DNA of 64,000 bases, from positions 1-64,000 of the forward strand of contig NZ_JAJOMA010000011.1 of assembly GCF_021129235.1 (NCBI RefSeq), read 5' to 3'. Of this stretch, positions 1 through 64,000 are shown piece by piece (position 1 is the first letter of the stretch; each line of letters starts with the position of its first letter). Source of the stretch: Kineosporia mesophila (lineage in GTDB: Bacteria > Actinomycetota > Actinomycetes > Actinomycetales > Kineosporiaceae). The notes under the pieces are model-generated. The model did not search any database. It worked only from the letters and a program-made list of their open reading frames with translations, and was not told the DNA's origin. Position numbers and translations under genes: made by a program.

Positions 1-975
1 CGCGGCCAGGACGGCGTCCATGGCGGCCAGCATGACCGCGTCGGCGGCGGCTGCCTGGATCGTCACCACGGCCGGGAGGTCGACCTCGATCTCGCCGGAG
101 GCCAGGACGAAAACAGTGTCGCCGTCGAGCAGGGTGTGGGCGGGGGTCAGGGCGCGGGCCAGGCCGTCGTGGGCCGCGGTGGCGGTGCGCCGGGCCCGGG
201 CCGGGTCGAGCGCGGCGTTGGTGGCCACGACCGCCAGGGTGGTGTTGGCGGCGGGAGCAGGAGCCGCGATTTCCTCTCGGTAGGCCGCGTACTCGGCCGG
301 GTCGGGGGCCGGGGGCCGGGGGCGGCCGGGCGGGACGAAGGCAGTGCCGAGCAGTGCACCCGTGGTCGCGTCGAGCGGCGAGCCCAGGGCGTTGAGCACG
401 ACGACGGCCCCGACGACCACTCCGTCCGGCAGCTGCACGGAGGCCGTGCCGATGCCGCCCTTCAGCGTGGTTCGCGCGGCCAGAGCGCCTGTGCCCGCGC
501 CGATCACGCCCCGCGGGGTGGTCTGACCGACGTGGCAGGCCGCCTCGTACCCGAGTGCGGCGTCGGGCCGGGCGGACAGGTCACCACCGCGGCCGAGGTC
601 GAAAATGGCGGCGGCGGGGACGATCGGCACCAGGACCGAGGTCGGGTCGGACGGCGGGCCGACGGCGAACCCGAGACCCTGCTCCAGGCACCACTGTTGC
701 ACGCCACCAGCCGCGGCGAGGCCGAAAGCGCTTCCGCCGGTAAGCACCACGGCGTCCACCGTGGGCACCAGCGTGGTCGGGTCGAGGGCATCGGTCTCGT
801 GCGTCCCCGGACCGCCACCGCGCACGTCGACGGCACCGACGGTGCCCGGGGGCGGTACCACGACCGTGACGCCGCTCAGCCAGCCGTCTTCGAGGCGCTG
901 GGAGTGCCCGACCCGGAAGCCGGGCACGTCCGTGAGGGAACCCCAGAGTGGATGGTGCTCATCGACGTCCACCAT
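1..975 (-). CDS. P1 family peptidase (S58, DmpA/NylC-like), 3' end outside window
   Basis: Probable self-processing N-terminal-nucleophile hydrolase of the DmpA/NylC family; members are aminopeptidases, amidases or oligomer hydrolases, and the substrate here is unknown. The 325 visible codons stay open to base 1. Family landmarks are DVPGFRVGH near the N-terminus, LTGGSAFGLAAAGGV, GAGTGA followed by KGGIGTAS, and an Asn-Thr-Thr-Leu stretch at residues 244-247 that matches the NylC-type autocleavage site between Asn and Thr, which would make Thr245 the nucleophile. I chose the ATG at 975 because AAAGG lies upstream; an in-frame ATG at 996 would overlap the end of corA. It lies 7 bp downstream of corA on the same strand and is probably cotranscribed. 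The family call is firm, the substrate is not. Confidence 0.85.
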   Translation of the reverse strand, partial: MVDVDEHHPLWGSLTDVPGFRVGHSQRLEDGWLSGVTVVVPPPGTVGAVDVRGGGPGTHETDALDPTTLVPTVDAVVLTGGSAFGLAAAGGVQQWCLEQGLGFAVGPPSDPTSVLVPIVPAAAIFDLGRGGDLSARPDAALGYEAACHVGQTTPRGVIGAGTGALAARTTLKGGIGTASVQLPDGVVVGAVVVLNALGSPLDATTGALLGTAFVPPGRPRPPAPDPAEYAAYREEIAAPAPAANTTLAVVATNAALDPARARRTATAAHDGLARALTPAHTLLDGDTVFVLASGEIEVDLPAVVTIQAAAADAVMLAAMDAVLAA

Positions 976-982
976 TGTGCCT

Positions 983-2122
983 TTACAGCCAGCCATTTCG
1001 CTTGAAGCCCCGGAAGAGCCCGGCACAGATGACCGCCATCAGGCTGAGCACGACCGGATAGCCCCAGGCGTGCTGCGTCTCGGGCATGTAGTCGAAGTTC
1101 ATGCCGTAGATGCCGGCGATCATCGTGGGCACCGCGGCGATCGCGACCCAGGCCGAGATCTTGCGCATGTCCTCGTTCTCGGCGATCGAGACCCGGGCCA
1201 GGCCGGCCTGGAGGATCGAGGTGAGCAGTTCGTCGAAACCGGCGACCTGCTCGTGCACGCGGGCCAGGTGGTCGGAGACGTCGCGGAAGTACTCCCGGAT
1301 CTCGGCGTGGACCAGCCGCCGCGGCCGTTCCGAGAGTTCGCGCAGGGGTGCGGCGAGAGGCTGCACGGTGCGCTTCATCTCGATGACGTCGCGCTTGAGC
1401 TGGTAGATGCGCTCGATGTCGGTGTTGCCGCGAGGGGCGAACACCGTGCTCTCGATCTCCTCGAGATCCTGCTGCACCGCGTCCACGACGGCCAGGTACT
1501 CGTCGACCACCTTGTCGGCGACGGCGTGCAGCACGGCGGAGGGGCCCAGCGCGAGCTGCTCGGGGTTGCCCTCCAGATGGCGGCGCAGCCCGGCCAGCCC
1601 CGTGTGCTTGCCGTGCCGCACGGTGATGACGAAGTACTCGCCGACGAACACCATCACGGCGCCCGTCTCGACCACGTCACCCCCGGCGTCGCGGTCGACC
1701 GAGTCCACGTAGGCGAGCGTGCGCATGGCCAGGAACATGTCGTTCTCGTGGCGTTCGAGCTTGGGACGCTGGCGGGCGCCGGCGGCGTCCTCAAGGGCGA
1801 GGGGGTGCAGCGAGAAGACCTCACCGAGCTGCTCGAGCTGCTCGGAGGAGGGCTCGTGCAGACCCAGCCAGACGAAACCCTCACCCTTCTGGGCGGTCCG
1901 TACGGCGTGCTGGAAGTCGTTCGACGACATCCGGCGGCCGGCGCCGTAGAGGCCCCAGTCCACGGCTGCGTCGAGAAGCCCGCCGGTCGAGCTGGAGGTG
2001 TCGTCGATGTGCTGCTTGAGCACGTCGAGGGGCCCGTAACGCAGCGCCGGGTAGACGTTGCGCAGCTGGGCGCGGGGAAGGGCCAGGGACCGGGCGAGGC
2101 CGGTGCGGTTGGTGCGGGCCAT
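983..2122 (-). CDS. corA: CorA-family magnesium/divalent cation channel
   Basis: Predicted 379-residue CorA/MIT channel for Mg2+ or related divalent cations in the cytoplasmic membrane. The C-terminus shows the expected two-helix layout: a helix ending at the Gly-Met-Asn signature (residues 340-342, in YGMNFDYMPE), a short outer loop, then a second helix ending in a basic tail (FKRNGWL). The N-terminal two thirds form the usual long cytoplasmic funnel. The start at 2122 is preceded by GGAGGTGAAAGACCC, a strong ribosome binding site; longer in-frame starts lack one. A structured leader of some hundreds of bases lies upstream. The P1 peptidase follows directly. Cation preference among Mg, Co, Ni and Zn cannot be read from sequence. 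Confidence 0.93.
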   Translation of the reverse strand: MARTNRTGLARSLALPRAQLRNVYPALRYGPLDVLKQHIDDTSSSTGGLLDAAVDWGLYGAGRRMSSNDFQHAVRTAQKGEGFVWLGLHEPSSEQLEQLGEVFSLHPLALEDAAGARQRPKLERHENDMFLAMRTLAYVDSVDRDAGGDVVETGAVMVFVGEYFVITVRHGKHTGLAGLRRHLEGNPEQLALGPSAVLHAVADKVVDEYLAVVDAVQQDLEEIESTVFAPRGNTDIERIYQLKRDVIEMKRTVQPLAAPLRELSERPRRLVHAEIREYFRDVSDHLARVHEQVAGFDELLTSILQAGLARVSIAENEDMRKISAWVAIAAVPTMIAGIYGMNFDYMPETQHAWGYPVVLSLMAVICAGLFRGFKRNGWL

Positions 2123-2554
2123 GGGTCTTTCACCTCCGGTGGGCAGGCATGCCCCGCGGAAGGGCGGCGCCACCACGGGCGCACAACCCTCAGAGAGCTC
2201 CGCAGACCCCCGCGGTCATCGGGAGGGCAGCGCGGAGCTCACGTTCCGCGGGGGAGTCGGTACTGGCAGGGGTGTCATCTCTGGACGGCACCGATCTCAC
2301 CTCCCTCATCCGGGAACCATCGTCGACCTGCAACATCGGTCGCCCGAGCTTGCTCTTGACCAGCCGTCCGGGCGTTACCGGAACAGCGTTCGGCCGCCGC
2401 TCATGCTAACCCTTGGGCAGCCCGACCGTCGCCGGAAACCCTGGACATCAGCCGGAAGAACCGGTAACGGATTGGCCTTGCCCGTGTGAACACGGGCCGT
2501 GATCAGTCTGCCCCGGGTCTGCGCCCAGGAGTACATCGTGTGGCCGGGCCAAAG
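2123..2554 (-). promoter_or_regulatory. Gene-free corA leader with interleaved inverted repeats
   Basis: No convincing gene is seen in this stretch between pepP and corA. On the corA strand it would be the 5' leader. Two 9-bp inverted repeats interleave: GAGCTCCGC at 2195-2203 pairs with 2232-2240, and CCCCCGCGG at 2207-2215 pairs with 2246-2254. This order allows either a pseudoknot or two alternative hairpins. A third competing hairpin pairs 2231-2236 with 2245-2250. Further pairing is possible between ACCGAT at 2290-2295 and ATCGGT at 2335-2340. I could not match it to the Mg2+ M-box or another riboswitch from memory, so any regulatory role is inference. Confidence 0.35.
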
Positions 2555-2596
2555 CGTTACAGCCCGGCCCCGGTACGACGGGGACGGGCTGTAACG
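2555..2596 (-). terminator. Terminator hairpin after aminopeptidase P
   Basis: A perfect 12-bp inverted repeat, CGTTACAGCCCG at 2555-2566 and its complement at 2585-2596, begins 8 bp beyond the stop codon of the aminopeptidase P gene. On that strand the stem is followed by only a short T-run (CTTTGG). Confidence 0.75.
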
Positions 2597-2603
2597 GTGT
2601 GGG

Positions 2604-4118
2604 TCAGGCGTGCAGGGAGGCCATCCAGGCCTCGATCTGGGCGGGCTCACGCGGCAGACCGGCCGAGAGGTTCTCCACCCCGTCGGCGGTCACCAGCACG
2701 TCGTCCTCGATGCGGACGCCGATGCCCCGGAACTCCTCGGGGGCCAGCAGGTCGTGCGGGCCGAAGTAGAGGCCGGGCTCGATGGTGAAGATCATGCCCG
2801 GCTCCAGCTCGGCGTCCAGGTACATCTCCTTGCGGGCCTGGGCGCAGTCGTGCACGTCGATGCCGAGGTGATGGCTGGTGCCGTGCACCATCCAGCGGCG
2901 GTGGAACTGGTTCTCCTTCTGCAGCGACTCCTGCGCGGTGGAGGGCAGCAGGTTCCACTCCTCGAGCCGGGCGGCGATCACCTGCATCGCGGCGGAGTGA
3001 ACCTCCCGGAACTTCACCCCGGGCCGGGCGGCGGCGAACGCGGCGTCGGCGGCGTCGAGCACGGCCTGGTAGACCCGGCGCTGGGCATCGGTGAAGGTGC
3101 CCGAGACCGGCAGGGTGCGGGTGATGTCGGCCGTGTAGAGCGAGTCGACCTCCGCACCGGCGTCGACCAGCACCAGGTCGGACTCGTTCACCGGGCCGTC
3201 GTTGCGGATCCAGTGCAGAGTGCAGGCGTGCGGGCCGGAGGCGGCGATGGTGTCGTAGCCGACCCCGTTGCCCTCGCGGCGGGCACGGCTCTCGAACACC
3301 GTCTCCACCACGCGCTCACCCCGCACGGAGGCCACGGCCTCGGGCAGGGCGCGCACGATGTCGGCGAACCCGCGAGCCGTCACGTCGATCGCCCGGCGCA
3401 TCTCGGCGATCTCGAAATCGTCTTTCACCAGGCGCAGTTCGGAGACGATGCGGGCCAGGTCGCGGTCGGCCGCGAGCGCGACCTCCTGGCTGGTGCCGGC
3501 CGCGGCGCGGGCCTCGTCGATCGCCTCGTCCAGGGCGGGGTCGGCGTCGCGCACCACCCGGACCGAGATCGCGCCGGCGTCTTTCGTGACCGCGTCGGCC
3601 AGCTCGTCCAGGGGCCGGCAGATCAGGCCGGTCTCCGCCGCGACCTCTTCCAGGCTGGGGCGCACGCCCACCCAGAGCTCGCCGTAGCGGGGGTTGGCGT
3701 AGAACTGCTCGGAGTCGCGCTCGGCGCGCGGCTGGAAGTAGAGCACCGCGTCGAACCCGTCGCCGGAGGGCTCCAGGACCAGGGCGGCGTCCGGCTCCCG
3801 GTCGGTGCCCAGGCCGGTCAGGTGGGCGAACGCGGAGTGCGGGCGGAAGCGGTAGTCGGTGTCGTTGCTGCGCACCCGGAACCCACCGGCGGGGAGGACG
3901 AGGCGCTCACCCGGCAGTTCGGCGGCCAGAGCGGCGCGGCGGGCGGCGGCGTAGGGGGCGGCAGGGGTCTGCTCGGGCAGGCCCTCGGGACGAGGTGCCC
4001 AGCCGGAGGCGATGAACTTGCGGAACGCCGGGGAGTTCGGTCGCTCCCGGTGCTCGACCTCCGCCGGCTGCGCCGACTCGCCCTCGGGGCCCTGCACGAC
4101 GGGTTCGTTCTCACTCAT
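2604..4118 (-). CDS. pepP: Aminopeptidase P family protein (M24B, Xaa-Pro aminopeptidase)
   Basis: Cytoplasmic metallopeptidase of 504 residues, expected to remove N-terminal residues ahead of proline. An aminopeptidase-P N-domain occupies roughly residues 60-200 and the pita-bread catalytic domain roughly 245-490. The five metal ligands of the family are visible: the two Asp in DAGAEVDSLYTADITRT, the His in SHHLGIDVHD, the Glu in TIEPGLYF and the Glu in VRIEDDVLVT. Length is normal for actinobacterial homologues, which often carry an extra hydrophilic N-terminus like the first 40 residues here. It is divergent from the MaoC gene (116 bp between starts) and ends at a strong hairpin. Confidence 0.93.
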   Translation of the reverse strand: MSENEPVVQGPEGESAQPAEVEHRERPNSPAFRKFIASGWAPRPEGLPEQTPAAPYAAARRAALAAELPGERLVLPAGGFRVRSNDTDYRFRPHSAFAHLTGLGTDREPDAALVLEPSGDGFDAVLYFQPRAERDSEQFYANPRYGELWVGVRPSLEEVAAETGLICRPLDELADAVTKDAGAISVRVVRDADPALDEAIDEARAAAGTSQEVALAADRDLARIVSELRLVKDDFEIAEMRRAIDVTARGFADIVRALPEAVASVRGERVVETVFESRARREGNGVGYDTIAASGPHACTLHWIRNDGPVNESDLVLVDAGAEVDSLYTADITRTLPVSGTFTDAQRRVYQAVLDAADAAFAAARPGVKFREVHSAAMQVIAARLEEWNLLPSTAQESLQKENQFHRRWMVHGTSHHLGIDVHDCAQARKEMYLDAELEPGMIFTIEPGLYFGPHDLLAPEEFRGIGVRIEDDVLVTADGVENLSAGLPREPAQIEAWMASLHA

Positions 4119-4234
4119 GCCCTCATTGTGCCGTCTGCCAGTGGCGGGCGCGTGAGTCAGCCCACCGGTGGGAGGGGTTCGCTGCGGCGGGCGGCCGGGC
4201 AGAGTGATCGGCGACGCCGACGAGGAGGGCCACG

Positions 4235-4738
4235 ATGCAGTTCGGGCGCAGCTACGAGGAGTTCGAGGTCGGTGCCGTCTACCGGCACTGGCCCGGCCGG
4301 ACCGTGACGGAGTCGGACGACCACCTGTTCTGCCTGATCACGATGAACCACCATCCGCTGCACCTGGACGCGCACTACGCGCAGCACAGCACCCAGTTCG
4401 GCGCGAACGTGGTGGTGGGCAACCTGATCTACTCGATCCTGCTGGGCCTGTCGGTGCCCGACGTCTCCGGCCGGGCGATCGCCAACCTGGAGATCGAGTC
4501 GCTGCGGCACGTGGCCCCGACCTTTCACGGCGACACGATCTACGGCGAGACCACGGTGCTCGCCAAGTGGGAGTCCACGTCGAAGGACGACCGCGGCATC
4601 GTGCACGTGGAGACCGTCGGCTACCGGCAGGACGGCGTCGTGGTCTGCATCTTCCGGCGCAAGGTGATGGTGCCGAAACGGAACTACCTGGACAGTCGCG
4701 GCGGGGACCAGCCGGGCCGGCCGGAGCCCCTTCGGTGA
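4235..4738 (+). CDS. MaoC-family (R)-specific enoyl-CoA hydratase-like protein
   Basis: Single hot-dog fold MaoC domain, 167 residues. The family hydrates or dehydrates acyl-CoA thioesters. The catalytic region reads NHHPLHLDAHYA (about residues 34-45), fitting the Asp/His hydratase motif of the mesaconyl-CoA and enoyl-CoA hydratase branch, followed by GNLIYSILLGLSVPD. A GAGGAGGG ribosome binding site stands upstream of the ATG. No fatty-acid or ethylmalonyl-CoA pathway genes adjoin it, so the substrate is unknown. It may be read on into the DUF6758 operon 54 bp downstream. Confidence 0.88.
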   Translation: MQFGRSYEEFEVGAVYRHWPGRTVTESDDHLFCLITMNHHPLHLDAHYAQHSTQFGANVVVGNLIYSILLGLSVPDVSGRAIANLEIESLRHVAPTFHGDTIYGETTVLAKWESTSKDDRGIVHVETVGYRQDGVVVCIFRRKVMVPKRNYLDSRGGDQPGRPEPLR

Positions 4739-4792
4739 GACCCCCTCGCGCGGCGGCTTGACCTGTGGCGCGCGGCGCGCAACCGTCGAAGG

Positions 4793-5440
4793 GTGACCCT
4801 TCTGCGAACCTGCCCGCGCTGCGGTTCGGTGGCCCGGGAACCGGGCGACCAGGCCCCGGTCTGGACCTGCGAGCAGCACGGCGACGTCGTGCCGGTGGGC
4901 CCGGCGCAGGCGCCCACGCAGAAACTGCTCCGCCAGGTCGCGCTGGACTCGCTGGTGCCGGTCTGGATACCGCACCCGATGCCCGACGACTGGCAGGTCA
5001 CCGGCCTGCAGTGGGCCGGCTCCGGAGGCTCGGTGGCGGTCGTGGTCGCGGTCTCCGGCCCGCACCCGATGCCGGAGGTCGGCGACGAGGAACCCACGGT
5101 CGACCTGATCTTCGTGGCCGAGCAGCCGGGCATCGGGCTGGGGGCCCACCTGGCCGGGCTGGACGGCGTCGACCCGGGCCCCCTGCTGGCCGAGAAGGCC
5201 GCGCACGACCCGGCGGAGATCAAGCTGCACGCCGACGACCACGAGGTCCCGCTGTGGTCGATCCCGCTGGTCGACGGGCTGGCCTACGTCGGCGAGGCGT
5301 CGGGCGTCTGGCTCTGGGTACTGGCCTGGCCGAGCTCCGCCGCGCTGGCCCTGCTGAACCGGTTCTCCCTCGTGGATGCCCGTAATGAGGATGCCGAGCC
5401 CGATCTGCCCTGCGGCGCCCTGACTCCGCGCCTACGCTGA
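4793..5440 (+). CDS. DUF6758 family protein with N-terminal zinc-ribbon cysteines
   Basis: Conserved actinobacterial protein of 215 residues, unknown function. The N-terminus has a Cys-Pro-Arg-Cys pair followed by WTCEQHG, which looks like a small zinc-binding knuckle. The rest matches my memory of the Streptomyces family: VWIPHPMPDDWQVTG, FVAEQPGIGLGAHLAGLDG, a WLWVLAWP core, and an ending close to CGALTPRL. In Streptomyces it also sits immediately before a PHP-domain gene, as here. The GTG start at 4793 lacks a clear ribosome binding site. The stop lies 5 bp before the PHP start, so translation is probably coupled. Confidence 0.8.
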   Translation: MTLLRTCPRCGSVAREPGDQAPVWTCEQHGDVVPVGPAQAPTQKLLRQVALDSLVPVWIPHPMPDDWQVTGLQWAGSGGSVAVVVAVSGPHPMPEVGDEEPTVDLIFVAEQPGIGLGAHLAGLDGVDPGPLLAEKAAHDPAEIKLHADDHEVPLWSIPLVDGLAYVGEASGVWLWVLAWPSSAALALLNRFSLVDARNEDAEPDLPCGALTPRLR

Positions 5441-5445
5441 CCTGC

Positions 5446-6291
5446 GTGCGAATCGATCTCCACGCCCACTCCAGCGCCTCGGACGGAACCGACGACCCCA
5501 CCGGGGTGATGTCCGCGGCCGCGGCCGCCGGGCTGGACGTCGTCGCACTCACCGACCACGACACCACCGCGGGCGTCCCGGCCGCCTCCCGGACCGCCCG
5601 GGAGCTGGGGCTGACCCTGGTGCCGGGGGCCGAGATCTCCTGCCAGATGCACGGCATCGGCGTGCACATGCTGGCCTACCTGCACGATCCGGACGACCGG
5701 GCGCTGCTGGCCGAGGAGGAGCAGACCAAGATCGACCGGCTGACCCGGGCGGAGCGGATGGTGCAGAGGCTGTCGGAAGACTTCGACATCACCTGGGCCG
5801 ACGTGCAGCGTCACTGCCGGCCCGACGTCGCCGTGGGCCGCCCCCACATCGCGGACGCCCTGGTCGAGGCCGGGGCCGTGGCCAGCCGCGACGAGGCCTT
5901 CGCCACCGTGCTGAACGGCCGCTCACGCTACTACCTGCCCTACCACTCGCCCGAGGCCGACCTGATCGTGCGGCTGGTGATCGCCGCGGGCGGGGTGCCG
6001 GTGATGGCCCACCCCCGCGCCGGAAAACGGGGGCGGCTGGTGTCCGACGACGACATCGCCACGCTGGCCCGGGCCGGGATGGCCGGCCTGGAGGTGGAGC
6101 ATCGCGATCACGAGGAGGCCGATCGGGTGCGGTTGCGCGGGCTGGCCGCCGACCTCGGGCTGCTGACGACCGGCTCCAGCGACTACCACGGCACCGGCAA
6201 GGTCAACCGGATCGGTGAGCACACCACGGCCCCCGAGGTGCTGGAGGCCATCATCGCGAAGGGCACACCGGAGCGGGTGGTGCGGCCGTGA
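5446..6291 (+). CDS. PHP-domain phosphoesterase (YciV/TrpH type)
   Basis: Predicted metal-dependent phosphoesterase of 281 residues. PHP metal-binding motifs appear in order: DLHAHSSASDGT at the N-terminus, LTDHDTTAG near residue 40, GVHMLAYLHD, AHPRAGKRG near residue 190 and SSDYHGTGK near residue 245. Characterised members of this branch act on 3',5'-bisphosphonucleotides or as 5'-3' exoribonucleases on short RNA; which applies here is not readable. GTG start, 5 bp after DUF6758. Its last four bases overlap the start of the nuclease gene, so the three genes form an operon. Confidence 0.9.
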   Translation: MRIDLHAHSSASDGTDDPTGVMSAAAAAGLDVVALTDHDTTAGVPAASRTARELGLTLVPGAEISCQMHGIGVHMLAYLHDPDDRALLAEEEQTKIDRLTRAERMVQRLSEDFDITWADVQRHCRPDVAVGRPHIADALVEAGAVASRDEAFATVLNGRSRYYLPYHSPEADLIVRLVIAAGGVPVMAHPRAGKRGRLVSDDDIATLARAGMAGLEVEHRDHEEADRVRLRGLAADLGLLTTGSSDYHGTGKVNRIGEHTTAPEVLEAIIAKGTPERVVRP

Positions 6292-7139
6292 AGCAGGACC
6301 AGGGCCAGCAGCACGACCAGCTCGAGCTGATCGGCATGCCCGAACCGCTCTACCCGTGCACCCCGACGCGCCTGGCCACCTGGCAGGACTGCCCGCGCCG
6401 CTACCGGTTCACCTACCTGGACAAGCCCCAGCCGTCGCGGGGCGGGGCCTGGGCGCACACCAGCATCGGGGCCGCGGTGCACTCGGCGCTCGCCGACTGG
6501 TGGGGTACACCGGTGAAATTGAGGACGACCGAACGGGCTTCCCAGTTGGTGCGGAAGCGTTGGCTCAACGATGGTTTCGCAGACCGTGAGCAGTCGGCCG
6601 CGGCCGGGCGGCGCGCCGTGGAGTGGGTGCGGAAGTACCTCTTCGGCTCGGCGCAGGACCCGATGGCCGTACCGGCCGGGGTGGAGAAGACGGTCACCGC
6701 GAAGACCGAACGGCTGTCGCTGTCCGGCCGGGTCGACCGGATCGACCAGCGCGGCGGGGAACTCGTGGTGGTGGACTACAAGACCGGGCGCCGGGCCCCG
6801 GACGAGTCCGACGCCTTCGCCAGCCTCGCCCTGGCCGTGTATGCCGTCGGCACGGCCCGCACCTACCGCCGGCCGTGCGTGCAGGTCGAGCTGCACCACC
6901 TGCCCTCGGGCACCCGGGCGGTGGCCCGCTACGACCGGGCGGGCCTGGAAAGCCGCCTGGCCGAGGCGAACTCGCTGGGTGAGGCGGCCGCTGCGGGCGA
7001 TCGGGCCCACGCCCAGGGCCGCGACGTCTTCCCGCCGAAACCCTCACCGGGATGCTCGTACTGCGACTTCCGCCGGCACTGCCCGGAAGGAAGAGCGGCC
7101 TCCGAGGACAAGGTGCCCTGGGTCTCGCAGCTCGGTTAG
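6288..7139 (+). CDS. RecB-family PD-(D/E)XK exonuclease with Fe-S cysteines
   Basis: Stand-alone Cas4/RecB-like nuclease of 283 residues. The nuclease core is LSGRVDRIDQ (Asp ligand) followed by LVVVDYKTGRR (D-x-K). One Cys near residue 32 (WQDCPRRYRF) and three near the C-terminus (CSYCDFRRHC) form the four-cysteine 4Fe-4S arrangement seen in AddB, Cas4 and AdnA nucleases. No cas genes are nearby, so a repair role is likelier than CRISPR adaptation. The GTG start overlaps the PHP stop. The stop codon overlaps the stop of the convergent downstream gene by two bases, leaving no room for a terminator between them. Confidence 0.9.
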   Translation: MKQDQGQQHDQLELIGMPEPLYPCTPTRLATWQDCPRRYRFTYLDKPQPSRGGAWAHTSIGAAVHSALADWWGTPVKLRTTERASQLVRKRWLNDGFADREQSAAAGRRAVEWVRKYLFGSAQDPMAVPAGVEKTVTAKTERLSLSGRVDRIDQRGGELVVVDYKTGRRAPDESDAFASLALAVYAVGTARTYRRPCVQVELHHLPSGTRAVARYDRAGLESRLAEANSLGEAAAAGDRAHAQGRDVFPPKPSPGCSYCDFRRHCPEGRAASEDKVPWVSQLG

Positions 7140-7657
7140 GCGTTCTGCAGGGCCTGCCGGACGGCCTCTTCCGGACTGTCGACGTAGGCGATCCCAGCGT
7201 CTACCAGTTCGCCGTCCTTCCCGACCACGTGCCAGCCGTCGAGCACCACCACCGGTACCTCACCGCGCCGGCGGGCCAGGGCGACCTCGCTGAGCGTGCC
7301 CCACGACCCGCCCACGGCGATCACCGCGTCGGCGCTCCAGACGATGACCGCGTTACGGGCCTCGCCGAGATTGGTCACGATCGTCACCGACAGGTCGGGG
7401 CTGGCGCCGGTGGTGTCGGGGCCTGGGCGGATGCCGACCACGGTGCCGCCCTGGGCGCGGGCCCCGGAGGCGACCGCGGCCATCACCCCGGTGCCGCCGC
7501 CGCAGATCACCGTCACCCCGGCCCGGGCGAGCAGCTCACCCACCCGGTGCGCCGCCTCGGCCTGCTCGTCGGTGCAGTTCCGGGGGCCGCACACGGCCAC
7601 CTGGAAAGAGCGTTCCGGGCCGGACAGGGGTGACGGCCGGGCGGAAGGGGGCAGCAC
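7136..7657 (-). CDS. TIGR00725/LOG-like Rossmann-fold protein
   Basis: 173-residue protein of the group related to the LOG/lysine-decarboxylase superfamily. It shows VAVCGPRNCT at the start of the Rossmann fold, VICGGGTGVMAAVASGA, and VGGSWGTLSEVALA in place of the PGGxGTxxE motif of cytokinin-forming phosphoribohydrolases. The Glu is kept but the Pro is not, so nucleotide binding is likely while phosphoribohydrolase activity is uncertain. The GTG start at 7657 has GGAG nine bases upstream. It lies 40 bp downstream of the TPR-like gene on the same strand, probably in one transcript, and ends tail-to-tail with the nuclease gene. Confidence 0.8.
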   Translation of the reverse strand: MLPPSARPSPLSGPERSFQVAVCGPRNCTDEQAEAAHRVGELLARAGVTVICGGGTGVMAAVASGARAQGGTVVGIRPGPDTTGASPDLSVTIVTNLGEARNAVIVWSADAVIAVGGSWGTLSEVALARRRGEVPVVVLDGWHVVGKDGELVDAGIAYVDSPEEAVRQALQNA

Positions 7658-7697
7658 GATGCGGATCTCCGTTTCGCAGAGCCGTGTGGTCGGGCGA

Positions 7698-8681
7698 TTA
7701 CGTCAGGGCGTCCGACAGGTCGCGCCGGGCCGGACAGGCCCGGAACAAGGCGATCTCATCCAGGAGCTGCCGGGAAAGGGCCGAACGGGTGAATTCGGGC
7801 GATTGGAGCGTGCCGGCCGCCGTGGCGACCCGGCCCACGATCGGCCCGGTGCGATTGTCGGCGGGCAGGGACAGCACCTCGCGCAGCTCGCCGGCCGCGG
7901 CGTCGAGGTCGGACAGGGCCAGGTGGGCGTTGCACAGGTCCAGGCGGGCGGCCGCGACCAGCTCGGGGGAGCGCTGAGCGGGAACTGACTGCAGCAGACC
8001 GAGCGCCTCGGTGGCCTCCCGGGCCGCCAGCCGGGCGTTGGGTACTCCTCCCAGGGCCAGCCAGGCCTCGCTGGCGTAGTAGGCCGCCTTGCCCGGCTCG
8101 AACCGGAAGACCCCGGCCTGGTGGTCGTCCCCGGTGGTCCGGTCGCGTTCGGCCTGCGCCACGGTGAGGGCCTGCTCCACCTCGCGGGTCTGGCCGCACG
8201 CGGCCCAGGCCCGGGCCTCCGCGCTGGCCAGGCGCAGCAGGTTGCTGCCCTTGGTGGCATGCCGGCGACCGCTGAGAGCGATGCGGGCCGCCCCCGGGTA
8301 GTCGCCGCCCCAGTAGGCCACGTTGGACTGGACCCAGCGGATGAAGGCCCGCAGCGAGTCGTCGTCGGCCAGCTCGGCGCACAGCCAGGCCGTGCGGGTG
8401 TTCGTCTCGGCCGCCACCGGATCGCCGAGATCGGCACTGGCGTGGGCGATCAGGGCGCACAGCCGGCCGGCCAGCGAGTACAGCGGCGCGGTCAGGCTGG
8501 GACGCTGCCGCTTCTCCAGCAGCTCGAACACCTCACGCCGCAGCCGCCAGACCGGGTTCACCAGGGCGATGGGCGACTGGACCAGATAGTCCGCTGCCAG
8601 AGCACGCACCTGGCCGCTGAGCTGGTCGAGCAGGTCGTGGTCGACCCCGGCCCGGCTGCCGGGAACGGGCACTCGGTTCAT
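7698..8681 (-). CDS. TPR-type protein resembling the sensory half of HTH regulators
   Basis: 327-residue helical protein without membrane segments. Repeating helix pairs (for example LYSLAGRLCALIAHASADLG, ARIALSGRRHA, AYYASEAWLALGG) look like the C-terminal TPR region of large actinomycete XRE-family regulators, yet no helix-turn-helix precedes it. The ATG at 8681 was chosen because the frame upstream to 8828 has weak codon bias and no family resemblance. The promoter region carries three TGCGAAC repeats. A role as regulator partner or peptide-sensing protein is inference. Loss of an HTH by truncation is possible, but the 192 bp upstream show no HTH remnant in this frame. Confidence 0.65.
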   Translation of the reverse strand: MNRVPVPGSRAGVDHDLLDQLSGQVRALAADYLVQSPIALVNPVWRLRREVFELLEKRQRPSLTAPLYSLAGRLCALIAHASADLGDPVAAETNTRTAWLCAELADDDSLRAFIRWVQSNVAYWGGDYPGAARIALSGRRHATKGSNLLRLASAEARAWAACGQTREVEQALTVAQAERDRTTGDDHQAGVFRFEPGKAAYYASEAWLALGGVPNARLAAREATEALGLLQSVPAQRSPELVAAARLDLCNAHLALSDLDAAAGELREVLSLPADNRTGPIVGRVATAAGTLQSPEFTRSALSRQLLDEIALFRACPARRDLSDALT

Positions 8682-8785
8682 CCGCGCGGACCGCCTCGTC
8701 TGGGTCGGTGTGCTGGTCAGAGCCACCGACCGGGAGGCCGGGCAGGAGTCAGAGTAATGGCTGACGCCCACTTCTGGGTCTTGAA

Positions 8786-8867
8786 TGCGAACTTTCCGTG
8801 GCGGTTTGCCTACTTGATGCGAACCCACCCCGCCGAACGGGTCAGGTCGGGCGTGTCGCTTGCGAAC
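8786..8867. repeat. Three TGCGAAC direct repeats upstream of the TPR-type gene
   Basis: The heptamer TGCGAAC occurs at 8786-8792, 8818-8824 and 8861-8867. The first two share a longer flank (TTGAATGCGAAC and TTGATGCGAAC). They lie 105-186 bp upstream of the TPR-type start, in the gap after the MpaB gene. An operator function is a guess. Confidence 0.4.
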
Positions 8868-8873
8868 CGCACA

Positions 8874-9770
8874 TCAGTGACGCGCGACGAGCAACGCGTC
8901 ACGCAGCGAGTGCAGGGCCACCGTCGCCGCCGACGGCGTGAGCGAACCGGCCCCGTCGCCGGGCCCCGACGAATACATCGACCGGGCCCAGCCCGGCAGC
9001 GAAGACCAGGCCAGCCCCGCGACCGGAGCCCATGACGGGCGGTTGCGCTGGGTCATGGCAATCAGCTCGGGCACGGCCGGGCTCAGGAGCGAGGAGATGA
9101 AGGCCCGGGCCTCGTGCGTCATCCGCAGCTGCGGACGCACCCGGCGGAAGTACCGCGCCAGGTCACGCCGCGTGGCCGGAACCTGGTCGGGCTCCAGGCC
9201 CCAGACCGCGGCCGTACGCACCTGTTCCTGGATGTAGGCGTCGTGCTCGGCATCGGTCAGGTCGAGCCCACCCCGCCGCGTGACCTCGATGAACGAGGCG
9301 ACCTGGCAGCAGTGCATCCACAGCACGAGTTCCTCGTCGTCGCCACGGAACTCGTCACCGTCACTGGCCCAGCCGCTGACCTGTCCCATCACCGCGCGCA
9401 ACCGGGCGCCGGTCATGGCGGCCTCGATGCTGTTACCGAAGATCACCGCACCCATGTGCCGCTGTGACCACTGCAGGCGGTCCCACGGGTCGTCCACCCT
9501 CCGGGCCGTGGCGAACACGTTCGCCATCCCCTCCGGGTGGAGTACCTGCATCGCCAGACCCCGCAGTGTCGCCAGGCCGATCAGAGGGTCGGAGTGCACG
9601 CGCCAGGTGACGGTGCGCGGTCCGAAAAGGCCCCACTGACCCAGCCCATCGTGATCAGCATCATGCTCGGGTTCCTGGTCGTCGGTGAGACCGGAGTCCG
9701 CGGGATGCTCCAGCTGGTCCCAGTTCTCCTGCTGGTGCCGTACCGCCGCACCGGTCTCCACCTGCTCCAT
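8874..9770 (-). CDS. Oxygenase MpaB family protein (DUF2236)
   Basis: Member of the DUF2236 family, which includes rubber oxygenase Lcp and fungal MpaB; many members bind haem b, but the substrate here is unknown. The domain begins at GLFGPRTVTWRVHSDPLIGL and includes LRGLAMQVLHPEGMANV, a likely haem-ligand helix, and ELVLWMHCCQVASF. The ATG at 9770 (298 residues) has GAGGG just upstream. An in-frame ATG at 9935 would add 55 residues of low third-position GC with no ribosome binding site, so I treat that part as doubtful. Both candidate starts face parA across a divergent promoter region. Confidence 0.82.
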   Translation of the reverse strand: MEQVETGAAVRHQQENWDQLEHPADSGLTDDQEPEHDADHDGLGQWGLFGPRTVTWRVHSDPLIGLATLRGLAMQVLHPEGMANVFATARRVDDPWDRLQWSQRHMGAVIFGNSIEAAMTGARLRAVMGQVSGWASDGDEFRGDDEELVLWMHCCQVASFIEVTRRGGLDLTDAEHDAYIQEQVRTAAVWGLEPDQVPATRRDLARYFRRVRPQLRMTHEARAFISSLLSPAVPELIAMTQRNRPSWAPVAGLAWSSLPGWARSMYSSGPGDGAGSLTPSAATVALHSLRDALLVARH

Positions 9771-10058
9771 CTGCCCTCGCCGTCCCCAGGCTGCCCGCGC
9801 TCTGCCCGCAGCAGTCTGGTCGGATCCTGGCTGCCTGCGGTCGGATTCATGATCCACCGTCCGCAGGGCAGCGCCGGCCAGGGGGAGGAGCACGCCGCTC
9901 CGTTCCCACCTGTCTTCCGTAGCGCTCGCTGCCATGGGTCAAGCCTGTCGGATTCGACCCTTGATCGCCTGTCGAGCCCTCCGTCGGCCCAATCGGACAC
10001 AGTCTGTCGATAGTCTGAAAGCGGGTCTTTCCGGCCCGCCGTCTTCGGGAGCAGATGC

Positions 10059-10904
10059 ATGGGCCGCGTAATCGCCGTCGCCAACCAGAAGGGTGGCGTC
10101 GCCAAGACCACCACGGTGGCTTCGCTCGGTGCCGCGTTCGTGCTGAGAGGGCTCCGCGTCCTCCTGATCGACCTGGACCCGCAGTCGTCCCTCACCTTCA
10201 GCCTGGGCATCGACCCCGACGTGGTCGAGTACTCGATCTCCGACGTGGTGCGCGGTGAGGTCGACCTGTCGATGGCCCGCCTGCGCACCAGCGAGGGCAT
10301 GGACCTGGTGCCCTCCACCATCGACCTGCTGGCCGCCGAGGCGATGCTGCTGCCCGCGCCCCAGCGCGAGTTCGTGGTGCGCCGCGGCCTCGAAGAGGTG
10401 CTCTCCACCTACGACGTCATCCTTCTCGACTGCTCACCCAGCCTGGGCCTGCTTACGCTCAACGCGCTCGCCGCGGCCGACGAGGTGATCGTGCCCCTGC
10501 AGTGCGAGATGCTCAGCCACCGGGGTGTCGGGCAGCTGCTCGACACCGTGGCCGACGTGCACCGTCTGCTCAACCCGCGGCTGCGTGTGCGGGGTCTGCT
10601 GCCCACCATGTACGACAAGCGCTCGACGCACGCCCGCGCGGTGCTCGGTGACGTGAAGCGACGCTACCGGGTGCCGGTGCTCAACCCGATCCCGCGCTCG
10701 GTGAAGTTCGCCGAGGCCCCCAGCGTCGGCACGTCGATCATCGCCACCTCGCCGAGCTCGTCGGGGGCCCGCGCCTACTTCCGGATCGCCGACGGTCTGC
10801 TCCGGGCCTGGCGCTTCGGCGGCCGGAAGGTCGCCCCGGCCAGGCCTTCCCGGGGTGCGCACAGCATGCACAACGCGTCGCCGGGCGAGGCCGGCGCGTT
10901 GTAG
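10059..10904 (+). CDS. ParA family ATPase (orphan)
   Basis: Deviant Walker-A P-loop ATPase of 281 residues. KGGVAKTTT (residues 11-19) carries the signature Lys, LLIDLDPQSS is the A' motif and ILLDCSPSLGLLT the Walker B. The C-terminal 35 residues are a basic Ser/Gly tail beyond the usual ParA end. No parB, parS-like repeat or replication gene accompanies it, so this is not an obvious plasmid or chromosome partition locus; positioning of another cargo is possible. GGGAG lies eight bases before the ATG. Transcription ends at a 16-bp hairpin shared with the convergent helicase gene. Confidence 0.9.
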   Translation: MGRVIAVANQKGGVAKTTTVASLGAAFVLRGLRVLLIDLDPQSSLTFSLGIDPDVVEYSISDVVRGEVDLSMARLRTSEGMDLVPSTIDLLAAEAMLLPAPQREFVVRRGLEEVLSTYDVILLDCSPSLGLLTLNALAAADEVIVPLQCEMLSHRGVGQLLDTVADVHRLLNPRLRVRGLLPTMYDKRSTHARAVLGDVKRRYRVPVLNPIPRSVKFAEAPSVGTSIIATSPSSSGARAYFRIADGLLRAWRFGGRKVAPARPSRGAHSMHNASPGEAGAL

Positions 10905-10988
10905 CTCCCAGGGGGTCTCGCCGAGCCGGACTGAGGACGTCCACCACCCCCGGTCCGGCCCCTCACCTTCCGCGATGGTCGGCAAAAT

Positions 10989-11024
10989 GCCCGTGGCCCG
11001 CACCTTTCGGTGCGGGCCACGGGC
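10989..11024. terminator. Bidirectional terminator between parA and DEAD-box helicase
   Basis: A perfect 16-bp stem, 10989-11004 with 11009-11024, and a four-base loop. It is followed by ATTTT on the minus strand. It can end both converging genes. Confidence 0.9.
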
Positions 11025-11038
11025 GTTGGGGGAAGAAC

Positions 11039-12979
<1,941 letters not shown>

Positions 12980-13183
12980 GCAGTGCCTAACTCTTCGGGG
13001 GCGCAGGCCTGCGGCCGGATCGCGCCGACCCCGGTGGGGTGGCGAAGGAAAAGGCGCTCCGGCGGGCCGCGCTGCGGCATTCGGAAGCCGACCGTGTTAG
13101 CGACCGGTCATCCACTTACGGGTCTAACAGTTACCTCTAACTAACTGATCCTACCTGGTCCGGGGCTGGATACCCTCCTCATC

Positions 13184-13870
13184 ATGGAGCAGCAGGAGGA
13201 CAGGTTCACCGATCCGGCATACCGGGCGGCCGTTGTTGATCTACTGGGCACGCTGGCTTATGGCGAATTGAGCGCGTTCATCCGACTTTCCACGGATGCG
13301 GACCTTGCCCCACGCCTTTCGGCCAAGGCGGACATGGCCGCCCTGGCCGCCACCGAGTTCGCGCACTACGACCGGCTGCGGGCCCGCCTCGTGGAGATCG
13401 GCGCCGACCCCGAGCAGGCGATGGCCCCGTTCGTGGAGGCGCTGGACGGATTCCACGAGCGCACCCGGCCCTCGGACTGGCTGGAGGGCCTGGTCAAGTT
13501 CTACGTCGGGGACGGCATCGCCTCCGACTTCTACCGGGAGATCAGCACCTACGTCGACGACGAGACCCGCGACCTGGTGCTGGGCACCCTGGAGGCCGGG
13601 CAGCGGATGTCGTTCGTCCTGCAGGAGGTGCGGCAGGCGATCAGTGAGGACCCGATCAAGGGCAGCCGGCTGGCGCTGTGGGGTCGCCGCCTGGTGGGGG
13701 AGGCCCTCAGCCAGGGCCAGCGGGTCGCGGCCGACCGGGACACCTTCTCCACCCTGCTGACCGGTACCGACGAGCACCCGGGCATGGGCCTGGTGGGGAT
13801 CGTGTCGATGTTCAGCCGGATCACCGAGCAGCACACCCGGCGGATGGCCGAGATGGGCCTGTCCGCCTAG
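13184..13870 (+). CDS. Ferritin-like fold protein (MiaE-like hydroxylase family)
   Basis: 228-residue four-helix-bundle protein from the actinobacterial ferritin-like family often annotated as similar to MiaE, the tRNA 2-methylthio-cis-ribozeatin hydroxylase. Possible di-iron ligands are Glu in AYGELSAF, the Glu and His in ATEFAHYDRL, and Glu/His in RITEQHTRR near the C-terminus. tRNA hydroxylase activity is inferred from family naming only. It diverges from the helicase gene and ends at a hairpin shared with DUF3107. Confidence 0.82.
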   Translation: MEQQEDRFTDPAYRAAVVDLLGTLAYGELSAFIRLSTDADLAPRLSAKADMAALAATEFAHYDRLRARLVEIGADPEQAMAPFVEALDGFHERTRPSDWLEGLVKFYVGDGIASDFYREISTYVDDETRDLVLGTLEAGQRMSFVLQEVRQAISEDPIKGSRLALWGRRLVGEALSQGQRVAADRDTFSTLLTGTDEHPGMGLVGIVSMFSRITEQHTRRMAEMGLSA

Positions 13871-13892
13871 AGCTCAGGGCCCAGGACGTGAA

Positions 13893-13930
13893 GAAGGCGC
13901 CGCCCCGGGATGACCGGGAGCGGCGCCTTC
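13893..13930. terminator. Bidirectional terminator
   Basis: GAAGGCGCCGC at 13893-13903 pairs perfectly with 13920-13930, with further CCCGG/CCGGG pairing inside. It lies between the converging ferritin-like and DUF3107 genes. Confidence 0.85.
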
Positions 13931-13943
13931 TCGGTTCACGAAC

Positions 13944-14168
13944 TCAGATCGTGCCGAAACCTACGCGACGGGTCTCTTCCGCGCCGATCTCGACGTAGCC
14001 GATCAGGTTGCCCGGAACGACGATCGTGCGGCCCTTGTCGTCCTTGAGGCGCAGCAGCGAGCCGCCGCTGATCGCGGCCTCGACCGCGTTCGCGACCGAC
14101 TCGGCCGAGTCGTCGGACTCCAGCACGATGTCGCGCGGGATGTCCCGGACGCCGATCTTGACCTCCAC
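13944..14168 (-). CDS. DUF3107 domain-containing protein
   Basis: Conserved actinobacterial protein of 74 residues and unknown function. The sequence opens with MEVKIGVRDIPRDIVLES and ends in GYVEIGAEETRRVGFG, matching the DUF3107 pattern of a small beta-rich domain. The GTG start at 14168 is preceded by AAGGGG. In many actinobacteria this gene sits near a TetR regulator and a DEAD-box helicase, as it does here, which supports the call but not a function. Confidence 0.9.
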   Translation of the reverse strand: MEVKIGVRDIPRDIVLESDDSAESVANAVEAAISGGSLLRLKDDKGRTIVVPGNLIGYVEIGAEETRRVGFGTI

Positions 14169-14333
14169 GCGAGTGGCCCCTTCCGTCCTTGCCGGCCCCC
14201 TCGCGGGGTGGCGTTGTCGTTGGTCGACGAAGCCTAACCGCCAGAAGGCGCGCTGAACCGGGCGGCACGCATGATTAGCCGACAGCGGAATCGCCGGGCC
14301 CCGCCCGGGGCGTTCCGGGCCCTTCGCCGGGGG

Positions 14334-15044
14334 TCAGGACAGGTGGGTCGCCGGCTGGCTCTCGCCCAGCCCGGTCAGGTCGGTCACCGGGCGGGGAGTG
14401 CTCGGCTGACCAGGCAGCATGTCTTCGTTCTCCTGCAGGGGAATGGCCGCGATACCCCGCCAGGTGATCCCGGCGAGCAGGCGTACCGCTTCCTCCCGGG
14501 GCATCTGGCGCCCCTTCTGCAGCCAGTAGCGCGCAGCGACGTGGGCCATGCCGGAGAGGCCCATCCCGATGAGCTCGCACTCCGGCCAGGGCAGCCCGGA
14601 CTCCTCGTGGATCAGCTCGGCGACCATCCGCCCGCACTGCTCGTTCACCGACTCCACACGCGCCCGGACGTCCGGGTCGTTGGTCAGGTCGGACTCGAAG
14701 ATGAGCCGGAACGACTCGTTCTCCCGGTCGATGAAATCGAAGAAAGCCCCCATCGCCCCGGCGACCCGCATCTTGTTGTCGGTGGTGCCCTCGATCGCCC
14801 CGCGCAGGCATTCCACCACCTCGGCGGAATGCTGTTCGATCAGCGCCAGGTACAGATCCCGTTTACCAGGGAAGTGCTGGTAGAGGACCGGCTTGCTGAC
14901 GCCGGCACGCTCGGCGATCTCGTCCATCGCAGCCGCGTGATAGCCCTGAGCCACGAAAACCTCTCGCGCTGCTCCGAGCAATTGGCTGCGTCGTGCCGTC
15001 CTCGGCAGCCGGGTTCCGCGCGAGCGCACCTCTGGTGTCGACAT
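14334..15044 (-). CDS. TetR/AcrR family transcriptional regulator
   Basis: 236-residue one-component repressor-like protein. The N-terminal helix-turn-helix spans about residues 19-65 and includes AREVFVAQGYHAAAMDEIAERAG ending in a recognition helix with VLYQHFPGKRDLYLALI. The ligand domain is all-helical and ends in a Pro-rich, probably disordered tail of about 30 residues. No efflux or enzyme gene is directly divergent except the DUF3152 lipoprotein 382 bp away, so its target may be itself. The upstream gap contains its promoter. Confidence 0.92.
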   Translation of the reverse strand: MSTPEVRSRGTRLPRTARRSQLLGAAREVFVAQGYHAAAMDEIAERAGVSKPVLYQHFPGKRDLYLALIEQHSAEVVECLRGAIEGTTDNKMRVAGAMGAFFDFIDRENESFRLIFESDLTNDPDVRARVESVNEQCGRMVAELIHEESGLPWPECELIGMGLSGMAHVAARYWLQKGRQMPREEAVRLLAGITWRGIAAIPLQENEDMLPGQPSTPRPVTDLTGLGESQPATHLS

Positions 15045-15426
15045 TGCTTGCCTCCCCGCATCAGTGCCCGTCAGCGGATGCTAAGACGCTTCGGCTGCGC
15101 CCCCGCGATTCCGATGCTTTAAGTGATTGTAAGGCTACGAGGCGTTACCAAATTGCGGTGCACCTAGACACTCTGCGGCACCAGGTACATCTATTCGGGT
15201 GATCGTTCCCACGTTTCAGCATCAGGTAAAGGGGTATAGCCGCTACCTACGAGTTCCTAACCATCCTCTTGCTGCACCCTCTCCCTCGAGGGCGCCGGCG
15301 TCCAGCCTGCCCGTCTTCGCCCACGGAAGTCACGTCAGTCACCTGGCTGTACTCCCGGCTCTCAGGGTTCGCCGGGGCCGGTAGCGTGCCGGACGGGAAG
15401 TGGCCGTACAGGAGGGATTAGCCGGA
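15045..15426. promoter_or_regulatory. Divergent gene-free region between tetR and DUF3152 gene
   Basis: No gene is supported. The stretch 15110-15270 is noticeably less GC-rich than its surroundings, as expected for back-to-back promoters, and includes TTGTAAGG, TTACCAAATTG and GGGGTATAGCC. I could not place a confident -35/-10 pair or a TetR operator palindrome. Confidence 0.4.
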
Positions 15427-16314
15427 ATGAGCTCGACCAGGCCGGATGTGGTGGGCGACAGCATGGATGTTCTGGGCACCCGGAACACGGCGAAAGCGGA
15501 CGAGCCCGCGGTCCGGTTCCGGGCGGCGGCCCTGCTGGCCGTGATGGCGCTGGCCCTGACCGGCTGCTCGGGATCGTCGGAGGGAGCCTCCGCGACCGCG
15601 TCCACCACCTCGTCCTCAACCTCGTCCTCCATCAGTGCCCCGACCGGCAGCGCGACGACGGCCACCCTGACGTCCACCGGCACCGCCACCGGCGAGTCGG
15701 ACACCACGTCCACCACCGACGACACCGCCGATCTGCCCCAGGGCCTTACCGAGGCCGATGTGGAGGCGGGTCTGACCTCGGCGAAGGTGAAGTGGAAGGC
15801 CACGGGCACGCTGACGACGGTGAAGGGCACGGCCAAGGCCCCGGGTAAGGGCAAGGTCTACAAGGTGCGGGTGCAGGTCGAGAAGGGTGTGGCGATCGAC
15901 GGCGAGAAGTTCGCCGACTTCGTGCTGGCCACCCTGAACGACGACCGCAGCTGGACCGAGAACGGCACCCGGCGCTTCGCCCGCACCGACGAGGCATCGG
16001 AGGCCTTCACCACGGTGACGCTGGCCAGCCCGCAGACCTCGGCGTCGATGTGCCTGCCGCTGAAGACGTTCGGCAAGCTCTCCTGCCGTAACGGCGGACG
16101 GGTGGTGCTGACCACGTACCGGTGGACCAAGGCCATTCCCGAATATAAGAAGGACCGGACGGGTTACCGCCACTATGTCGTCAACCACGAGGTGGGTCAC
16201 GCCCTCGGCCACGGTCACGAGTACTGCGCCGGCCAGGGGAAGCGGGCGCCGCTCATGATGCAGCAGACGAAGGGCCTGCTCGGCTGCAAGCCCAATCCCT
16301 GGCCGCACCCGTGA
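15427..16314 (+). CDS. DUF3152 lipoprotein, zincin-like
   Basis: Predicted secreted lipoprotein of 295 residues. A hydrophobic stretch (AALLAVMALALTGC, about residues 33-46) ends in an LTGC lipobox, so Cys46 should be lipidated. A Ser/Thr-rich linker of about 60 residues follows. The C-terminal DUF3152 domain contains HEVGHALGHGHEYC, a zinc-metalloprotease-like HExxH motif extended by a third His, and ends with an MMQQT stretch. The ATG at 15427 follows AGGAGGG by about ten bases; the unusually long cytoplasmic leader before the hydrophobic core leaves the start slightly open. It overlaps moeZ by four bases. Confidence 0.87.
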   Translation: MSSTRPDVVGDSMDVLGTRNTAKADEPAVRFRAAALLAVMALALTGCSGSSEGASATASTTSSSTSSSISAPTGSATTATLTSTGTATGESDTTSTTDDTADLPQGLTEADVEAGLTSAKVKWKATGTLTTVKGTAKAPGKGKVYKVRVQVEKGVAIDGEKFADFVLATLNDDRSWTENGTRRFARTDEASEAFTTVTLASPQTSASMCLPLKTFGKLSCRNGGRVVLTTYRWTKAIPEYKKDRTGYRHYVVNHEVGHALGHGHEYCAGQGKRAPLMMQQTKGLLGCKPNPWPHP

Positions 16315-17513
16315 AGCCGTCGATGGAGCCCCTGGTCGAGCCCGGTGACGAGCTCACCGCGGACGAGTTCACCCGGTACTCGCGGCAGGTGCTCCTGCCC
16401 GGCCTGGGAAGTGTCGGGCAGCGGCGGCTGAAGAACGCCCGGGTGCTGGTGATCGGCGCCGGGGGTCTGGGCAGCCCGGTGCTGACCTATCTGGCGGCGG
16501 CCGGGGTCGGCACCATCAGCGTGATCGACGACGACGTGGTGGAGGTGTCGAACCTTCACCGGCAGGTGCTGCACGCCGGGTCGGCGACGGGCACGCCCAA
16601 GGTCGACAGTGCGGTGCGGGCCCTGACCGAGCTGAACCCGCTGGTGACGGTAAAACCGTTGCGAGCCCGGATCACCCGCGACAACGCCCTGGACGTCATC
16701 GAGGGGCACGACGTGGTGCTCGACGGCACGGACAACTTTGCCACGCGTTATCTGGTCGGCGACGCCTGTTCGATAGCCGGGGTTCCGCTGGTCTGGGGCT
16801 CGGTGTTCCGTTTCGACGGGCAGGTTTCGGTGTTCTGGTCCCGCCCGCCGCAGGGGCATGTGCCGGTGACCTATCGCGACCTGCACCCCACGCCTCCGCC
16901 GCCCGGTGCGGTGCCGTCGTGCGCCGAGGGGGGCGTGCTGGGGGTGACGTGCGCGGCCATCGGCTCGGTCATGGCGACCGAGGCGATCAAGCTGATCACC
17001 GGTGTTGGAGAACCACTTCTGGGCCGGATCATGCTGTTCGACGCGGCCGGGATGACGTGGCAGACGATTCGGGTGCGGCCCGCCCCCGATGCGGTGCCGG
17101 TCGGGGAACTGGCCGCCGATTACGAGGCGTTCTGCGGTATCTCGGCTCCCGGCGGCTCGGGCGGCGAGGTTCGCGAGGTCAGCGTGGGGGAACTGGCCCG
17201 GCGCCTGGAGCGACGCGGGCGCGGCGAGGATGATTTCGTGCTGGTCGACGTGCGGGAACCCGAAGAACGGCTGATCGCGTCGATCCCCGGTGCGGTCGGG
17301 TTGCCTTGGTCGGTGCTGCGAACTGGGGACGCGGGTGCTCTCCTCGCGGAGGTCGCCCAGGGGCGTCCGGTGGTACTGCACTGCAAGAGCGGCGGACGGT
17401 CTGCTCAGGCTCTCGAAATGGCCCATGACGCAGGGCTGGACGACGTGGCTCACGTACCCGGAGGCGTCTTGCGATGGATCGATGAGATCGACCCGACGCA
17501 ACCGCGCTACTGA
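16311..17513 (+). CDS. moeZ: MoeZ-type adenylyltransferase/sulfurtransferase (ThiF + rhodanese)
   Basis: 400-residue fusion that adenylates the C-terminal Gly-Gly of sulfur-carrier proteins and then transfers sulfur, serving molybdopterin, thiamine or cysteine/siderophore sulfur chemistry. The N-terminal ThiF/MoeB domain shows VLVIGAGGLGSPVLTYLAAAG, the Arg-finger region SNLHRQVLH and DGTDNFATRYLV. The zinc-binding CxxC pairs of E. coli MoeB are not evident. The C-terminal rhodanese domain (about residues 290-398) has the active-site loop CKSGGRSAQ with Cys near residue 357. The GTG start lies in the stop codon region of the DUF3152 gene, a neighbourhood common in actinobacteria. Confidence 0.93.
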   Translation: MKPSMEPLVEPGDELTADEFTRYSRQVLLPGLGSVGQRRLKNARVLVIGAGGLGSPVLTYLAAAGVGTISVIDDDVVEVSNLHRQVLHAGSATGTPKVDSAVRALTELNPLVTVKPLRARITRDNALDVIEGHDVVLDGTDNFATRYLVGDACSIAGVPLVWGSVFRFDGQVSVFWSRPPQGHVPVTYRDLHPTPPPPGAVPSCAEGGVLGVTCAAIGSVMATEAIKLITGVGEPLLGRIMLFDAAGMTWQTIRVRPAPDAVPVGELAADYEAFCGISAPGGSGGEVREVSVGELARRLERRGRGEDDFVLVDVREPEERLIASIPGAVGLPWSVLRTGDAGALLAEVAQGRPVVLHCKSGGRSAQALEMAHDAGLDDVAHVPGGVLRWIDEIDPTQPRY

Positions 17514-17567
17514 GCCACGTCGTCCACTGCTGGAACGACTGTCGGCAGAACTACCGGAGCCGAGAGG

Positions 17568-17735
17568 TCAGCGGTGGCTCCGGCCACGGGTACCGACGCC
17601 GGCGAAGTGCAGCGCCAGCAGGAACAGCCCCAGCGTGGTCAGCGTGGTGTTCGTGAACGCGTCGCCGAGGTCGGCGTTCGCGAAGTCGAGAAGCAGAGCA
17701 AGGCCAAAGGCCACGGCGGCAGCAATCGCAAGCAC
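17568..17735 (-). CDS. Small two-helix membrane protein (55 residues)
   Basis: A short gene read from GTG at 17735 to TGA at 17568. It has a near-ideal ribosome binding site (AGGAGG, six bases before the start). The product has two hydrophobic segments, residues 2-16 (LAIAAAVAFGLALLL) and about 31-46 (TLTTLGLFLLALHFAG), joined by a polar loop with DFANADLGDAF, and a short basic tail. Similar tiny membrane proteins are common in actinobacteria, without known function. It is convergent with moeZ and divergent from the DUF4184 gene. Confidence 0.78.
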   Translation of the reverse strand: MLAIAAAVAFGLALLLDFANADLGDAFTNTTLTTLGLFLLALHFAGVGTRGRSHR

Positions 17736-17876
17736 GGTTACCTCCTGGGTAGGTCCCCGAGGGGGAAGGGACGGTTACTGCCCGATGATCACCGGGCGAT
17801 GAGACGATCTTGAGGGCAGCCCCGGAAGCGCGCATTTCGAGGGAACCGTCTGCAATATAACGATTCGGAGTACTAC

Positions 17877-18668
17877 ATGCCCTTCACGGGGAGTCACCCG
17901 GCCGCCGTGCTGCCGTTCCTGCGTACCGGCCTGGTGCCGTCGGCGCTGGTGATCGGCAGCATGACGCCCGACCTCGTCTACTACTTCCCGCTGCCGACCG
18001 GGGCCCGCTGGTCCGTCTCGCACGCCAGCCACACGATCACCGGAATCGTCGGACTGGACCTGCTGATGGGCCTTTTCGCGTTCGCGGTCTGGCAGGTGCT
18101 GATCGCGCCGCTGGCCGTGGCGGTCTCGCCGCGGCCGGTGCGCGACCGGGTGGGGGAGTTGCCGGTACCGCTGCGGCAGAACCTGGGCACCCTCCGGGCG
18201 GCCGCGCTCGTGGTGGTCTCCCTGCTCGTCGGCGCGGTGACACATGTCTTCTGGGACGAGTTCACGCATCCGGACCGCTGGGGTACCGCGCACCTTTCCT
18301 GGCTCGCGCAGCAGCACGGCAGCATGCTCGGGGCCCGCTGGGCGCAGGTCGCGAGCAGCATCGTCGGGCTGTTGTTCATCGGCGGGGCGTTATGGCGCTG
18401 GTGGGTGCGGACGATGCCCCAACCGGTCGCGCAGCCGGTCGCGCCACGGGTCGCGCCTGTGTCCCGGATGGTTTCGGCCCGGGTCTGGACGATCGTGTTG
18501 TTCTGCGCGGGTGTCGGATCGGCGATCGGGTTCCGGGCGGCCCTGACCCGTCCCGGCACGCAGAGCCTGCCCTACCTGGTGGCGACGTACGGCGGTGGGG
18601 CAGGCCTGCTCGCGGTGCTGGTGTGCGCGCTCGTGGTGATCGTCCCGCGCTACCGACAACTGCCGTGA
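17877..18668 (+). CDS. DUF4184 family membrane protein
   Basis: Integral membrane protein of 263 residues with roughly six hydrophobic helices. The N-terminus (PFTGSHPAAVLPFLR, then ALVIGSMTPDLVYYF) is the DUF4184 signature. Conserved His/Asp residues in SHASHTITGI and THVFWDEFTHPDRWG resemble the metal-binding pattern of the YdjM/LexA-induced hydrolase-like membrane proteins, so a membrane metal-dependent hydrolase is possible. Function is unknown. Its stop codon lies 1 bp from the stop of the convergent AlgX-like gene, with no terminator between. Confidence 0.87.
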   Translation: MPFTGSHPAAVLPFLRTGLVPSALVIGSMTPDLVYYFPLPTGARWSVSHASHTITGIVGLDLLMGLFAFAVWQVLIAPLAVAVSPRPVRDRVGELPVPLRQNLGTLRAAALVVVSLLVGAVTHVFWDEFTHPDRWGTAHLSWLAQQHGSMLGARWAQVASSIVGLLFIGGALWRWWVRTMPQPVAQPVAPRVAPVSRMVSARVWTIVLFCAGVGSAIGFRAALTRPGTQSLPYLVATYGGGAGLLAVLVCALVVIVPRYRQLP

Positions 18669-18669
18669 G

Positions 18670-20166
18670 TTACTCGTCGGAGGTGCTGGTTTCGTCTTTC
18701 GCCGGGGTTCCCAGCTCGGCGGCCAGCGACTCGTACATCGGCTGACCCTCTTCCAGCCAGCCCGCGCGCTGGGGCCAGCCGCGCTGCACGGTCTCGATGA
18801 TGATCCGGTCGAACTCCGGCAGGTCGTCGTCCTGCACCGCGGTGAGGAAGTCGGACCAGTGCATCACCTCGAGATCGGTGAAGTACGGCGCCAGCAGGCC
18901 CTCGGCGCGGGAGATGAACGAGTCGTTCACCACCAGCGTGCGGCCGTCGATCATCGGGGCACTGGTCGACCACGCCCGGAACACGGCAATACCTCGGCCG
19001 GAGGGCGATTTCATGGTGCGGGCGCGGATCGTCACGTCTTTGCGGGTCACCTGGTAGACGGGCACCATCGCCTTCTTCGAGATGCCCATCAGCCGGTAGA
19101 GGTCGTTGTCGGCCTGCTCGTCCTGCACCTGCACCGCGTGGGGGGCCCCGGCCAGCGATCCGGGTGCCTCGCCCCGGGCGATCAGCGCGTCGATCACGGT
19201 CTTCGACCAGACCAGGGCGCCCTGGCTGGTCCAGTGGCTGTCGCCCTTCTGGAACACCGAGCCCGGGGCCTCGTCCTGCGCCGCCTGGAGCTGGTCCCAG
19301 CTGGTCACGACCGGCCCGGTGGCCAGGCCGCCGGTGACCGGCCAGGTCTGCTCGGTCGTGCTGCGTACCTGGTCGGCGCAGGCCAGGAGGGCGTCGGCGC
19401 GCGGGCCGAGGATGTCGCTCATGATCGCCGACTTGTCCGGCGCGATTGCCACCATGATGGATTTGCCGGTGCCGGAAGCGATCTGGGTGAGCTTGGCGAG
19501 CCCGGCCCGGGTCGCGGCGGCGTCGAACGGGTACCGGCAGGGCAGCGTGAAGTCTTCGGAGAGGAACGGTGTGCGGTTCTTGCCCAGCACCACGGCCGGG
19601 TTCAGGCTGGTGCCGAGCCGGTCGCGCGAGGCCTCACCGATCGCTTCGGTGACGTACTGGCGCAGCGCCAGGCGGTCGCGCAGCGCGGCGTCGGTCTGCT
19701 GGGAGTCGGCGCCGCTGAGGATTCCCGAGGGGGAGACGCGCGGGAACGACGTCAGGTCACGGTTCTCGTCGCCCCACGGCAGGGGTGGGTCGAGCAGCCA
19801 GACCGCGAGCAGCGCGACGGCGAACAGGGCTACCAGCACCCGGGCGGCCCTCACGCTGCGCCTGCGCTGACGTTCGGCGCGGAACCGGGCGAGTAGATCG
19901 TCGAGCTCCTGCGCGGCGGAAGAACCCGGCTCGTCCGGTGTCTCGTCCACGCCGGCCTCCGGCGCCGGGTGATGGACGATTTCCAGCCGGTCGGGATGCT
20001 CGGCGTGACGCACAGCGACGGCGAAGGGTGAAGGGGACACGCCGTCGCGGGAGCCGAACCCGCTGAACGACCCGGCCGGTCCGGCTGCCCGGTCGCCCGG
20101 ACCCGACAAATGCTCGGGCTCGTCGTCGTCGGGAAGGATGATGGTTCGGCCCACGAAGAACAGCAT
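18670..20166 (-). CDS. AlgX/AlgJ-like SGNH O-acetyltransferase component
   Basis: 498-residue membrane-anchored protein expected to work outside the membrane with the MBOAT partner in O-acetylating a polysaccharide. The first 100 residues are cytoplasmic and hydrophilic, followed by one membrane helix (about 107-125: ARVLVALFAVALLAVWLL). The extracytoplasmic domain has GDSHWTSQGA, the Asp-x-x-His block of AlgX/AlgJ, and VVNDSFISRAE, where the catalytic Ser is expected (usually in GDSF, here NDSF). It starts 10 bp after the MBOAT stop, so the two are cotranscribed. The acceptor glycan is not known. Confidence 0.83.
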   Translation of the reverse strand: MLFFVGRTIILPDDDEPEHLSGPGDRAAGPAGSFSGFGSRDGVSPSPFAVAVRHAEHPDRLEIVHHPAPEAGVDETPDEPGSSAAQELDDLLARFRAERQRRRSVRAARVLVALFAVALLAVWLLDPPLPWGDENRDLTSFPRVSPSGILSGADSQQTDAALRDRLALRQYVTEAIGEASRDRLGTSLNPAVVLGKNRTPFLSEDFTLPCRYPFDAAATRAGLAKLTQIASGTGKSIMVAIAPDKSAIMSDILGPRADALLACADQVRSTTEQTWPVTGGLATGPVVTSWDQLQAAQDEAPGSVFQKGDSHWTSQGALVWSKTVIDALIARGEAPGSLAGAPHAVQVQDEQADNDLYRLMGISKKAMVPVYQVTRKDVTIRARTMKSPSGRGIAVFRAWSTSAPMIDGRTLVVNDSFISRAEGLLAPYFTDLEVMHWSDFLTAVQDDDLPEFDRIIIETVQRGWPQRAGWLEEGQPMYESLAAELGTPAKDETSTSDE

Positions 20167-20176
20167 GGCAGAACAA

Positions 20177-21631
20177 TCAGAACTGGAAATACAGGAACGG
20201 GCTGAAATCCAGCCAGAGCACCGAGATCACCGCAACCGCCAGCAGGACCGGCGCAGTGACTGCGGCCAGGGGATAGCGGAATGTCAATCCTCCGGAATGC
20301 CCACCGTGAATCAGTTGAAAGCCCGTGGTGTTGCGCGGCAGCAGAAACACCAGTAACCCCAGCATCAGAGCGAGCTCGTTCCAGGGGGTCAGGGTGATGT
20401 AGACGTCTGGTGATGGTTCGCCTCCCTGGAACGTGAACATCGCCTGCCAGACGTCGATCGCCCCGGTCAGCGTCGGGGCCCGGAACGGCACCCAGCTGCA
20501 CACCCCGAACGTCGCCATCGCCGCTCGTCGCAGCGCTGTGAGAAGCATGCCCGGGGTCTGGCGGTGCAGACCCGTGACGCGCTCGGCGAGCAGCGCCAGA
20601 CTGTGCAGCCCGCCCCACACCAGGAATCCCCAGGTCGCCCCGTGCCAGAGGCTGGTCAGGAGAAAGGTGATCAGCAGGGCGGCGTACTCGCGGCGGATTC
20701 CGTGACGGTTGCCGCCCAGGGGAATGTAGACGTAGTCCCGGAACCAGCGCGACAGGGTCATGTGCCAGCGCCGCCAGAATTCGGCGGGCCCGGCCGCGGT
20801 ATAGGGCGAACGGAAATTCTCCGGAAACCGGAATCCGAAGATTGCCGCCAGACCGATCGCCATGTCCGAATAGCCGCTGAAGTCGAAATAGATCTGGATT
20901 GCGTAGGCCAGGGCCCCGATCCAGGCGGTACTGGAGCTGAGACTTCCGCCCGGGGTACCGAAGGCCGCGTCCGCCACGATGCCGGCCGAGTCGGCGATGT
21001 AAGCCTTCTTCGTCAGCCCCCAGGCGAACCGGGTCAGGCCGTAGGTGGCGTTGCCCAGCGTGACCTCCCGGCTGTCCTTCAGCTCGTGGACGATCTCGGA
21101 GTACCGCACGATCGGCCCGGCGATCTGGTGCGGGAAGAGGAACAGGTAGAGCAGGTAGTCGCGGGGCGACTCCTCCGGGGGCAGATCGCCGCGGCCGGCG
21201 TCGACCACGTAGGAGATCGCGTGGAACGTGAAGAAGGAGATGCCCAGGGGGAGTGCCCAGTGGATCTGCGGGGCGCCCGGCCAGGCTGTGGACGCGACGA
21301 ACTGCGTCACCGGGGGCAGGTACTTGTAGAGCACGATCGGCACTAGGACGAGCGCGATCAGGGTGGCGATCTCGCGGCGGGAGGCTGCCGGAAGGGGTTT
21401 CCCGTCCTCGGTTGTGACTCTCGTTCTTGCTCGCCCGGCCGCCCGGGCGCCGTAGAAGCTGACGACGGCCACGTAGAGCAGCACGAACACGTGCCCTCCC
21501 GCACCCCAGACGTAGAACACGATGCTGGCCAGCAGGAGGCAGGCGTTCCGCCACGACCGGGGCACCAGGAGGTAGGCCAGGAGGGTCAGTGGCAGGAAGA
21601 GGAACAGGAACGTCGGCGAGGAGAAGACCAT
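20177..21631 (-). CDS. MBOAT family O-acyltransferase (AlgI-like)
   Basis: 484-residue polytopic membrane acyltransferase that would pass acetyl groups across the membrane for polysaccharide modification. It begins MVFSSPTFLFLFLPLTLLAY, typical of the AlgI/PatA family. The catalytic region LLTSLWHGATWGFLVWGGLHS holds the two conserved His. ALPLGISFFTFHAISYVVDAG and YFDFSGYSDMAIGL are also family hallmarks. It is followed directly by the AlgX-like gene, giving the classic two-component set. The upstream gap to the divergent ATL gene is 162 bp. Confidence 0.93.
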   Translation of the reverse strand: MVFSSPTFLFLFLPLTLLAYLLVPRSWRNACLLLASIVFYVWGAGGHVFVLLYVAVVSFYGARAAGRARTRVTTEDGKPLPAASRREIATLIALVLVPIVLYKYLPPVTQFVASTAWPGAPQIHWALPLGISFFTFHAISYVVDAGRGDLPPEESPRDYLLYLFLFPHQIAGPIVRYSEIVHELKDSREVTLGNATYGLTRFAWGLTKKAYIADSAGIVADAAFGTPGGSLSSSTAWIGALAYAIQIYFDFSGYSDMAIGLAAIFGFRFPENFRSPYTAAGPAEFWRRWHMTLSRWFRDYVYIPLGGNRHGIRREYAALLITFLLTSLWHGATWGFLVWGGLHSLALLAERVTGLHRQTPGMLLTALRRAAMATFGVCSWVPFRAPTLTGAIDVWQAMFTFQGGEPSPDVYITLTPWNELALMLGLLVFLLPRNTTGFQLIHGGHSGGLTFRYPLAAVTAPVLLAVAVISVLWLDFSPFLYFQF

Positions 21632-21793
21632 GTCCGCGATCTGTCGGCGGGAGTGTCCGAGGGGCTGGCGGCTTGGAGGGGCGGTGGCGGGTCAGGGAAG
21701 CTTAGGCCCTTCCGGCGTCCTACTCATCGGGCATCGGTCGAACGGATGAGTCTGCGGCACAGCGGGTCACAGGGATCGTGAGAGAGGTCGGAC

Positions 21794-22168
21794 ATGCCAT
21801 TTCCGCAGGACCCGGTGGCTGGTGATACTGATGATTCGGAAGATGAAAGCGCCTCCACCGCCGAGACCTTCGTCGCCGATGTGCTGGATGTGGTGAACGC
21901 CATCCCGCCGGGGCGCGTCCTGACCTACGGGGACGTGGCCGCACTGATCGGCCGGGGTGGCCCGCGCCAGGTGGGGAAGGTGATGTCCCGGTGGGGCAGC
22001 CTGGCGCCCTGGTGGCGGGTGTTGCGGGCGGGCGGGATGCCGCCCTCCGGGCACGAGGCCCGGGCGCTGGCGCAGTACCGGTCGGAGCGCACGCCGATGC
22101 GGCCGGGCGGCGATCGGGTGGACATGCGGCGGGCGCGCTGGTCTCCCGATGATGACGACGAGAATTGA
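21794..22168 (+). CDS. Alkyltransferase-like protein (ATL, MGMT C-domain family)
   Basis: 124-residue DNA-binding protein of the O6-alkylguanine-DNA alkyltransferase family. It has the helix-turn-helix (IPPGRVLTYGDVAALIG) and Arg-finger region of MGMT, but the active-site PCHR sequence is replaced by PWWRVLRAGG. ATL proteins lack the acceptor Cys; they bind alkylated guanines and channel them to nucleotide excision repair. Damage recognition without alkyl transfer is therefore predicted. An acidic N-terminal extension of about 22 residues precedes the domain. No uvr gene adjoins, but adnAB lies downstream. Confidence 0.9.
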   Translation: MPFPQDPVAGDTDDSEDESASTAETFVADVLDVVNAIPPGRVLTYGDVAALIGRGGPRQVGKVMSRWGSLAPWWRVLRAGGMPPSGHEARALAQYRSERTPMRPGGDRVDMRRARWSPDDDDEN

Positions 22169-22407
22169 GGACGCGGTTGCGCACCTTTCTCGGAGGCGCC
22201 CACCTCTGTGGTGTGTGATCGGGTAATCCCTCGCCTCAGGCCAGGATGTGCCCCGCTGCTGTCTTCCTCGTCCTCGACGGGCATGGCGGCCGGCCTCCGC
22301 AGGCGTGGTCGGTTGTTGTGTATGGCTGCGTCCTGTCGTGTCCGGTGATGTTCTGTCGCGTTCTGTTCGGCCAGGACGCGACCCCGGCATGAGTACGGAC
22401 GGGTGCG

Positions 22408-22459
22408 CGATGTGTACACCTGGTACATCCGGTACCGGGTGTACCAGGTGTACACATCG
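22408..22459. repeat. 52-bp palindrome with GTAC phased every 9 bp
   Basis: The 20-bp left arm (22408-22427) is the exact reverse complement of the right arm (22440-22459). The 12-bp centre contains the palindrome CCGGTACCGG. GTAC occurs five times at exact 9-bp steps, at 22414, 22423, 22432, 22441 and 22450. It can form a cruciform or a long RNA hairpin, or bind a symmetric protein. No T-run follows it, so it is not an ordinary terminator. Confidence 0.9.
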
Positions 22460-22460
22460 T

Positions 22461-22587
22461 CGTCGGCTCTCGTCGGCTCTCGTCGGCTCTCGTCGGCTCT
22501 CGTCGGCTCTCGTCGGCTCTCGTCGGCTCTCGTCGGCTCTCGTCGGCTCTCGTCGGCTCTCGTCGGCTCTCGTCGGCTCTCGTCGGC
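22461..22587. repeat. Tandem array of 10-bp unit CGTCGGCTCT, about 12.7 copies
   Basis: Twelve identical units run from 22461 to 22580, followed by a 7-base partial unit. The array begins one base after the palindrome. There is no unique spacer between units, so this is not CRISPR. Perfect identity suggests recent expansion by slippage. The 10-bp period places each unit on the same DNA face. Confidence 0.95.
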
Positions 22588-22804
22588 AGGCATGGGCAGG
22601 AGTGTGGGCAGGAGTGGGCGTGGCGCGACGGGAGAGTGGTGCGGCAGGGGGCATCCGGCAGGAGGACAGGCCGCCACCGTCCTTCATCCGGCCGACGGGT
22701 GCGTTCCCGGGGAACACCGACCTCCTGGGCGACCTCGGGTGGCGAGACCCGGCGTTCGGTCTGCCCCGGCGCGTCGACCAGGGCCCCGAAGGAGGAGCGG
22801 CGCG

Positions 22805-22851
22805 GATGCGGTGCCGGGGGGATGCGGTGCCGGGGAGATGCGGTGCCGGGG
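22805..22851. repeat. Three direct repeats of a 15-bp unit at 16-bp spacing
   Basis: GATGCGGTGCCGGGG occurs at 22805-22819, 22821-22835 and 22837-22851, each separated by a single base. The last copy ends 84 bp before the adnA start, so the repeats could be operator sites. Confidence 0.85.
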
Positions 22852-22934
22852 ACGGCGACGGCGGTCACGCCGACTGGAGGGGCTGGTTCGTCCGCGGTCC
22901 GACTTGTCGGTGGCTTGTGGTCTGATGTTGGGCC

Positions 22935-25900
22935 ATGAGCACCGCTATCCGTGAGCGTCGTCCGGCCGGGCCCTCCGTCCGGCTGGTCGGTCCCGGGGCG
23001 GGCGGTCGTGATCGGGTGGAGCCGGACCGGTCCCAGGTTCCGCTGACCGGGCTGCGGCAGGGCAGCGGGCCGGTGGTGGTCTTCGGGGCGCCGGGCACGG
23101 GCAAGACCACGATGCTGATCGAGGCGGTCGCGGCCCGCGTGGAACGTGATGGGCTGTCGCCGGGCTCGGTGCTGGCCATCGCCCCGACCCGGGTGGCCTC
23201 GGCACGACTGCGGGAGCGGCTGTCGGCGCGGATCGGGGGCACGGTGCAGGAGCCGATGTCGCGCACCCCGCACTCCTACGCTTTCGGGCTGCTGCACCGG
23301 GCGATGGCGCTCGACGGTTCGCCATCGCCGCGGCTGATCTCCGGCCCCGAGCAGGACCGGATGCTGGCCGACCTGCTCGCCGGGCACGCCGAGGGGCTGG
23401 GGAGCGCGCCGGTCTGGCCCACTTCCACGGGTGACGAGATCCGGCAGCTGCGCGGCTTCCGCGACGAGCTGCGTGACCTGCTGATGCGGGCGGTCGAGCG
23501 CGGGCTCACGCCGGGCGACCTGCGCCGGCTGGGCGAGCTGAACGACCGGCCGGACTGGGTCGCCGCGGCCGAGGTGATGGCCGAATACCTCGACGTCACG
23601 GCGCTGTCGTCCCCGGGCGCCTACGACCCGGCGGGCATCGTCGACGCCGCCACCGAACTGCTGCTCGACGACGAGGAACTGCTCGGGGCCGAGCGCGACC
23701 GGTACCGCCTGGTGGTGGTGGACGACGCGCACGAGCTCACCGTGGCCGCCGAGCACCTGCTGCGGCTGATCGCGGGGGGTGGGCGCGACATCCTCCTGGC
23801 CGGCGACCCGGACTCGGCCACCCAGACCTTCCGCGGGGCCCGGCCGACCGCCCTGGCCGACGCGGTGGATCGGTTCCGGCGGGCCGACGGTTCGTCCGCC
23901 CCGGTCATCACGTTCGGCACGGTGTACCGCCACGGGCCGCAGCTGCGGGCGGTCGCGGGCCGGGTCGCCGAGCGGATCGGGGCGGCGGGCAAGGCTTCCC
24001 ATCGCCTGGTGACCACGAACAGCGCGGCGGGACCGGCGTCGGTCGCGGTCCAGGTCTTCGCCTCACCCGCCCGCGAGGGCGCGTACATCGCCCAGTACCT
24101 GCGGCGTCTGCACCTGGAGCAGCAGGTGCCGTGGCAGCGCATGGCGGTGATCGTGCGGTCCACGAAAGCCACCGCCCCCCTGCGTCGTTCGCTGGGTGCG
24201 GCCGGTGTGCCGGTGGCGATCCCGACGGCCGAGGTTCCGGTGCGTGACGAGATCGCCGTGGTGCCGTTGCGACTGGCCCTGCGCTGCGTGTTGCGGGCGT
24301 CCGAGCTCACCCCCGAGGTGGCCTCCGACCTGCTCACCAGCGCGATCGGGGGCGCCGACGCGATTGCCGTGCGGCGGCTGCGCCAGGCCCTGCGCACCGA
24401 GGAGATCGCCGGTGGGGGCGGCCGGGCCAGCGACGCCCTGCTGGTCGAGGCCCTCGCCGAGCCCTCGCTCCTGGCTGCGCTCGACCCACGGGTATCGGCG
24501 CCGGCCCGGCGCGTCGCCTCGGTGCTCACCGCCGGGCGGGAGGCCGCCGCCGATCCGGACGCCAGCCCGGAGACCGTGCTCTGGGAGATCTGGGACCGCA
24601 CCGGCCTGGCCATCTCCTGGCGCCGCGCCGCCCTCTCCGGCGGTGCCGCGGGCACCCGGGCCGACCGCGACCTTGACTCCGTCATGGCCCTTTTCGAGGC
24701 GGCGGCGCGCTTCACCGACCGTTTCCCGGGGGCCGACGCGCAGGCCTTCCTCGACCATCTCGAGGCCCAGGACGTACCCGCCGACACCCTGGCCGAGCGG
24801 GCCCCCTCCGACGAGGCGGTCGCGCTGGTCACGGCGACCGCGGCGGCCGGGCTGGAGTGGGACGTCGTCGCCGTCGCCGGGGTGCAGGAGGGCGCCTGGC
24901 CCGACCTGCGCCTGCGCGACTCGCTGCTCGGCGGCCAGCGTCTGGCCGAGGTGGTCGACGGTCGCGGCGACCAGGGATTCGTCGCCCAGCGCAAGGCGAT
25001 CCACGACGACGAGCTGCGGCTCTTCCACGTCGCGGTCAGCCGGGCACGCACCCACCTGCTGGTCACGGCGGTGCGCTCGGACGAGGTCATGCCCTCGACG
25101 TTCCTCGACCTGGTCGATCCCGACGGGGTCAGCGGCGACCAGGAGGTGCGGCCCCTGGCCGAGGTGCCGCGCATGATGACGCTGCCCGCCCTGGTCGCGC
25201 AGCTACGGGCCGTGGTCGTCGACCCGCTCACCAAGACGTCCCGGCGGGAAGGCGCGGCCCGCCAGCTGGCCCGGCTCGCGCTCGCCGGTGTGCCCGGGGC
25301 CGACCCGGCGGACTGGTACGGGCTGGCCCCGGTCTCGGTCTCCGCGCCGCTACGGGAATCCCATGCGCTGGTGAAGGTCTCGCCGTCGCAGGTCGACTCG
25401 TTCGACCGCTGCTCGCTGCGCTGGCTGCTCGACGCCTCCGGCGGGCGCCGCACGTCGTCCACGGCCCAGGGGCTCGGCGAGCTGGTGCACGAACTGGCCG
25501 AGGAGGTGCCCGACGGCAACCTGGTCAAGCTGCGCACCCTGCTCGCCGAGCGCTTCGACCGGCTCGGCCTCGGGCAGGGCTGGGTGGCCGACACCGAGCG
25601 CCGGCGCGCGGAGAAGATGGTCGCGCACATGGCCCAGTACGCCGCGCAGGCCCGCGCGGCCGGGCGCACGCTGGTGGCCACCGAGCAGACCCTCCAGGTC
25701 GAGGTGGGCCGCGCGCTCATCCGCGGCAAGGTCGACCGGCTCGAGCAGGACGCGGAGGGCCGGCTCGTCGTCATCGACCTGAAGACGGGCAAGTCGGCGC
25801 CGACCAAGGCCGAGGTGGAACGGCACGCGCAGCTCGGGGTCTATCAGGTGGCGATCGAGGAGGGCGGCCTGGCGCGGGCCGCCGCCCGGGCCGGGCTGAA

Positions 25901-26153
25901 ACTGCCCGAGGGCACGGCCTCCGGTGGTGCGGCCCTGGTGCAGCTGGGGTCGGGCAACAAGAGTGTGCCCGTGCAGCAGCAGCTCCCGCTGTCGAAAGAC
26001 ACCGACCCCCTGTGGGCCTCGAACCTCGTGCAGGGAGCGGCCGAGGGGATGTCCGCCGGGCAGTTCCCGGCCAAAAGCAACAGCATGTGCCGGGTGTGCG
26101 CCCTGCGCCGCGCCTGCCCCGTGCAGAACGAGGGCCGGCAGGTGGGGCGGTGA
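22935..26153 (+). CDS. adnA: AdnA-like helicase-nuclease subunit (UvrD/RecB type)
   Basis: 1072-residue subunit of an AdnAB-type DNA end-resection machine, the actinobacterial counterpart of RecBCD/AddAB. An N-terminal superfamily-1 motor carries Walker A GAPGTGKTT (residues 51-59) and motif II VVVDDAHEL near residue 261. The later motifs VALVTATAAAGLEWDVVAVAG and VAVSRARTHLLV follow. The C-terminal nuclease has IRGKVDRLEQ and LVVIDLKTGKS near residue 947. One Cys near residue 826 (CSLRWLL) with three near 1052 (CRVCALRRAC) fits a 4Fe-4S cluster. The ATG has no strong ribosome binding site. It overlaps adnB by four bases. Confidence 0.93.
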   Translation: MSTAIRERRPAGPSVRLVGPGAGGRDRVEPDRSQVPLTGLRQGSGPVVVFGAPGTGKTTMLIEAVAARVERDGLSPGSVLAIAPTRVASARLRERLSARIGGTVQEPMSRTPHSYAFGLLHRAMALDGSPSPRLISGPEQDRMLADLLAGHAEGLGSAPVWPTSTGDEIRQLRGFRDELRDLLMRAVERGLTPGDLRRLGELNDRPDWVAAAEVMAEYLDVTALSSPGAYDPAGIVDAATELLLDDEELLGAERDRYRLVVVDDAHELTVAAEHLLRLIAGGGRDILLAGDPDSATQTFRGARPTALADAVDRFRRADGSSAPVITFGTVYRHGPQLRAVAGRVAERIGAAGKASHRLVTTNSAAGPASVAVQVFASPAREGAYIAQYLRRLHLEQQVPWQRMAVIVRSTKATAPLRRSLGAAGVPVAIPTAEVPVRDEIAVVPLRLALRCVLRASELTPEVASDLLTSAIGGADAIAVRRLRQALRTEEIAGGGGRASDALLVEALAEPSLLAALDPRVSAPARRVASVLTAGREAAADPDASPETVLWEIWDRTGLAISWRRAALSGGAAGTRADRDLDSVMALFEAAARFTDRFPGADAQAFLDHLEAQDVPADTLAERAPSDEAVALVTATAAAGLEWDVVAVAGVQEGAWPDLRLRDSLLGGQRLAEVVDGRGDQGFVAQRKAIHDDELRLFHVAVSRARTHLLVTAVRSDEVMPSTFLDLVDPDGVSGDQEVRPLAEVPRMMTLPALVAQLRAVVVDPLTKTSRREGAARQLARLALAGVPGADPADWYGLAPVSVSAPLRESHALVKVSPSQVDSFDRCSLRWLLDASGGRRTSSTAQGLGELVHELAEEVPDGNLVKLRTLLAERFDRLGLGQGWVADTERRRAEKMVAHMAQYAAQARAAGRTLVATEQTLQVEVGRALIRGKVDRLEQDAEGRLVVIDLKTGKSAPTKAEVERHAQLGVYQVAIEEGGLARAAARAGLKLPEGTASGGAALVQLGSGNKSVPVQQQLPLSKDTDPLWASNLVQGAAEGMSAGQFPAKSNSMCRVCALRRACPVQNEGRQVGR

Positions 26154-29100
26154 GCGACGAGCAGCTCGGGTTCGACTTCGACATCCCGGTTCTGGAGTCC
26201 CCGCCGCCGGCCTCCCAGCGCCGCACCCGGACCCCTCCGGCCCGCACCATCTCCGCGTCCGAGATCGCCCGCGTCCTCGAGCGTCCCGAACCCACTCCCG
26301 AGCAGGTGGCCGTCATCGAGGCACCGCTCGAGCCGATGCTGGTCGTGGCCGGCGCCGGGTCGGGCAAGACCGAGACCATGGCCGCGCGGGTGGTGTGGCT
26401 GGTGGCCAACGGCATGGTCGAGCCCGACGAGGTGCTGGGCCTGACCTTCACCCGCAAGGCCGCCGGTGAGCTGGCCGAGCGCATCCGGGCCCGGCTGCGG
26501 GCCCTGCACCGCAAGGGGCTCACCCCGGAGTCCCGGCCGGTCACGGTCTCCACCTACCACGCCTACGCCGCCGCGGTGCTGGGCGACCACGCGCTGCGAC
26601 TCGGGATCGAGCCCGGGGCAAGGCTTCTCGGGGAGGCCGGCAGCTGGCAGCTGGTCGACGAACTGGTCGAGCGCTGGGACGGCGACATGACCGGTGTCGA
26701 GCTCACGCGCAGCACCGTGGTCGACGCCGTGCTGGCACTGGCCGGGGAGATCGCCGAGCACCTGCTCGACCCCGGCCGGATCGACGCTGTGGCCGAGAGC
26801 ATCGTGGAACGCATCGGTGAGCTGCCGAAGAACCCGGGCGATCCACTGCCGGGCAAGCCGAAGGCCGACGTCAAGGCGATCGGGCAGCGCATGCAGGCCC
26901 GCCGGGCCCTGATCCCGCTGGTCGACGCCTACCAGCGGCGCAAGCGCGAGCAGGAGGTGCTCGACTTCGGCGACCAGGTGGCGCTCGCGGCCCAGCTGGC
27001 GAGCACGGTGCCGGACGTCGGCGAGGTGGAGCGGCAGCGGTTCCGGGTGGTGCTGCTCGACGAGTACCAGGACACCAGCCACGCCCAGGTGGTGCTGCTG
27101 CAGGAGCTGTTCGGCGGTGGGCACCCGGTGATCGCGGTCGGCGACCCGCACCAGTCGATCTACGCCTGGCGGGGTGCCTCAGCCGGCAACCTGCAGCGCT
27201 TCGGCCTGGACTTCCCGGCCGCCGACGGGGGCCGGGCGGCCACGCGTCACCTGTCCACCAGCTGGCGCAACGACCTGGCCATCCTCGCCGTGGCCAACCA
27301 GCTCGCCGATCCGCTGCGGCGCACACCGATCTGGGGCGACCCCGACCTCACCGTCGACGTGCAGCCCCTGACGGCCCGGCCCGGCGCCGGGCCGGGGCGG
27401 GTGCGCCTGGAGTGGCACGGCACGCTGGAGGAAGAGGCCAAGGCGATCGCCGACATCGCCCAGTACGCCTGGCTGCACCCGAAGGCCGACGGCACTCGCC
27501 AGTCCGTGGCGGTGCTCTGCCGGGCCCGGGCGCAGTTCCCGCTGATCGAGGCCGCGCTGCGGGGCCGCGACCTGCCGGTCGAGGTGATCGGCCTGGGCGG
27601 TCTCCTGCACGTGCCCGAGATCGCCGACCTACGGGCGGCTCTCGAGGTGGTGCACGACCCGACCCGCGGTGATGCCCTGATGCGGCTGCTCACCGGCCCG
27701 GCCTGGCGCATCGGCCCTCGCGACCTGGACGGCCTGGGCGCCTGGTCGCGCGAGCTGGCCGCGAGCTGGCGGGGTGAGAACGGGCGCCTCGACGTTCCGG
27801 CCGGTCTGAACGGTGTGACCCTGCAGGTCGACGTCGTCGACGACCAGTCCATCGTCGACGCCGTCGACGCCCTGCCCGAGCCCGGCTGGGAAGGTGCCCA
27901 GGGGCAGCAGATCTCGGCCGAAGGACGGCGCCGCCTGGAACGCCTGGCCGGACTGCTGCGCGGTCTGCGCAGTCGGCTTGCCCTGCCACTGCCCGACCTG
28001 GTGCTGGAGGCCGAGCGCGCCCTCCTGCTCGACGTGGAGGTGGCGGCCCAGCCGAACCGTTCCCCGGCGGCGGCCCGTGCCCACCTCGACGCCTTCGCCG
28101 ATGTTGCGGCGCAGTTCGCCGACGGCGGTGATCGTCCCACCCTGGGCACGTTCCTGGGCTGGCTCACCGCTGCCGAAGACCGTGAGCGCGGCCTCGACAC
28201 CGGGGTGGTCGAACAGCACGAGGACGCGATCCAGCTGCTCACCGTGCACGGCTCGAAAGGCCTGGAGTGGGACGTGGTCGCGGTCTGCGGCATGGTCGAG
28301 GGAACCTTCCCGGCCGGGCCGTCGGGCAACGCGCCGAAACGGTCGAAGGGCTGGCTGACCGACATCGGCGCGGTGCCGTTCCCGCTGCGGGGCGACGCCG
28401 CCGGGTTGCCCCAGTGGAACTACCAGGCCGCCACCACGCAGGACGAGCTGGAGATTGAGCTCAAGCACTTCATGGACCACTGCGGTGAGCACGAGGTCGC
28501 CGAGGAACGCCGCCTGGCCTACGTGGCCGCCACCCGGGCCAAGGACTCGCTGCTGCTCACCGGGGCGGTCTGGGGCGACGGGAAGAAGCCCCGCGAACCC
28601 TCGCGGTTCCTGGTGGAGATCCGGGAACTACTGCAGCAGAACCAGAACGCTGAGCTGCCGATCGCGATCGGGCTGTGGAGCGACCAGCCCGACGAGGGAG
28701 CCGAGAACCCGCGCGAGATCGAGGGCCGGATGGCGATCTGGCCCGACCCGCTCGAGGGCCGGCGCGAAACCGTCGAGGACGGCGCCGAACTCGTGCGCCT
28801 GGCGATCGAGGCACTGACCGGCGAGCGCCGGGCGACCTACGGCACGAGCCGAATGGCAGACGCACATCACGACGATCGCGGTGCGGTCGAGGCGGGTGCG
28901 TCGGAGTCGGGCACGACGGTGACCCGGGCGACCGAGTTCGGGGTCACCGAGCTCGGCTGGGCCCCGGCGGAGGAGTGGTCACCGCTGGACAGCTGGGCGC
29001 CGGACGACGAGTTCGAGCCCCCGCCGGATGATTTCGTACCGATCGATGCTCAGGACGATGCAGTCGGTACCGGTGGTGGGGTGCAGTCGGGGGGTGAGGT

Positions 29101-30169
29101 GCAAGCCGGTGACGGCCCGCTCGTGGGTGACGTGGTGTGGTCCGGCCATGAGGTGGGCACCGGTGGTGGGGTGCAGCCGGGGGGTGAGGTGCGAGCCGGT
29201 GACGCCCCGCTCGTGGGTGACGTGGTGTGGCCCGGCCATGAGGTGGGCACCGGTGGTGGGGGGCCGGCCGGTCAAGGGACGCAGACGGATGACGACGCGC
29301 GAGCCGGCGGTGGGGGGCGTCGTGACGGCGGGGTGCGGAGCGGTGACCAGGGAGGGGCTGACCGGGCAACCGCGACCGGCGGCAGCTCGTGGGCCGACGA
29401 CAATTCCGGGCCGTTGATTTCCGATGAGCCCATCGCCCCCGGCCCACGAATTGCCGCCCGTCGTGCGTCCGTCCTCGAGCCCCGCACCACCGAGGAGGCC
29501 GACTGGGCCAGAGAGGTCGAGGTTCTGCTGGCCGAGCGGGATGCCCAGGCGAGCGGTGAGCTGACCGTGCGGCTGCCCACGCACCTGTCCGCGTCCCGGG
29601 CCGTGGCCCTGGCCGCCGACCGTCAGGCGCTGGCCGAGCGGCTGCGGCGTCCGATGCCGCAGCAGCCGAGCCCGCACGCCCGCCGGGGCAGTGCCTTCCA
29701 CGCCTGGCTGGAGCGCCGCTTCGGGTCGGCGGCCCTGGTCGACATCGACGACCTGCCCGGCGCCGGGGACGCCGACCTGGACGACGCGAAACTGGAGACG
29801 CTGCAGGCGAACTTCCTGGCCTCGGAGTGGGCCGACCGCACGGCCGAGGCGGTCGAGGTCAACATCGAGACGCCGGTCGCCGGCGTGGTGCTGCGAGGCC
29901 GGATCGACGCGGTCTTCCGCCGGCCGGACGGCGGCTGGGACGTGGTCGACTGGAAGACCGGCCGCCCACCCGGCCACGAGCAGATGCGGGCGCTCTCGGT
30001 GCAGCTCGCGGTCTACCGGCTGGCCTGGTCGAAGCTGCACCGGGTGCCCCTCGACCAGGTCAGCGCGGCCTTCTTCTACGCCTCGACCGGCCGGACCGTG
30101 CGCCCCGTGGACCTGTGGGACGAGACCGCGCTGGAAGAGCTGCTGACGACGATCGCGGTCAGTCCGTGA
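26150..30169 (+). CDS. adnB: AdnB-like helicase-nuclease subunit (UvrD/RecB type)
   Basis: 1339-residue partner of AdnA, presumably the lead motor. Superfamily-1 motifs are complete: VAGAGSGKT near residue 67, LTFTRKAAGELAERI, VLLDEYQDTSHAQ near residue 303, VGDPHQSIYAWRGA, LSTSWRN, LTVHGSKGLEWDVVAV and YVAATRAKDSLLL. The C-terminal nuclease shows RGSAFHAWLERRFG, GRIDAVFRRPD and DVVDWKTGR near residue 1265. Between motor and nuclease lies an unusual Gly/Val/Asp-rich linker of about 150 residues with a 30-residue repeat. The GTG start at 26150 overlaps the adnA stop. Its end overlaps the convergent RTX-like gene by 11 bp. Confidence 0.93.
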   Translation: MSDEQLGFDFDIPVLESPPPASQRRTRTPPARTISASEIARVLERPEPTPEQVAVIEAPLEPMLVVAGAGSGKTETMAARVVWLVANGMVEPDEVLGLTFTRKAAGELAERIRARLRALHRKGLTPESRPVTVSTYHAYAAAVLGDHALRLGIEPGARLLGEAGSWQLVDELVERWDGDMTGVELTRSTVVDAVLALAGEIAEHLLDPGRIDAVAESIVERIGELPKNPGDPLPGKPKADVKAIGQRMQARRALIPLVDAYQRRKREQEVLDFGDQVALAAQLASTVPDVGEVERQRFRVVLLDEYQDTSHAQVVLLQELFGGGHPVIAVGDPHQSIYAWRGASAGNLQRFGLDFPAADGGRAATRHLSTSWRNDLAILAVANQLADPLRRTPIWGDPDLTVDVQPLTARPGAGPGRVRLEWHGTLEEEAKAIADIAQYAWLHPKADGTRQSVAVLCRARAQFPLIEAALRGRDLPVEVIGLGGLLHVPEIADLRAALEVVHDPTRGDALMRLLTGPAWRIGPRDLDGLGAWSRELAASWRGENGRLDVPAGLNGVTLQVDVVDDQSIVDAVDALPEPGWEGAQGQQISAEGRRRLERLAGLLRGLRSRLALPLPDLVLEAERALLLDVEVAAQPNRSPAAARAHLDAFADVAAQFADGGDRPTLGTFLGWLTAAEDRERGLDTGVVEQHEDAIQLLTVHGSKGLEWDVVAVCGMVEGTFPAGPSGNAPKRSKGWLTDIGAVPFPLRGDAAGLPQWNYQAATTQDELEIELKHFMDHCGEHEVAEERRLAYVAATRAKDSLLLTGAVWGDGKKPREPSRFLVEIRELLQQNQNAELPIAIGLWSDQPDEGAENPREIEGRMAIWPDPLEGRRETVEDGAELVRLAIEALTGERRATYGTSRMADAHHDDRGAVEAGASESGTTVTRATEFGVTELGWAPAEEWSPLDSWAPDDEFEPPPDDFVPIDAQDDAVGTGGGVQSGGEVQAGDGPLVGDVVWSGHEVGTGGGVQPGGEVRAGDAPLVGDVVWPGHEVGTGGGGPAGQGTQTDDDARAGGGGRRDGGVRSGDQGGADRATATGGSSWADDNSGPLISDEPIAPGPRIAARRASVLEPRTTEEADWAREVEVLLAERDAQASGELTVRLPTHLSASRAVALAADRQALAERLRRPMPQQPSPHARRGSAFHAWLERRFGSAALVDIDDLPGAGDADLDDAKLETLQANFLASEWADRTAEAVEVNIETPVAGVVLRGRIDAVFRRPDGGWDVVDWKTGRPPGHEQMRALSVQLAVYRLAWSKLHRVPLDQVSAAFFYASTGRTVRPVDLWDETALEELLTTIAVSP
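29069..29261 (+). repeat. 90-bp tandem repeat inside adnB linker
   Basis: Two consecutive 90-bp copies start at 29069 and 29159, with a 13-bp start of a third at 29249. Each begins ACCGGTGGTGGGG. The period is a multiple of three, so it encodes a 30-residue repeat containing GTGGGVQ, GGEV, AGD, PLVGDVVW and GHEV. Confidence 0.9.
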
Positions 30170-31034
30170 TCGTGTTGGTGCCCGGGCCGCCCGAGATCGT
30201 GTCCGTGCCCGGCCCGCCGGAGATGGTGTCGTTCCCGCTGTTGCCGTAGATCACGTCGTCGCCGCTGTTTCCGTACATCAGGTCGTCCCCTTTACCCCCG
30301 TACAGCGTGTCGTTGCCCTGGGCGCCGGTGATGTGGTCGTTCCCGTCATTGCCCTGGACGGTGTCGGCCCCGGTGCCGCCGTCGAGGCGGTCGTTCAGGG
30401 GGCCGCCGGTGAGTCGGTCGTCGCCCGGGCCCCCGTAGGCCGCGACCGGCCCGACGAAGGTGGTGATGATGTCGTCGCCTTCGCCGCCGTTGCCCCACCC
30501 GCTCGCGCCGAGCCGGATGTCGTCGTCGCCCGCCTGCCCCTGGACCTTGGCGTTGTCCCAGGTGGTCGACTGGCCGAGGCCGTAGTGATCGTTGCCCTGG
30601 CCCAGGTCGACGTTGTTGGACATTCCGGCTGCCGCCTCGGTGTTCCAGAAGGTCACCGAGTCATCGCCTTCGTCGAGCGAGAGCAGGAGGTAGGGCGAGG
30701 CATCGATCTCCGGGTCGACGTAGTTCTCCACCACGCAGGTGACCAGGGTCAGGTCTTGCGGCTTCGGGTGGGTACACCGGTCGCCGGCCTCGATCTCGCT
30801 GCTGTCGTCCATCGTGTAGGTGAACGAGGAGTGGTCGTCGGCCGCCTGTACCGCGACGGTCAGCTCGTTGGCGCCGGGCGCGGCGAAGTAGAGGAACTGC
30901 CAGTAGTGGCCTTGCGGATCGGCGAGCACGTAGGCCTGGGCCCGGCCGTCCGCCGCCTGCGCAGCCGGGGCGGCGAGCAGCAGGGGAGCCAGGCCCAGCA
31001 GCAGCGTGATCGAACGGAATCTGGGCAGCACCAC
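30159..31034 (-). CDS. Secreted calcium-binding (RTX-repeat) protein
   Basis: 291-residue exported protein. A signal peptide (ITLLLGLAPLLLAAPAAQA) with a likely AQA-A cleavage precedes a domain of about 120 residues without recognised family. From about residue 170 there are hemolysin-type nonapeptide repeats such as GGPGDDRLTGGPLNDRL, GGTGADTV, GGKGDDLM and GNSGDDVIYG, expected to form a calcium-stabilised beta-roll. Type I secretion genes are absent, and the Sec-type signal fits the usual export of actinobacterial RTX-like proteins. It is convergent with adnB and overlaps its last bases. Confidence 0.88.
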   Translation of the reverse strand: MVLPRFRSITLLLGLAPLLLAAPAAQAADGRAQAYVLADPQGHYWQFLYFAAPGANELTVAVQAADDHSSFTYTMDDSSEIEAGDRCTHPKPQDLTLVTCVVENYVDPEIDASPYLLLSLDEGDDSVTFWNTEAAAGMSNNVDLGQGNDHYGLGQSTTWDNAKVQGQAGDDDIRLGASGWGNGGEGDDIITTFVGPVAAYGGPGDDRLTGGPLNDRLDGGTGADTVQGNDGNDHITGAQGNDTLYGGKGDDLMYGNSGDDVIYGNSGNDTISGGPGTDTISGGPGTNTITD

Positions 31035-31183
31035 GGAGAGCCTCCGAGTTCGAGAAGATCATGGCAAGCGCCACCAACATCTCAAAAAAGCGCAGATCCC
31101 GAGGGGGATTCAGCCGATTTGCCGGATTGCCCGACCACGACGCCGGTGAGGCGCCGTCGGTCGCCGGGGGCCGCGTCCACCAT

Positions 31184-32356
31184 TTACCGCAACAACGCCC
31201 GCGCCATCACCAGCCGCTGGATCTGGTTGGTGCCCTCATAGATCTGGGTGATCTTCGCGTCGCGCATCATCCGCTCCACCGGATGATCCGAGACGTAACC
31301 CGCGCCACCCAGGAGCTGGACCGCGTCCACTGTCACCTTCATCGCCACGTCGGACGCGTGGCACTTGGCGGCGGCCCCGAAGAACCCCAGATCGGGGTCG
31401 TTCCGCTCGCTCTTGGCCGCGGCCGCGTAGACCATCTGGCGCGCCGACTCCACCGCCATCGCCATGTCGGCCAGCATGAATTGCAGCCCTTGGAACTCGG
31501 CCAGGTGCTTGCCGAACTGCTTGCGCTCCTTGATGTATCCGACGGCGTAGTCGAGGGCGCCCTGGGCGATGCCGACGGCCTGCGCACCGATGGTGACGCG
31601 GGTGTGGTCAAGGGTGCGCAGGGCCAGTTGCAGTCCTTCGCCGGGCTGCCCGACCAGCCGGTCGCCGGGCAGCCGGACGTTGTCGAAGTGCAGTTCGCGG
31701 GTCGGGCTGCCCTTGATGCCGAGCTTGCGTTCCTTACTGCCCCAGTCGAAACCCTCGTCGCCGGCCTCGACCACGAACGCGCCGATGTTGCGGCCCCGCC
31801 GGCCGTCCGGATCGGTCACGGCCAGCACCGTGTAGTACTTGCTCTCGCCGGCGTTGGTGATCCAGCTCTTCTGGCCGTTGAGGATCCAGTCGTCGCCATG
31901 GTGAGGGTCGCGCACGGCGCGGGTGCGCATGCTGGCGGTGTCGCTGCCGGCCTCGCGTTCCGAGAGCCCGTACGAGAACAGCGCCTCGCCGGTGGCGACG
32001 GGCGTCAGGTACTTCTTCTTCTGCGACTCGTCGGCACCCAGCAGCAGCGGAAGCGTGCCCAGCTTGTTCACGGCGGGGATCAGCGAGGTGGAGGCGCAGG
32101 CCCGGGCGATCTCCTCGATCACCAGGCAGGTGGCCAGGGCGTCGGCACCGACCCCCTCGTAGGCCTCGGGGATGTGTGGGGCGTGGAAGTCGCCCGCCTT
32201 CAGCGCCTCGTACGAGGCCTGAGGGAACTCGCTGTTCCGGTCGGCCTCGGCGGCGTGCGGGGCGATCTTGTCGGTGCAGAGCTCTCGTACCGCGGCCTGA
32301 AGCTCACGATGGTCGTCGGACAACGCGAAGTACGGGAAGTCAGCAACGTTGCTCAT
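31184..32356 (-). CDS. Acyl-CoA dehydrogenase family protein
   Basis: FAD-dependent acyl-CoA dehydrogenase of 390 residues from the ATG at 32356. An in-frame GTG at 32374 is an alternative; neither has a clear ribosome binding site. The FAD/substrate segment YGLSEREAGSDTASM, WITNAG, the C-terminal helices with RKQFGKHLAEFQGLQFMLADM, and the terminal TQIYEGTNQIQRLVMAR are all present. The Glu in YEGTNQ is the catalytic base in the short/medium-chain class. Chain length specificity is not readable. No electron-transfer flavoprotein or thiolase genes are adjacent. Confidence 0.93.
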   Translation of the reverse strand: MSNVADFPYFALSDDHRELQAAVRELCTDKIAPHAAEADRNSEFPQASYEALKAGDFHAPHIPEAYEGVGADALATCLVIEEIARACASTSLIPAVNKLGTLPLLLGADESQKKKYLTPVATGEALFSYGLSEREAGSDTASMRTRAVRDPHHGDDWILNGQKSWITNAGESKYYTVLAVTDPDGRRGRNIGAFVVEAGDEGFDWGSKERKLGIKGSPTRELHFDNVRLPGDRLVGQPGEGLQLALRTLDHTRVTIGAQAVGIAQGALDYAVGYIKERKQFGKHLAEFQGLQFMLADMAMAVESARQMVYAAAAKSERNDPDLGFFGAAAKCHASDVAMKVTVDAVQLLGGAGYVSDHPVERMMRDAKITQIYEGTNQIQRLVMARALLR

Positions 32357-32419
32357 GACTTCGAGAGTAGTCACGGATATTGACTCGCGCTGCCCCTACG
32401 GTGCTGGGAAAGTCACCCG

Positions 32420-32926
32420 GTGACCACCTGGACAGCTCCCTCGCCCGAGATCAAGGACGGTCCCCTGACCGGCCCGGACCGCCCGATGCTGGAGGGCTAC
32501 CTCGACTTCTGCCGCAGCACCCTGCTGAACATCTGCGCGGGGCTCACGGCCGAGCAGCTCGCCGCCCGTCCGCTGCCGACCTCGATCTCCCTGCTCGGGC
32601 TGGTGCGTCACCTGACCAAGGTGGAGCGGATCTGGCTCCGGCAGCGGGCCGCGGCCCAGGACGTGGCCAACCCGTTCACGGTGGTGGACGAGGACTTCGA
32701 CGAGGCCCGCGCGGAGAACGCCCGGGCTGAGCTGGAGGCGTACGTGAGGGAGTGCGCCCTGGCCTCGGAGGCGGCCCGGGACGTGTCGTTCGAGCACACC
32801 GTGGAGGTCCGCGGCGAGGTGCTGTCGCTGCGCATGATCTACGTGCACCTGATCGGGGAGTACCAGCGGCACAACGGTCACGCCGACCTGATCCGGGAAT
32901 CGCTGGACGGCGTGACCGGTCGCTGA
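32420..32926 (+). CDS. DinB family protein (DUF664-like)
   Basis: 168-residue DinB-fold four-helix protein, a family of probable metal-dependent thiol-using enzymes and damage-linked proteins of mixed function. The potential metal ligands are His in LGLVRHLTKVERIW and the two C-terminal His in IYVHLIGEYQRHNGHADLIRE cut to the core HLIGEYQRHNGH. GTG start at 32420, 63 bp from the divergent acyl-CoA dehydrogenase start. Its TGA is immediately followed, with no gap, by the stop codon of the convergent LLM gene. Mycothiol-dependent chemistry would fit an actinobacterium but is inference. Confidence 0.85.
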   Translation: MTTWTAPSPEIKDGPLTGPDRPMLEGYLDFCRSTLLNICAGLTAEQLAARPLPTSISLLGLVRHLTKVERIWLRQRAAAQDVANPFTVVDEDFDEARAENARAELEAYVRECALASEAARDVSFEHTVEVRGEVLSLRMIYVHLIGEYQRHNGHADLIRESLDGVTGR

Positions 32927-33913
32927 CTACGACAGGGCCGGGACGACTTCCTTCTGGAACAGCTCGACGCCACTGAAATCGGTGGCGGCCTCGGGGAAGT
33001 ACGTGATCGCGTAGGTCATGCCGAGCTGCCTCATCGCCTGGAGCTTCTCGACGATCTGCTCGGGCGTGCCGACCAGCCCGGCCGCCGTCACGTTCCCGAC
33101 GATGCGCGTGACGCCCTCCGGCGCCAGGAACTTCGAGTACCGCTCTTCCAGCTGGGCCACCCGCTGCGCCACCTCGGACTCGTCGCGCCCGATGATGACG
33201 TTGTAGTTGCTGCTGCGGGTGATCTCACCGAAGTCGCGGCCCAGGTCGCGGCAGTGGTTCTCGAGGATCCCGGACTTGTGGGTGAACGTCTCGGTGTCAC
33301 CGCCGAAGTTGGTGTAGGAGGCGTACTTCGCGGCAATGCGCAGGGTCTTCTTCTCCCCGCCGCCCGCGATCCAGAACGGGATACCACCACTCTGCAGTGG
33401 CTGGGGGTAGCACAGCGCGCCGTCTACCTGATAGTGCTCGCCGGAGTGGGTGGCCACACCGTTCTGCCAGGCCTGCTGCATGATCTCGACGCCGTCGGCC
33501 AGCTGGCCGAGCCGGTCACCGGCGCTCGGGAAGCCGTAACCGTAGGCGTTCCACTCATGTTCGTACCAGCCCGCACCGATGCCCATCTCGACGCGACCGG
33601 CCGAGATGATGTCGACGGTGGCCGCGACCTTGGCCAGGTACATCGGGTTGCGATAGCCCATGCACGTGCACATCTGCCCGAGCCGCACCCGGCTCGTGGT
33701 GGCGGCCAGGGCCGACATCAGCGTCCAGGCCTCGTGCGTTGCCTCGGGCGTGGGAATCGGGGTGGTGTGAAAATGGTCGTAGACCCATACCGACTCCCAG
33801 GGGCCGGCCTCTGCCAGCTGGGCCACCCGGAGCATCGTCGGCCAATGATCGCTGACGTCGACGCCCACCAGGTCGAGCCGCCAGCCCTGCGGGATGAACA
33901 ATCCGAAGCGCAT
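32927..33913 (-). CDS. LLM-class F420-dependent oxidoreductase
   Basis: 328-residue luciferase-like TIM-barrel protein, most likely using coenzyme F420, as typical for actinobacteria. The start MRFGLFIPQGW, the segment VWVYDHFHTTPIPTPE, TSRVRLGQMCTCMGYRNP, the signature DIISAGRVEMGIGAGWYEHEW and WIAGGGEKKTLRIAAKYA are all characteristic. The substrate is unknown. It lies 76 bp downstream of the anthranilate synthase gene but is separated from it by a strong hairpin, so it probably has its own promoter or relies on read-through. Confidence 0.9.
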   Translation of the reverse strand: MRFGLFIPQGWRLDLVGVDVSDHWPTMLRVAQLAEAGPWESVWVYDHFHTTPIPTPEATHEAWTLMSALAATTSRVRLGQMCTCMGYRNPMYLAKVAATVDIISAGRVEMGIGAGWYEHEWNAYGYGFPSAGDRLGQLADGVEIMQQAWQNGVATHSGEHYQVDGALCYPQPLQSGGIPFWIAGGGEKKTLRIAAKYASYTNFGGDTETFTHKSGILENHCRDLGRDFGEITRSSNYNVIIGRDESEVAQRVAQLEERYSKFLAPEGVTRIVGNVTAAGLVGTPEQIVEKLQAMRQLGMTYAITYFPEAATDFSGVELFQKEVVPALS

Positions 33914-33943
33914 GCCGTCACCCTACGGCCTGCGTGCCCGGCC

Positions 33944-33978
33944 GTCAGGAGCCCCGGACCGGTCCCGGGGCTCCTGAC
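33944..33978 (-). terminator. Terminator hairpin after anthranilate synthase gene
   Basis: A perfect 14-bp stem pairs 33944-33957 with 33965-33978. It starts 11 bp beyond the anthranilate synthase stop. A clear T-run is not present. Confidence 0.8.
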
Positions 33979-33989
33979 CCGGCTCGCCT

Positions 33990-35882
33990 TCAAGCGGGCA
34001 CGCCGGCGTCCACCCTTCCGGACAGGCGCGCCAGTTCGGCGGCGAGGATCAGGTTGCCCTGCGTGGTGAGGACCGATTCCGGATGGAACTGGAAACCGGC
34101 CAGATTCCGGCCGCGCAGGGCGTTGACGAAGGTGCCCGTGTCGTCCACCGCGAGGGTCAGCCCGTCGAACGGCCCGCCGGGGGCCGGCACCGCGAAGCTG
34201 TTGTAGAAGCCGACGTGGTGCGGCCGGCCGAACAGGTCGATCTGCCGCTGCCGGCCCTGGTCCGGGAAGGGGAGCCGGGAGACGCCGAGTCCCAGCGACA
34301 GGGAAAGGATCTGGTGGCCGAGGCAGATGCCCAGGGTGGGCAGGCTGACGGCCAGCCGGGCCTGGGTGAGGGAACGCAGGGCTCGCATGCGGCGATTCAT
34401 GATGTCGCGCGGGTCGCCCGGGCCCGGTCCGATCACGACCGGGTCGGCCGTGGTGGTGAGCTCGTCGCCGATCGGGCCGGAAAGGTCTTCCCACGAGTGC
34501 TCCGTCACGGCGAAACCCTGCGAGCGCAACAGGTGCCCGAGCATTGCGGTGAAGTCGTCCTCGGCGTTCACCACGTGTACCCGGCCGATCTGCGCCACCG
34601 GCGTGGCCGCCGCGGACGGCTGCAACCAGAAGCTGGAGAGGGTCTGGTTGCGTTCTGCGAGGAGCTTTTCCATGGAGTGGGGAGTCGCCGACGGGCGCGG
34701 GGCGCCGGTCAGGGCGGCCCTGATGCCGGCCAATTTGGCCCGGGTCTCGGCGAGTTCCGCCTCCGGCCGGGATCCTCGCACCAGGGTCGCCCCGGCGGCC
34801 ACCCGCACGCTCCCGTCCGGGGTGATCTCGGCGGTGCGGATCAGGATCGGCGCGTCGAGTCGCTGGCGGCCCTCGTCGTCCCGGTCGATCAGGGCGAGTA
34901 TGCCTCCGTAATAACCCCTTCCGCGTTTCTCGTGACGTGCGATCACCCGGCAGGCGTTGCGGATCGGGCTGCCGCTGACCGTGGGGGCGAACATCGTGGC
35001 GGTGAGGATCTCCCGCACGTCCGCGGTCGTCCGCCCCTCGATGACGTACTCGGTGTGGGTGAGGTGGGACATCGGCTTCAGGAAGGGGCCCCGCACGCGT
35101 CCACCGTTCTCGGTGATCGCCGCCATCATCTTGAGCTCCTCGTCCACCACCATCGCCAGCTCGTCGCGCTCCTTCGCGTCGTTGAGGAACGCTTCCAGGG
35201 CCGCCTCGCCGGGGCCGCCGCCGGCCGGGTGCCGGAGTGTGCCGGAGATCGGGTTCATCGTCACCACACCGGCATTCAGACTGACGTGGCGTTCCGGGGT
35301 GGCGCCCACCAGGGTGGTCGCCGGGGTGTGGAGCAGGAAGGTCCAGTAGGCGTTGCGCTCACCTTCGAGCAGTCGTCCGAGGACGCCCAGGGCGGCTCGG
35401 GCGCGCGGCTCCCGTTCGGTCTCGATGCGGCCGGTGAGGCTACGGTGAATGACGAAGTTGGAACCCTCACCGGCGGCGATCTCCTGGGAGAGAACGTCCC
35501 GTACCGTCCGCTCGTAGGCGGCGTCACCGACGTCGAAACCGGTTTCCCGGAAGCTGTTCGGGCCGTCCGGGAGGGCGTCCACCAGCTGGCCCAGATCGAC
35601 GGTGATCCGCTCGGCCACCTGGAGCGCGAGGATCGGGGTGCCGTCGTCGACCACGTCGAAACCGCGCTCGGTGATCTGCCGGAAGCCGATGGCGGCGAGC
35701 ACGGGGTGGGCCTCGTCGGGGGCCTGGGGAAGGTCCCGGATGTTCCTGACCTCAGTCGCCTCACCGATGAGGATCTCGGCCCGGGAAGGGTTTTCGCCGG
35801 GTCGATGGATCACTGCGAAGGCGGGGGCGGACTCCAGCCGGGACAGGACGGACGGGAGTTGCGGCTGTTGCTGGTGGCTCAT
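33990..35882 (-). CDS. trpEG: Fused anthranilate synthase TrpE-TrpG (PhzE-like architecture)
   Basis: 630-residue fusion that makes anthranilate from chorismate and glutamine. The N-terminal chorismate-binding domain (to about residue 420) includes PISGTLRHPAGG, DELAMVVDEELKMM, LTHTEYVIEG and the terminal GSPIRNACRVI block. The C-terminal class-I glutamine amidotransferase has LGICLGHQILSL with the nucleophilic Cys and FHPES with the His-Glu pair. The order resembles PhzE, but no phenazine genes are nearby, and a trp attenuator with Trp codons stands upstream, so primary tryptophan synthesis is the better call. The ATG at 35882 starts MSHQQQPQ; a start at 35930 would lie in the attenuator stem region. 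Confidence 0.9.
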   Translation of the reverse strand: MSHQQQPQLPSVLSRLESAPAFAVIHRPGENPSRAEILIGEATEVRNIRDLPQAPDEAHPVLAAIGFRQITERGFDVVDDGTPILALQVAERITVDLGQLVDALPDGPNSFRETGFDVGDAAYERTVRDVLSQEIAAGEGSNFVIHRSLTGRIETEREPRARAALGVLGRLLEGERNAYWTFLLHTPATTLVGATPERHVSLNAGVVTMNPISGTLRHPAGGGPGEAALEAFLNDAKERDELAMVVDEELKMMAAITENGGRVRGPFLKPMSHLTHTEYVIEGRTTADVREILTATMFAPTVSGSPIRNACRVIARHEKRGRGYYGGILALIDRDDEGRQRLDAPILIRTAEITPDGSVRVAAGATLVRGSRPEAELAETRAKLAGIRAALTGAPRPSATPHSMEKLLAERNQTLSSFWLQPSAAATPVAQIGRVHVVNAEDDFTAMLGHLLRSQGFAVTEHSWEDLSGPIGDELTTTADPVVIGPGPGDPRDIMNRRMRALRSLTQARLAVSLPTLGICLGHQILSLSLGLGVSRLPFPDQGRQRQIDLFGRPHHVGFYNSFAVPAPGGPFDGLTLAVDDTGTFVNALRGRNLAGFQFHPESVLTTQGNLILAAELARLSGRVDAGVPA

Positions 35883-35930
35883 CTGACGACCTGCTTCTGT
35901 CAGGCGCCCGCCGGGACCGGGCCCCGGCAC

Positions 35931-35961
35931 AAAAGCCGACGGCCGCCTCGACGAGGCGGCC
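35931..35961 (-). terminator. trp attenuator terminator (3:4 hairpin)
   Basis: On the minus strand a GGCCGCCTCG/CGAGGCGGCC stem (35941-35961) is followed by GTCGGC and TTTT ending at 35931. Segment 2 (GGCGGCCA, 35988-35995) can instead pair with the GGCCGCC arm as antiterminator. Segment 2 can also pair with segment 1 (TGGCCCGCC, 36001-36009, one bulged C) inside the leader peptide. Confidence 0.85.
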
Positions 35962-35997
35962 GCGAATGGGAGTGGAGCTACGCGAGATGGCCGCCGG

Positions 35998-36033
35998 TCA
36001 GGCGGGCCACCAGAAGGTGTGCGTAGATCTCAT
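35998..36033 (-). CDS. trpL: trp leader peptide, 11 residues with tandem Trp
   Basis: Short open frame from ATG at 36033 to TGA at 35998, encoding MRSTHTFWWPA. The two adjacent Trp codons are residues 8-9. A ribosome stalled there for lack of charged tRNA-Trp would cover segment 1, freeing segment 2 to pair with segment 3 and so prevent the downstream terminator. With Trp available the 3:4 hairpin forms and transcription stops before trpEG. Layout and segment complementarity match classical ribosome-mediated attenuation. The ATG lies eight bases from a GATACG -10-like box, so this peptide may be translated from a leaderless transcript. Confidence 0.85.
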   Translation of the reverse strand: MRSTHTFWWPA

Positions 36034-36096
36034 ACGTACACCGTATCGCATGCAGTTGGACGCGTGAGGGTCGCGCGGTGCCGATACTGTCGGATC
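36034..36096. promoter_or_regulatory. Divergent promoter region of trpL-trpEG and ugd
   Basis: 63 bp separate the two divergent start codons. A GATACG box (minus strand, 36047-36042) and a GATACT box (plus strand, 36083-36088) each lie exactly eight bases before the respective ATG. At this spacing both transcripts would begin at or near the start codon. Good -35 boxes are not evident. Confidence 0.45.
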
Positions 36097-37431
36097 ATGC
36101 GCTTATCAGTGATGGGGTGCGGTTACCTGGGCGCTGTGCACGCGGCGTGCATGGCGGACTTTGGCCACGAGGTCGTCGGTGTCGATGTCGACGAGCGGAA
36201 GATCGCCGATCTGACCCAGGCGAAGGCCCCGTTCTTCGAACCGGGGCTGCCCGAGTTGCTGCAGCGGGCCACCCAGTCCGGTCGTCTCTCGTTCACCACC
36301 GACGTGTCCCAGGTGGCCCACGACCCGCAGGAATCCACGGTCCACTTCGTCTGCGTGGGTACGCCGCAGCGGGCCGGTGAGTTCGCCGCCGACACCACCT
36401 ACGTCGACGCCGCGGTGCGGGCCCTCCTGCCCCACCTGCAGCCGGGTGACCTGGTGGTGGGCAAGTCCACCGTTCCCGTCGGCACCGCGGCCCGTCTCGC
36501 GGCGATGATCTCGCAGGCCGTCCCCGGCGCCCTGCTGGCCTGGAACCCGGAGTTCCTGCGCGAGGGTCACGCGGTCAACGACACGCAGCACCCCGACCGC
36601 ATCGTGTACGGCCTGCCCTCCGACCCGGACGACGCGGCGCGGGCCAAGGCCCTGCTCGACGAGGTCTACGCCAGCCCGATCGCCGAGAACATCCCGCTGC
36701 TGACGTCCGACTACGCCACCGCGGAACTGGTCAAGGCCGCGGCCAACGCCTTCCTGGCCACCAAGATCTCGTTCATCAACGCGATGTCCGAGGTCTGTGA
36801 GGCGGCCGGGGCGGACGTGTCGGTCCTGGCCGCGGCCATCGGGCACGACGAGCGCATCGGGCCGAAGTTCCTCGGCGCCGGTCTCGGCTTCGGCGGCGGC
36901 TGCCTGCCCAAGGACATCCGCGCGTTCATGGCCCGCGCCGGTGAGCTCGGGGCCGACCAGGCCCTGACCTTCCTGCGAGAGGTCGACGCGATCAACATGC
37001 GCCGCCGCACCCGGATGGTCGACCTGGCCCGCGAGGTGCTGCAGGGATCCTTCCTCGGCCGCAAGGTGGTCGTGCTCGGCGCCGCGTTCAAGCCTGAGAG
37101 CGACGACATCCGCGACTCGCCCGCCCTCAACGTGGCCGCCCAGATCCGCCTGCAGGGTGCCGAGGTCGTGGTGACCGACCCCGCCGCCCTGGAGAACGCC
37201 CGCCGCGCCTGGCCCGACCTGCACTACGAGGACAAGGTCGAGGTGGCGGCCGACGGCGCCGACGTGGTGCTGCTCCTGACCGAGTGGGACCAGTACAAGG
37301 CCATCGACCCGGCCCAGCTCGCCGGCATCGTGCGTCAGCGCAACGTGCTCGACGGTCGCAACGCCCTCGACCCGCAGGCCTGGCGCGACGCCGGCTGGGC
37401 CTACCGCGCCCTGGGACGTCCCCGGGTGTGA
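36097..37431 (+). CDS. ugd: UDP-glucose 6-dehydrogenase family protein
   Basis: 444-residue NAD-dependent nucleotide-sugar dehydrogenase, most likely UDP-glucose to UDP-glucuronate. The N-terminal Rossmann motif is VMGCGYLGAVHAACMADFGH. The active-site Cys lies in GAGLGFGGGCLPKDIRAF near residue 270, and the C-terminal UDP-binding domain includes VVVLGAAFKPESDDIRDSPAL. The ATG at 36097 fits the Rossmann start, though no ribosome binding site precedes it and the transcript may be leaderless. It is the first of many genes for surface polysaccharide in this half of the window. It ends before a strong terminator. Confidence 0.92.
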   Translation: MRLSVMGCGYLGAVHAACMADFGHEVVGVDVDERKIADLTQAKAPFFEPGLPELLQRATQSGRLSFTTDVSQVAHDPQESTVHFVCVGTPQRAGEFAADTTYVDAAVRALLPHLQPGDLVVGKSTVPVGTAARLAAMISQAVPGALLAWNPEFLREGHAVNDTQHPDRIVYGLPSDPDDAARAKALLDEVYASPIAENIPLLTSDYATAELVKAAANAFLATKISFINAMSEVCEAAGADVSVLAAAIGHDERIGPKFLGAGLGFGGGCLPKDIRAFMARAGELGADQALTFLREVDAINMRRRTRMVDLAREVLQGSFLGRKVVVLGAAFKPESDDIRDSPALNVAAQIRLQGAEVVVTDPAALENARRAWPDLHYEDKVEVAADGADVVLLLTEWDQYKAIDPAQLAGIVRQRNVLDGRNALDPQAWRDAGWAYRALGRPRV

Positions 37432-37776
37432 ACGAGACTGACTCCCGCCGTCACAAACAGGCGAATCAGGTTCAGCATTGAAGGAGGGTGAACCACCCTT
37501 CTGCGGGGTAGGGCTGAACGACTGGTTACCTCTGGCCCGCCCTGTCCCTGTCCGTCCGTGACGGCTACGATTGCCCGTGTGTGCCCCCGCCCCCCGTCGG
37601 GGGCACACACCTTTTGCGTCCCATTCGTGGTGGGAGGGCCCAGATCTGGCCTCTGCCAGTGGTCATCCCGTTGCTCAGGGCGACGGTGGGCGCGCGGTGC
37701 GCGGCGGCCGGTGGCGAAACTGCGACACGGCGGGCCGTAATCCACGGGTCTGGGCAGGTGACAGGACGATACTGAG
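37432..37776 (+). other. Gene-free region after ugd with nested inverted repeats
   Basis: No gene supported. GTTCAGC (37470-37476) pairs with 37513-37519, enclosing AGGGTG/CACCCT (37485-37490 with 37494-37499). About 60 bp further on is the strong terminator listed separately. The remainder probably contains the LCP promoter. Confidence 0.5.
37577..37614 (+). terminator. Rho-independent terminator downstream of ugd
   Basis: GTGTGTGCCCCCG at 37577-37589 pairs with CGGGGGCACACAC at 37598-37610, followed by CTTTT. It is a perfect 13-bp stem, 145 bp after the ugd stop. Confidence 0.9.
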
Positions 37777-39405
37777 GTGATGTCCGTTTCCCGATCGCCG
37801 GCCGTGAGGCGTCCGGCGCGCCCGGAAACGGGAACGGGTCATGCACTCCCGAGACTTCGCGTGGCACACCTGGACGAGGAAGTCGTCGAGCCGCTGGGCG
37901 GCGGTGGGGGGCCGCGGGGACCTCGACGGCCGAGCCCGCCTGATCCGGCGCTCAGTGCCCTGCGGATGCGCCGGTGTCTTTCCTTTCTCGCGCTCACGCT
38001 GATGGCCCCGGGCTCGGCGCAACTGGTCGCCGGGTCGTCCTCTCGGCACTCCGAGAAACTGAGCCGTGCGCGACTGGCGGTCGCGCGCGCGTCGTTACGC
38101 CTGTGGGTCTGCGCGTTGCTCGTGGCCGTGGGGCTGGCCGTCGTCGCCGTCGTCGATCGCGACCGGGTGCTCGGCCTGTTCACGCACCAGTGGGTGATCC
38201 GGCCGCTGGCGATCGCGCTCCTCGGCGGCGCGGTGATCTGGCCGCTGTTGCTGCTGGACGCCTGGCGTATCGGTCAGGCACCCGAGCTGACCCGCCGGTC
38301 GCGCCGCTGGATCGCGCTGCTGAGCGCCGTCCTGATGGTGGTGACGTTCGTTGTCCCGCTGGCCCTGGGGCAGCGGGTGTGGGCGGCGGCCGACCTGCTG
38401 TCCGGGGTGTTCGGCTCGGGCAAGCACTCGGCCGCGGTGGACGGCCGGTACAACGTGCTGCTGCTCGGCGGCGACACCGGGCCGACCCGGGTGGGTACCC
38501 GGCCGGACAGTGTGAACCTCGCGAGCATCGATGAGAACACCGGCCGGACAGCCCTGTTCAGCATGCCGCGCAACCTGCAGAACGTGCCCTTCCCGGCGGG
38601 CACCCCGGCCGCGCAGCGGTGGCCGCAGGGGTACGACTGCGGGGACGACTGCCTGCTGAACGCCATCTACAAGTACGGCAACGACAATCCCGCCCTGTTC
38701 CCGGGCACGCAGGACCCGGGCGCCGAGGCGATGATGCAGGCTGTCCAGGGAATCACCGGTCTCAAGGTCAACTACTACGTGATCATCGATCTCCAGGGGT
38801 TCCAGGACCTGGTCGACGCGGTCGGTGGCATCGATGTCGACGTCGTGGCCCGCACCCCGATCGGCGGTGGCACCTCGAAGATCCATGGCTGGATCGCGCC
38901 CGGCCGGCAGCACCTCGACGGCTACCACGCCCTCTGGTACGCCCGGTCCCGCGAGACCACGAGCGACTACGACCGGATGGCCCGCCAGCGCTGCGTGATG
39001 ACGGCGATGGTCAACCAGCTCGATCCGGCGACCGTGCTGGAGCACTTCCAGACCATCGCCTCGGCGAGCACCCAGGTGGTGGCCACGGACATCCCGGCCC
39101 GGCGGCTACCGCTGTTCCTGGAGCTGGCGCAGGGGGCGAAGGGCAACGAGATCGAGAGCGTGCAGTTCGTGCCCCCGCTGATCGTGCCGAAACACCCTGA
39201 CTACTCCGAGGTCCGGCGTCAGGTGACGTCGACGATCAAGGCCCTGGAGGGTGACCCGGAGACGGTGGCGAGCACTCCGGTCGTGACACCCTCTGCCACG
39301 GCGACACCCGCAACGGGCAAGGGTTCGTCCGAAGACGATGCCGCGCCGTCGGAATCGTCACGCAGCGCGGCCGTCAATGTGCGCTCCGTATGCGCTGCCG
39401 CCTGA
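37777..39405 (+). CDS. LCP family (LytR-CpsA-Psr) glycopolymer transferase
   Basis: 542-residue membrane protein expected to ligate undecaprenyl-linked glycopolymers to peptidoglycan outside the membrane. Three hydrophobic segments occur at about residues 108-126, 140-164 and 178-197, more than the single helix of the simplest LCP proteins. The LCP domain shows RPDSVNLASI, LFSMPRN, YYVIIDLQGFQDLVDAVGGI and the Arg-rich core YARSRETTSDYDRMARQRC. The C-terminus is a Ser/Thr/Pro-rich tail. The first GTG (37777) and next ATG (37780) are both possible starts. Its position between ugd and glycosyltransferases supports attachment of the local polysaccharide. Confidence 0.92.
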   Translation: MMSVSRSPAVRRPARPETGTGHALPRLRVAHLDEEVVEPLGGGGGPRGPRRPSPPDPALSALRMRRCLSFLALTLMAPGSAQLVAGSSSRHSEKLSRARLAVARASLRLWVCALLVAVGLAVVAVVDRDRVLGLFTHQWVIRPLAIALLGGAVIWPLLLLDAWRIGQAPELTRRSRRWIALLSAVLMVVTFVVPLALGQRVWAAADLLSGVFGSGKHSAAVDGRYNVLLLGGDTGPTRVGTRPDSVNLASIDENTGRTALFSMPRNLQNVPFPAGTPAAQRWPQGYDCGDDCLLNAIYKYGNDNPALFPGTQDPGAEAMMQAVQGITGLKVNYYVIIDLQGFQDLVDAVGGIDVDVVARTPIGGGTSKIHGWIAPGRQHLDGYHALWYARSRETTSDYDRMARQRCVMTAMVNQLDPATVLEHFQTIASASTQVVATDIPARRLPLFLELAQGAKGNEIESVQFVPPLIVPKHPDYSEVRRQVTSTIKALEGDPETVASTPVVTPSATATPATGKGSSEDDAAPSESSRSAAVNVRSVCAAA

Positions 39406-39610
39406 GTTCGGTTCCGGGAAAAGGAAAATCTGATGATGGACGACGAACACCGGCGTCGCACTCACCCTTACACGAATAAATTTGCTGTGACATTCTTGGC
39501 CGCCCTGCTCCGGACGTGCCTGATCAGGGGCGTCTGAAGCGAATTCGGCCCGGATGCCGCCGCAATCACCGCGCGAAGCACTCCTGCACCCCCGATAGGC
39601 TGGCAAGGAC

Positions 39611-40687
39611 ATGGACGGCCACCTGCCTGAGGCGCTCGGCGCCCACTCCGCCAACGATCAGCTGCCCGCTGACGCCCCGGTCAGCATCGTGCTCTGCGTG
39701 CTCAACGAGCAGCGGCATCTCGAGCAGGCCGTGCACCACGCGCTCGACCAGGATCACCTCGGTCAGCTGCAGATGGTGATCGCGCTCGGGCCCTCGAAGG
39801 ATCACACCGATCAGATCGCGGCCCAGCTGGCTGCCTCTGACTCCCGGATCACGCTGGTGCGTAACCCCGATCCGCACGGCAGCACACCGGCCGGGCTGAA
39901 CGCGGCGATCGCGGAGACCAAGCACCCGGTCGTGGTCCGGATCGACGGGCACGCGATGCTTCCGCGCGACTACGTCCGCATCGCGGTCGAGACGATGCGC
40001 GAGACCGGCGCCGACAACGTGGGCGGGGTGATGGCCGCCGAGGGGGAGACCCCGTTCGAGCAGGCCGTGGCCCGCGCCATGACCAGCAAGCTGGGTGTCG
40101 GCAACGCCTCGTTCCACACCGGGGGCACGGCCGGTGAGGCCGACACGGTCTACCTCGGTGTGTTCCGCCGCTCCGCCCTGGAGCGCGTCGGTGGTTACGA
40201 CGAGACCTTCCTGCGCGCGCAGGACTGGGAGATGAACCTGCGCATCCGCCGTACCGGCGGGCGGGTCTGGTTCCAGCCGAAACTGCGTGTCTCCTACCGC
40301 CCCCGGCCCACGGTCAAGGCGCTCAGCCGGCAGTACTTCTTCTACGGCCGCTGGCGCCGCGTGGTCATGCGCCGCCACGAGGGCACCGTCAACTTCCGCT
40401 ACCTGGCCCCGCCGCTGGCCCTGGCCGGTGTGGTGGGTGGGCTCGGGCTCGCCGCCGCCGGCATCAAGCCCGCCGCGATCCTGCCCGCCGGGTACCTGGT
40501 CGCGATCTGCGCCGGCTCGGCCTTCGAGGGCCGGGGCCTGCCGGCCGGGGCCTGGGTGCGCCTGCCCGTGGTCACCGCCACCATGCACCTCAGCTGGGGT
40601 GCGGGATTCATCCTCAGCCCGCGCAAGCTGGCCGAGCTGCCCAGCCAGATCGGCGGGCTCACGATGCCCGACGCGTCCGCACCCTGA
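39611..40687 (+). CDS. GT2 family glycosyltransferase (ExoA-like)
   Basis: 358-residue inverting glycosyltransferase with a GT-A domain and C-terminal membrane helices. VSIVLCVLNEQRHLEQAV opens the fold. The metal-binding D-x-D position reads RIDGHAML, LGVFRRSALERVGGYDETF is the acceptor-side block, and QDWEMNLRIRRTGG holds the catalytic ED/Q-x-x-R-W-like region. Hydrophobic segments near residues 265-310 place it at the membrane. Succinoglycan ExoA and similar enzymes elongate lipid-linked oligosaccharide; the sugar here is unknown. The upstream 205 bp contain an AT-rich stretch (39420-39500). Confidence 0.9.
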   Translation: MDGHLPEALGAHSANDQLPADAPVSIVLCVLNEQRHLEQAVHHALDQDHLGQLQMVIALGPSKDHTDQIAAQLAASDSRITLVRNPDPHGSTPAGLNAAIAETKHPVVVRIDGHAMLPRDYVRIAVETMRETGADNVGGVMAAEGETPFEQAVARAMTSKLGVGNASFHTGGTAGEADTVYLGVFRRSALERVGGYDETFLRAQDWEMNLRIRRTGGRVWFQPKLRVSYRPRPTVKALSRQYFFYGRWRRVVMRRHEGTVNFRYLAPPLALAGVVGGLGLAAAGIKPAAILPAGYLVAICAGSAFEGRGLPAGAWVRLPVVTATMHLSWGAGFILSPRKLAELPSQIGGLTMPDASAP

Positions 40688-40703
40688 TCCCTTTTGATTG
40701 AAG

Positions 40704-40737
40704 ACGCCCGCCCGCACGCTGACGTGTGGGCGGGCGT
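40704..40737. terminator. Bidirectional terminator between convergent glycosyltransferases
   Basis: ACGCCCGCCCGCAC at 40704-40717 pairs with 40724-40737 with one G-U type mismatch. Outer GAA/TTC bases extend the stem. It abuts the stop codon of the minus-strand gene. Confidence 0.85.
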
Positions 40738-40740
40738 TCT

Positions 40741-41907
40741 TCAGTGGCGGGGCTGGAGGCTCCAGCTCCGGATCAGCTCCGCGAACTGCTTGCCGTCGGT
40801 GCGCCAGTCCAGATCGGCCCGCGCCGCGTTCCATCCGGCCGAGCCCAGGCGCTCACGGCGCTCCACGTCGTGGCGCAGGGCCCGGATCATCGTCTCGGCC
40901 GCGTCGATGTCGCCGAACGGCACCACCGTGCCGCTGCGGTAGTGACCCACCAGCTCGGCCGCGGCCGCGTTCGGGGTGGTCAGCACCGGCACGCCGCAGG
41001 CCATGTACTCCATCACCTTGGTCGGCCGCGACACCGCGTAGTTCGGCTCGTCGTGCAGCAGCGCCAGCCCGGCCAGGGCGCCGGGCAGCAGCCCGAGGGC
41101 CCGCCGGTTCGGCACGAAACCGTGGTGCACGAGCCAGCCCTCGGCGTGGGCGAGGGCGATCGGCCCGGCCACGTCGCCGTCGGCCGGGCCGATCAGCTCC
41201 AGCCGCATCTGCGGGGCCAGACGGCGGCCCAGCTCGATCATCTCCAGCGCGCCCCGGGCCCGGGTGATCCGGCCCAGGTAGACCACGCGGTCGTCACCGG
41301 GCGGCGGAGGCTGGTGTTCCGGCACCGGAACGCTGTTCGGTACCACCGGGTGGTCCTGCCGGAACCGGCTGCGGTAGCCCTCCTCGGCCAGCAGCAGCCG
41401 GCAGCGGCGCTCGGCCCAGCGCTCGGCGGCGCGCACGGCCAGACCGGCCGCCGGACGCAGCGGGCCCGGCAGCCAGGACTTCATCCGCAGGGCCGCGGCG
41501 GTGTCTTCGTGCACGTCCCACACCACCAGCGGGGGGCCGTGCCGGTCGAGACCCGGCACGGCGAGCAGGAGCTCGGGATCGTGCAGCAGCACCAGGTCGT
41601 ACTCGGGGCCGATGCGGTGCAGCAGGCGGCGGGCGGCGGAGACCGCGGTGAAGCGCTGCCGGCCCGCGGCCCGGGGGAGTTCCAGCGCCGTCACCCCGTC
41701 GGGAGGACGGCGGTGCGTGGCCTCGAAGGGTGCGGCGTAGGTGACCTCGACCCCGGCGGCCAGCAGCGCGGTGAGCTGCCGGTAGCGGATGCGGGCGTCG
41801 TCCGGGTCGTGCACCACGGTCACGATGAGCACGCGGGGGGCGCTTGTTACTGACGGGAAAGCGGAAGAGGCCGTCGTGTTCAGGGGAGCGGAGCTTTCCT
41901 GAGTCAC
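40741..41907 (-). CDS. GT4-like glycosyltransferase
   Basis: 388-residue GT-B fold glycosyltransferase. The N-terminal half includes RVLIVTVVHDPDDARIRYRQ and DLVLLHDPELLL; the C-terminal nucleotide-sugar domain includes RVVYLGRITRARGALEMIEL and the E-x7-E-like region KVMEYMACGVPVLTT. Retaining transfer is expected from the family; donor and acceptor are unknown. It is the last gene of a minus-strand operon: dehydrogenase, ABC permease, ABC ATPase, then this gene 18 bp after the ATPase, which ties it to the exported polysaccharide. Confidence 0.88.
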   Translation of the reverse strand: MTQESSAPLNTTASSAFPSVTSAPRVLIVTVVHDPDDARIRYRQLTALLAAGVEVTYAAPFEATHRRPPDGVTALELPRAAGRQRFTAVSAARRLLHRIGPEYDLVLLHDPELLLAVPGLDRHGPPLVVWDVHEDTAAALRMKSWLPGPLRPAAGLAVRAAERWAERRCRLLLAEEGYRSRFRQDHPVVPNSVPVPEHQPPPPGDDRVVYLGRITRARGALEMIELGRRLAPQMRLELIGPADGDVAGPIALAHAEGWLVHHGFVPNRRALGLLPGALAGLALLHDEPNYAVSRPTKVMEYMACGVPVLTTPNAAAAELVGHYRSGTVVPFGDIDAAETMIRALRHDVERRERLGSAGWNAARADLDWRTDGKQFAELIRSWSLQPRH

Positions 41908-41925
41908 GACGGCCTCATCCGTGGG

Positions 41926-42876
41926 TCACGCGCCTTCGGCCTCGGTGTACGCCTCGATGACCTCGTCGACGCCACCGTCCATGATCAGCTTGCCCTGGTC
42001 GATCCACAGCACCCGGTTACAGGTCTTGGTGATCGTCGGCAGGGCGTGGCTCACCACGAAGACGGTACCGGCGGACTCGCGCAGTTCGCGGATGCGCTCT
42101 TCACTGCGCTGACCGAAGAGCCGGTCACCGACCGAGAGGGCCTCGTCGATCAGCAGCACCTGGTGGGAGACCGAGGCGGCGATGGAGAACCGCAGCCGGG
42201 CCCCCATGCCCTGCGAGTAGGTGCGCATCGGGTAGTCGAGGAACTCCGGCTTCAGACCGGAGAAGTCGACGATGTCCTGGTACTTGGACTTGACCTCGTC
42301 GAGGCTCATGCCCAGGGCCAGCCCACCGAGGATCACGTTGCGCTCACCGGACAGGTCGTTCATCAGCGCCGCGCCGACACCCAGCATGGTGGGGTTGGCC
42401 TCGGAGTAGACGGCGCCCCGCTTGGCGGGCACCAGGCCGGCGATGGCCTGGCAGAGCGTGGACTTGCCGGAACCGTTGGTGCCGACCAGGCCGATCGCGT
42501 CGCCCTCGTAGGCCGTGAAGCTGATGCCCCGCACGGCCTGCACCTCGTGTGCCCGGCGGACACCGGGAGTGCGGGCCAGCAGGCCCTTCTTCTCGGCGTT
42601 GCGACCGGTCGCACGCTTGCCGGTCGCGTAGACCTTGTAGGTGACGTGCAGGTTGTCGACGATCACCGTCGGCCGCTCGCGCGGGCCGACCGGCACCCGC
42701 GTTTTGATCTTCTTCAGGCCGGTGGGGCCGACACCCTTTTTCGCGGCCTTCTTGGCCGCCGGTTTCGGGGCGGCCTTCTCCTCGGCCGGAGGGGCATCCT
42801 GCCCGATGGTCTCCAGGTCTTCCCCGCTGCGGTCGGTGGCTACCGAACCGTTCTGGGAAGAGGTCTGCTCAGTCAC
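41926..42876 (-). CDS. ABC-2 polysaccharide exporter ATP-binding subunit (TagH/RfbE-like)
   Basis: 316-residue ATPase of a glycan exporter. Walker A is GTNGSGKSTL, the signature YSQGMGARLRFS, and Walker B VLLIDEALSVGD, the last two with the spacing usual for teichoic-acid and O-antigen exporters. The N-terminal 60 residues are Lys/Ala/Pro-rich and probably disordered. There is no long C-terminal carbohydrate-binding domain of the Wzt type, so export need not depend on a capped chain end. It overlaps the permease gene by eight bases. Mycobacterial galactan exporter Rv3781-Rv3783 is the closest functional analogue I recall. Confidence 0.92.
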   Translation of the reverse strand: MTEQTSSQNGSVATDRSGEDLETIGQDAPPAEEKAAPKPAAKKAAKKGVGPTGLKKIKTRVPVGPRERPTVIVDNLHVTYKVYATGKRATGRNAEKKGLLARTPGVRRAHEVQAVRGISFTAYEGDAIGLVGTNGSGKSTLCQAIAGLVPAKRGAVYSEANPTMLGVGAALMNDLSGERNVILGGLALGMSLDEVKSKYQDIVDFSGLKPEFLDYPMRTYSQGMGARLRFSIAASVSHQVLLIDEALSVGDRLFGQRSEERIRELRESAGTVFVVSHALPTITKTCNRVLWIDQGKLIMDGGVDEVIEAYTEAEGA

Positions 42877-43783
42877 GTCCGTACAGCCCTTCGGCTTGCC
42901 AGAAGAAGATGAAACCGACCACGAACATCACGACGCCGTAGCCGGCCGCCATGATCCAGGTGGTGGCGTCGATGGAGATCTGGTTGGGGCCGGTGCCCCG
43001 GATACCCTCCAGCATCGCGTACCGCACCAGGCTCAGGTAAACGTTGAGCGGGTTGGCCTCGATCACCTTGCCGAGGATGCCCCGGTCCCCGAAACGGTTG
43101 CCGACGATGTAGAAGACGCCCGACAGGTAGAAGATCAGCCGGTTGATGAACGGGATCAGCTGGCTGATGTCCCGCAGGTGCACCGTCAGCCGGGCCGCGA
43201 CGAAGGCGATACCCCCGCTGAACAGGGCCAGGAAGAAGTAGGCCGGGATGATCAGCAGCCAGTCCAGCTGCGGCATCTCACCGGTCAGCATGACGATGAC
43301 GCACATCACGACCGTGGTCGCGACGAGTTCCATCAGCTTGTTCAGCAGCGTCGCGATCGGCAGCACCGCGCGGGGGAAGTGCAGGGTGCGTACCAGGCCC
43401 CGGTTGGCGACGAGCGACTTGGCGCCGTCGGTGAAGCAGCCGGAGAACAGGCCGATCGTGAAGACACCGCAGACCAGGAACGCCGTGTAGTTGTGCGGCT
43501 TGGAGTTGCTGGTCAGGATGAAGCCGAAGATCAGGCCGTACACGGCCGCCTGGATCAGGGGGTTGAGCACCACCCAGGCCATGCCGAGCCGGTTGGCCTC
43601 GTTCGCCGACCGGAAGCGCGATTTCGCGAACTCCAGGGCGAAGTGCCGCCGCGCCCACAGTTCCTTGATATATCTGCCCAGCGGGGGCCGGCCCCCGAGC
43701 TGGACCAGACCGTACTCAGCGGCTCTCGCCGCTGCCCGCTGCGACGCGCCCGTCTCGGGCCGGATCGGCAGGATGCTGGTCAA
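42869..43783 (-). CDS. ABC-2 polysaccharide exporter permease (TagG/RfbD-like)
   Basis: 304-residue permease with about six membrane helices, partner of the downstream ATPase. Features are LEFAKSRFRSANEANRLGMA before the first helix, AVYGLIFGFILTSN, NRGLVRTLHFPRAVLP, which matches the coupling-helix region of ABC-2 glycan permeases, and a C-terminal FFWQAEGLYGRD tail. The complex would flip an undecaprenyl-diphosphate-linked polysaccharide across the membrane. Four-base overlap with the upstream dehydrogenase gene shows tight coupling. Confidence 0.92.
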   Translation of the reverse strand: MTSILPIRPETGASQRAAARAAEYGLVQLGGRPPLGRYIKELWARRHFALEFAKSRFRSANEANRLGMAWVVLNPLIQAAVYGLIFGFILTSNSKPHNYTAFLVCGVFTIGLFSGCFTDGAKSLVANRGLVRTLHFPRAVLPIATLLNKLMELVATTVVMCVIVMLTGEMPQLDWLLIIPAYFFLALFSGGIAFVAARLTVHLRDISQLIPFINRLIFYLSGVFYIVGNRFGDRGILGKVIEANPLNVYLSLVRYAMLEGIRGTGPNQISIDATTWIMAAGYGVVMFVVGFIFFWQAEGLYGRD

Positions 43784-45150
43784 AGTCGCTCCACGGTTGC
43801 GCTGTCGGTGATGGCGCCACGGGTGTCGAGCACCAGAGGTGCGAGCCGGGCGATCTCGTCGAGATCGTAGCTTGAGTGGCGTTGCAGCAGAACGGCGATG
43901 TCCGCCCCGGCGAGCGCTCCGGCGAGCTCCGGCACACGCTGGAGGGCTCCGCCCGAGGCACCGCTACCTATAGTTTCACCATCTGGTGCGAAATCGTGAC
44001 CAAGCTCGTCACCCGAAGGTGTGTCCCCGTGACCTCCGAGTTCCCAGGACGTGACGAACGGGTCGTGGAAGACCACCTCGGCACCGGCCGATCGCAACCG
44101 GATCGCAATCGGGAGGGCGGGCGACTCACGCTGGTCCGAGATGTCGGCCTTGTACGTCACCCCGAGCAGGAGCACCTTCGACCCCCGCAGTGGCTTGGCG
44201 ACGTCGTTGAGGCTGTCCTGGACCCGCTGGACCACGTAAGTCGGCATGGCGTTGTTGATCTCCTGCGCCAGCTCGACGAACCGGAACGGGTAACCGAGCG
44301 CGGCCTGCACCCGGTAGGAGAGGTAGTTGGGGTCGATCGGGATGCAGTGACCGCCCACGCCCGGCCCGGGATAGAAGGCCTGGAACCCGAACGGCTTGGT
44401 GGACGCGCAGCGGATCACGTCCCACAGGTCGATACCGAGTTCGTGACAGAACCGGGCCATCTCGTTCACCAGAGCGATGTTGACATGTCGATAAGTGTTC
44501 TCCAGGAGCTTGGACATCTCCGCCTCGCGGGCTCCGCGGGCGGTGACCACCTCGTCCACAATCTTCCGGTAGAAGGCAGCCGCCCGCTCGGTGCACGCCG
44601 GGGTGAGGCCACCGACCACCTTCGGGGTGTTGCGGAAGTGCCAGTGCGCGTTGCCCGGGTCGATGCGCTCGGGGGAGAAGGCCAGGAAGATGTCGTGGCC
44701 GACCCGCAGCCCGCTCTCTTCCAGCATCGGGCGCAGCAGTTCGTCGGTGGTGCCCGGATAGGTCGTCGACTCCAGCACGACGAGCGTGTCGGGTTGCGCG
44801 AACGCGGCGACGGACGCGGCGGCGGCCAGCACCATGCTCAGGTCCGGCCCGCCGTCCTGGGCCAGGGGGGTCGGCACGCAGATCACCACCGTGCGCGCCT
44901 CGGCCACGATCGATGCGTCGGTGTGCGCGGCGAAACCGGCCTCCCGCATGGCGGCGAGGCCGGCGGCGGACAGGTCGTCGACGTGGGACCGCCCGGCGTT
45001 CAGGTCGTCGACCACCTGGATGTCGAGGTCCAGCCCGGCCACCTGAAGGCCACTGCGGCAGGCTTCCTGGGCCAGGGGCAGGCCCACGTAACCCAGCCCG
45101 ACGACCACGAGGTCGAGCCCCGTGGACCGGACAGGCAAGTGCTGCGACAT
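43780..45150 (-). CDS. Nucleotide-sugar dehydrogenase (WecC/WbpA type)
   Basis: 456-residue NAD-dependent dehydrogenase of the UDP-ManNAc/UDP-GlcNAc class. It shows VVGLGYVGLPLAQEACRSG, the central CVPTPLAQDGGPDLS, and the catalytic Cys in PGVGGHCIPIDPNYL near residue 260. Since a WecB-type 2-epimerase is encoded 5 kb away, conversion of UDP-ManNAc to UDP-ManNAcA is plausible. The C-terminal domain carries an extra Gly/Asp-rich insert (about residues 390-420, with GDTPSGDELGHD and SGASGG) of lower third-position GC. The ATG at 45150 begins MSQHLPVRSTG; an upstream start at 45273 adds 41 atypical residues. Confidence 0.88.
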   Translation of the reverse strand: MSQHLPVRSTGLDLVVVGLGYVGLPLAQEACRSGLQVAGLDLDIQVVDDLNAGRSHVDDLSAAGLAAMREAGFAAHTDASIVAEARTVVICVPTPLAQDGGPDLSMVLAAAASVAAFAQPDTLVVLESTTYPGTTDELLRPMLEESGLRVGHDIFLAFSPERIDPGNAHWHFRNTPKVVGGLTPACTERAAAFYRKIVDEVVTARGAREAEMSKLLENTYRHVNIALVNEMARFCHELGIDLWDVIRCASTKPFGFQAFYPGPGVGGHCIPIDPNYLSYRVQAALGYPFRFVELAQEINNAMPTYVVQRVQDSLNDVAKPLRGSKVLLLGVTYKADISDQRESPALPIAIRLRSAGAEVVFHDPFVTSWELGGHGDTPSGDELGHDFAPDGETIGSGASGGALQRVPELAGALAGADIAVLLQRHSSYDLDEIARLAPLVLDTRGAITDSATVERL

Positions 45151-45302
45151 CTCCAGCGAATCCTTCCGCGCACCGATCGGTGTGGTTGAAGGACGCCGGA
45201 GGGGGTCTCCGTGAGACCTCGACCGTCGTTCAGTCCATGGCGCCCGGGTTGAATTGTGACACGCTGTGCGCATTGGCGGGGCGCAGAGTCATCAATGGCG
45301 AC

Positions 45303-46811
45303 CTAACCCGCAGGCCAGCCGAGAGTGGACCAGTCTCGTTCGTCACTCTTTGTCCGGATTGCCTCGACGGACTCGGTCTCCACGGACGAGGGAGCCCCGA
45401 GCCGGTAGTAGCGCCCGGCGATCTCCGCGCGGGCCCGCACGTAGTCGTCGCTCGCGCCCGGGAGCAGGTGCTCGACGAAGCGCCCGTCGAACAGCCCCGG
45501 GGTGAGGGCGTCGGTGACCAGCAGCTGGTCGCGGGTGATGTGCGGGACGCCCTGCAGGCCAGGTGCCAGCACCGGGCTGACCGGGAGCGGGCCGCGCAGG
45601 TCGCCCGGCCGGGCCAGGCGGGGCGGGCGGCCCAGCTGGTTGGCGATGGCGGGCGGCAGCACCCGGCCGATCGTGCGCCGGGCGAACCGCTGGGCGTGCA
45701 GCGAGGCGGCTTCCATCCGCTCACCGCTGGGCACGCCGACCGCGGCCAGGCCGATGACGGTGCGCGCGGCCTCGGTGGCGCCGGTGGGGGGATCCAGGTC
45801 ACGACAGGACGCGCTGAGCCGGTCGCGCACCCGCGCGTCGAGCAGGCGGGCCAGGACGGCGTCGAACTCGCGCGGGCGGTCGGGGTCGGCGGCCAGGGCC
45901 AGACCGCTGTTGCCGACGATGCGCGCCCGGGTGCGCTGGTCGTCGGTCACCGCGTCGGCGTTCGGCACCAGCAGCGTGGGCACGGCCGAGTAGAGCAGTT
46001 CGTGCACGGCGTTGTAGCCGCTCGCCGAGACCGCCGCGTCGAACGCCTTCAGGTACCTGACCAGCGGGAAGACCGAGATCTGCTTCGGGCCCGCGGCGGA
46101 GGCGGCCCGGCCGCGCAGCGGGGACGAGGTGACCACGACCTGCCAGCCGGCGGCGGTGAACTGCTCGACCGTGCGCTGGTAGGCGGAGTACAGGTCGCTG
46201 CGCTTGCTGCTGCCCAGGGTGAGCAGCAGGCGGGGCCGGTCCGGGTCGAGCTCCAGCTGCTCGATCGCCTGCTCGCGGCTCAGCTGCGGCACCTGCCCGA
46301 CCAGCGTGATCGGGCCGACCCGGCGGGCGTCCTGCAGATAGACCGTGCGGCCGACGTCTCCGGCGGAGGCCAGGTCTCCCGGCTCCAGCACGGCGGCGAA
46401 CAGGCGGCGGTACCTCAGGGCGCGGGCCCCGACGCCCTTCTGCCACATCGCCCGGCGGCTCCAGATGAACGGCACGTCGGGCATCCGGCGCAGTGCCCGC
46501 AGCACCCCGTCGTAGGGGTACACCCCGTCGAAGACGAAGGCGCTGGCGTTGGTCTCGGTGATCAGGGTGGTGATGCGCTCGGCCAGGTAGGCGTCCCAGT
46601 GGCGGCGCGGCACCTGTTTGCGCTGCGAGCCGGGCGCCCATTCGGCGCGCATGCCGTACTGGTTCACCACGGTGACGGCGGACGACAGCGAGAAGATCAC
46701 CGGGTCCATCCCGCCGAGCGAGGCGAGCGCGAGGGCGAGCTGACGGGAGAGGTGTCCCATTCCCTTGCCGTTGGTGGTGGCCAGCACCACGGTGGGCGGT
46801 CCGGTGCGCAT
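45303..46811 (-). CDS. MurG-like GT-B glycosyltransferase
   Basis: 502-residue glycosyltransferase resembling UDP-GlcNAc-type GT28/MurG enzymes. The N-terminus VVLATTNGKGMGHLSRQLALALASLGG carries the Gly-rich loop and His of that class, FVFDGVYPYDGVLRALRR follows, and the donor domain includes LLLTLGSSKRSDLYSAY and ASGYNAVHELLYSAVPTLLVPNA. A C-terminal extension of about 130 residues is not part of the usual fold. It lies 152 bp upstream of the dehydrogenase on the same strand and may lead that operon. CATCTG repeats stand just before its start. Confidence 0.82.
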   Translation of the reverse strand: MRTGPPTVVLATTNGKGMGHLSRQLALALASLGGMDPVIFSLSSAVTVVNQYGMRAEWAPGSQRKQVPRRHWDAYLAERITTLITETNASAFVFDGVYPYDGVLRALRRMPDVPFIWSRRAMWQKGVGARALRYRRLFAAVLEPGDLASAGDVGRTVYLQDARRVGPITLVGQVPQLSREQAIEQLELDPDRPRLLLTLGSSKRSDLYSAYQRTVEQFTAAGWQVVVTSSPLRGRAASAAGPKQISVFPLVRYLKAFDAAVSASGYNAVHELLYSAVPTLLVPNADAVTDDQRTRARIVGNSGLALAADPDRPREFDAVLARLLDARVRDRLSASCRDLDPPTGATEAARTVIGLAAVGVPSGERMEAASLHAQRFARRTIGRVLPPAIANQLGRPPRLARPGDLRGPLPVSPVLAPGLQGVPHITRDQLLVTDALTPGLFDGRFVEHLLPGASDDYVRARAEIAGRYYRLGAPSSVETESVEAIRTKSDERDWSTLGWPAG

Positions 46812-46830
46812 GGAGTGAGGTCGCCGTCCT

Positions 46831-46867
46831 CATCTGCATCTGGAGATTTTCATCTGCGTCTCATCTG
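46831..46867. repeat. Four CATCTG direct repeats upstream of MurG-like gene
   Basis: CATCTG occurs at 46831, 46837, 46851 and 46862, that is 20-56 bp before the MurG-like start and about 183 bp before the divergent GT4 gene. A regulatory function is only a guess. Confidence 0.4.
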
Positions 46868-47049
46868 ACACATCAGTGTGCTGCCACCTCGGCTGTTCGG
46901 AGGGGGAGGCCCTCGTTAACCGTGGTGGGGCCCAACATACGGCAGACTTGGCCGTCGCAGATCCGGTACATCCTGTGACGATGCGTGCCGGACCGGCCCG
47001 CTGAGATCTCGGTCCGGATGTCGGTTCAGATTTCGAGGAGAGGTTCCGC

Positions 47050-48720
47050 ATGGGAGCGTTCGCCCGCTGGCGGCGGAAGCTCAGACGCCAGGTGACAGCG
47101 GTGCCCCGCCGCGGTCGCCGGGCCGCGCGCATCGCGATCACCTACGCCGAGATCGGCGCCGCCGTGCGCCGGGACAAGGACAGGCGGCACGACGACGCCC
47201 TGCGCCTGCTGCACGACGCGGCCCGGCGCAGTCCGGCCGACATGCGGGTGGCCCGGCTGCGCACCCAGGTGCTGGCCCGCACCGGGCAGCTGTCCGACGC
47301 GGTGGCCGAGGCATCCCGGCTGGCGATGGCCGCGCCCAGCGGGAAGAACGTGCGGCTCCAGCGCTCGGTGCAGGGCCGGCTGGTGGAGACCGACGCGGGC
47401 TGGCGGCCGAGCGTGCCCGGGCCCCGCCCGGCCCGGCTCGCCGAACCCGTTCCCGGCCGGGTGCTGTACCTGGCCAAGGAGTCGATGCCGCACCGCAACA
47501 ACGGCTACTGCACCCGCACCCACGAGACGCTCCTGGCGGTGCGCGGGGCCGGGCGCGACCCGGTGGCGGTGACCCTGCCCGGGTTCCCCCCGGCGGCCGA
47601 CGGCGACGTCCGGGTCGGCCCGATCTCCCCGATCTCCAGGGTCGACGCGATCGACTACCACCACGTGATGCCCGGCGCCGGGCAGCTCTCGGCGGTGACC
47701 TGGGAGGAGTACGTCCAGCTGACCACCACCGCGTTCGCCCGGCAGGTGGCGCGGGTGCGGCCGCAGGTGCTGCACGCCGGCTCCGGCCACCGGGGCTACG
47801 ACCTGGGCGTGGTCGGCGAGGCGCTGTCGGGGTGGGCCGGGCTGCCGTGGATCTACGAGGTGCGCTCGTTCTTCGAGACCACCTGGACCGCCGACGAGCG
47901 CTACGCCGAGCACGCCGAGTACTACCGGCGCCGGTTCGCCGCCGAGACCCGGGCGATGCGCGCGGCCGACGCCGTGGTCACCCTGAGCGGGCCGATGCGT
48001 GAAGAGATCGTGCACGGTCACGGGGTGCCCGAGGACAAGGTCTTCGTCATTCCCAACGCCGTCGACCTGGACCGGTTCCAGCCTCGGGCCCGGTCTGGGG
48101 AAAAGCGCCGGGCGCTCGGTCTGGACGGCACCTTCGTCCTCGGTTACATCAGCAACCTCGACCATTTCCGCGAGGGGCAGGAGGTGCTGCTGGCCGCCGC
48201 GGCGCTCCTGCGCAGGCAGGGGCTGCCGATCAGTGTGCTGCTCGTGGGGGAGGGGCGCCGCCGGGCCGAGCTGGAGGCCCGGGCCGACGAGCTCGGCCTC
48301 GGGGAGGCCGCGGTGTTCGCCGGGTCGGTGCCCTTCGACGAGGTGCCCGACTGGTACGCGCAGGTCGACCTGTTCGTGGTGCCCCGGGTGCCGGAACGGG
48401 CGGGCCGGATGGTCTCGCCGATGAAACCCTTCGAGGCGATGGCGATGGAGGTGCCGCTGCTGGTGAGCGACCTGCCCGCGCTGGTCGAGATCGCCGGGGA
48501 GAACCTGGAGCGCGCCAGTGTGTTCGCCGCGGGCGACGCCCAGTCGCTGGCCGGGGCGGTGGCCTGGCTCGCGGACCATCCCGAGGAGATGGCGAAACGT
48601 GCCGCGGAGGCGGCCGACTGGGTGCGCCGGGAGCGCACCTGGGCCGGGAACGGCCGGTCTTTCGACGCGGTCTACACGTTCGCGCAGCAGCGCTATGCGG
48701 AAAGGGCCCACGGATGCTGA
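47050..48720 (+). CDS. GT4 glycosyltransferase with N-terminal helical extension
   Basis: 556-residue glycosyltransferase. The first 110 residues are basic and helical with a TPR-like stretch (DDALRLLHDAARRSPADMR, then TQVLARTGQLSDAVAEA). The GT-B domain follows, with GRVLYLAKESMPHRNNGYCTRT, VLHAGSGHRGYDLGVVG, and FVIPNAVDLDRFQPRA at the domain junction. The donor site region reads RMVSPMKPFEAMAMEVPLLVSD, with the family E-x7-E. A GAGGAGAGG ribosome binding site is clear. It overlaps the next glycosyltransferase by seven bases, starting an operon of four genes. Confidence 0.9.
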   Translation: MGAFARWRRKLRRQVTAVPRRGRRAARIAITYAEIGAAVRRDKDRRHDDALRLLHDAARRSPADMRVARLRTQVLARTGQLSDAVAEASRLAMAAPSGKNVRLQRSVQGRLVETDAGWRPSVPGPRPARLAEPVPGRVLYLAKESMPHRNNGYCTRTHETLLAVRGAGRDPVAVTLPGFPPAADGDVRVGPISPISRVDAIDYHHVMPGAGQLSAVTWEEYVQLTTTAFARQVARVRPQVLHAGSGHRGYDLGVVGEALSGWAGLPWIYEVRSFFETTWTADERYAEHAEYYRRRFAAETRAMRAADAVVTLSGPMREEIVHGHGVPEDKVFVIPNAVDLDRFQPRARSGEKRRALGLDGTFVLGYISNLDHFREGQEVLLAAAALLRRQGLPISVLLVGEGRRRAELEARADELGLGEAAVFAGSVPFDEVPDWYAQVDLFVVPRVPERAGRMVSPMKPFEAMAMEVPLLVSDLPALVEIAGENLERASVFAAGDAQSLAGAVAWLADHPEEMAKRAAEAADWVRRERTWAGNGRSFDAVYTFAQQRYAERAHGC

Positions 48721-49976
48721 TCTCGATGCCCGGGCGTGACCAGAGCACCGAGGGCTGGATCGCCGAGACCTTCGCGGCCCTGGCCCGGGTGCCGGTCGAG
48801 GGTCCGGAGCCGGTGGTCTGGCCGTTCACCCCTTACTACACCGGAAACCCCTTCCAGAGCGTGCTCTACAGCCGGTTCGCCGGGCGGGGGCTGGTGGCCG
48901 CGCCCACGTTCCGCATCACCGACCTGCTCGCCACCACCCGCAACTGGCCCGGTGACGTGCCGCTCGTGGTGCATCTGCACTGGCTGAACCAGGTGCTCGC
49001 CAAGTGCACCGACGACCGCAGTGCCGACGAGGCCGTGGGCCGGCACGCCGACCTGCTCGACACGCTGAAAGACCGCGGTGCCCGCCTGGTCTGGACGGTG
49101 CACAACGTGCTGCCGCACGACACCCGGTTCGAGGCGCAGGAGGTACGGCTGCGCGAGCAGGTGGTGGAGCGCACCGACCTGGTGCACGTGATGAGCCCCG
49201 CCACCGTCGCGGCGGTCGGCGACTGGTTCGCGCTGCCGCCCGAGAAGGTCTACCAGTGCGACCATCCCGGTTATCAAGGGGTGTACCCGGACTGGATCGG
49301 CCGCACCGACGCCCGGCGCCGGCTGCGCATCCCCGACGGCGCGGTGGCCCTGCTGTTGACGGGCGCGGTGAAGCCGTACAAGGGCATCGCGGATCTGCTC
49401 GAGGCGGTGGACCGGGTCTCCCGGGTGCGGCCGGGCGAGATCGTGCTGATCGTGGCGGGCAAGCCCGACGACGCGCCCGAGACCCGGGAGTTCCTGACCG
49501 CGGCGGCCGCGCACCCGGCGGTGCGGCTGATGCCCGTGCCGGTGCCCGACGTCGACATCCAGGTGCTGATGCGGGCCGCCGACCTGGTGGCCCTGCCCTA
49601 CCGGCGCTCGCTGAACTCGGGGGTGCTGGCCCTGGCCCTGAGTTTCGGCCGGCCGGTGCTGATGCCGTCGAACTCCGGATCGCTGCCGGTGGTGGACGGA
49701 GGCGCCGCGCTGATCTATCCGGCCGATGGGGTGGAGGCCCTCACCGAGGCCGTCTTCTCCTGTCTGGACGTCGATCTCGGGGCGCTCGACCGGGCCGCGG
49801 CGGCGGCCGGGCGGCGGATCGACCGGGCGGTGGTGGCCGAGCGGTTCGCCGCCGACATGCGCTCGTGGGCCGACACCGGGGTGGTGCCGCAGGCGCCGGT
49901 GGTCACGGTCCTCTCAGCGCAGGACGACGTGGTCGCCGGGGTGGCGGCCGGTGTCCCTCCGGGGGCCTCACGATGA
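48714..49976 (+). CDS. GT4-like glycosyltransferase
   Basis: 420-residue GT-B enzyme. LVVHLHWLNQVLAKCTDD and RLVWTVHNVLPHDTRFEAQE lie in the acceptor half; ALLLTGAVKPYKGIADLLEAV and VALPYRRSLNSGVLALALSFG form the donor half, resembling family enzymes that transfer to lipid-linked intermediates. The specific sugar is unknown. Its start overlaps the previous gene and its TGA overlaps the ATG of wecB (ATGA), consistent with coupled translation in one polysaccharide operon. Confidence 0.88.
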   Translation: MLISMPGRDQSTEGWIAETFAALARVPVEGPEPVVWPFTPYYTGNPFQSVLYSRFAGRGLVAAPTFRITDLLATTRNWPGDVPLVVHLHWLNQVLAKCTDDRSADEAVGRHADLLDTLKDRGARLVWTVHNVLPHDTRFEAQEVRLREQVVERTDLVHVMSPATVAAVGDWFALPPEKVYQCDHPGYQGVYPDWIGRTDARRRLRIPDGAVALLLTGAVKPYKGIADLLEAVDRVSRVRPGEIVLIVAGKPDDAPETREFLTAAAAHPAVRLMPVPVPDVDIQVLMRAADLVALPYRRSLNSGVLALALSFGRPVLMPSNSGSLPVVDGGAALIYPADGVEALTEAVFSCLDVDLGALDRAAAAAGRRIDRAVVAERFAADMRSWADTGVVPQAPVVTVLSAQDDVVAGVAAGVPPGASR

Positions 49977-51139
49977 GGAAGCTGGTTCACGTCACCGGCG
50001 CCCGGCCCAACTTCCCCAAGGCCGCGCCGGTGCTGGAGGCGCTGCACGGCCGGGTGGAGCAGGTGCTGGTGCACACCGGTCAGCACTACGACGACCGTCT
50101 CAGCCGGGTCTTCTTCGACGAGCTCGGCCTGCCCGAGCCGGATCTCGACCTGGGGGTGGGCTCGGGCAGCCACGCCGGGCAGACCGCGGCGGTGATGACC
50201 GGCCTGGAGAAGGTCTTCCTCGAGCACGAGCCCGATCTGGTGGTGGTCTACGGCGACATCAACTCCACCCTGGCCGCCGCCCTGGTCGCGGCCAAGCTGC
50301 TGGTCCCGGTGGCGCACGTCGAGGCCGGGCTGCGCAGTTTCGACATGACCATGCCGGAAGAGGTGAACCGCCGGGTCACCGACCAGCTCTCCGACCTGCT
50401 GCTGGTCACCAGCGCCGACGCGGTGGGGCACCTGGCGCGCGAGGGGGTGCCGGCCGACCGCATCCACTTCGTCGGCAACCCGATGATCGACACCCTGCTG
50501 AAGCACCTGGACCGCTTCGACGAGGCCGCCGCCCGGGCCACCCACGGCCTGGACGGCGACTACCTGGTCGCCACGCTGCACCGGCCCTCGAACGTGGACG
50601 ACCCGGCCGCGGTCGAGCGCCTGGTCGCGGTGCTGCACCGGGCCGCGGAACGCGTGCCGCTGGTGGTGCCGCTGCACCCGCGTGGCCGCGACCGACTCCA
50701 GAAGGCGGGCCTGCACGCGTCCTCTGCCGTGAAAATCCTCGACCCCCTGCCCTACACGAGCTTTCTCGCACTGGTGCGGGGTGCGTCCGCCGTTCTCACC
50801 GACTCCGGAGGAGTGCAGGAAGAGGCGGCCGTGCTCGGCGTGCCCTGCCTGACCATGCGGCCCAACACCGAGCGGCCCGTGACGATCACGCACGGCACCA
50901 ACCGCCTGGTGACACCGGATGAGGTGCCGGCCGCGCTCGACGAGGTGCTTGCGCGGCCGAGGGCACCCCGCCCGGCCCCGTTGGGGCAACGCCCCCCACT
51001 CTGGGACGGAGCCGCCGGCCCCCGCATCGCCGAGGCAATCCTCACCTACCTCGGCACCCCCCAAGCTCTTCGTGATCATGCAAACCTTCCCCGGGGAAGG
51101 GGCGCCTCCCGGGCCCCCAGGGGCTGGGGGATTGCATGA
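49973..51139 (+). CDS. wecB: UDP-GlcNAc 2-epimerase, non-hydrolysing (WecB family)
   Basis: 388-residue epimerase converting UDP-GlcNAc to UDP-ManNAc. The family blocks are HVTGARPNFPKAAPVLEAL, HTGQHYDDRLS, VVVYGDINSTLAAALVAAK, HVEAGLRSFDMTMPEEVNRR and the C-terminal DSGGVQEEAAVLGVPCLTMR with PNTERPVT. The ATG at 49973 overlaps the preceding stop. The last 23 residues, from about Leu366 (LRDHANLPRGRG onward), are encoded by a palindromic repeat element and are unlikely to belong to the ancestral enzyme. The product probably feeds the WecC-like dehydrogenase. Confidence 0.93.
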   Translation: MRKLVHVTGARPNFPKAAPVLEALHGRVEQVLVHTGQHYDDRLSRVFFDELGLPEPDLDLGVGSGSHAGQTAAVMTGLEKVFLEHEPDLVVVYGDINSTLAAALVAAKLLVPVAHVEAGLRSFDMTMPEEVNRRVTDQLSDLLLVTSADAVGHLAREGVPADRIHFVGNPMIDTLLKHLDRFDEAAARATHGLDGDYLVATLHRPSNVDDPAAVERLVAVLHRAAERVPLVVPLHPRGRDRLQKAGLHASSAVKILDPLPYTSFLALVRGASAVLTDSGGVQEEAAVLGVPCLTMRPNTERPVTITHGTNRLVTPDEVPAALDEVLARPRAPRPAPLGQRPPLWDGAAGPRIAEAILTYLGTPQALRDHANLPRGRGASRAPRGWGIA

Positions 51140-51146
51140 TCACGAA
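51069..51146. repeat. Palindromic repeat element, copy 1, spanning wecB end
   Basis: TTCGTGATCATGCAA at 51069-51083 is the exact complement of 51132-51146. Between the arms lie two GC-rich hairpins, one of them CCTTCCCCGGGGAAGG. A related sequence occurs at 57334, sharing TTCGTGATCATGCA, CCCCCAGCC and GGGAGG with GCCCC. The wecB stop and the methyltransferase ATG both lie in the right arm. Confidence 0.88.
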
Positions 51147-52239
51147 CCGGAAGTGGGGGCTCCGCGTCCCTCAGGATTGGGTGCTTCGCACGCTTCGCGG
51201 GCTTCCCGGACCGCGCGACGAGGCCGCGATCCGCACCGCCATCGCCCTGCGCGACCTGGTGCTCGGGAAGAAACCCGCGCCCTTCGCGAAACCACCGAAA
51301 CCGGCCCCCAAGCCGAGACCGGGTGCCGGCAGCGTGCGTCCACCGACCGGCCTGCCCGACGTTCCACCCCTGCCAACCGACCTGAACTGGCAACTGCCGC
51401 AGGGCATCACCGGCTCCGGGCACAGGGTGCGCAGCCTCTACGAGACCGGTGAGGGCAGCGGCCAGGTCTACGACATCGACCTGCTGGAGCAGCTCAACGC
51501 CGAGTACCAGGACCGGCGGATCGTGCCCAGCCCGCCCTCGTACAGCGACACGGCCCTGGCCGAGGCGGCCCGGCGGCGCGTGGGCTGGGTCAACGACATG
51601 GTCGGCCTGGCCGGGAAGCGCACGCTGGAGATCGGCTGCGGCAACGGGTTCGAGGTCTGGTCGCTGGCCCACAACCTCGGCTGCGACGCGCACGGTGTCG
51701 ATGTCACGCACTACCGGCCGTGGGACCAGCTCGCCGGTGACCGCGTGCACTTCGAGTGTGCCGACCTCTCGGTGAAGAGCCCCTATGAGCCCGACTCATT
51801 CGACCGGGTGCTCAGTTTCACCGTGTGGGAGCACGTCACGCATCCCTACGCCATGCTCAAGGCCACCTACGACCTGCTGAAACCGGGCGGTCTGGCCTGG
51901 ATCCGGGCCAATCTGCACGCCGGCCCCCAGGCCTCGCACCGCTACCGCGACATCTACTTCCCCTGGCCGCACCTGCTGTTCACCGACGAGGTGGTGCGGG
52001 CCTGGGACGTGAAGCACGGGCGCGCGCCGATCGGGCATGCCTGGGTGAATCGGCTCAGCTGGCTGCATTACGAGTATTACGCCGATCTGCTGGGGTTCGA
52101 GGTGGCGCACCGGGCCTTCACCCAGAGCCCGATCGACGAGGATTTCTACTCCCGATTCGAAGACGTTCTGGGCCGTTACCCCCGCGCTGATCTGCAGCGC
52201 GACTACTTCCTGCTGGTGCTGCGCAAGCCGCTGGGCTGA
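51136..52239 (+). CDS. Class I SAM-dependent methyltransferase
   Basis: 367-residue methyltransferase. Motif I is TLEIGCGNGFEVWSLAHNLG, followed by the acidic residue in AHGVDVTHY, then FDRVLSFTVWEHVTHPYAMLK (motif II/III region) and LLKPGGLAWIRANLHAG. About 150 residues, Pro/Lys-rich in part, precede the domain. The substrate may be a sugar of the nascent polysaccharide or its chain end, inferred from the operon. The ATG at 51136 falls in the right arm of a repeat and overlaps the wecB stop; GGGGG precedes it as a weak ribosome binding site. A terminator follows 2 bp after the stop. Confidence 0.88.
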   Translation: MITNRKWGLRVPQDWVLRTLRGLPGPRDEAAIRTAIALRDLVLGKKPAPFAKPPKPAPKPRPGAGSVRPPTGLPDVPPLPTDLNWQLPQGITGSGHRVRSLYETGEGSGQVYDIDLLEQLNAEYQDRRIVPSPPSYSDTALAEAARRRVGWVNDMVGLAGKRTLEIGCGNGFEVWSLAHNLGCDAHGVDVTHYRPWDQLAGDRVHFECADLSVKSPYEPDSFDRVLSFTVWEHVTHPYAMLKATYDLLKPGGLAWIRANLHAGPQASHRYRDIYFPWPHLLFTDEVVRAWDVKHGRAPIGHAWVNRLSWLHYEYYADLLGFEVAHRAFTQSPIDEDFYSRFEDVLGRYPRADLQRDYFLLVLRKPLG

Positions 52240-52240
52240 T

Positions 52241-52281
52241 CGCCCGATGCCCTCGCCGCCATCACCCGGTGGCATCGGGCG
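52241..52281 (+). terminator. Terminator of the glycosyltransferase-wecB-methyltransferase operon
   Basis: CGCCCGATGCC at 52241-52251 pairs perfectly with 52271-52281. It begins immediately after the methyltransferase stop; no T-run is visible. Confidence 0.8.
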
Positions 52282-52369
52282 GACGGGGGATGGCTAGTTC
52301 CTGGGCAAATTACGTTGAGTATCTAGTCTGAAACTGAACGTATTTTCTGCTGTCTGGGGTCCCCCGCCA

Positions 52370-54889
52370 ATGCGTAAAGCACCTGTCGTCCTCCTGTCCT
52401 GCCTCGCCATCCTGCCCGTTCTGCCGGTCGCCGGCGCTCATGCCCAAGACCCCCCGGTCTCGGCGAGCAGCATCACCGATCCGGTCGTCGTGCGGCCGTC
52501 GATCGCGACCATCGATCTGGCGCCGGGCATTTCGGCGTCGAGTCAGAAGACGGGCATTCTTACCTCGCGGCGCGGAACCAGTGCGTTCCAGACCGTAGGG
52601 GTCACCTGGAAGGGTCGTAAAACCGCGCCGGATGTGACGATTCAGGTGCGAACGCGGCAGAAGGGCGTCTGGGGGGCCTGGCTGGGGCTGGATGACGACG
52701 CCGGTGACGACGTGATGGCCACGAAAGATGTTCGGGGCGGCACCGATCCGCTCTACGTCGGGCCCAGTGACGGCGTGCAGGCGAAAGTCACGGTGAGATC
52801 GGGAAATCTGCCGTCGGGCCTGAGACTCGAGCTCGTCGACGCCGGCAGCTCGGACTACGACCAGGTCGCCGCGGCGGTGCAGCCGGCCGGGTACGCCGCG
52901 GCCCAGGCGGGCCGTCCGACGATCATGACCCGCGCGCAGTGGGGCGCCGACGAGTCCCGGGTGAAGTGCTCGCCCACCGTCACCACCACGGTGAAGGCCG
53001 TCGTCATGCACCACACGGCCGGGAACAACCGCTACACCGCGGCCCAGGTGCCCTCGATCCTGCGGGGCGACTACGCCTATCACCTGTCCCGCGGCTGGTG
53101 CGACATCGGCTACAACGCCCTCGTCGACAAGTACGGCCGCATCTGGGAAGGGCGGGCCGGCGGTCTGGACAAGGCCGTGACCGGCGCCCACGCGGGCGGT
53201 TTCAACACCAACACGTTCGGTGTCTCGGTGATCGGCAACTATGACGTGGCCAGGCCGACCGCCGCGTCCATCAATGCCGTGGCCCGGGTGTTCGCCTGGA
53301 AGCTGAACCAGTACCACCGGGATCCGAATGGTTCCACCCAGCTGACCTCGGCCGGGGGAGGCACCGCGCGCTACCCGGCCGGCCGCACCGTGACCCTGCC
53401 GGTGATCATGGGCCACCGCAACACCGGCTACACCGCCTGCCCGGGTAAATACCTGTATCCGTACCTGCCGGCCATCCGGTCGCAGGTCACCACCCTCATG
53501 CAGGCCGCGCTGATCAACCCGACGGTGCCGAAGAGCACGGCACAGCAGGGCACCCCGCTGACGATCACGGCCCGGGCCCTGCGCCGGCAGAACTGGTGGC
53601 TCGACGTGACCGCCCCCTGCAACGGCGGTGCCGTCGCCCGGGTCAGCGGAAACACCGCGGCCGGTGAGGAAATCCGGGCCACCTGGAACGGCCGTCGCGC
53701 CGACGGCACCCTGGCCCGCCCGGGCACCTACGTGCTGACACTCACCTCGTCCTCTGCTACCGGCACCGCGAAACCGGTGGCCCGGACCGTTCTGGTGACC
53801 CCACCCCGGCAACCGGTGCAGCCGGAGGCCACCCCGTCGGGCGGGGCGGGCGGTTACGTCCCCGTCACCCCGACCCGCCTCTACAACACCCGCAGCGGAA
53901 AGAACATCGGTCTCGGACCGGCCGGTTACGCCCGTGTGCCCGTGCTCGGTCAGGCCGGGATCCCGGCCACCGGCGTCACCTCGGTCGTCCTCAACCTGAC
54001 GGCCTCCTGCTCCACGGCGGACACATCCCTCACCGCCTACCCGACCGGCCGCGTGTCCGCGCGTCCCGTGAGCACCGTGCCCCGGGGCGTCACCCGTTCC
54101 ACCCTGGTGACCACCAGGGTCGGCGCCGACGGCTCGATCACGGTGGGGAACGCCCAGGGCGTGACCGAGCTGACTGTCGATGTGGTCGGGTATTACAGCG
54201 CCACCGGCTCGCCCGTGCAGCCGGTCGACGGTCTGCGGATCTTCGACAGCCGCTACCAGGGAGGTCAGCTCAAGGACGGTCAGCCGCGCACGGTGGTGCT
54301 GCCCGACACCGTCGGCGGGGTTGCCTCGGCGCAGATCAGTGCCGTGATCGTGGACGTCTCGGCGATGGGACCGTACGGAGACGGCACGCTGACGGTGAAC
54401 ACCCTGCCCACGCTGACCTACCGCCGCGACGAGACCATCGACAACCTGGCGATCGTGCCGGTCACCGGCGGGCAGTTCACCCTGCGGAACACCGGGGCGG
54501 CGACCAGTGCGACCGTCGACGTGCGGGGGATCGTCACCGCGGGGACGCCCGGGTCACTGACCGCGGTCAAGCCGGTCCTCCTCACCGACGCCACGCTGGC
54601 CCGGCAGACGCCGAAGAAGATCACGGTGACGGGTGCGAAGACAGCGGTGCCGAACGACGCGACCGGCGTGATCGTCACCCTGACCGCGATCGACTCCGCT
54701 TCCACCACGGCACTCGGCGCCTACGCGTGGGGCGCCCCGGCGTCCAACGCGGTGGCGCTGCGGGTGGCGAAGGGCGACACCCGTTCCAACCAGGTGCTCG
54801 TCCCGATCGGTGACGCCGGGGCCATCTCCCTGGTCAGCAGTGTGGGCAGCACCCGGGTGCGGGTCGATGTCGTGGGGTACGTGCGATGA
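52370..54889 (+). CDS. Secreted PGRP-type N-acetylmuramoyl-L-alanine amidase
   Basis: 839-residue exported peptidoglycan amidase. A signal peptide (VVLLSCLAILPVLPVAGAHA) is followed by a beta-rich region to about residue 180. The Amidase_2/PGRP domain at about 185-385 shows TRAQWGADESRVK, VVMHHTAGNNRYTAAQ with the zinc His, YNALVDKYGRIWEGRAGG, GAHAGGFNTNTFGVSVIGNYD and GHRNTGYTACPGKYLY with the distal His and Cys. A FlgD-like Ig segment (RATWNGRRADGTLARPGTYVL) follows, then about 370 residues of beta repeats containing VPVTPTRLYNTR and VDVVGYYS, probably wall-binding. Such proteins are common in actinomycetes. Confidence 0.92.
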   Translation: MRKAPVVLLSCLAILPVLPVAGAHAQDPPVSASSITDPVVVRPSIATIDLAPGISASSQKTGILTSRRGTSAFQTVGVTWKGRKTAPDVTIQVRTRQKGVWGAWLGLDDDAGDDVMATKDVRGGTDPLYVGPSDGVQAKVTVRSGNLPSGLRLELVDAGSSDYDQVAAAVQPAGYAAAQAGRPTIMTRAQWGADESRVKCSPTVTTTVKAVVMHHTAGNNRYTAAQVPSILRGDYAYHLSRGWCDIGYNALVDKYGRIWEGRAGGLDKAVTGAHAGGFNTNTFGVSVIGNYDVARPTAASINAVARVFAWKLNQYHRDPNGSTQLTSAGGGTARYPAGRTVTLPVIMGHRNTGYTACPGKYLYPYLPAIRSQVTTLMQAALINPTVPKSTAQQGTPLTITARALRRQNWWLDVTAPCNGGAVARVSGNTAAGEEIRATWNGRRADGTLARPGTYVLTLTSSSATGTAKPVARTVLVTPPRQPVQPEATPSGGAGGYVPVTPTRLYNTRSGKNIGLGPAGYARVPVLGQAGIPATGVTSVVLNLTASCSTADTSLTAYPTGRVSARPVSTVPRGVTRSTLVTTRVGADGSITVGNAQGVTELTVDVVGYYSATGSPVQPVDGLRIFDSRYQGGQLKDGQPRTVVLPDTVGGVASAQISAVIVDVSAMGPYGDGTLTVNTLPTLTYRRDETIDNLAIVPVTGGQFTLRNTGAATSATVDVRGIVTAGTPGSLTAVKPVLLTDATLARQTPKKITVTGAKTAVPNDATGVIVTLTAIDSASTTALGAYAWGAPASNAVALRVAKGDTRSNQVLVPIGDAGAISLVSSVGSTRVRVDVVGYVR

Positions 54890-55127
54890 CGGTCACTCAC
54901 TGTCCTGTCTCACCCGGTCAGGTCCTCTCCGGGAAGAGATCAAGTTCCCCTTCAGTAGCTCCGAGGAGTTCTGAGAAGTGCGGGGGGAGCGACGGACTGC
55001 TCCCTTCAGGGGAGCCCCCGGGCGGTACCTCACCAGGGCAGGGATGCGGCCGATGGATTTTGCGTGGCCGGCGGAGGCAGATCGAGCCGGCCACCCTTGT
55101 GTCCGTAACTCGAGGGAGCCCTACCCG
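54890..55127 (+). promoter_or_regulatory. Gene-free, structured leader before SpoIID/LytB gene
   Basis: No gene supported. GTGGCCGGC (55064-55072) pairs with 55086-55094, just upstream of the ribosome binding site. Two alternatives compete further up: GGGAGC (54985-54990) with GCTCCC (54999-55004), or CGGGGG (54981-54986) with CCCCCG (55015-55020). Cell-wall hydrolase genes of actinobacteria often carry c-di-AMP riboswitches, but I could not match that consensus here. Confidence 0.35.
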
Positions 55128-56417
55128 ATGCGCCGTCCCCGCTCGATCGCTGCGACCGTCCTGGGAACTGCACTCGCCGTACTGGCGGGCCCGACCGTCG
55201 CGAATGCCGCAGTAGTACCGGTTTCCGCCGCCAAGAGCTGCCCCTCGCCGGGTGGCAGCCGGATCTCCCAGGCCAGCGTCCCGAAGGGCGCCGTCAAGAT
55301 CTACGGTGGCGGCTGGGGCCACGGTATGGGGATGAGTCAGTACGGGGCCCAGGGCGCCGCCCGACTCGGCTGTGGTTACAAGACCATCCTGAAGACGTAC
55401 TACTACGACGCGTCGCTCTCCCAGAAAAATCTTGACGCCCCGGTCGTGCTGAACCTGGCCTCGGGGGCGTCGTCGTCGAAGCTCCAGGCGGTGACCGGCA
55501 CGGTGCGCTGGGCCAGTCCCACCCGCCACGTCGTCCAGCCCACCGGTTCGACCTGGACCGTCGCCCGCAAGACCATCGACGGACGGCCGGGCATCGCGCT
55601 GTTCGACCAGGACGGCAAGCGCCGCATGTTCGTGCAGAACGCCTCGGTGATGTCGGCCGCGCACACCGGGAAGGTTGTCAACGTCTATCCGTACGGCGGT
55701 AGTTCGGCTCTCTCGACGCGTTACGACCGGGCCGCCTACGTCGGCTCCGGCGCGGGTATCAAGGTCACCGAGACCATTACCGCGTCGGGCGGTCACAGCG
55801 CCGTGCAGAAGTACCTGATGGGTCTGGGCGAGGTGCCGGTGTCCTGGCCGATCGAGGCGCTGAAGGCCCAGACCGTGGCCGCCCGCACGTATCTCAGCAC
55901 CAAGTACAACGCGGACCTGAAGGCGTACGTGCTCAGCGCGGGCACCGCCGACCAGGTCTACCGGGGGTACGCGGTGGAGTCGGTGGACGCCTCCTCGGGC
56001 GGCAACTGGCGCAAGGCCGTCGTCGCCACCGCGAACCAGGTGATCGTCGACGGTTCCGGGCGCACCATCGAGGCGCTCTACTCGTCCTCGATGGGCGGCT
56101 ACACCGAGAACCGCGAATACGTCTGGGGCAAGTACGAGATCAGCTACCTCAAGCCGGTCGACGACAGCCGCTGGGACGGTGCCTCCGACAACCCCTACCG
56201 CTCCTGGAGCGTCGGGATGACGAAGGCCGCCTTCGCGAAGAAGTTCGGCTTCGACTCGGTCAGCTCGTACTCGGTCGCCGCCCGCGGTAGCGCGGCCCGC
56301 CTGAACGGTGTGAAGATCACCGGAAAGATCGACGGCAAGAAGGTCACCAGGACCTTCACCGGCGCGCAGGCCCGCTACCGCCTCGGGCTCAAGTCGCCGG
56401 GGTTCACCTTCGGCTGA
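55128..56417 (+). CDS. Secreted SpoIID/LytB domain protein
   Basis: 429-residue exported protein with a SpoIID/LytB domain. In Bacillus, SpoIID is a lytic transglycosylase-like enzyme acting on denuded glycan, and LytB modifies an amidase. The signal peptide ends near ANA-A (residue 28). YGGGWGHGMGMSQYGAQGAA is the N-terminal hallmark. YLMGLGEVPVSWPIEALKAQ with TVAARTYL is the catalytic core, holding the conserved Glu; SSMGGYTENREYVWG follows. The ATG at 55128 has GAGGGAG upstream, and a longer frame from 54978 lacks a signal peptide. It sits beside the PGRP amidase, so a peptidoglycan remodelling pair is likely. Confidence 0.92.
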   Translation: MRRPRSIAATVLGTALAVLAGPTVANAAVVPVSAAKSCPSPGGSRISQASVPKGAVKIYGGGWGHGMGMSQYGAQGAARLGCGYKTILKTYYYDASLSQKNLDAPVVLNLASGASSSKLQAVTGTVRWASPTRHVVQPTGSTWTVARKTIDGRPGIALFDQDGKRRMFVQNASVMSAAHTGKVVNVYPYGGSSALSTRYDRAAYVGSGAGIKVTETITASGGHSAVQKYLMGLGEVPVSWPIEALKAQTVAARTYLSTKYNADLKAYVLSAGTADQVYRGYAVESVDASSGGNWRKAVVATANQVIVDGSGRTIEALYSSSMGGYTENREYVWGKYEISYLKPVDDSRWDGASDNPYRSWSVGMTKAAFAKKFGFDSVSSYSVAARGSAARLNGVKITGKIDGKKVTRTFTGAQARYRLGLKSPGFTFG

Positions 56418-56430
56418 CGGTTCTTCCGAG

Positions 56431-56474
56431 ATGGTGCGCCGTCCCCAGGGTTCTGGGGGCGGCCCACCATTTTG
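56431..56474 (+). terminator. Terminator after SpoIID/LytB gene
   Basis: A 16-bp stem with one or two mismatches pairs 56431-56446 with 56455-56470 and is followed by TTTT. It can also serve the convergent TIGR03089 gene weakly. Confidence 0.85.
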
Positions 56475-56512
56475 GTCGGTGGACGCGGGTGTTCGGGTTC
56501 GGTCTTTCGGCT

Positions 56513-57280
56513 CTAGAGGGCGGGCCCCAGGTCGGTGGCCGTGACCTGCTCCTGCTGTTCCAGATGCGCCCGCTCATCGGTGCCCAGGCCGGTCAGGTCA
56601 TGGTGCAGAACCACCGAACCACCGGTGACGAGCGGGGCCAGATAGGCCTCGACGGCGCGGGACGGCCCGGCTCCGGTCAGCAGACGGGTGCCCTCCTCGC
56701 CGGCCGCGGTCCGGGCCTGGGTGAAGAGATCGCCGTAGGAGACGGTGAGTTCGCCGATGGTCAGGGCCGGGCTGTCCGGGGTGGGCGCCGCGTAGGGGTT
56801 GAACGCGTCGGGCTGGAGCCGGATCTCGGAGGCGGCGTCGATCGCGCCGGGGGGTACGTCACCGGTCCAGCGGGTGGCCAGCGACGGCAGGGCCACCACG
56901 ACCAGCGCGGCCTCGGTGCTGCCCCGCGGCGGTGAACTCGGCCGGTCGGTGACCAGCACGTCGAAGCTCAGGTCGGTGCGGGCCGGCCCGAGGTTCTCGT
57001 CGAACACCACCACGTGTACGCCCACCGCCCAGGCCGCGAGCAGCCAGGACACGCTGCGCCAGTGCACGGGCAGCGCGATCGCGACCGTCGACCCGGGCTC
57101 GCAGTCGAGCTCCTCAACCAGCAGGTTCGCGGTCTTGGCGACCCAGTTACCCAGCGTCTTGGCGGAGAACTCGACCCGCTCGGAGTCCGGCCCGTACCAG
57201 GTCACCCGGGGCCGTCCCGGATCGGTGGACATCAGGGACGACAACAGCGCGGCGACGTCAGCCGGGGCTTGGGTGGTCAC
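56513..57280 (-). CDS. TIGR03089 family protein (truncated acyl-CoA synthetase-like)
   Basis: 255-residue actinobacterial protein related to the N-terminal part of AMP-forming acyl-CoA synthetases. It keeps the helical N-terminus (TLGNWVAKTANLLVEELD, then TVAIALPVHWRSVSWLLAAWAVG) but lacks the P-loop-like adenylate motifs and the C-terminal domain, so enzymatic activation is unlikely. Function unknown. The GTG start at 57280 was taken from the fit to VTTQAPADVAALL; upstream bases contain no strong ribosome binding site. It is often found near LCP and cell-envelope genes, consistent with this context. Confidence 0.85.
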   Translation of the reverse strand: MTTQAPADVAALLSSLMSTDPGRPRVTWYGPDSERVEFSAKTLGNWVAKTANLLVEELDCEPGSTVAIALPVHWRSVSWLLAAWAVGVHVVVFDENLGPARTDLSFDVLVTDRPSSPPRGSTEAALVVVALPSLATRWTGDVPPGAIDAASEIRLQPDAFNPYAAPTPDSPALTIGELTVSYGDLFTQARTAAGEEGTRLLTGAGPSRAVEAYLAPLVTGGSVVLHHDLTGLGTDERAHLEQQEQVTATDLGPAL

Positions 57281-57333
57281 GCGCGCCAGCGTAGAGGGGC
57301 CGGTCGGCGGTCGCCCGTGCACCCACTCCCTTG

Positions 57334-57386
57334 TTCGTGATCATGCATGTCCCCCAGCCTTCGGCCGGGAGGTGCCCCCACTCCCC
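57334..57386. repeat. Palindromic repeat element, copy 2 (one arm)
   Basis: It begins with TTCGTGATCATGCA (57334-57347), then CCCCCAGCC, TTCGG, CCGGGAGG and GCCCCC, matching the minus strand of the element at 51069-51146. The second 15-bp arm is missing, so this copy is truncated. It lies in the intergenic gap upstream of the TIGR03089 gene. Confidence 0.8.
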
Positions 57387-57534
57387 GGTGTTCTAGAACT
57401 CTTGACGGTAGGGCGGCGGATTGGAGCCTGCTGCGGGCGTCTCGTAGGTTTGCGCCCGAGCCGGTAGAGCCGCTGGCACCCCTGCCGGCTCGTTGCTGCC
57501 GGTGGTGACCCGCACCCACTGAAAGTTGAGAGCC

Positions 57535-59772
57535 GTGAGCCAGCGGACGAGCACGGAACCTCCTGCCGATTCACTGCCCGGTATACGGGGGGAACGGCTC
57601 TCCGGCACCGTGCTGGCCCGGTCGGGTCCGCTCGCCGCCTGCTTCCTGGCGATCGCCGGCCTGCTCGCTGCCCTGCTGGTGCCCTTCGGGGGCTGGCTGC
57701 CGGGGCTGGTCGTGCCGTTGCTGGTCGTCGGGCTGGTGTTCTCGGTCTGGGTGGTGCGCTTCGTCCCGGCCGGTCCGGCTCCGCGCTGGAGCGCCCCGGC
57801 GGTGATCGCGATCGCGGCCGGTCACGGGGTCTGGGCCGCGCTGACCCACGCCGAGCACGTGGTGCTGCGCCGTGACGCCGGTTCCTACGCTCTCTACAGC
57901 CAGTGGATCGCGACCCGGCACGGCCTGCCGATCCCGTCCTGGCTGGAGGCCTTCGGCGGGAGCCAGGCCCTGACCGATCCGGCCTTCCGGCTGGCCAGCC
58001 CGGCCTACTACCAGGTGGTGCACGGCAGCGCGGGGGCGGCGGGGACGACCGTCGACATCGTGCCGCAGTTCCTGCTCGGTGCCCCGGCGGTGTACTCGCT
58101 GGGCTGGTGGGCGGCGGGCTGGAACGGTCTGCTGATCGTGCCCGCGATCTGCTCGGCGCTGGCCCTGCTGGGGTTCGCCGGGCTGGTGGCGCGGCTGCTC
58201 GGGCCGCGCTGGGCGGTGCTGGCCACGCTGTCGCTGGCGATGATCCAGCCGGTGCTGCACGCGGCCCGCTCGACCTACTCCGAGCCCATCGCACTGCTCT
58301 TCGTCGCGGTCGCGGCGGCGCTGCTCGTCGATGCCGTGGCTGCCGGTAACCCGTTGCGCAAGAACGGTTTCGCCATCCCGGGGGTGCACGGAACGGACGA
58401 TCCGCGGGCAGCCCGGGGGCTCGGTCTCGCCGCCGGCCTGGCCTTCGGCCTGGCCGGGCTGTTCCGGGTGGACGGTCTGCGGGAGGTCTCGCTGCTGCTG
58501 CCGGTCGTGGCGGTGCTGGCGCTGCGCCGGCACCCGGCGGCGCGCCCGCTGGTGGCCGGGGCCCTGGGCGGTACCGCGATCGCGGTGATCCCGGCGGTCT
58601 GGCTGTCGCGGCCCTATCTCGGCACCATCTCGGCCAGCCTGGTGCCGCTGATCGCGGGCGGCGTGGTGCTCGGTCTGGGCAGCTGGGCCGTGGTGGCGAT
58701 CGCCCGGCGTCGCGAAGGGCGTACCGGTGCGCTGTACCTACGCCTGACCACCGACGCCGGGCAGAACCGCTGGCCCTGGCTGCTGGCCGGGGCGGTGGGA
58801 CTGATCGGCGTGGTGCTGGCGGGTCGCCCGCTCTGGATGACGACCCGGCAGGACCCGAACGACCCGGGCTCGCGGGTGGTCGCCGGGCTCCAGCTGGAAC
58901 AGGGTCTGGCCGTCGACGGCGGGCGCACCTATGCCGAGCACAGCCTGAACTGGATCAGCTGGTACACCGGCCCGGCGATGCTGGTCGCGGCCTGGCTGGT
59001 GTTCATGGTGCTCGCGGCGGCGACCGGGCGGTGGTGGCTGAACTCGGCCGCCCGCGGCTCCTCCGGCGCGGGCCGCACCACCGGGGTGCCGTTCTGGCTC
59101 GGCCCGGCGGTGATCGCGTTCGGCAGCATCCTGCTCACGCTGTACCGCCCGGGCATCACCCCCGACCACCCCTGGGCCGACCGGCGCATGGTGCCGGTGG
59201 TCATCCCGGCCTTCGTCATCGCCGCCACCGCGGCCGCCGCCTGGGTCAGCCGCCGGGCCCTGCACCGCTGGCCGGCCACCGCACTCACCGGGGTGGTGGC
59301 CGTCGCCGTGGTGGTGATGGTGCTGCCGCCGTGGCTGGCGACCCAGCCGGTGGCCGGGCAGCGCACCGAGACCGGGGAGGTGGCCGCGGTCGAGGCGGTC
59401 TGTGACGCACTCGGTGACCACGACGTGGTGCTGGCCCTGGACAACCGGGCCGCGAACGAGTGGCCCCAGGTGGTGCGCGGATCGTGCGACCGCCCGGCCG
59501 CGTCCGTGCGGATCACCGACATCACCGACACCGCCGCGGTGGTGGCGGTGGTGAAACCGATCGTCGCGAGGATCACAGCGGCGGGGAACACCCCGGTGCT
59601 GCTCGCCGCGACGCCCGAGGGCGAGGCCGTGATCCAGGCCCTGGGCCTGACCTCCGAAGAAGTGGTGAACCTGACCTCGAACGAGGACCAGCGATACCTG
59701 ACGAAGGTGCCGGACGGGGAAGCGCCGCTGCCCGTGCAGGTCTGGCTCGCCCCGGCGGCCGGGGTGTCCTGA
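57535..59772 (+). CDS. Polytopic GT-C-like membrane glycosyltransferase
   Basis: 745-residue integral membrane protein with about twelve hydrophobic helices. An early loop contains LRRDAGSYALYSQWIA, an acidic site after the first helices like the catalytic Asp of GT39/GT-C enzymes that use polyprenyl-phosphate sugars. A soluble C-terminal part of about 130 residues follows the last helix, with VVLALDNRAANEWPQVV. The next gene encodes a DPM-synthase-like GT2, which would supply polyprenyl-phosphate sugar, so transfer of a sugar to an extracytoplasmic glycan is the best inference. GTG at 57535 is chosen over TTG at 57526. Confidence 0.78.
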   Translation: MSQRTSTEPPADSLPGIRGERLSGTVLARSGPLAACFLAIAGLLAALLVPFGGWLPGLVVPLLVVGLVFSVWVVRFVPAGPAPRWSAPAVIAIAAGHGVWAALTHAEHVVLRRDAGSYALYSQWIATRHGLPIPSWLEAFGGSQALTDPAFRLASPAYYQVVHGSAGAAGTTVDIVPQFLLGAPAVYSLGWWAAGWNGLLIVPAICSALALLGFAGLVARLLGPRWAVLATLSLAMIQPVLHAARSTYSEPIALLFVAVAAALLVDAVAAGNPLRKNGFAIPGVHGTDDPRAARGLGLAAGLAFGLAGLFRVDGLREVSLLLPVVAVLALRRHPAARPLVAGALGGTAIAVIPAVWLSRPYLGTISASLVPLIAGGVVLGLGSWAVVAIARRREGRTGALYLRLTTDAGQNRWPWLLAGAVGLIGVVLAGRPLWMTTRQDPNDPGSRVVAGLQLEQGLAVDGGRTYAEHSLNWISWYTGPAMLVAAWLVFMVLAAATGRWWLNSAARGSSGAGRTTGVPFWLGPAVIAFGSILLTLYRPGITPDHPWADRRMVPVVIPAFVIAATAAAAWVSRRALHRWPATALTGVVAVAVVVMVLPPWLATQPVAGQRTETGEVAAVEAVCDALGDHDVVLALDNRAANEWPQVVRGSCDRPAASVRITDITDTAAVVAVVKPIVARITAAGNTPVLLAATPEGEAVIQALGLTSEEVVNLTSNEDQRYLTKVPDGEAPLPVQVWLAPAAGVS

Positions 59773-59843
59773 ACCCCAACTGTTATCCACAGCTGGAGTC
59801 CGGCGTCCGAAACGTCCTTCGGCAGCCGGTAACCTCACCCTCG

Positions 59844-60836
59844 ATGAGTGCATCACCGCTGGCCCCGCAGACCCCGACGTCATCCCAGCCGACCGGGCGA
59901 CCGGTCGTGCCCGAACGCGGTGGGGTGACCGCGACGATCGTGCTGCCCTGCTTCAACGAGCAGGACCACGTGCTCGCCGAGCTGGAGCGCATCACCGCGT
60001 CGATGGACGCGTCGGGCCACAGCTACGAGATCCTGGCGATCGACGACGCGAGCACCGACGGCACGCTCGCCGTGCTGCGCGAGGCCGCCCTGCGCATGCC
60101 GCACCTCCAGGTGCTGGCGTTCCGCCGCAACGGTGGCTCGGGCACGGCCCGGCGCATCGGCACCCTGCGCGCCCGCGGCGAGATCGTGGTGTGGACCGAC
60201 GCCGACATGACGTACCCGAACGAGCGCATCCCCGAGCTGATCCAGGTGCTGCTCACCGACCCGAGCTACGACCAGGTCGTCGGTGCCCGCCTCACCGAGG
60301 AGGGCACGCACAAGTGGCTGCGCGTGCCGGCGAAGTGGCTGATCCGCAAGATCGCCGAGCGGCTGAGCAACCAGAAGATCCCCGACCTGAACTCCGGTCT
60401 GCGCGCGTTCCGGCGCTCGGTGTCGCTGCCCTACCTGCGGCTGCTGCCGCCCGGGTTCTCCTGCGTCACCACGATCACGCTGTCGTTCCTGCAGAACCAG
60501 CACGACATCCACTACATGGAGATCGACTACGCCAAGCGGGCCGGCACGTCGAAGTTCCACTTCGTCCGCGACGCCTACCGGTACATCCTCCAGGTGCTGC
60601 GGATGATCATGTACTTCGACCCGCTGAAGGTGCTCATGCCGCTGGCCCTGTGGCTGCTCGGCATCGGCGCGGTGAAGGCGATCGTCGACAACGTGCGGCA
60701 GCCGTTCTACATCCCGGCCAACACCATGCTGCTGCTCATCGCCGGTCTGCTGATCGCGAGCATGGGCCTGCTGGCCGACCTCATCGTCCGGTCGCGCGGG
60801 GACAGCGCGCTCGACCCCGGCGTGCACGAGGGCTGA
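59844..60836 (+). CDS. GT2 glycosyltransferase, polyprenyl-phosphate sugar synthase-like
   Basis: 330-residue membrane-attached GT-A enzyme similar to dolichol/polyprenyl-phosphate mannose synthases. Motifs are IVLPCFNEQDHVLAELERI, LAIDDASTDGTLAVL, and the D-x-D in VWTDADMTYP. LNSGLRAFRRSV and LPPGFSCVTTITLSFL follow in the acceptor region. Two C-terminal helices (VLMPLALWLLGIGAVKAIV and TMLLLIAGLLIASMG) anchor it. It likely forms a polyprenyl-phosphate hexose for the GT-C enzyme encoded 71 bp upstream. The ATG at 59844 lies after the GT-C stop and matches the usual N-terminal length. Confidence 0.88.
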   Translation: MSASPLAPQTPTSSQPTGRPVVPERGGVTATIVLPCFNEQDHVLAELERITASMDASGHSYEILAIDDASTDGTLAVLREAALRMPHLQVLAFRRNGGSGTARRIGTLRARGEIVVWTDADMTYPNERIPELIQVLLTDPSYDQVVGARLTEEGTHKWLRVPAKWLIRKIAERLSNQKIPDLNSGLRAFRRSVSLPYLRLLPPGFSCVTTITLSFLQNQHDIHYMEIDYAKRAGTSKFHFVRDAYRYILQVLRMIMYFDPLKVLMPLALWLLGIGAVKAIVDNVRQPFYIPANTMLLLIAGLLIASMGLLADLIVRSRGDSALDPGVHEG

Positions 60837-60955
60837 GGCGTGGCGCCTCGTTCAGCACGCTGTACCGCGCCGCGACTCATCAGTCCTCGTTCCACGAGGC
60901 ACTCGCGCACCTGCCGTTACCTGGTGTACCGGTCGGTCCGCCGAGGCTGCCGGGG

Positions 60956-62197
60956 ATGGATCTACTGATGGCGGAGTTGTTCGTGGTGCCTGACCTGCCC
61001 GACCCGATCGAGACCCCCGAACGCCTGCGGGTCGCGGTCGTCGGTCCGTCGCACCCGTTCAAGGGCGGCGTGGCGGCGCACACCACTCAGACCGCGCACG
61101 CCCTGGCCGCCGCCGGTCACGACGTGGAACTGGTCTCCTGGTCGCGGCTCTACCCGCACGCGCTCTACCCGGGCGAGCAGGCCGTTCCCGACGGTGGTCC
61201 CGACCTGCCCCCGTTCCCGAACACCACCCGCCCGCTGCGCTGGGACCGCCCGAACTCCTGGTGGAGCACCGGCAAGGCCCTGCGCGACGTCGACCTGGTC
61301 GTCATCGTCGTGGTCGTACCCGTGCAGGTGCCGTCGCTGCTGGCGCTCGTGCGCTCGATCCGGATGGCCGCCCGCGGCCGCCGGGTCGGGGCGGCCAAGC
61401 CCCGCATCGTCGCGATCGCCCACAACGTGGTGCCGCACGAGACCCATCCGGGCGGGGAGTTCCTGATCCGCCAGATGCTGCGCTCGGTCGACGGCATCGT
61501 CGTGCACTCCGCCGAGCAGGCCCGGCTGGCCCATGAACTCGGCCTCGACCGGCGTCCCGTGGTCACCGTGCCGCTGGCCCCGCACCTGCCCGGCGGCCTG
61601 CCCGAACCAGCCGGCCGTCAGCTCGCCGCCGCCCGCCCCCCGCGGTCCGCCGGCGACCCGCTGCGCGTGCTCACCCTCGGCATGGTGCGTGACTACAAGG
61701 GCTACGACCTGCTGATCGAGGCCGCGAAGGGCGTGCCCGAGGTGACCGTCACCGTCGCCGGCGAGCAGTGGGGCGCGGCCGGTGAACGGGTGCGCGAACT
61801 GGCCGCCGACCCGGCGCTCGCCGACCGGGTGAACGTGCTGCCCGGCTACGTCGCGGGCGTCGACATCCCCGCCCTGATGGCCTCGCACGACGTGCTGGCC
61901 CTGCCCTACCGGCACGCCACCGCCTCGCAGAACGTGCTGCTCGGCCACGCCCACGGCCTGCCCGTGCTCGCCACCGGCGTCGGCACCTTCCCCGACGACG
62001 TGCACGACGGCGTCGACGGGCTGCTGGTGCCGCCCGACGACGTGCCCGCCCTGGTCACCGCGCTCAAGCAGCTCGCGGCCCCCGGCGAGCTCGACCGCCT
62101 GCGCGCCGGCCTTCCCGACATCGACCTGGCCGGCCCCTGGGACCGCTACGTCGAGGCACTGACCGGGGTCGTCCCGGTCGAGTCGCGGCAGCTGTGA
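60956..62197 (+). CDS. GT4 glycosyltransferase
   Basis: 413-residue GT-B enzyme. RVAVVGPSHPFKGGVAAHTTQ binds near the acceptor, RIVAIAHNVVPHETHPGGEF follows, and the donor domain has LTLGMVRDYKGYDLLIEAAKG and LALPYRHATASQNVLLGHAHG. The start is uncertain between ATG 60956 (used) and ATG 60968, both after weak ribosome binding sequences. It overlaps the flippase-like gene by four bases. Its product is probably part of the same lipid-linked glycan pathway. Confidence 0.88.
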   Translation: MDLLMAELFVVPDLPDPIETPERLRVAVVGPSHPFKGGVAAHTTQTAHALAAAGHDVELVSWSRLYPHALYPGEQAVPDGGPDLPPFPNTTRPLRWDRPNSWWSTGKALRDVDLVVIVVVVPVQVPSLLALVRSIRMAARGRRVGAAKPRIVAIAHNVVPHETHPGGEFLIRQMLRSVDGIVVHSAEQARLAHELGLDRRPVVTVPLAPHLPGGLPEPAGRQLAAARPPRSAGDPLRVLTLGMVRDYKGYDLLIEAAKGVPEVTVTVAGEQWGAAGERVRELAADPALADRVNVLPGYVAGVDIPALMASHDVLALPYRHATASQNVLLGHAHGLPVLATGVGTFPDDVHDGVDGLLVPPDDVPALVTALKQLAAPGELDRLRAGLPDIDLAGPWDRYVEALTGVVPVESRQL

Positions 62198-63309
62198 GCG
62201 CGCCCTCGGGTCCGCCCGGCGGCGGAGCGAACGAGTTCCCGCCCGCCGGGGACGACACCGGTGAGGAACCGGCCGGAACAGAGGACGAGGCGGCCTCGCC
62301 TCCCGCTCCCGGCAGCTCTTCCGGCCCGGCCCTGATCGGGCGGATCGGCGCGCTCGCGGGCCGGGCCAGCGAGCTCAGCCGCCGCCGCTCGTTCCGGGTC
62401 GCCTTCGGCCTGCTGCTCGTGGCGCTCGCGGTCTGGGCCGTGTTCAGCCGCCGCGAGGAGGTGGCCGACGCCGTCACCCAGCTCAGCCCGGGCTGGCTGG
62501 CCTTCGCGGCCCTGGCCACGGTGCTCAACGTGGCGCTCGCCGGCATGGTCTGGCGCACGCTCCTGGCCGACCTCGGTTCCCGGCTGAGGCTGCCGGTCGC
62601 GGCCCGCATCTTCTTCGTCGGGCAGCTCGGCAAGTACCTGCCCGGCAGCGTCTGGCCGGTGGTCATGCAGACCGAGCTGGGCCGCGATCACCACGTGCCC
62701 CGCCGTCGCACGGCCACCGCCACGGTCGTCAGCATGCTGCTGTCGGTGCTCAGCGCCCTGCTGGTGGTGCTGATCGCCGTGCCGTTCGCTCCCGAAGCCC
62801 TGCCCGACGGCTTCGGCTGGGCCGTGCTGCTGGTGGTGCCCCTGGCCGTCGTGCTGCACCCCGCCGTGATGGGGCGCCTCGTCGACCGGGCCCTGCGCAT
62901 CGTCAGCAAGGAGGGCCTGCCCGAGCGCACCTCCGGCCGCGGCACCGTCGTGTCCACGCTGTGGGCCATCGGCTCCTGGGTCGGTGCGGGCCTGCAGGTC
63001 TGGGCCCTCAGTGTGCCGCTGGGCGCCGACGCCAACGTCTCCACCGCCCTCCTGCTGATCGGCGGCTACGCCCTGGCCTGGGCGGTCGGCTTCGTCGTCA
63101 TCATCGCCCCGGCGGGCGCGGGGGCCCGCGAGGTCGCCCTCGCCGCCGTGCTGTCGACGGTGCTCGACGACCACGGCAAGGTGGTTGTGGTGGTGCTGAT
63201 CTCCCGCGTCCTCTTCACCGCCGTCGACCTGCTCGCGGCGGGCACCGGCATCCTGGCCGCCCGACGGCACCACCCGGCCGCCGGGTCACCCGAACATCCC
63301 ATCATCTGA
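62194..63309 (+). CDS. LPG-synthase TM-domain (flippase-like) protein
   Basis: 371-residue membrane protein of the lysylphosphatidylglycerol synthase transmembrane/UPF0104 family, with about eight helices after a 55-residue Pro/Ala-rich cytoplasmic N-terminus. The core includes NVALAGMVWRTLLADLGSRL, ARIFFVGQLGKYLPGSVWPV with the conserved GKYLPG, and IIAPAGAGAREVALAAVL with the PGGxGxRE-like loop. No aminoacyltransferase domain is present. Members are proposed lipid or lipid-glycan flippases. The GTG start lies in the stop region of the GT4 gene, so it belongs to that operon. Confidence 0.87.
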   Translation: MSAPSGPPGGGANEFPPAGDDTGEEPAGTEDEAASPPAPGSSSGPALIGRIGALAGRASELSRRRSFRVAFGLLLVALAVWAVFSRREEVADAVTQLSPGWLAFAALATVLNVALAGMVWRTLLADLGSRLRLPVAARIFFVGQLGKYLPGSVWPVVMQTELGRDHHVPRRRTATATVVSMLLSVLSALLVVLIAVPFAPEALPDGFGWAVLLVVPLAVVLHPAVMGRLVDRALRIVSKEGLPERTSGRGTVVSTLWAIGSWVGAGLQVWALSVPLGADANVSTALLLIGGYALAWAVGFVVIIAPAGAGAREVALAAVLSTVLDDHGKVVVVVLISRVLFTAVDLLAAGTGILAARRHHPAAGSPEHPII

Positions 63310-63408
63310 CCGAAGCGCCCGGTTCTGTCACCCCGTGGTGTCACCCCACCGGACGTGATTCCGCGTGGGTTCCGCCCGCCGATCGATTCCTCGGTGCAGG
63401 ATGTGCGG

Positions 63409-64000
63409 GTGACCACCAGCGACGGACCCACCCGGCGGAACCCCGCCGGGACGGGCGGGATCGTTACCCGCGGCCAGCTCTCGGGACTCTCGGGGCTGGG
63501 CGGGCACTGCGCGGAGCCGGTGACCCCGGCCCGTGCGCCCCGGTCCCGGAAGGAGCCGGCCCGGCTCACGGCGGCCCGCACCGTCACCCCGGTGCGCTCG
63601 GCGAGCCGCACCTACCGTCCGGCGGCTCCGATCTCGGTGCACCACATCCTGTCCGGGCTGCGGCGGGGCGGGTCCGACCCGTGTTTCCGCACGCAGCCGG
63701 GCGACCCGATCTGGCGTGCCACCCGCACCCCCGACGGCCCGGCGTTCCTGCGCCTGGTCGTGCGCACCACCAGCGGCGAGGTGGAGGCCACGGCCTGGGG
63801 GGCGGGCGCGCAGTGGGTGCTCGACGGGGTGCCGGAGCTGCTCGGGGAGGGCGATGACGCCTCCGGGTTCGTGCCCCGTCCCGAGCACACCAAGCTGGTG
63901 CAGGCCTGGCGGTCCCGCCCGGGTTACCGGGTACCGCGCAGCCGGGCCGTGTTCGAGGCCCTGGTGCCGGCGGCCCTGGAGCAGCGGGTCACCGGGCTGG
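63409..64000 (+). CDS. AlkA-like DNA-3-methyladenine glycosylase, 3' end outside window
   Basis: About 197 codons of a gene open to the end of the window. After a basic, low-complexity N-terminus of about 70 residues come HHILSGLRRGGSDPCF, IWRATRTPDGPAFLRL, EATAWGAGAQWVLDGVPELLG, and FVPRPEHTKLVQAW. The last visible segment, FEALVPAALEQRVTG, matches the start of the HhH-GPD domain in DNA-3-methyladenine glycosylase 2 family members. The catalytic Asp lies beyond the window. GTG at 63409 follows AGGA by seven bases; GTG at 63403 or 63394 is also possible. Codon bias supports this strand. Confidence 0.8.
   Translation, partial: MTTSDGPTRRNPAGTGGIVTRGQLSGLSGLGGHCAEPVTPARAPRSRKEPARLTAARTVTPVRSASRTYRPAAPISVHHILSGLRRGGSDPCFRTQPGDPIWRATRTPDGPAFLRLVVRTTSGEVEATAWGAGAQWVLDGVPELLGEGDDASGFVPRPEHTKLVQAWRSRPGYRVPRSRAVFEALVPAALEQRVTGL

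Follow-up and report, generated by a model that had tools for sequence, protein, structure and literature searches.

A dispersed family of palindromes with 9-bp-phased GTAC boxes in Kineosporia, with a probable relationship to the operator of a Phd/YefM-type antitoxin

A palindrome upstream of a putative adnAB gene pair in Kineosporia mesophila is a real feature that belongs to a genome-wide family and is not an element of adnAB. The reading that we favour, at a probability of roughly 0.6, is that it represents a dispersed operator copy for a Phd/YefM-type antitoxin or for some protein sharing its site preference, as suggested by comparison of sequences within the genus. Type II antitoxins are usually viewed as local autorepressors; if this reading is true, the presence in each genome of about 40 conserved sites resembling operators, most of them closer to the ends of genes than to their starts, would point to either a chromosome-wide antitoxin role or a proliferating operator. 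In combination with fast-turning arrays, the dispersed palindromes would also offer a natural system for the origin of minisatellites in bacteria. No description of a dispersed family of this kind was found in the open-licence literature, nor was anything found there on dispersed antitoxin palindromes or on the GTGTACAC motif in connection with Phd; the accessible portions of papers on repeated antitoxin operators, antitoxin ChIP-seq regulons, and palindromes with tandem repeats held nothing of use.

The window, i.e. the whole stretch of 64,000 nucleotides that was analysed, contains the near-perfect palindrome at 22408..22459 (52 bp, no strand assigned). It is made up of two arms of 26 nt with a spacer of 0 and a complementarity of 96%; the outermost 20 bp of either arm are exact and the single mismatched pair lies closer to the centre. 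Five GTAC boxes, which are probably contact boxes of the binding protein, span 22414..22453 (again with no strand assigned) and begin at 22414, 22423, 22432, 22441 and 22450, i.e. at exact 9-bp steps. A search of the window for three GTAC spaced 9 bp apart returned 3 matches, versus 0 in 100 shuffles. Recomputation thus bore out the sequence-only reading in its description of the locus, namely a palindrome with 20-bp exact arms, five GTAC at 9-bp steps and an adjacent tandem array.

BLAST of the segment 22395-22620 against 58 genomes recovered matches in six: many in the genome to which the window belongs (G000) and in its close relative G005, a smaller number in G004 and G001, and in G012 and G027 a single one, which in both cases concerns the array part of the query. 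Five GTAC at exact 9-bp steps were counted 27 times in G000, 32 times in G005 and once in G001, with none in G002, G003 and G004; one of the 32 matches (G005 C10:180457) is a direct 9-bp repeat and was excluded, which leaves at least 31 well-preserved copies in that genome. The search for other GTAC-phased palindromes in the genome, which the sequence-only reading had suggested, brings the family to 38 places in G000, that of adnA included, namely 35 with GTGTACA...TGTACAC ends and three more without these exact ends. The same ends were found 39 times in G005, 11 in G004, six in G001, once in G002 and never in G003, and the reversed control of the search gave 0 throughout the taxonomic family (13 genomes); the single matches in G002 and in G008 have lengths that are not phased. 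Hence, the family comprises 38 copies in G000 and 31-39 in G005, with looser forms in G004 and G001, and for the analyses below 38, 31, 23 and 13 places, respectively, were fetched from G000, G005, G004 and G001 (105 loci). The consensus of the G000 and G005 copies is a perfect palindrome of 54 bp; most copies end in TGTACA or GTGTACAC on both sides, and the central 40 bp are perfectly palindromic in 20 of the 32 G000 and 25 of the 31 G005 copies examined. Among 296 genomes of the phylum, a sample of a larger group, five phased GTAC were detected in four besides G000 (G120, G129, G161 and G182). None of these matches is a perfect palindrome and most are direct 9-bp repeats, which are perhaps coding. 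Coding repeats were rejected as the origin of the 9-bp period in the adnA-type element. Carriage by viruses or plasmids was likewise rejected within the sampled sequences, as 0 viral contigs contained the exact 22-mer and, as far as sampled, there was no plasmid match.

The looser copies in G004 and G001 reveal which aspects of the element are retained. The lengths of TGTACA-ended matches are 24, 33 or 42 bp, corresponding to 3, 4 or 5 boxes, in 15 of the 18 cases from G004 and 11 of the 15 from G001 (26/33 together), with backwards-read controls of the search yielding 0 in both genomes; one of the 11 phased-length matches of G001 (33 bp, C56:220301) breaks the grammar internally. Every third base is nearly fixed in the seven 42-bp sites (mean information 1.76 versus 0.97 and 0.90 bits), and the same three-base pattern recurs in the fifteen 33-bp sites (1.43 versus 0.41 and 0.62), these values being rough at n=7 and n=15. 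The grammar count covers 25 sites: the off-length matches (3/18 in G004 and 4/15 in G001) and G001 C56:220301 were excluded, the G001 C79 site was taken as a 33-bp form, and the three 24-bp sites enter none of the statistics. Pairing between the arms of the seven 42-bp sites holds in 77 of 105 pairs against 67.6 expected (permutation p 0.02), with the excess stemming mainly from two column pairs. This grammar appears to fit repeated protein contacts in each half-site better than an RNA stem, and arm-to-arm correction may occur. Two G000 sites of odd length, L195 (2000-2056) and L196 (2000-2047), have 57 and 48 bp between their ends and keep the grammar in the arms, with a broken centre in which the phase is lost. 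At the orthologous places L073 and L117 (both 2000-2040), the G000 variant is fully symmetric and the G005 one has one arm of the usual type, a difference that looks like arm correction or conversion among copies.

The element is conserved well beyond its surroundings. In 19 orthologous pairs from G000 and G005 it is identical at 1000 of 1026 positions (97.5%), versus 3839 of 6965 (55%) in the intergenic and 1764 of 2307 in the called coding parts of the flanks with gaps counted as differences; these are the pairs that remain of 21 after exclusion of L091/L124, which is not alignable at the element, and L079/L111, which differs by one 9-bp unit. When gaps are ignored and coding sequence is included (20 pairs), the flanks are 85.9% and the element 97.7% identical. 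The changes are distributed as 2/380 in the GTAC boxes, 13/380 in the spacers and 11/266 in the outer bases. Homogenisation among copies could add to this conservation, but alone it would not spare the boxes. Eight G000 places were sought in G005: L075 keeps the element, L074, L088 and L093 retain one end each, L080 retains a few bases, L063 and L082 nothing, and at L070 the alignment stops short of the site. The one-end remnants look like losses by deletion. Comparison of flanks by blastn identified two places common to G000 and G004 (one on a single side), two common to G001 and G004 (one of which is the operon described below) and none common to G000 and G001; given how few places are shared, the copies are inferred to have spread separately in each lineage.

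The link to an antitoxin comes from a toxin-antitoxin operon with the same grammar at its start. One antitoxin gene of the palindrome-linked subfamily is present in each of G000 (C35:34666), G001, G004 and G002, and none was found in G003 or in G005, where the best hit of the profile search had an E of 0.0115. The antitoxins of G000, G001 and G004 match the Pfam family PhdYeFM_antitox, the ORFs following them in G000 and G004 match ParE_toxin (ParE/RelE-type), and tblastn places the toxin downstream of the antitoxin in G001 and G002 as well. The phased boxes stop at, or within about 10 bp of, the antitoxin start codon, and at all four operons the four-box GTAC scores are high, being 16, 15, 14 and 14 of 16 in G000, G001, G004 and G002, as against 8-10 of 16 near the 21 remaining PF02604 genes in the six genomes. 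The position of the operator relative to the start codon is constant in G000, G001 and G004, and the genes flanking the G000 operon differ from those flanking the operons of G001 and G004; because its position is constant despite these unrelated flanking genes in G000, the operator site belongs to the operon. In G005, no match was obtained either for a piece of the gene next to the G000 operon. In G002 (L202, upstream of position 1501) the operator has its two halves in reversed order. Among the loci examined, this antitoxin and toxin subfamily is present at those operons only and not beside the adnA copy. Phd/YefM-type hits of other subfamilies lie about 1 kb or less from copies at G005 C1:222487-222636 (L224) and G000 C1:10170-10328 (L235), respectively above and below the Pfam cut-off, and neither has phased boxes upstream (scores 8 and 9).

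Outside the genus, 12 relatives of the antitoxin in named genomes have box scores of 8-12, with subfamilies not separated; the relative from Streptomyces sp. NRRL F-6131 has TGTACACCTGGCACGCTTCGTACA ahead of its start, a clearly similar site. PMC7730913 describes YefM operators as paired palindromes with a TGTACA core, 12 bp apart, and PMC3303803 reports related boxes at 12 bp for YefM/YoeB of Streptomyces. The family thus resembles the operators of Escherichia coli yefM-yoeB, enterococcal axe-txe and Streptomyces yefM/yoeB in having more than one TGTACA-type palindromic box per site, and in the genus its grammar likewise marks the beginning of a Phd/YefM-toxin operon; it differs from them in stepping by 9 rather than 12 bp, in using 3-5 boxes and in having about 40 copies off the operon.

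On the antitoxin-operator reading, antitoxin dimers, with or without toxin, would occupy consecutive GTAC-type boxes at 9-bp intervals, the boxes being symmetrical about the centre, and 3-5 of them would form one cooperative site. Occupancy at the toxin-antitoxin operon would lead to autorepression, and at the scattered copies near 3' ends it would create a roadblock, an anchor or a sink for the antitoxin rather than a promoter switch. The sequence-only reading had proposed either the binding of a multimeric protein or a cruciform: the former would now be the likeliest interpretation, given the grammar shared with the operon and the conservation, while the better retention of box grammar than of arm pairing in the looser species makes the latter possible but less likely. 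Several observations go against the involvement of the antitoxin. First, G005 keeps its copies, at least 31 of them, and the antitoxin subfamily was not found there. These palindromes show no decay, which is the chief result against a present-day dependence on that antitoxin; either recent loss, omission from the assembly or another protein using the sites would explain the gap. Second, G002 has the operon and no scattered sites of the forms searched, i.e. GTAC-box or TGTACA-end patterns only, which sites in reversed order could escape. The step of 9 rather than the published 12 bp, the failure of box scores to separate subfamilies outside the genus and the covariation of some variable positions between the arms also weigh against it. 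More tentatively, and with less than even odds, one may envisage that the operator left the operon several times within the genus to give rise to conserved intergenic sites, on which the antitoxin or an heir protein would act as a chromosome-wide roadblock, anchor or sink, with occupied palindromes serving as hot spots for the birth of arrays.

The conserved G005 sites favour a different protein, for instance one of nucleoid organization or segregation, as the ligand of the scattered copies, with the antitoxin operon merely using a similar motif. Systems such as parS, KOPS and matS likewise place many copies of one short protein-binding site on a chromosome; the present family is longer, modular in 9-bp steps, confined to part of one genus, intergenic and nearer to 3' ends. 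The location of the copies, unlike that of usual operators, also agrees with such a protein. All 65 G000 and G005 copies were intergenic with the first gene caller, and 93 of the 105 places fall in gaps flanked on both sides by genes called with an improved caller; the other 12 loci are outside the gap counts, and two of them, L170 (which is the antitoxin) and L179, overlap a called gene. This caller is crude (coding density 0.805, with the gene at 21794 missed), so that some gaps are overestimated, that of adnA included. The median distance to 3' ends is 148 bp for the copies (n=105) versus 460 for points in control gaps, that to starts is 303 bp (n=81) versus 314, and the gap is convergent in 28 of the 93 cases with the element, compared with 25 of the 200 controls (p 0.0005). 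Promoter operators are expected to show a bias opposite to this 3'-end preference. Nevertheless, we consider a different protein an unlikely explanation, since the operon is present in three of the four genomes that have scattered sites, and the grammar marks every one of its four occurrences and is absent from all 21 other Phd/YefM genes in the genus.

REP/BIME elements, with their RAYT transposases, are short dispersed intergenic palindromes with a 3'-end preference, and the family resembles them in being short, palindromic, dispersed, intergenic and close to 3' ends. A parasite of the REP or MITE kind, i.e. a short hairpin copied by a transposase and devoid of a binding function, would further account for the places being mostly unshared among G000, G004 and G001, and for none having been found in G003. 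However, the Y1/RAYT transposase domain (PF01797) has one match in G004 and no match in G000, G005, G001, G002 and G003, i.e. it is present in 1 of 6 congeners; the family has a 9-bp box grammar and a binding-site-like conservation that far exceeds that of the flanks and is concentrated in the GTAC boxes; and the partial ends at the eight G000 places sought in G005 resemble deletion rather than clean empty sites. This renders a parasitic origin improbable, and a REP/RAYT element proper, whose cognate Y1 transposase is missing in G000, was rejected even though a dispersed intergenic palindrome would fit one.

Transcription termination in both directions, or formation of a 3' RNA stem, is still less probable, although the perfect central palindromes and the greater proximity to 3' ends than to starts could be invoked in its favour: a scan of the adnA copy (22170-22950) for terminator-like sites, defined as a GC-rich stem with a T run, gave 0, on which ground a terminator was rejected; moreover, the surplus of pairing in the seven G004 and G001 sites is traceable mainly to two column pairs, and the element is present at the start of the antitoxin gene too.

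At the locus itself, the gap is preceded by an alkyltransferase-like gene at 21794..22168 on the plus strand (6-O-methylguanine methyltransferase DNA-binding domain, Pfam PF01035) and followed on the same strand by genes at 22935..26153 and 26150..30169, each with a UvrD helicase and a PD-(D/E)XK nuclease, which from this domain layout we take to be AdnA and AdnB. A 90-bp tandem repeat of about 2.5 copies lies within the adnB reading frame at 29069-29294 of the window. Alignment with G005 shows that the conserved upstream part is the stretch of about 80 bp directly before the adnA start (22853..22934, plus strand), which may hold the adnA promoter; no sigma-70-like consensus site was found in 22170-22950. 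That the palindrome regulates adnA in cis, with the 10-bp array tuning its effect, is an idea of the sequence-only reading that can be set aside as extremely improbable, for despite its retention at the G005 adnA gap (53/54 identical) the element recurs at 37 other places whose neighbours have no common theme, lies 475 bp upstream of where adnA begins, within a weakly conserved stretch outside the conserved one, and has no array beside it in G005. The 68 neighbour genes listed for G000 (40 scanned, 36 with a Pfam match) contain one repair name, RecO, among those scanned, so that neither a repair role nor adnA-specific regulation, which was rejected given the copies elsewhere in the genome and their themeless flanking genes, is borne out.

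The 10-bp tandem array directly adjoins the palindrome at 22460..22587 (no strand assigned), with 12.8 copies at 100% identity and no mismatch, i.e. 12 perfect units plus 7 nt; in the register first used the unit is CGTCGGCTCT, repeated 12 times over 22461-22580 and followed by 7 nt. The copy number may be inexact, as the G000 assembly is a draft of 61 contigs. Of the two components whose presence in relatives the sequence-only reading had made decisive, only the palindrome is kept in G005, the array being missing at the orthologous adnA-gap site in the alignment, and this absence supports the earlier view that the array is young. A second small array in the same gap, at 22805..22852 (no strand assigned), consists of three copies of a 16-bp unit that was not found at the corresponding G005 site. 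The 10-bp array would best be seen as separate and young, having arisen locally by strand slippage or repair, events that the palindrome, or the protein occupying it, would favour.

Arrays are in fact enriched near the palindromes. With an array defined by a period of at least 5, at least 2.5 copies and at least 35 bp, they occur in 35 of the 93 element gaps, which come from four genomes, versus 10 of the 199 control gaps, taken from 384 kb of G000 (p 5e-12), in 11 of 31 element gaps when the comparison is confined to G000 (p 7e-6), and, among G000 gaps of 250-900 bp, in 7 of 20 with the element versus 4 of 62 (p 0.003). They make up 3% of the bases in the first 50 bp from the element, 11-13% at 50-200 bp and 5% beyond 500 bp, as against 1.5% in control gaps (2.6% in convergent ones); among the listed arrays, that of adnA lies nearest to its own palindrome. 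The units vary between places, and of the 25 near-element arrays in 22 orthologous pairs only one has a unit that recurs in the partner genome, whereas the palindrome persists. The association of palindrome and array remarked on at adnA thus holds statistically for arrays in general, and it does not hold for the particular 10-bp unit. Most simply, the palindrome, or a protein bound to it, would promote slippage or repair synthesis nearby; alternatively, arrays and palindromes may just be tolerated in the same gaps. Other copies have arrays of their own with unrelated units: a 10-bp unit, GCCGGCGCAG, at L063 (1889-1982), the 6-bp GCCCCT at L066 (2072-2173), a 9-bp unit, CAGGTGAGC, at L197 (2093-2283), and the 6-bp CAACAG at L244 of G005.
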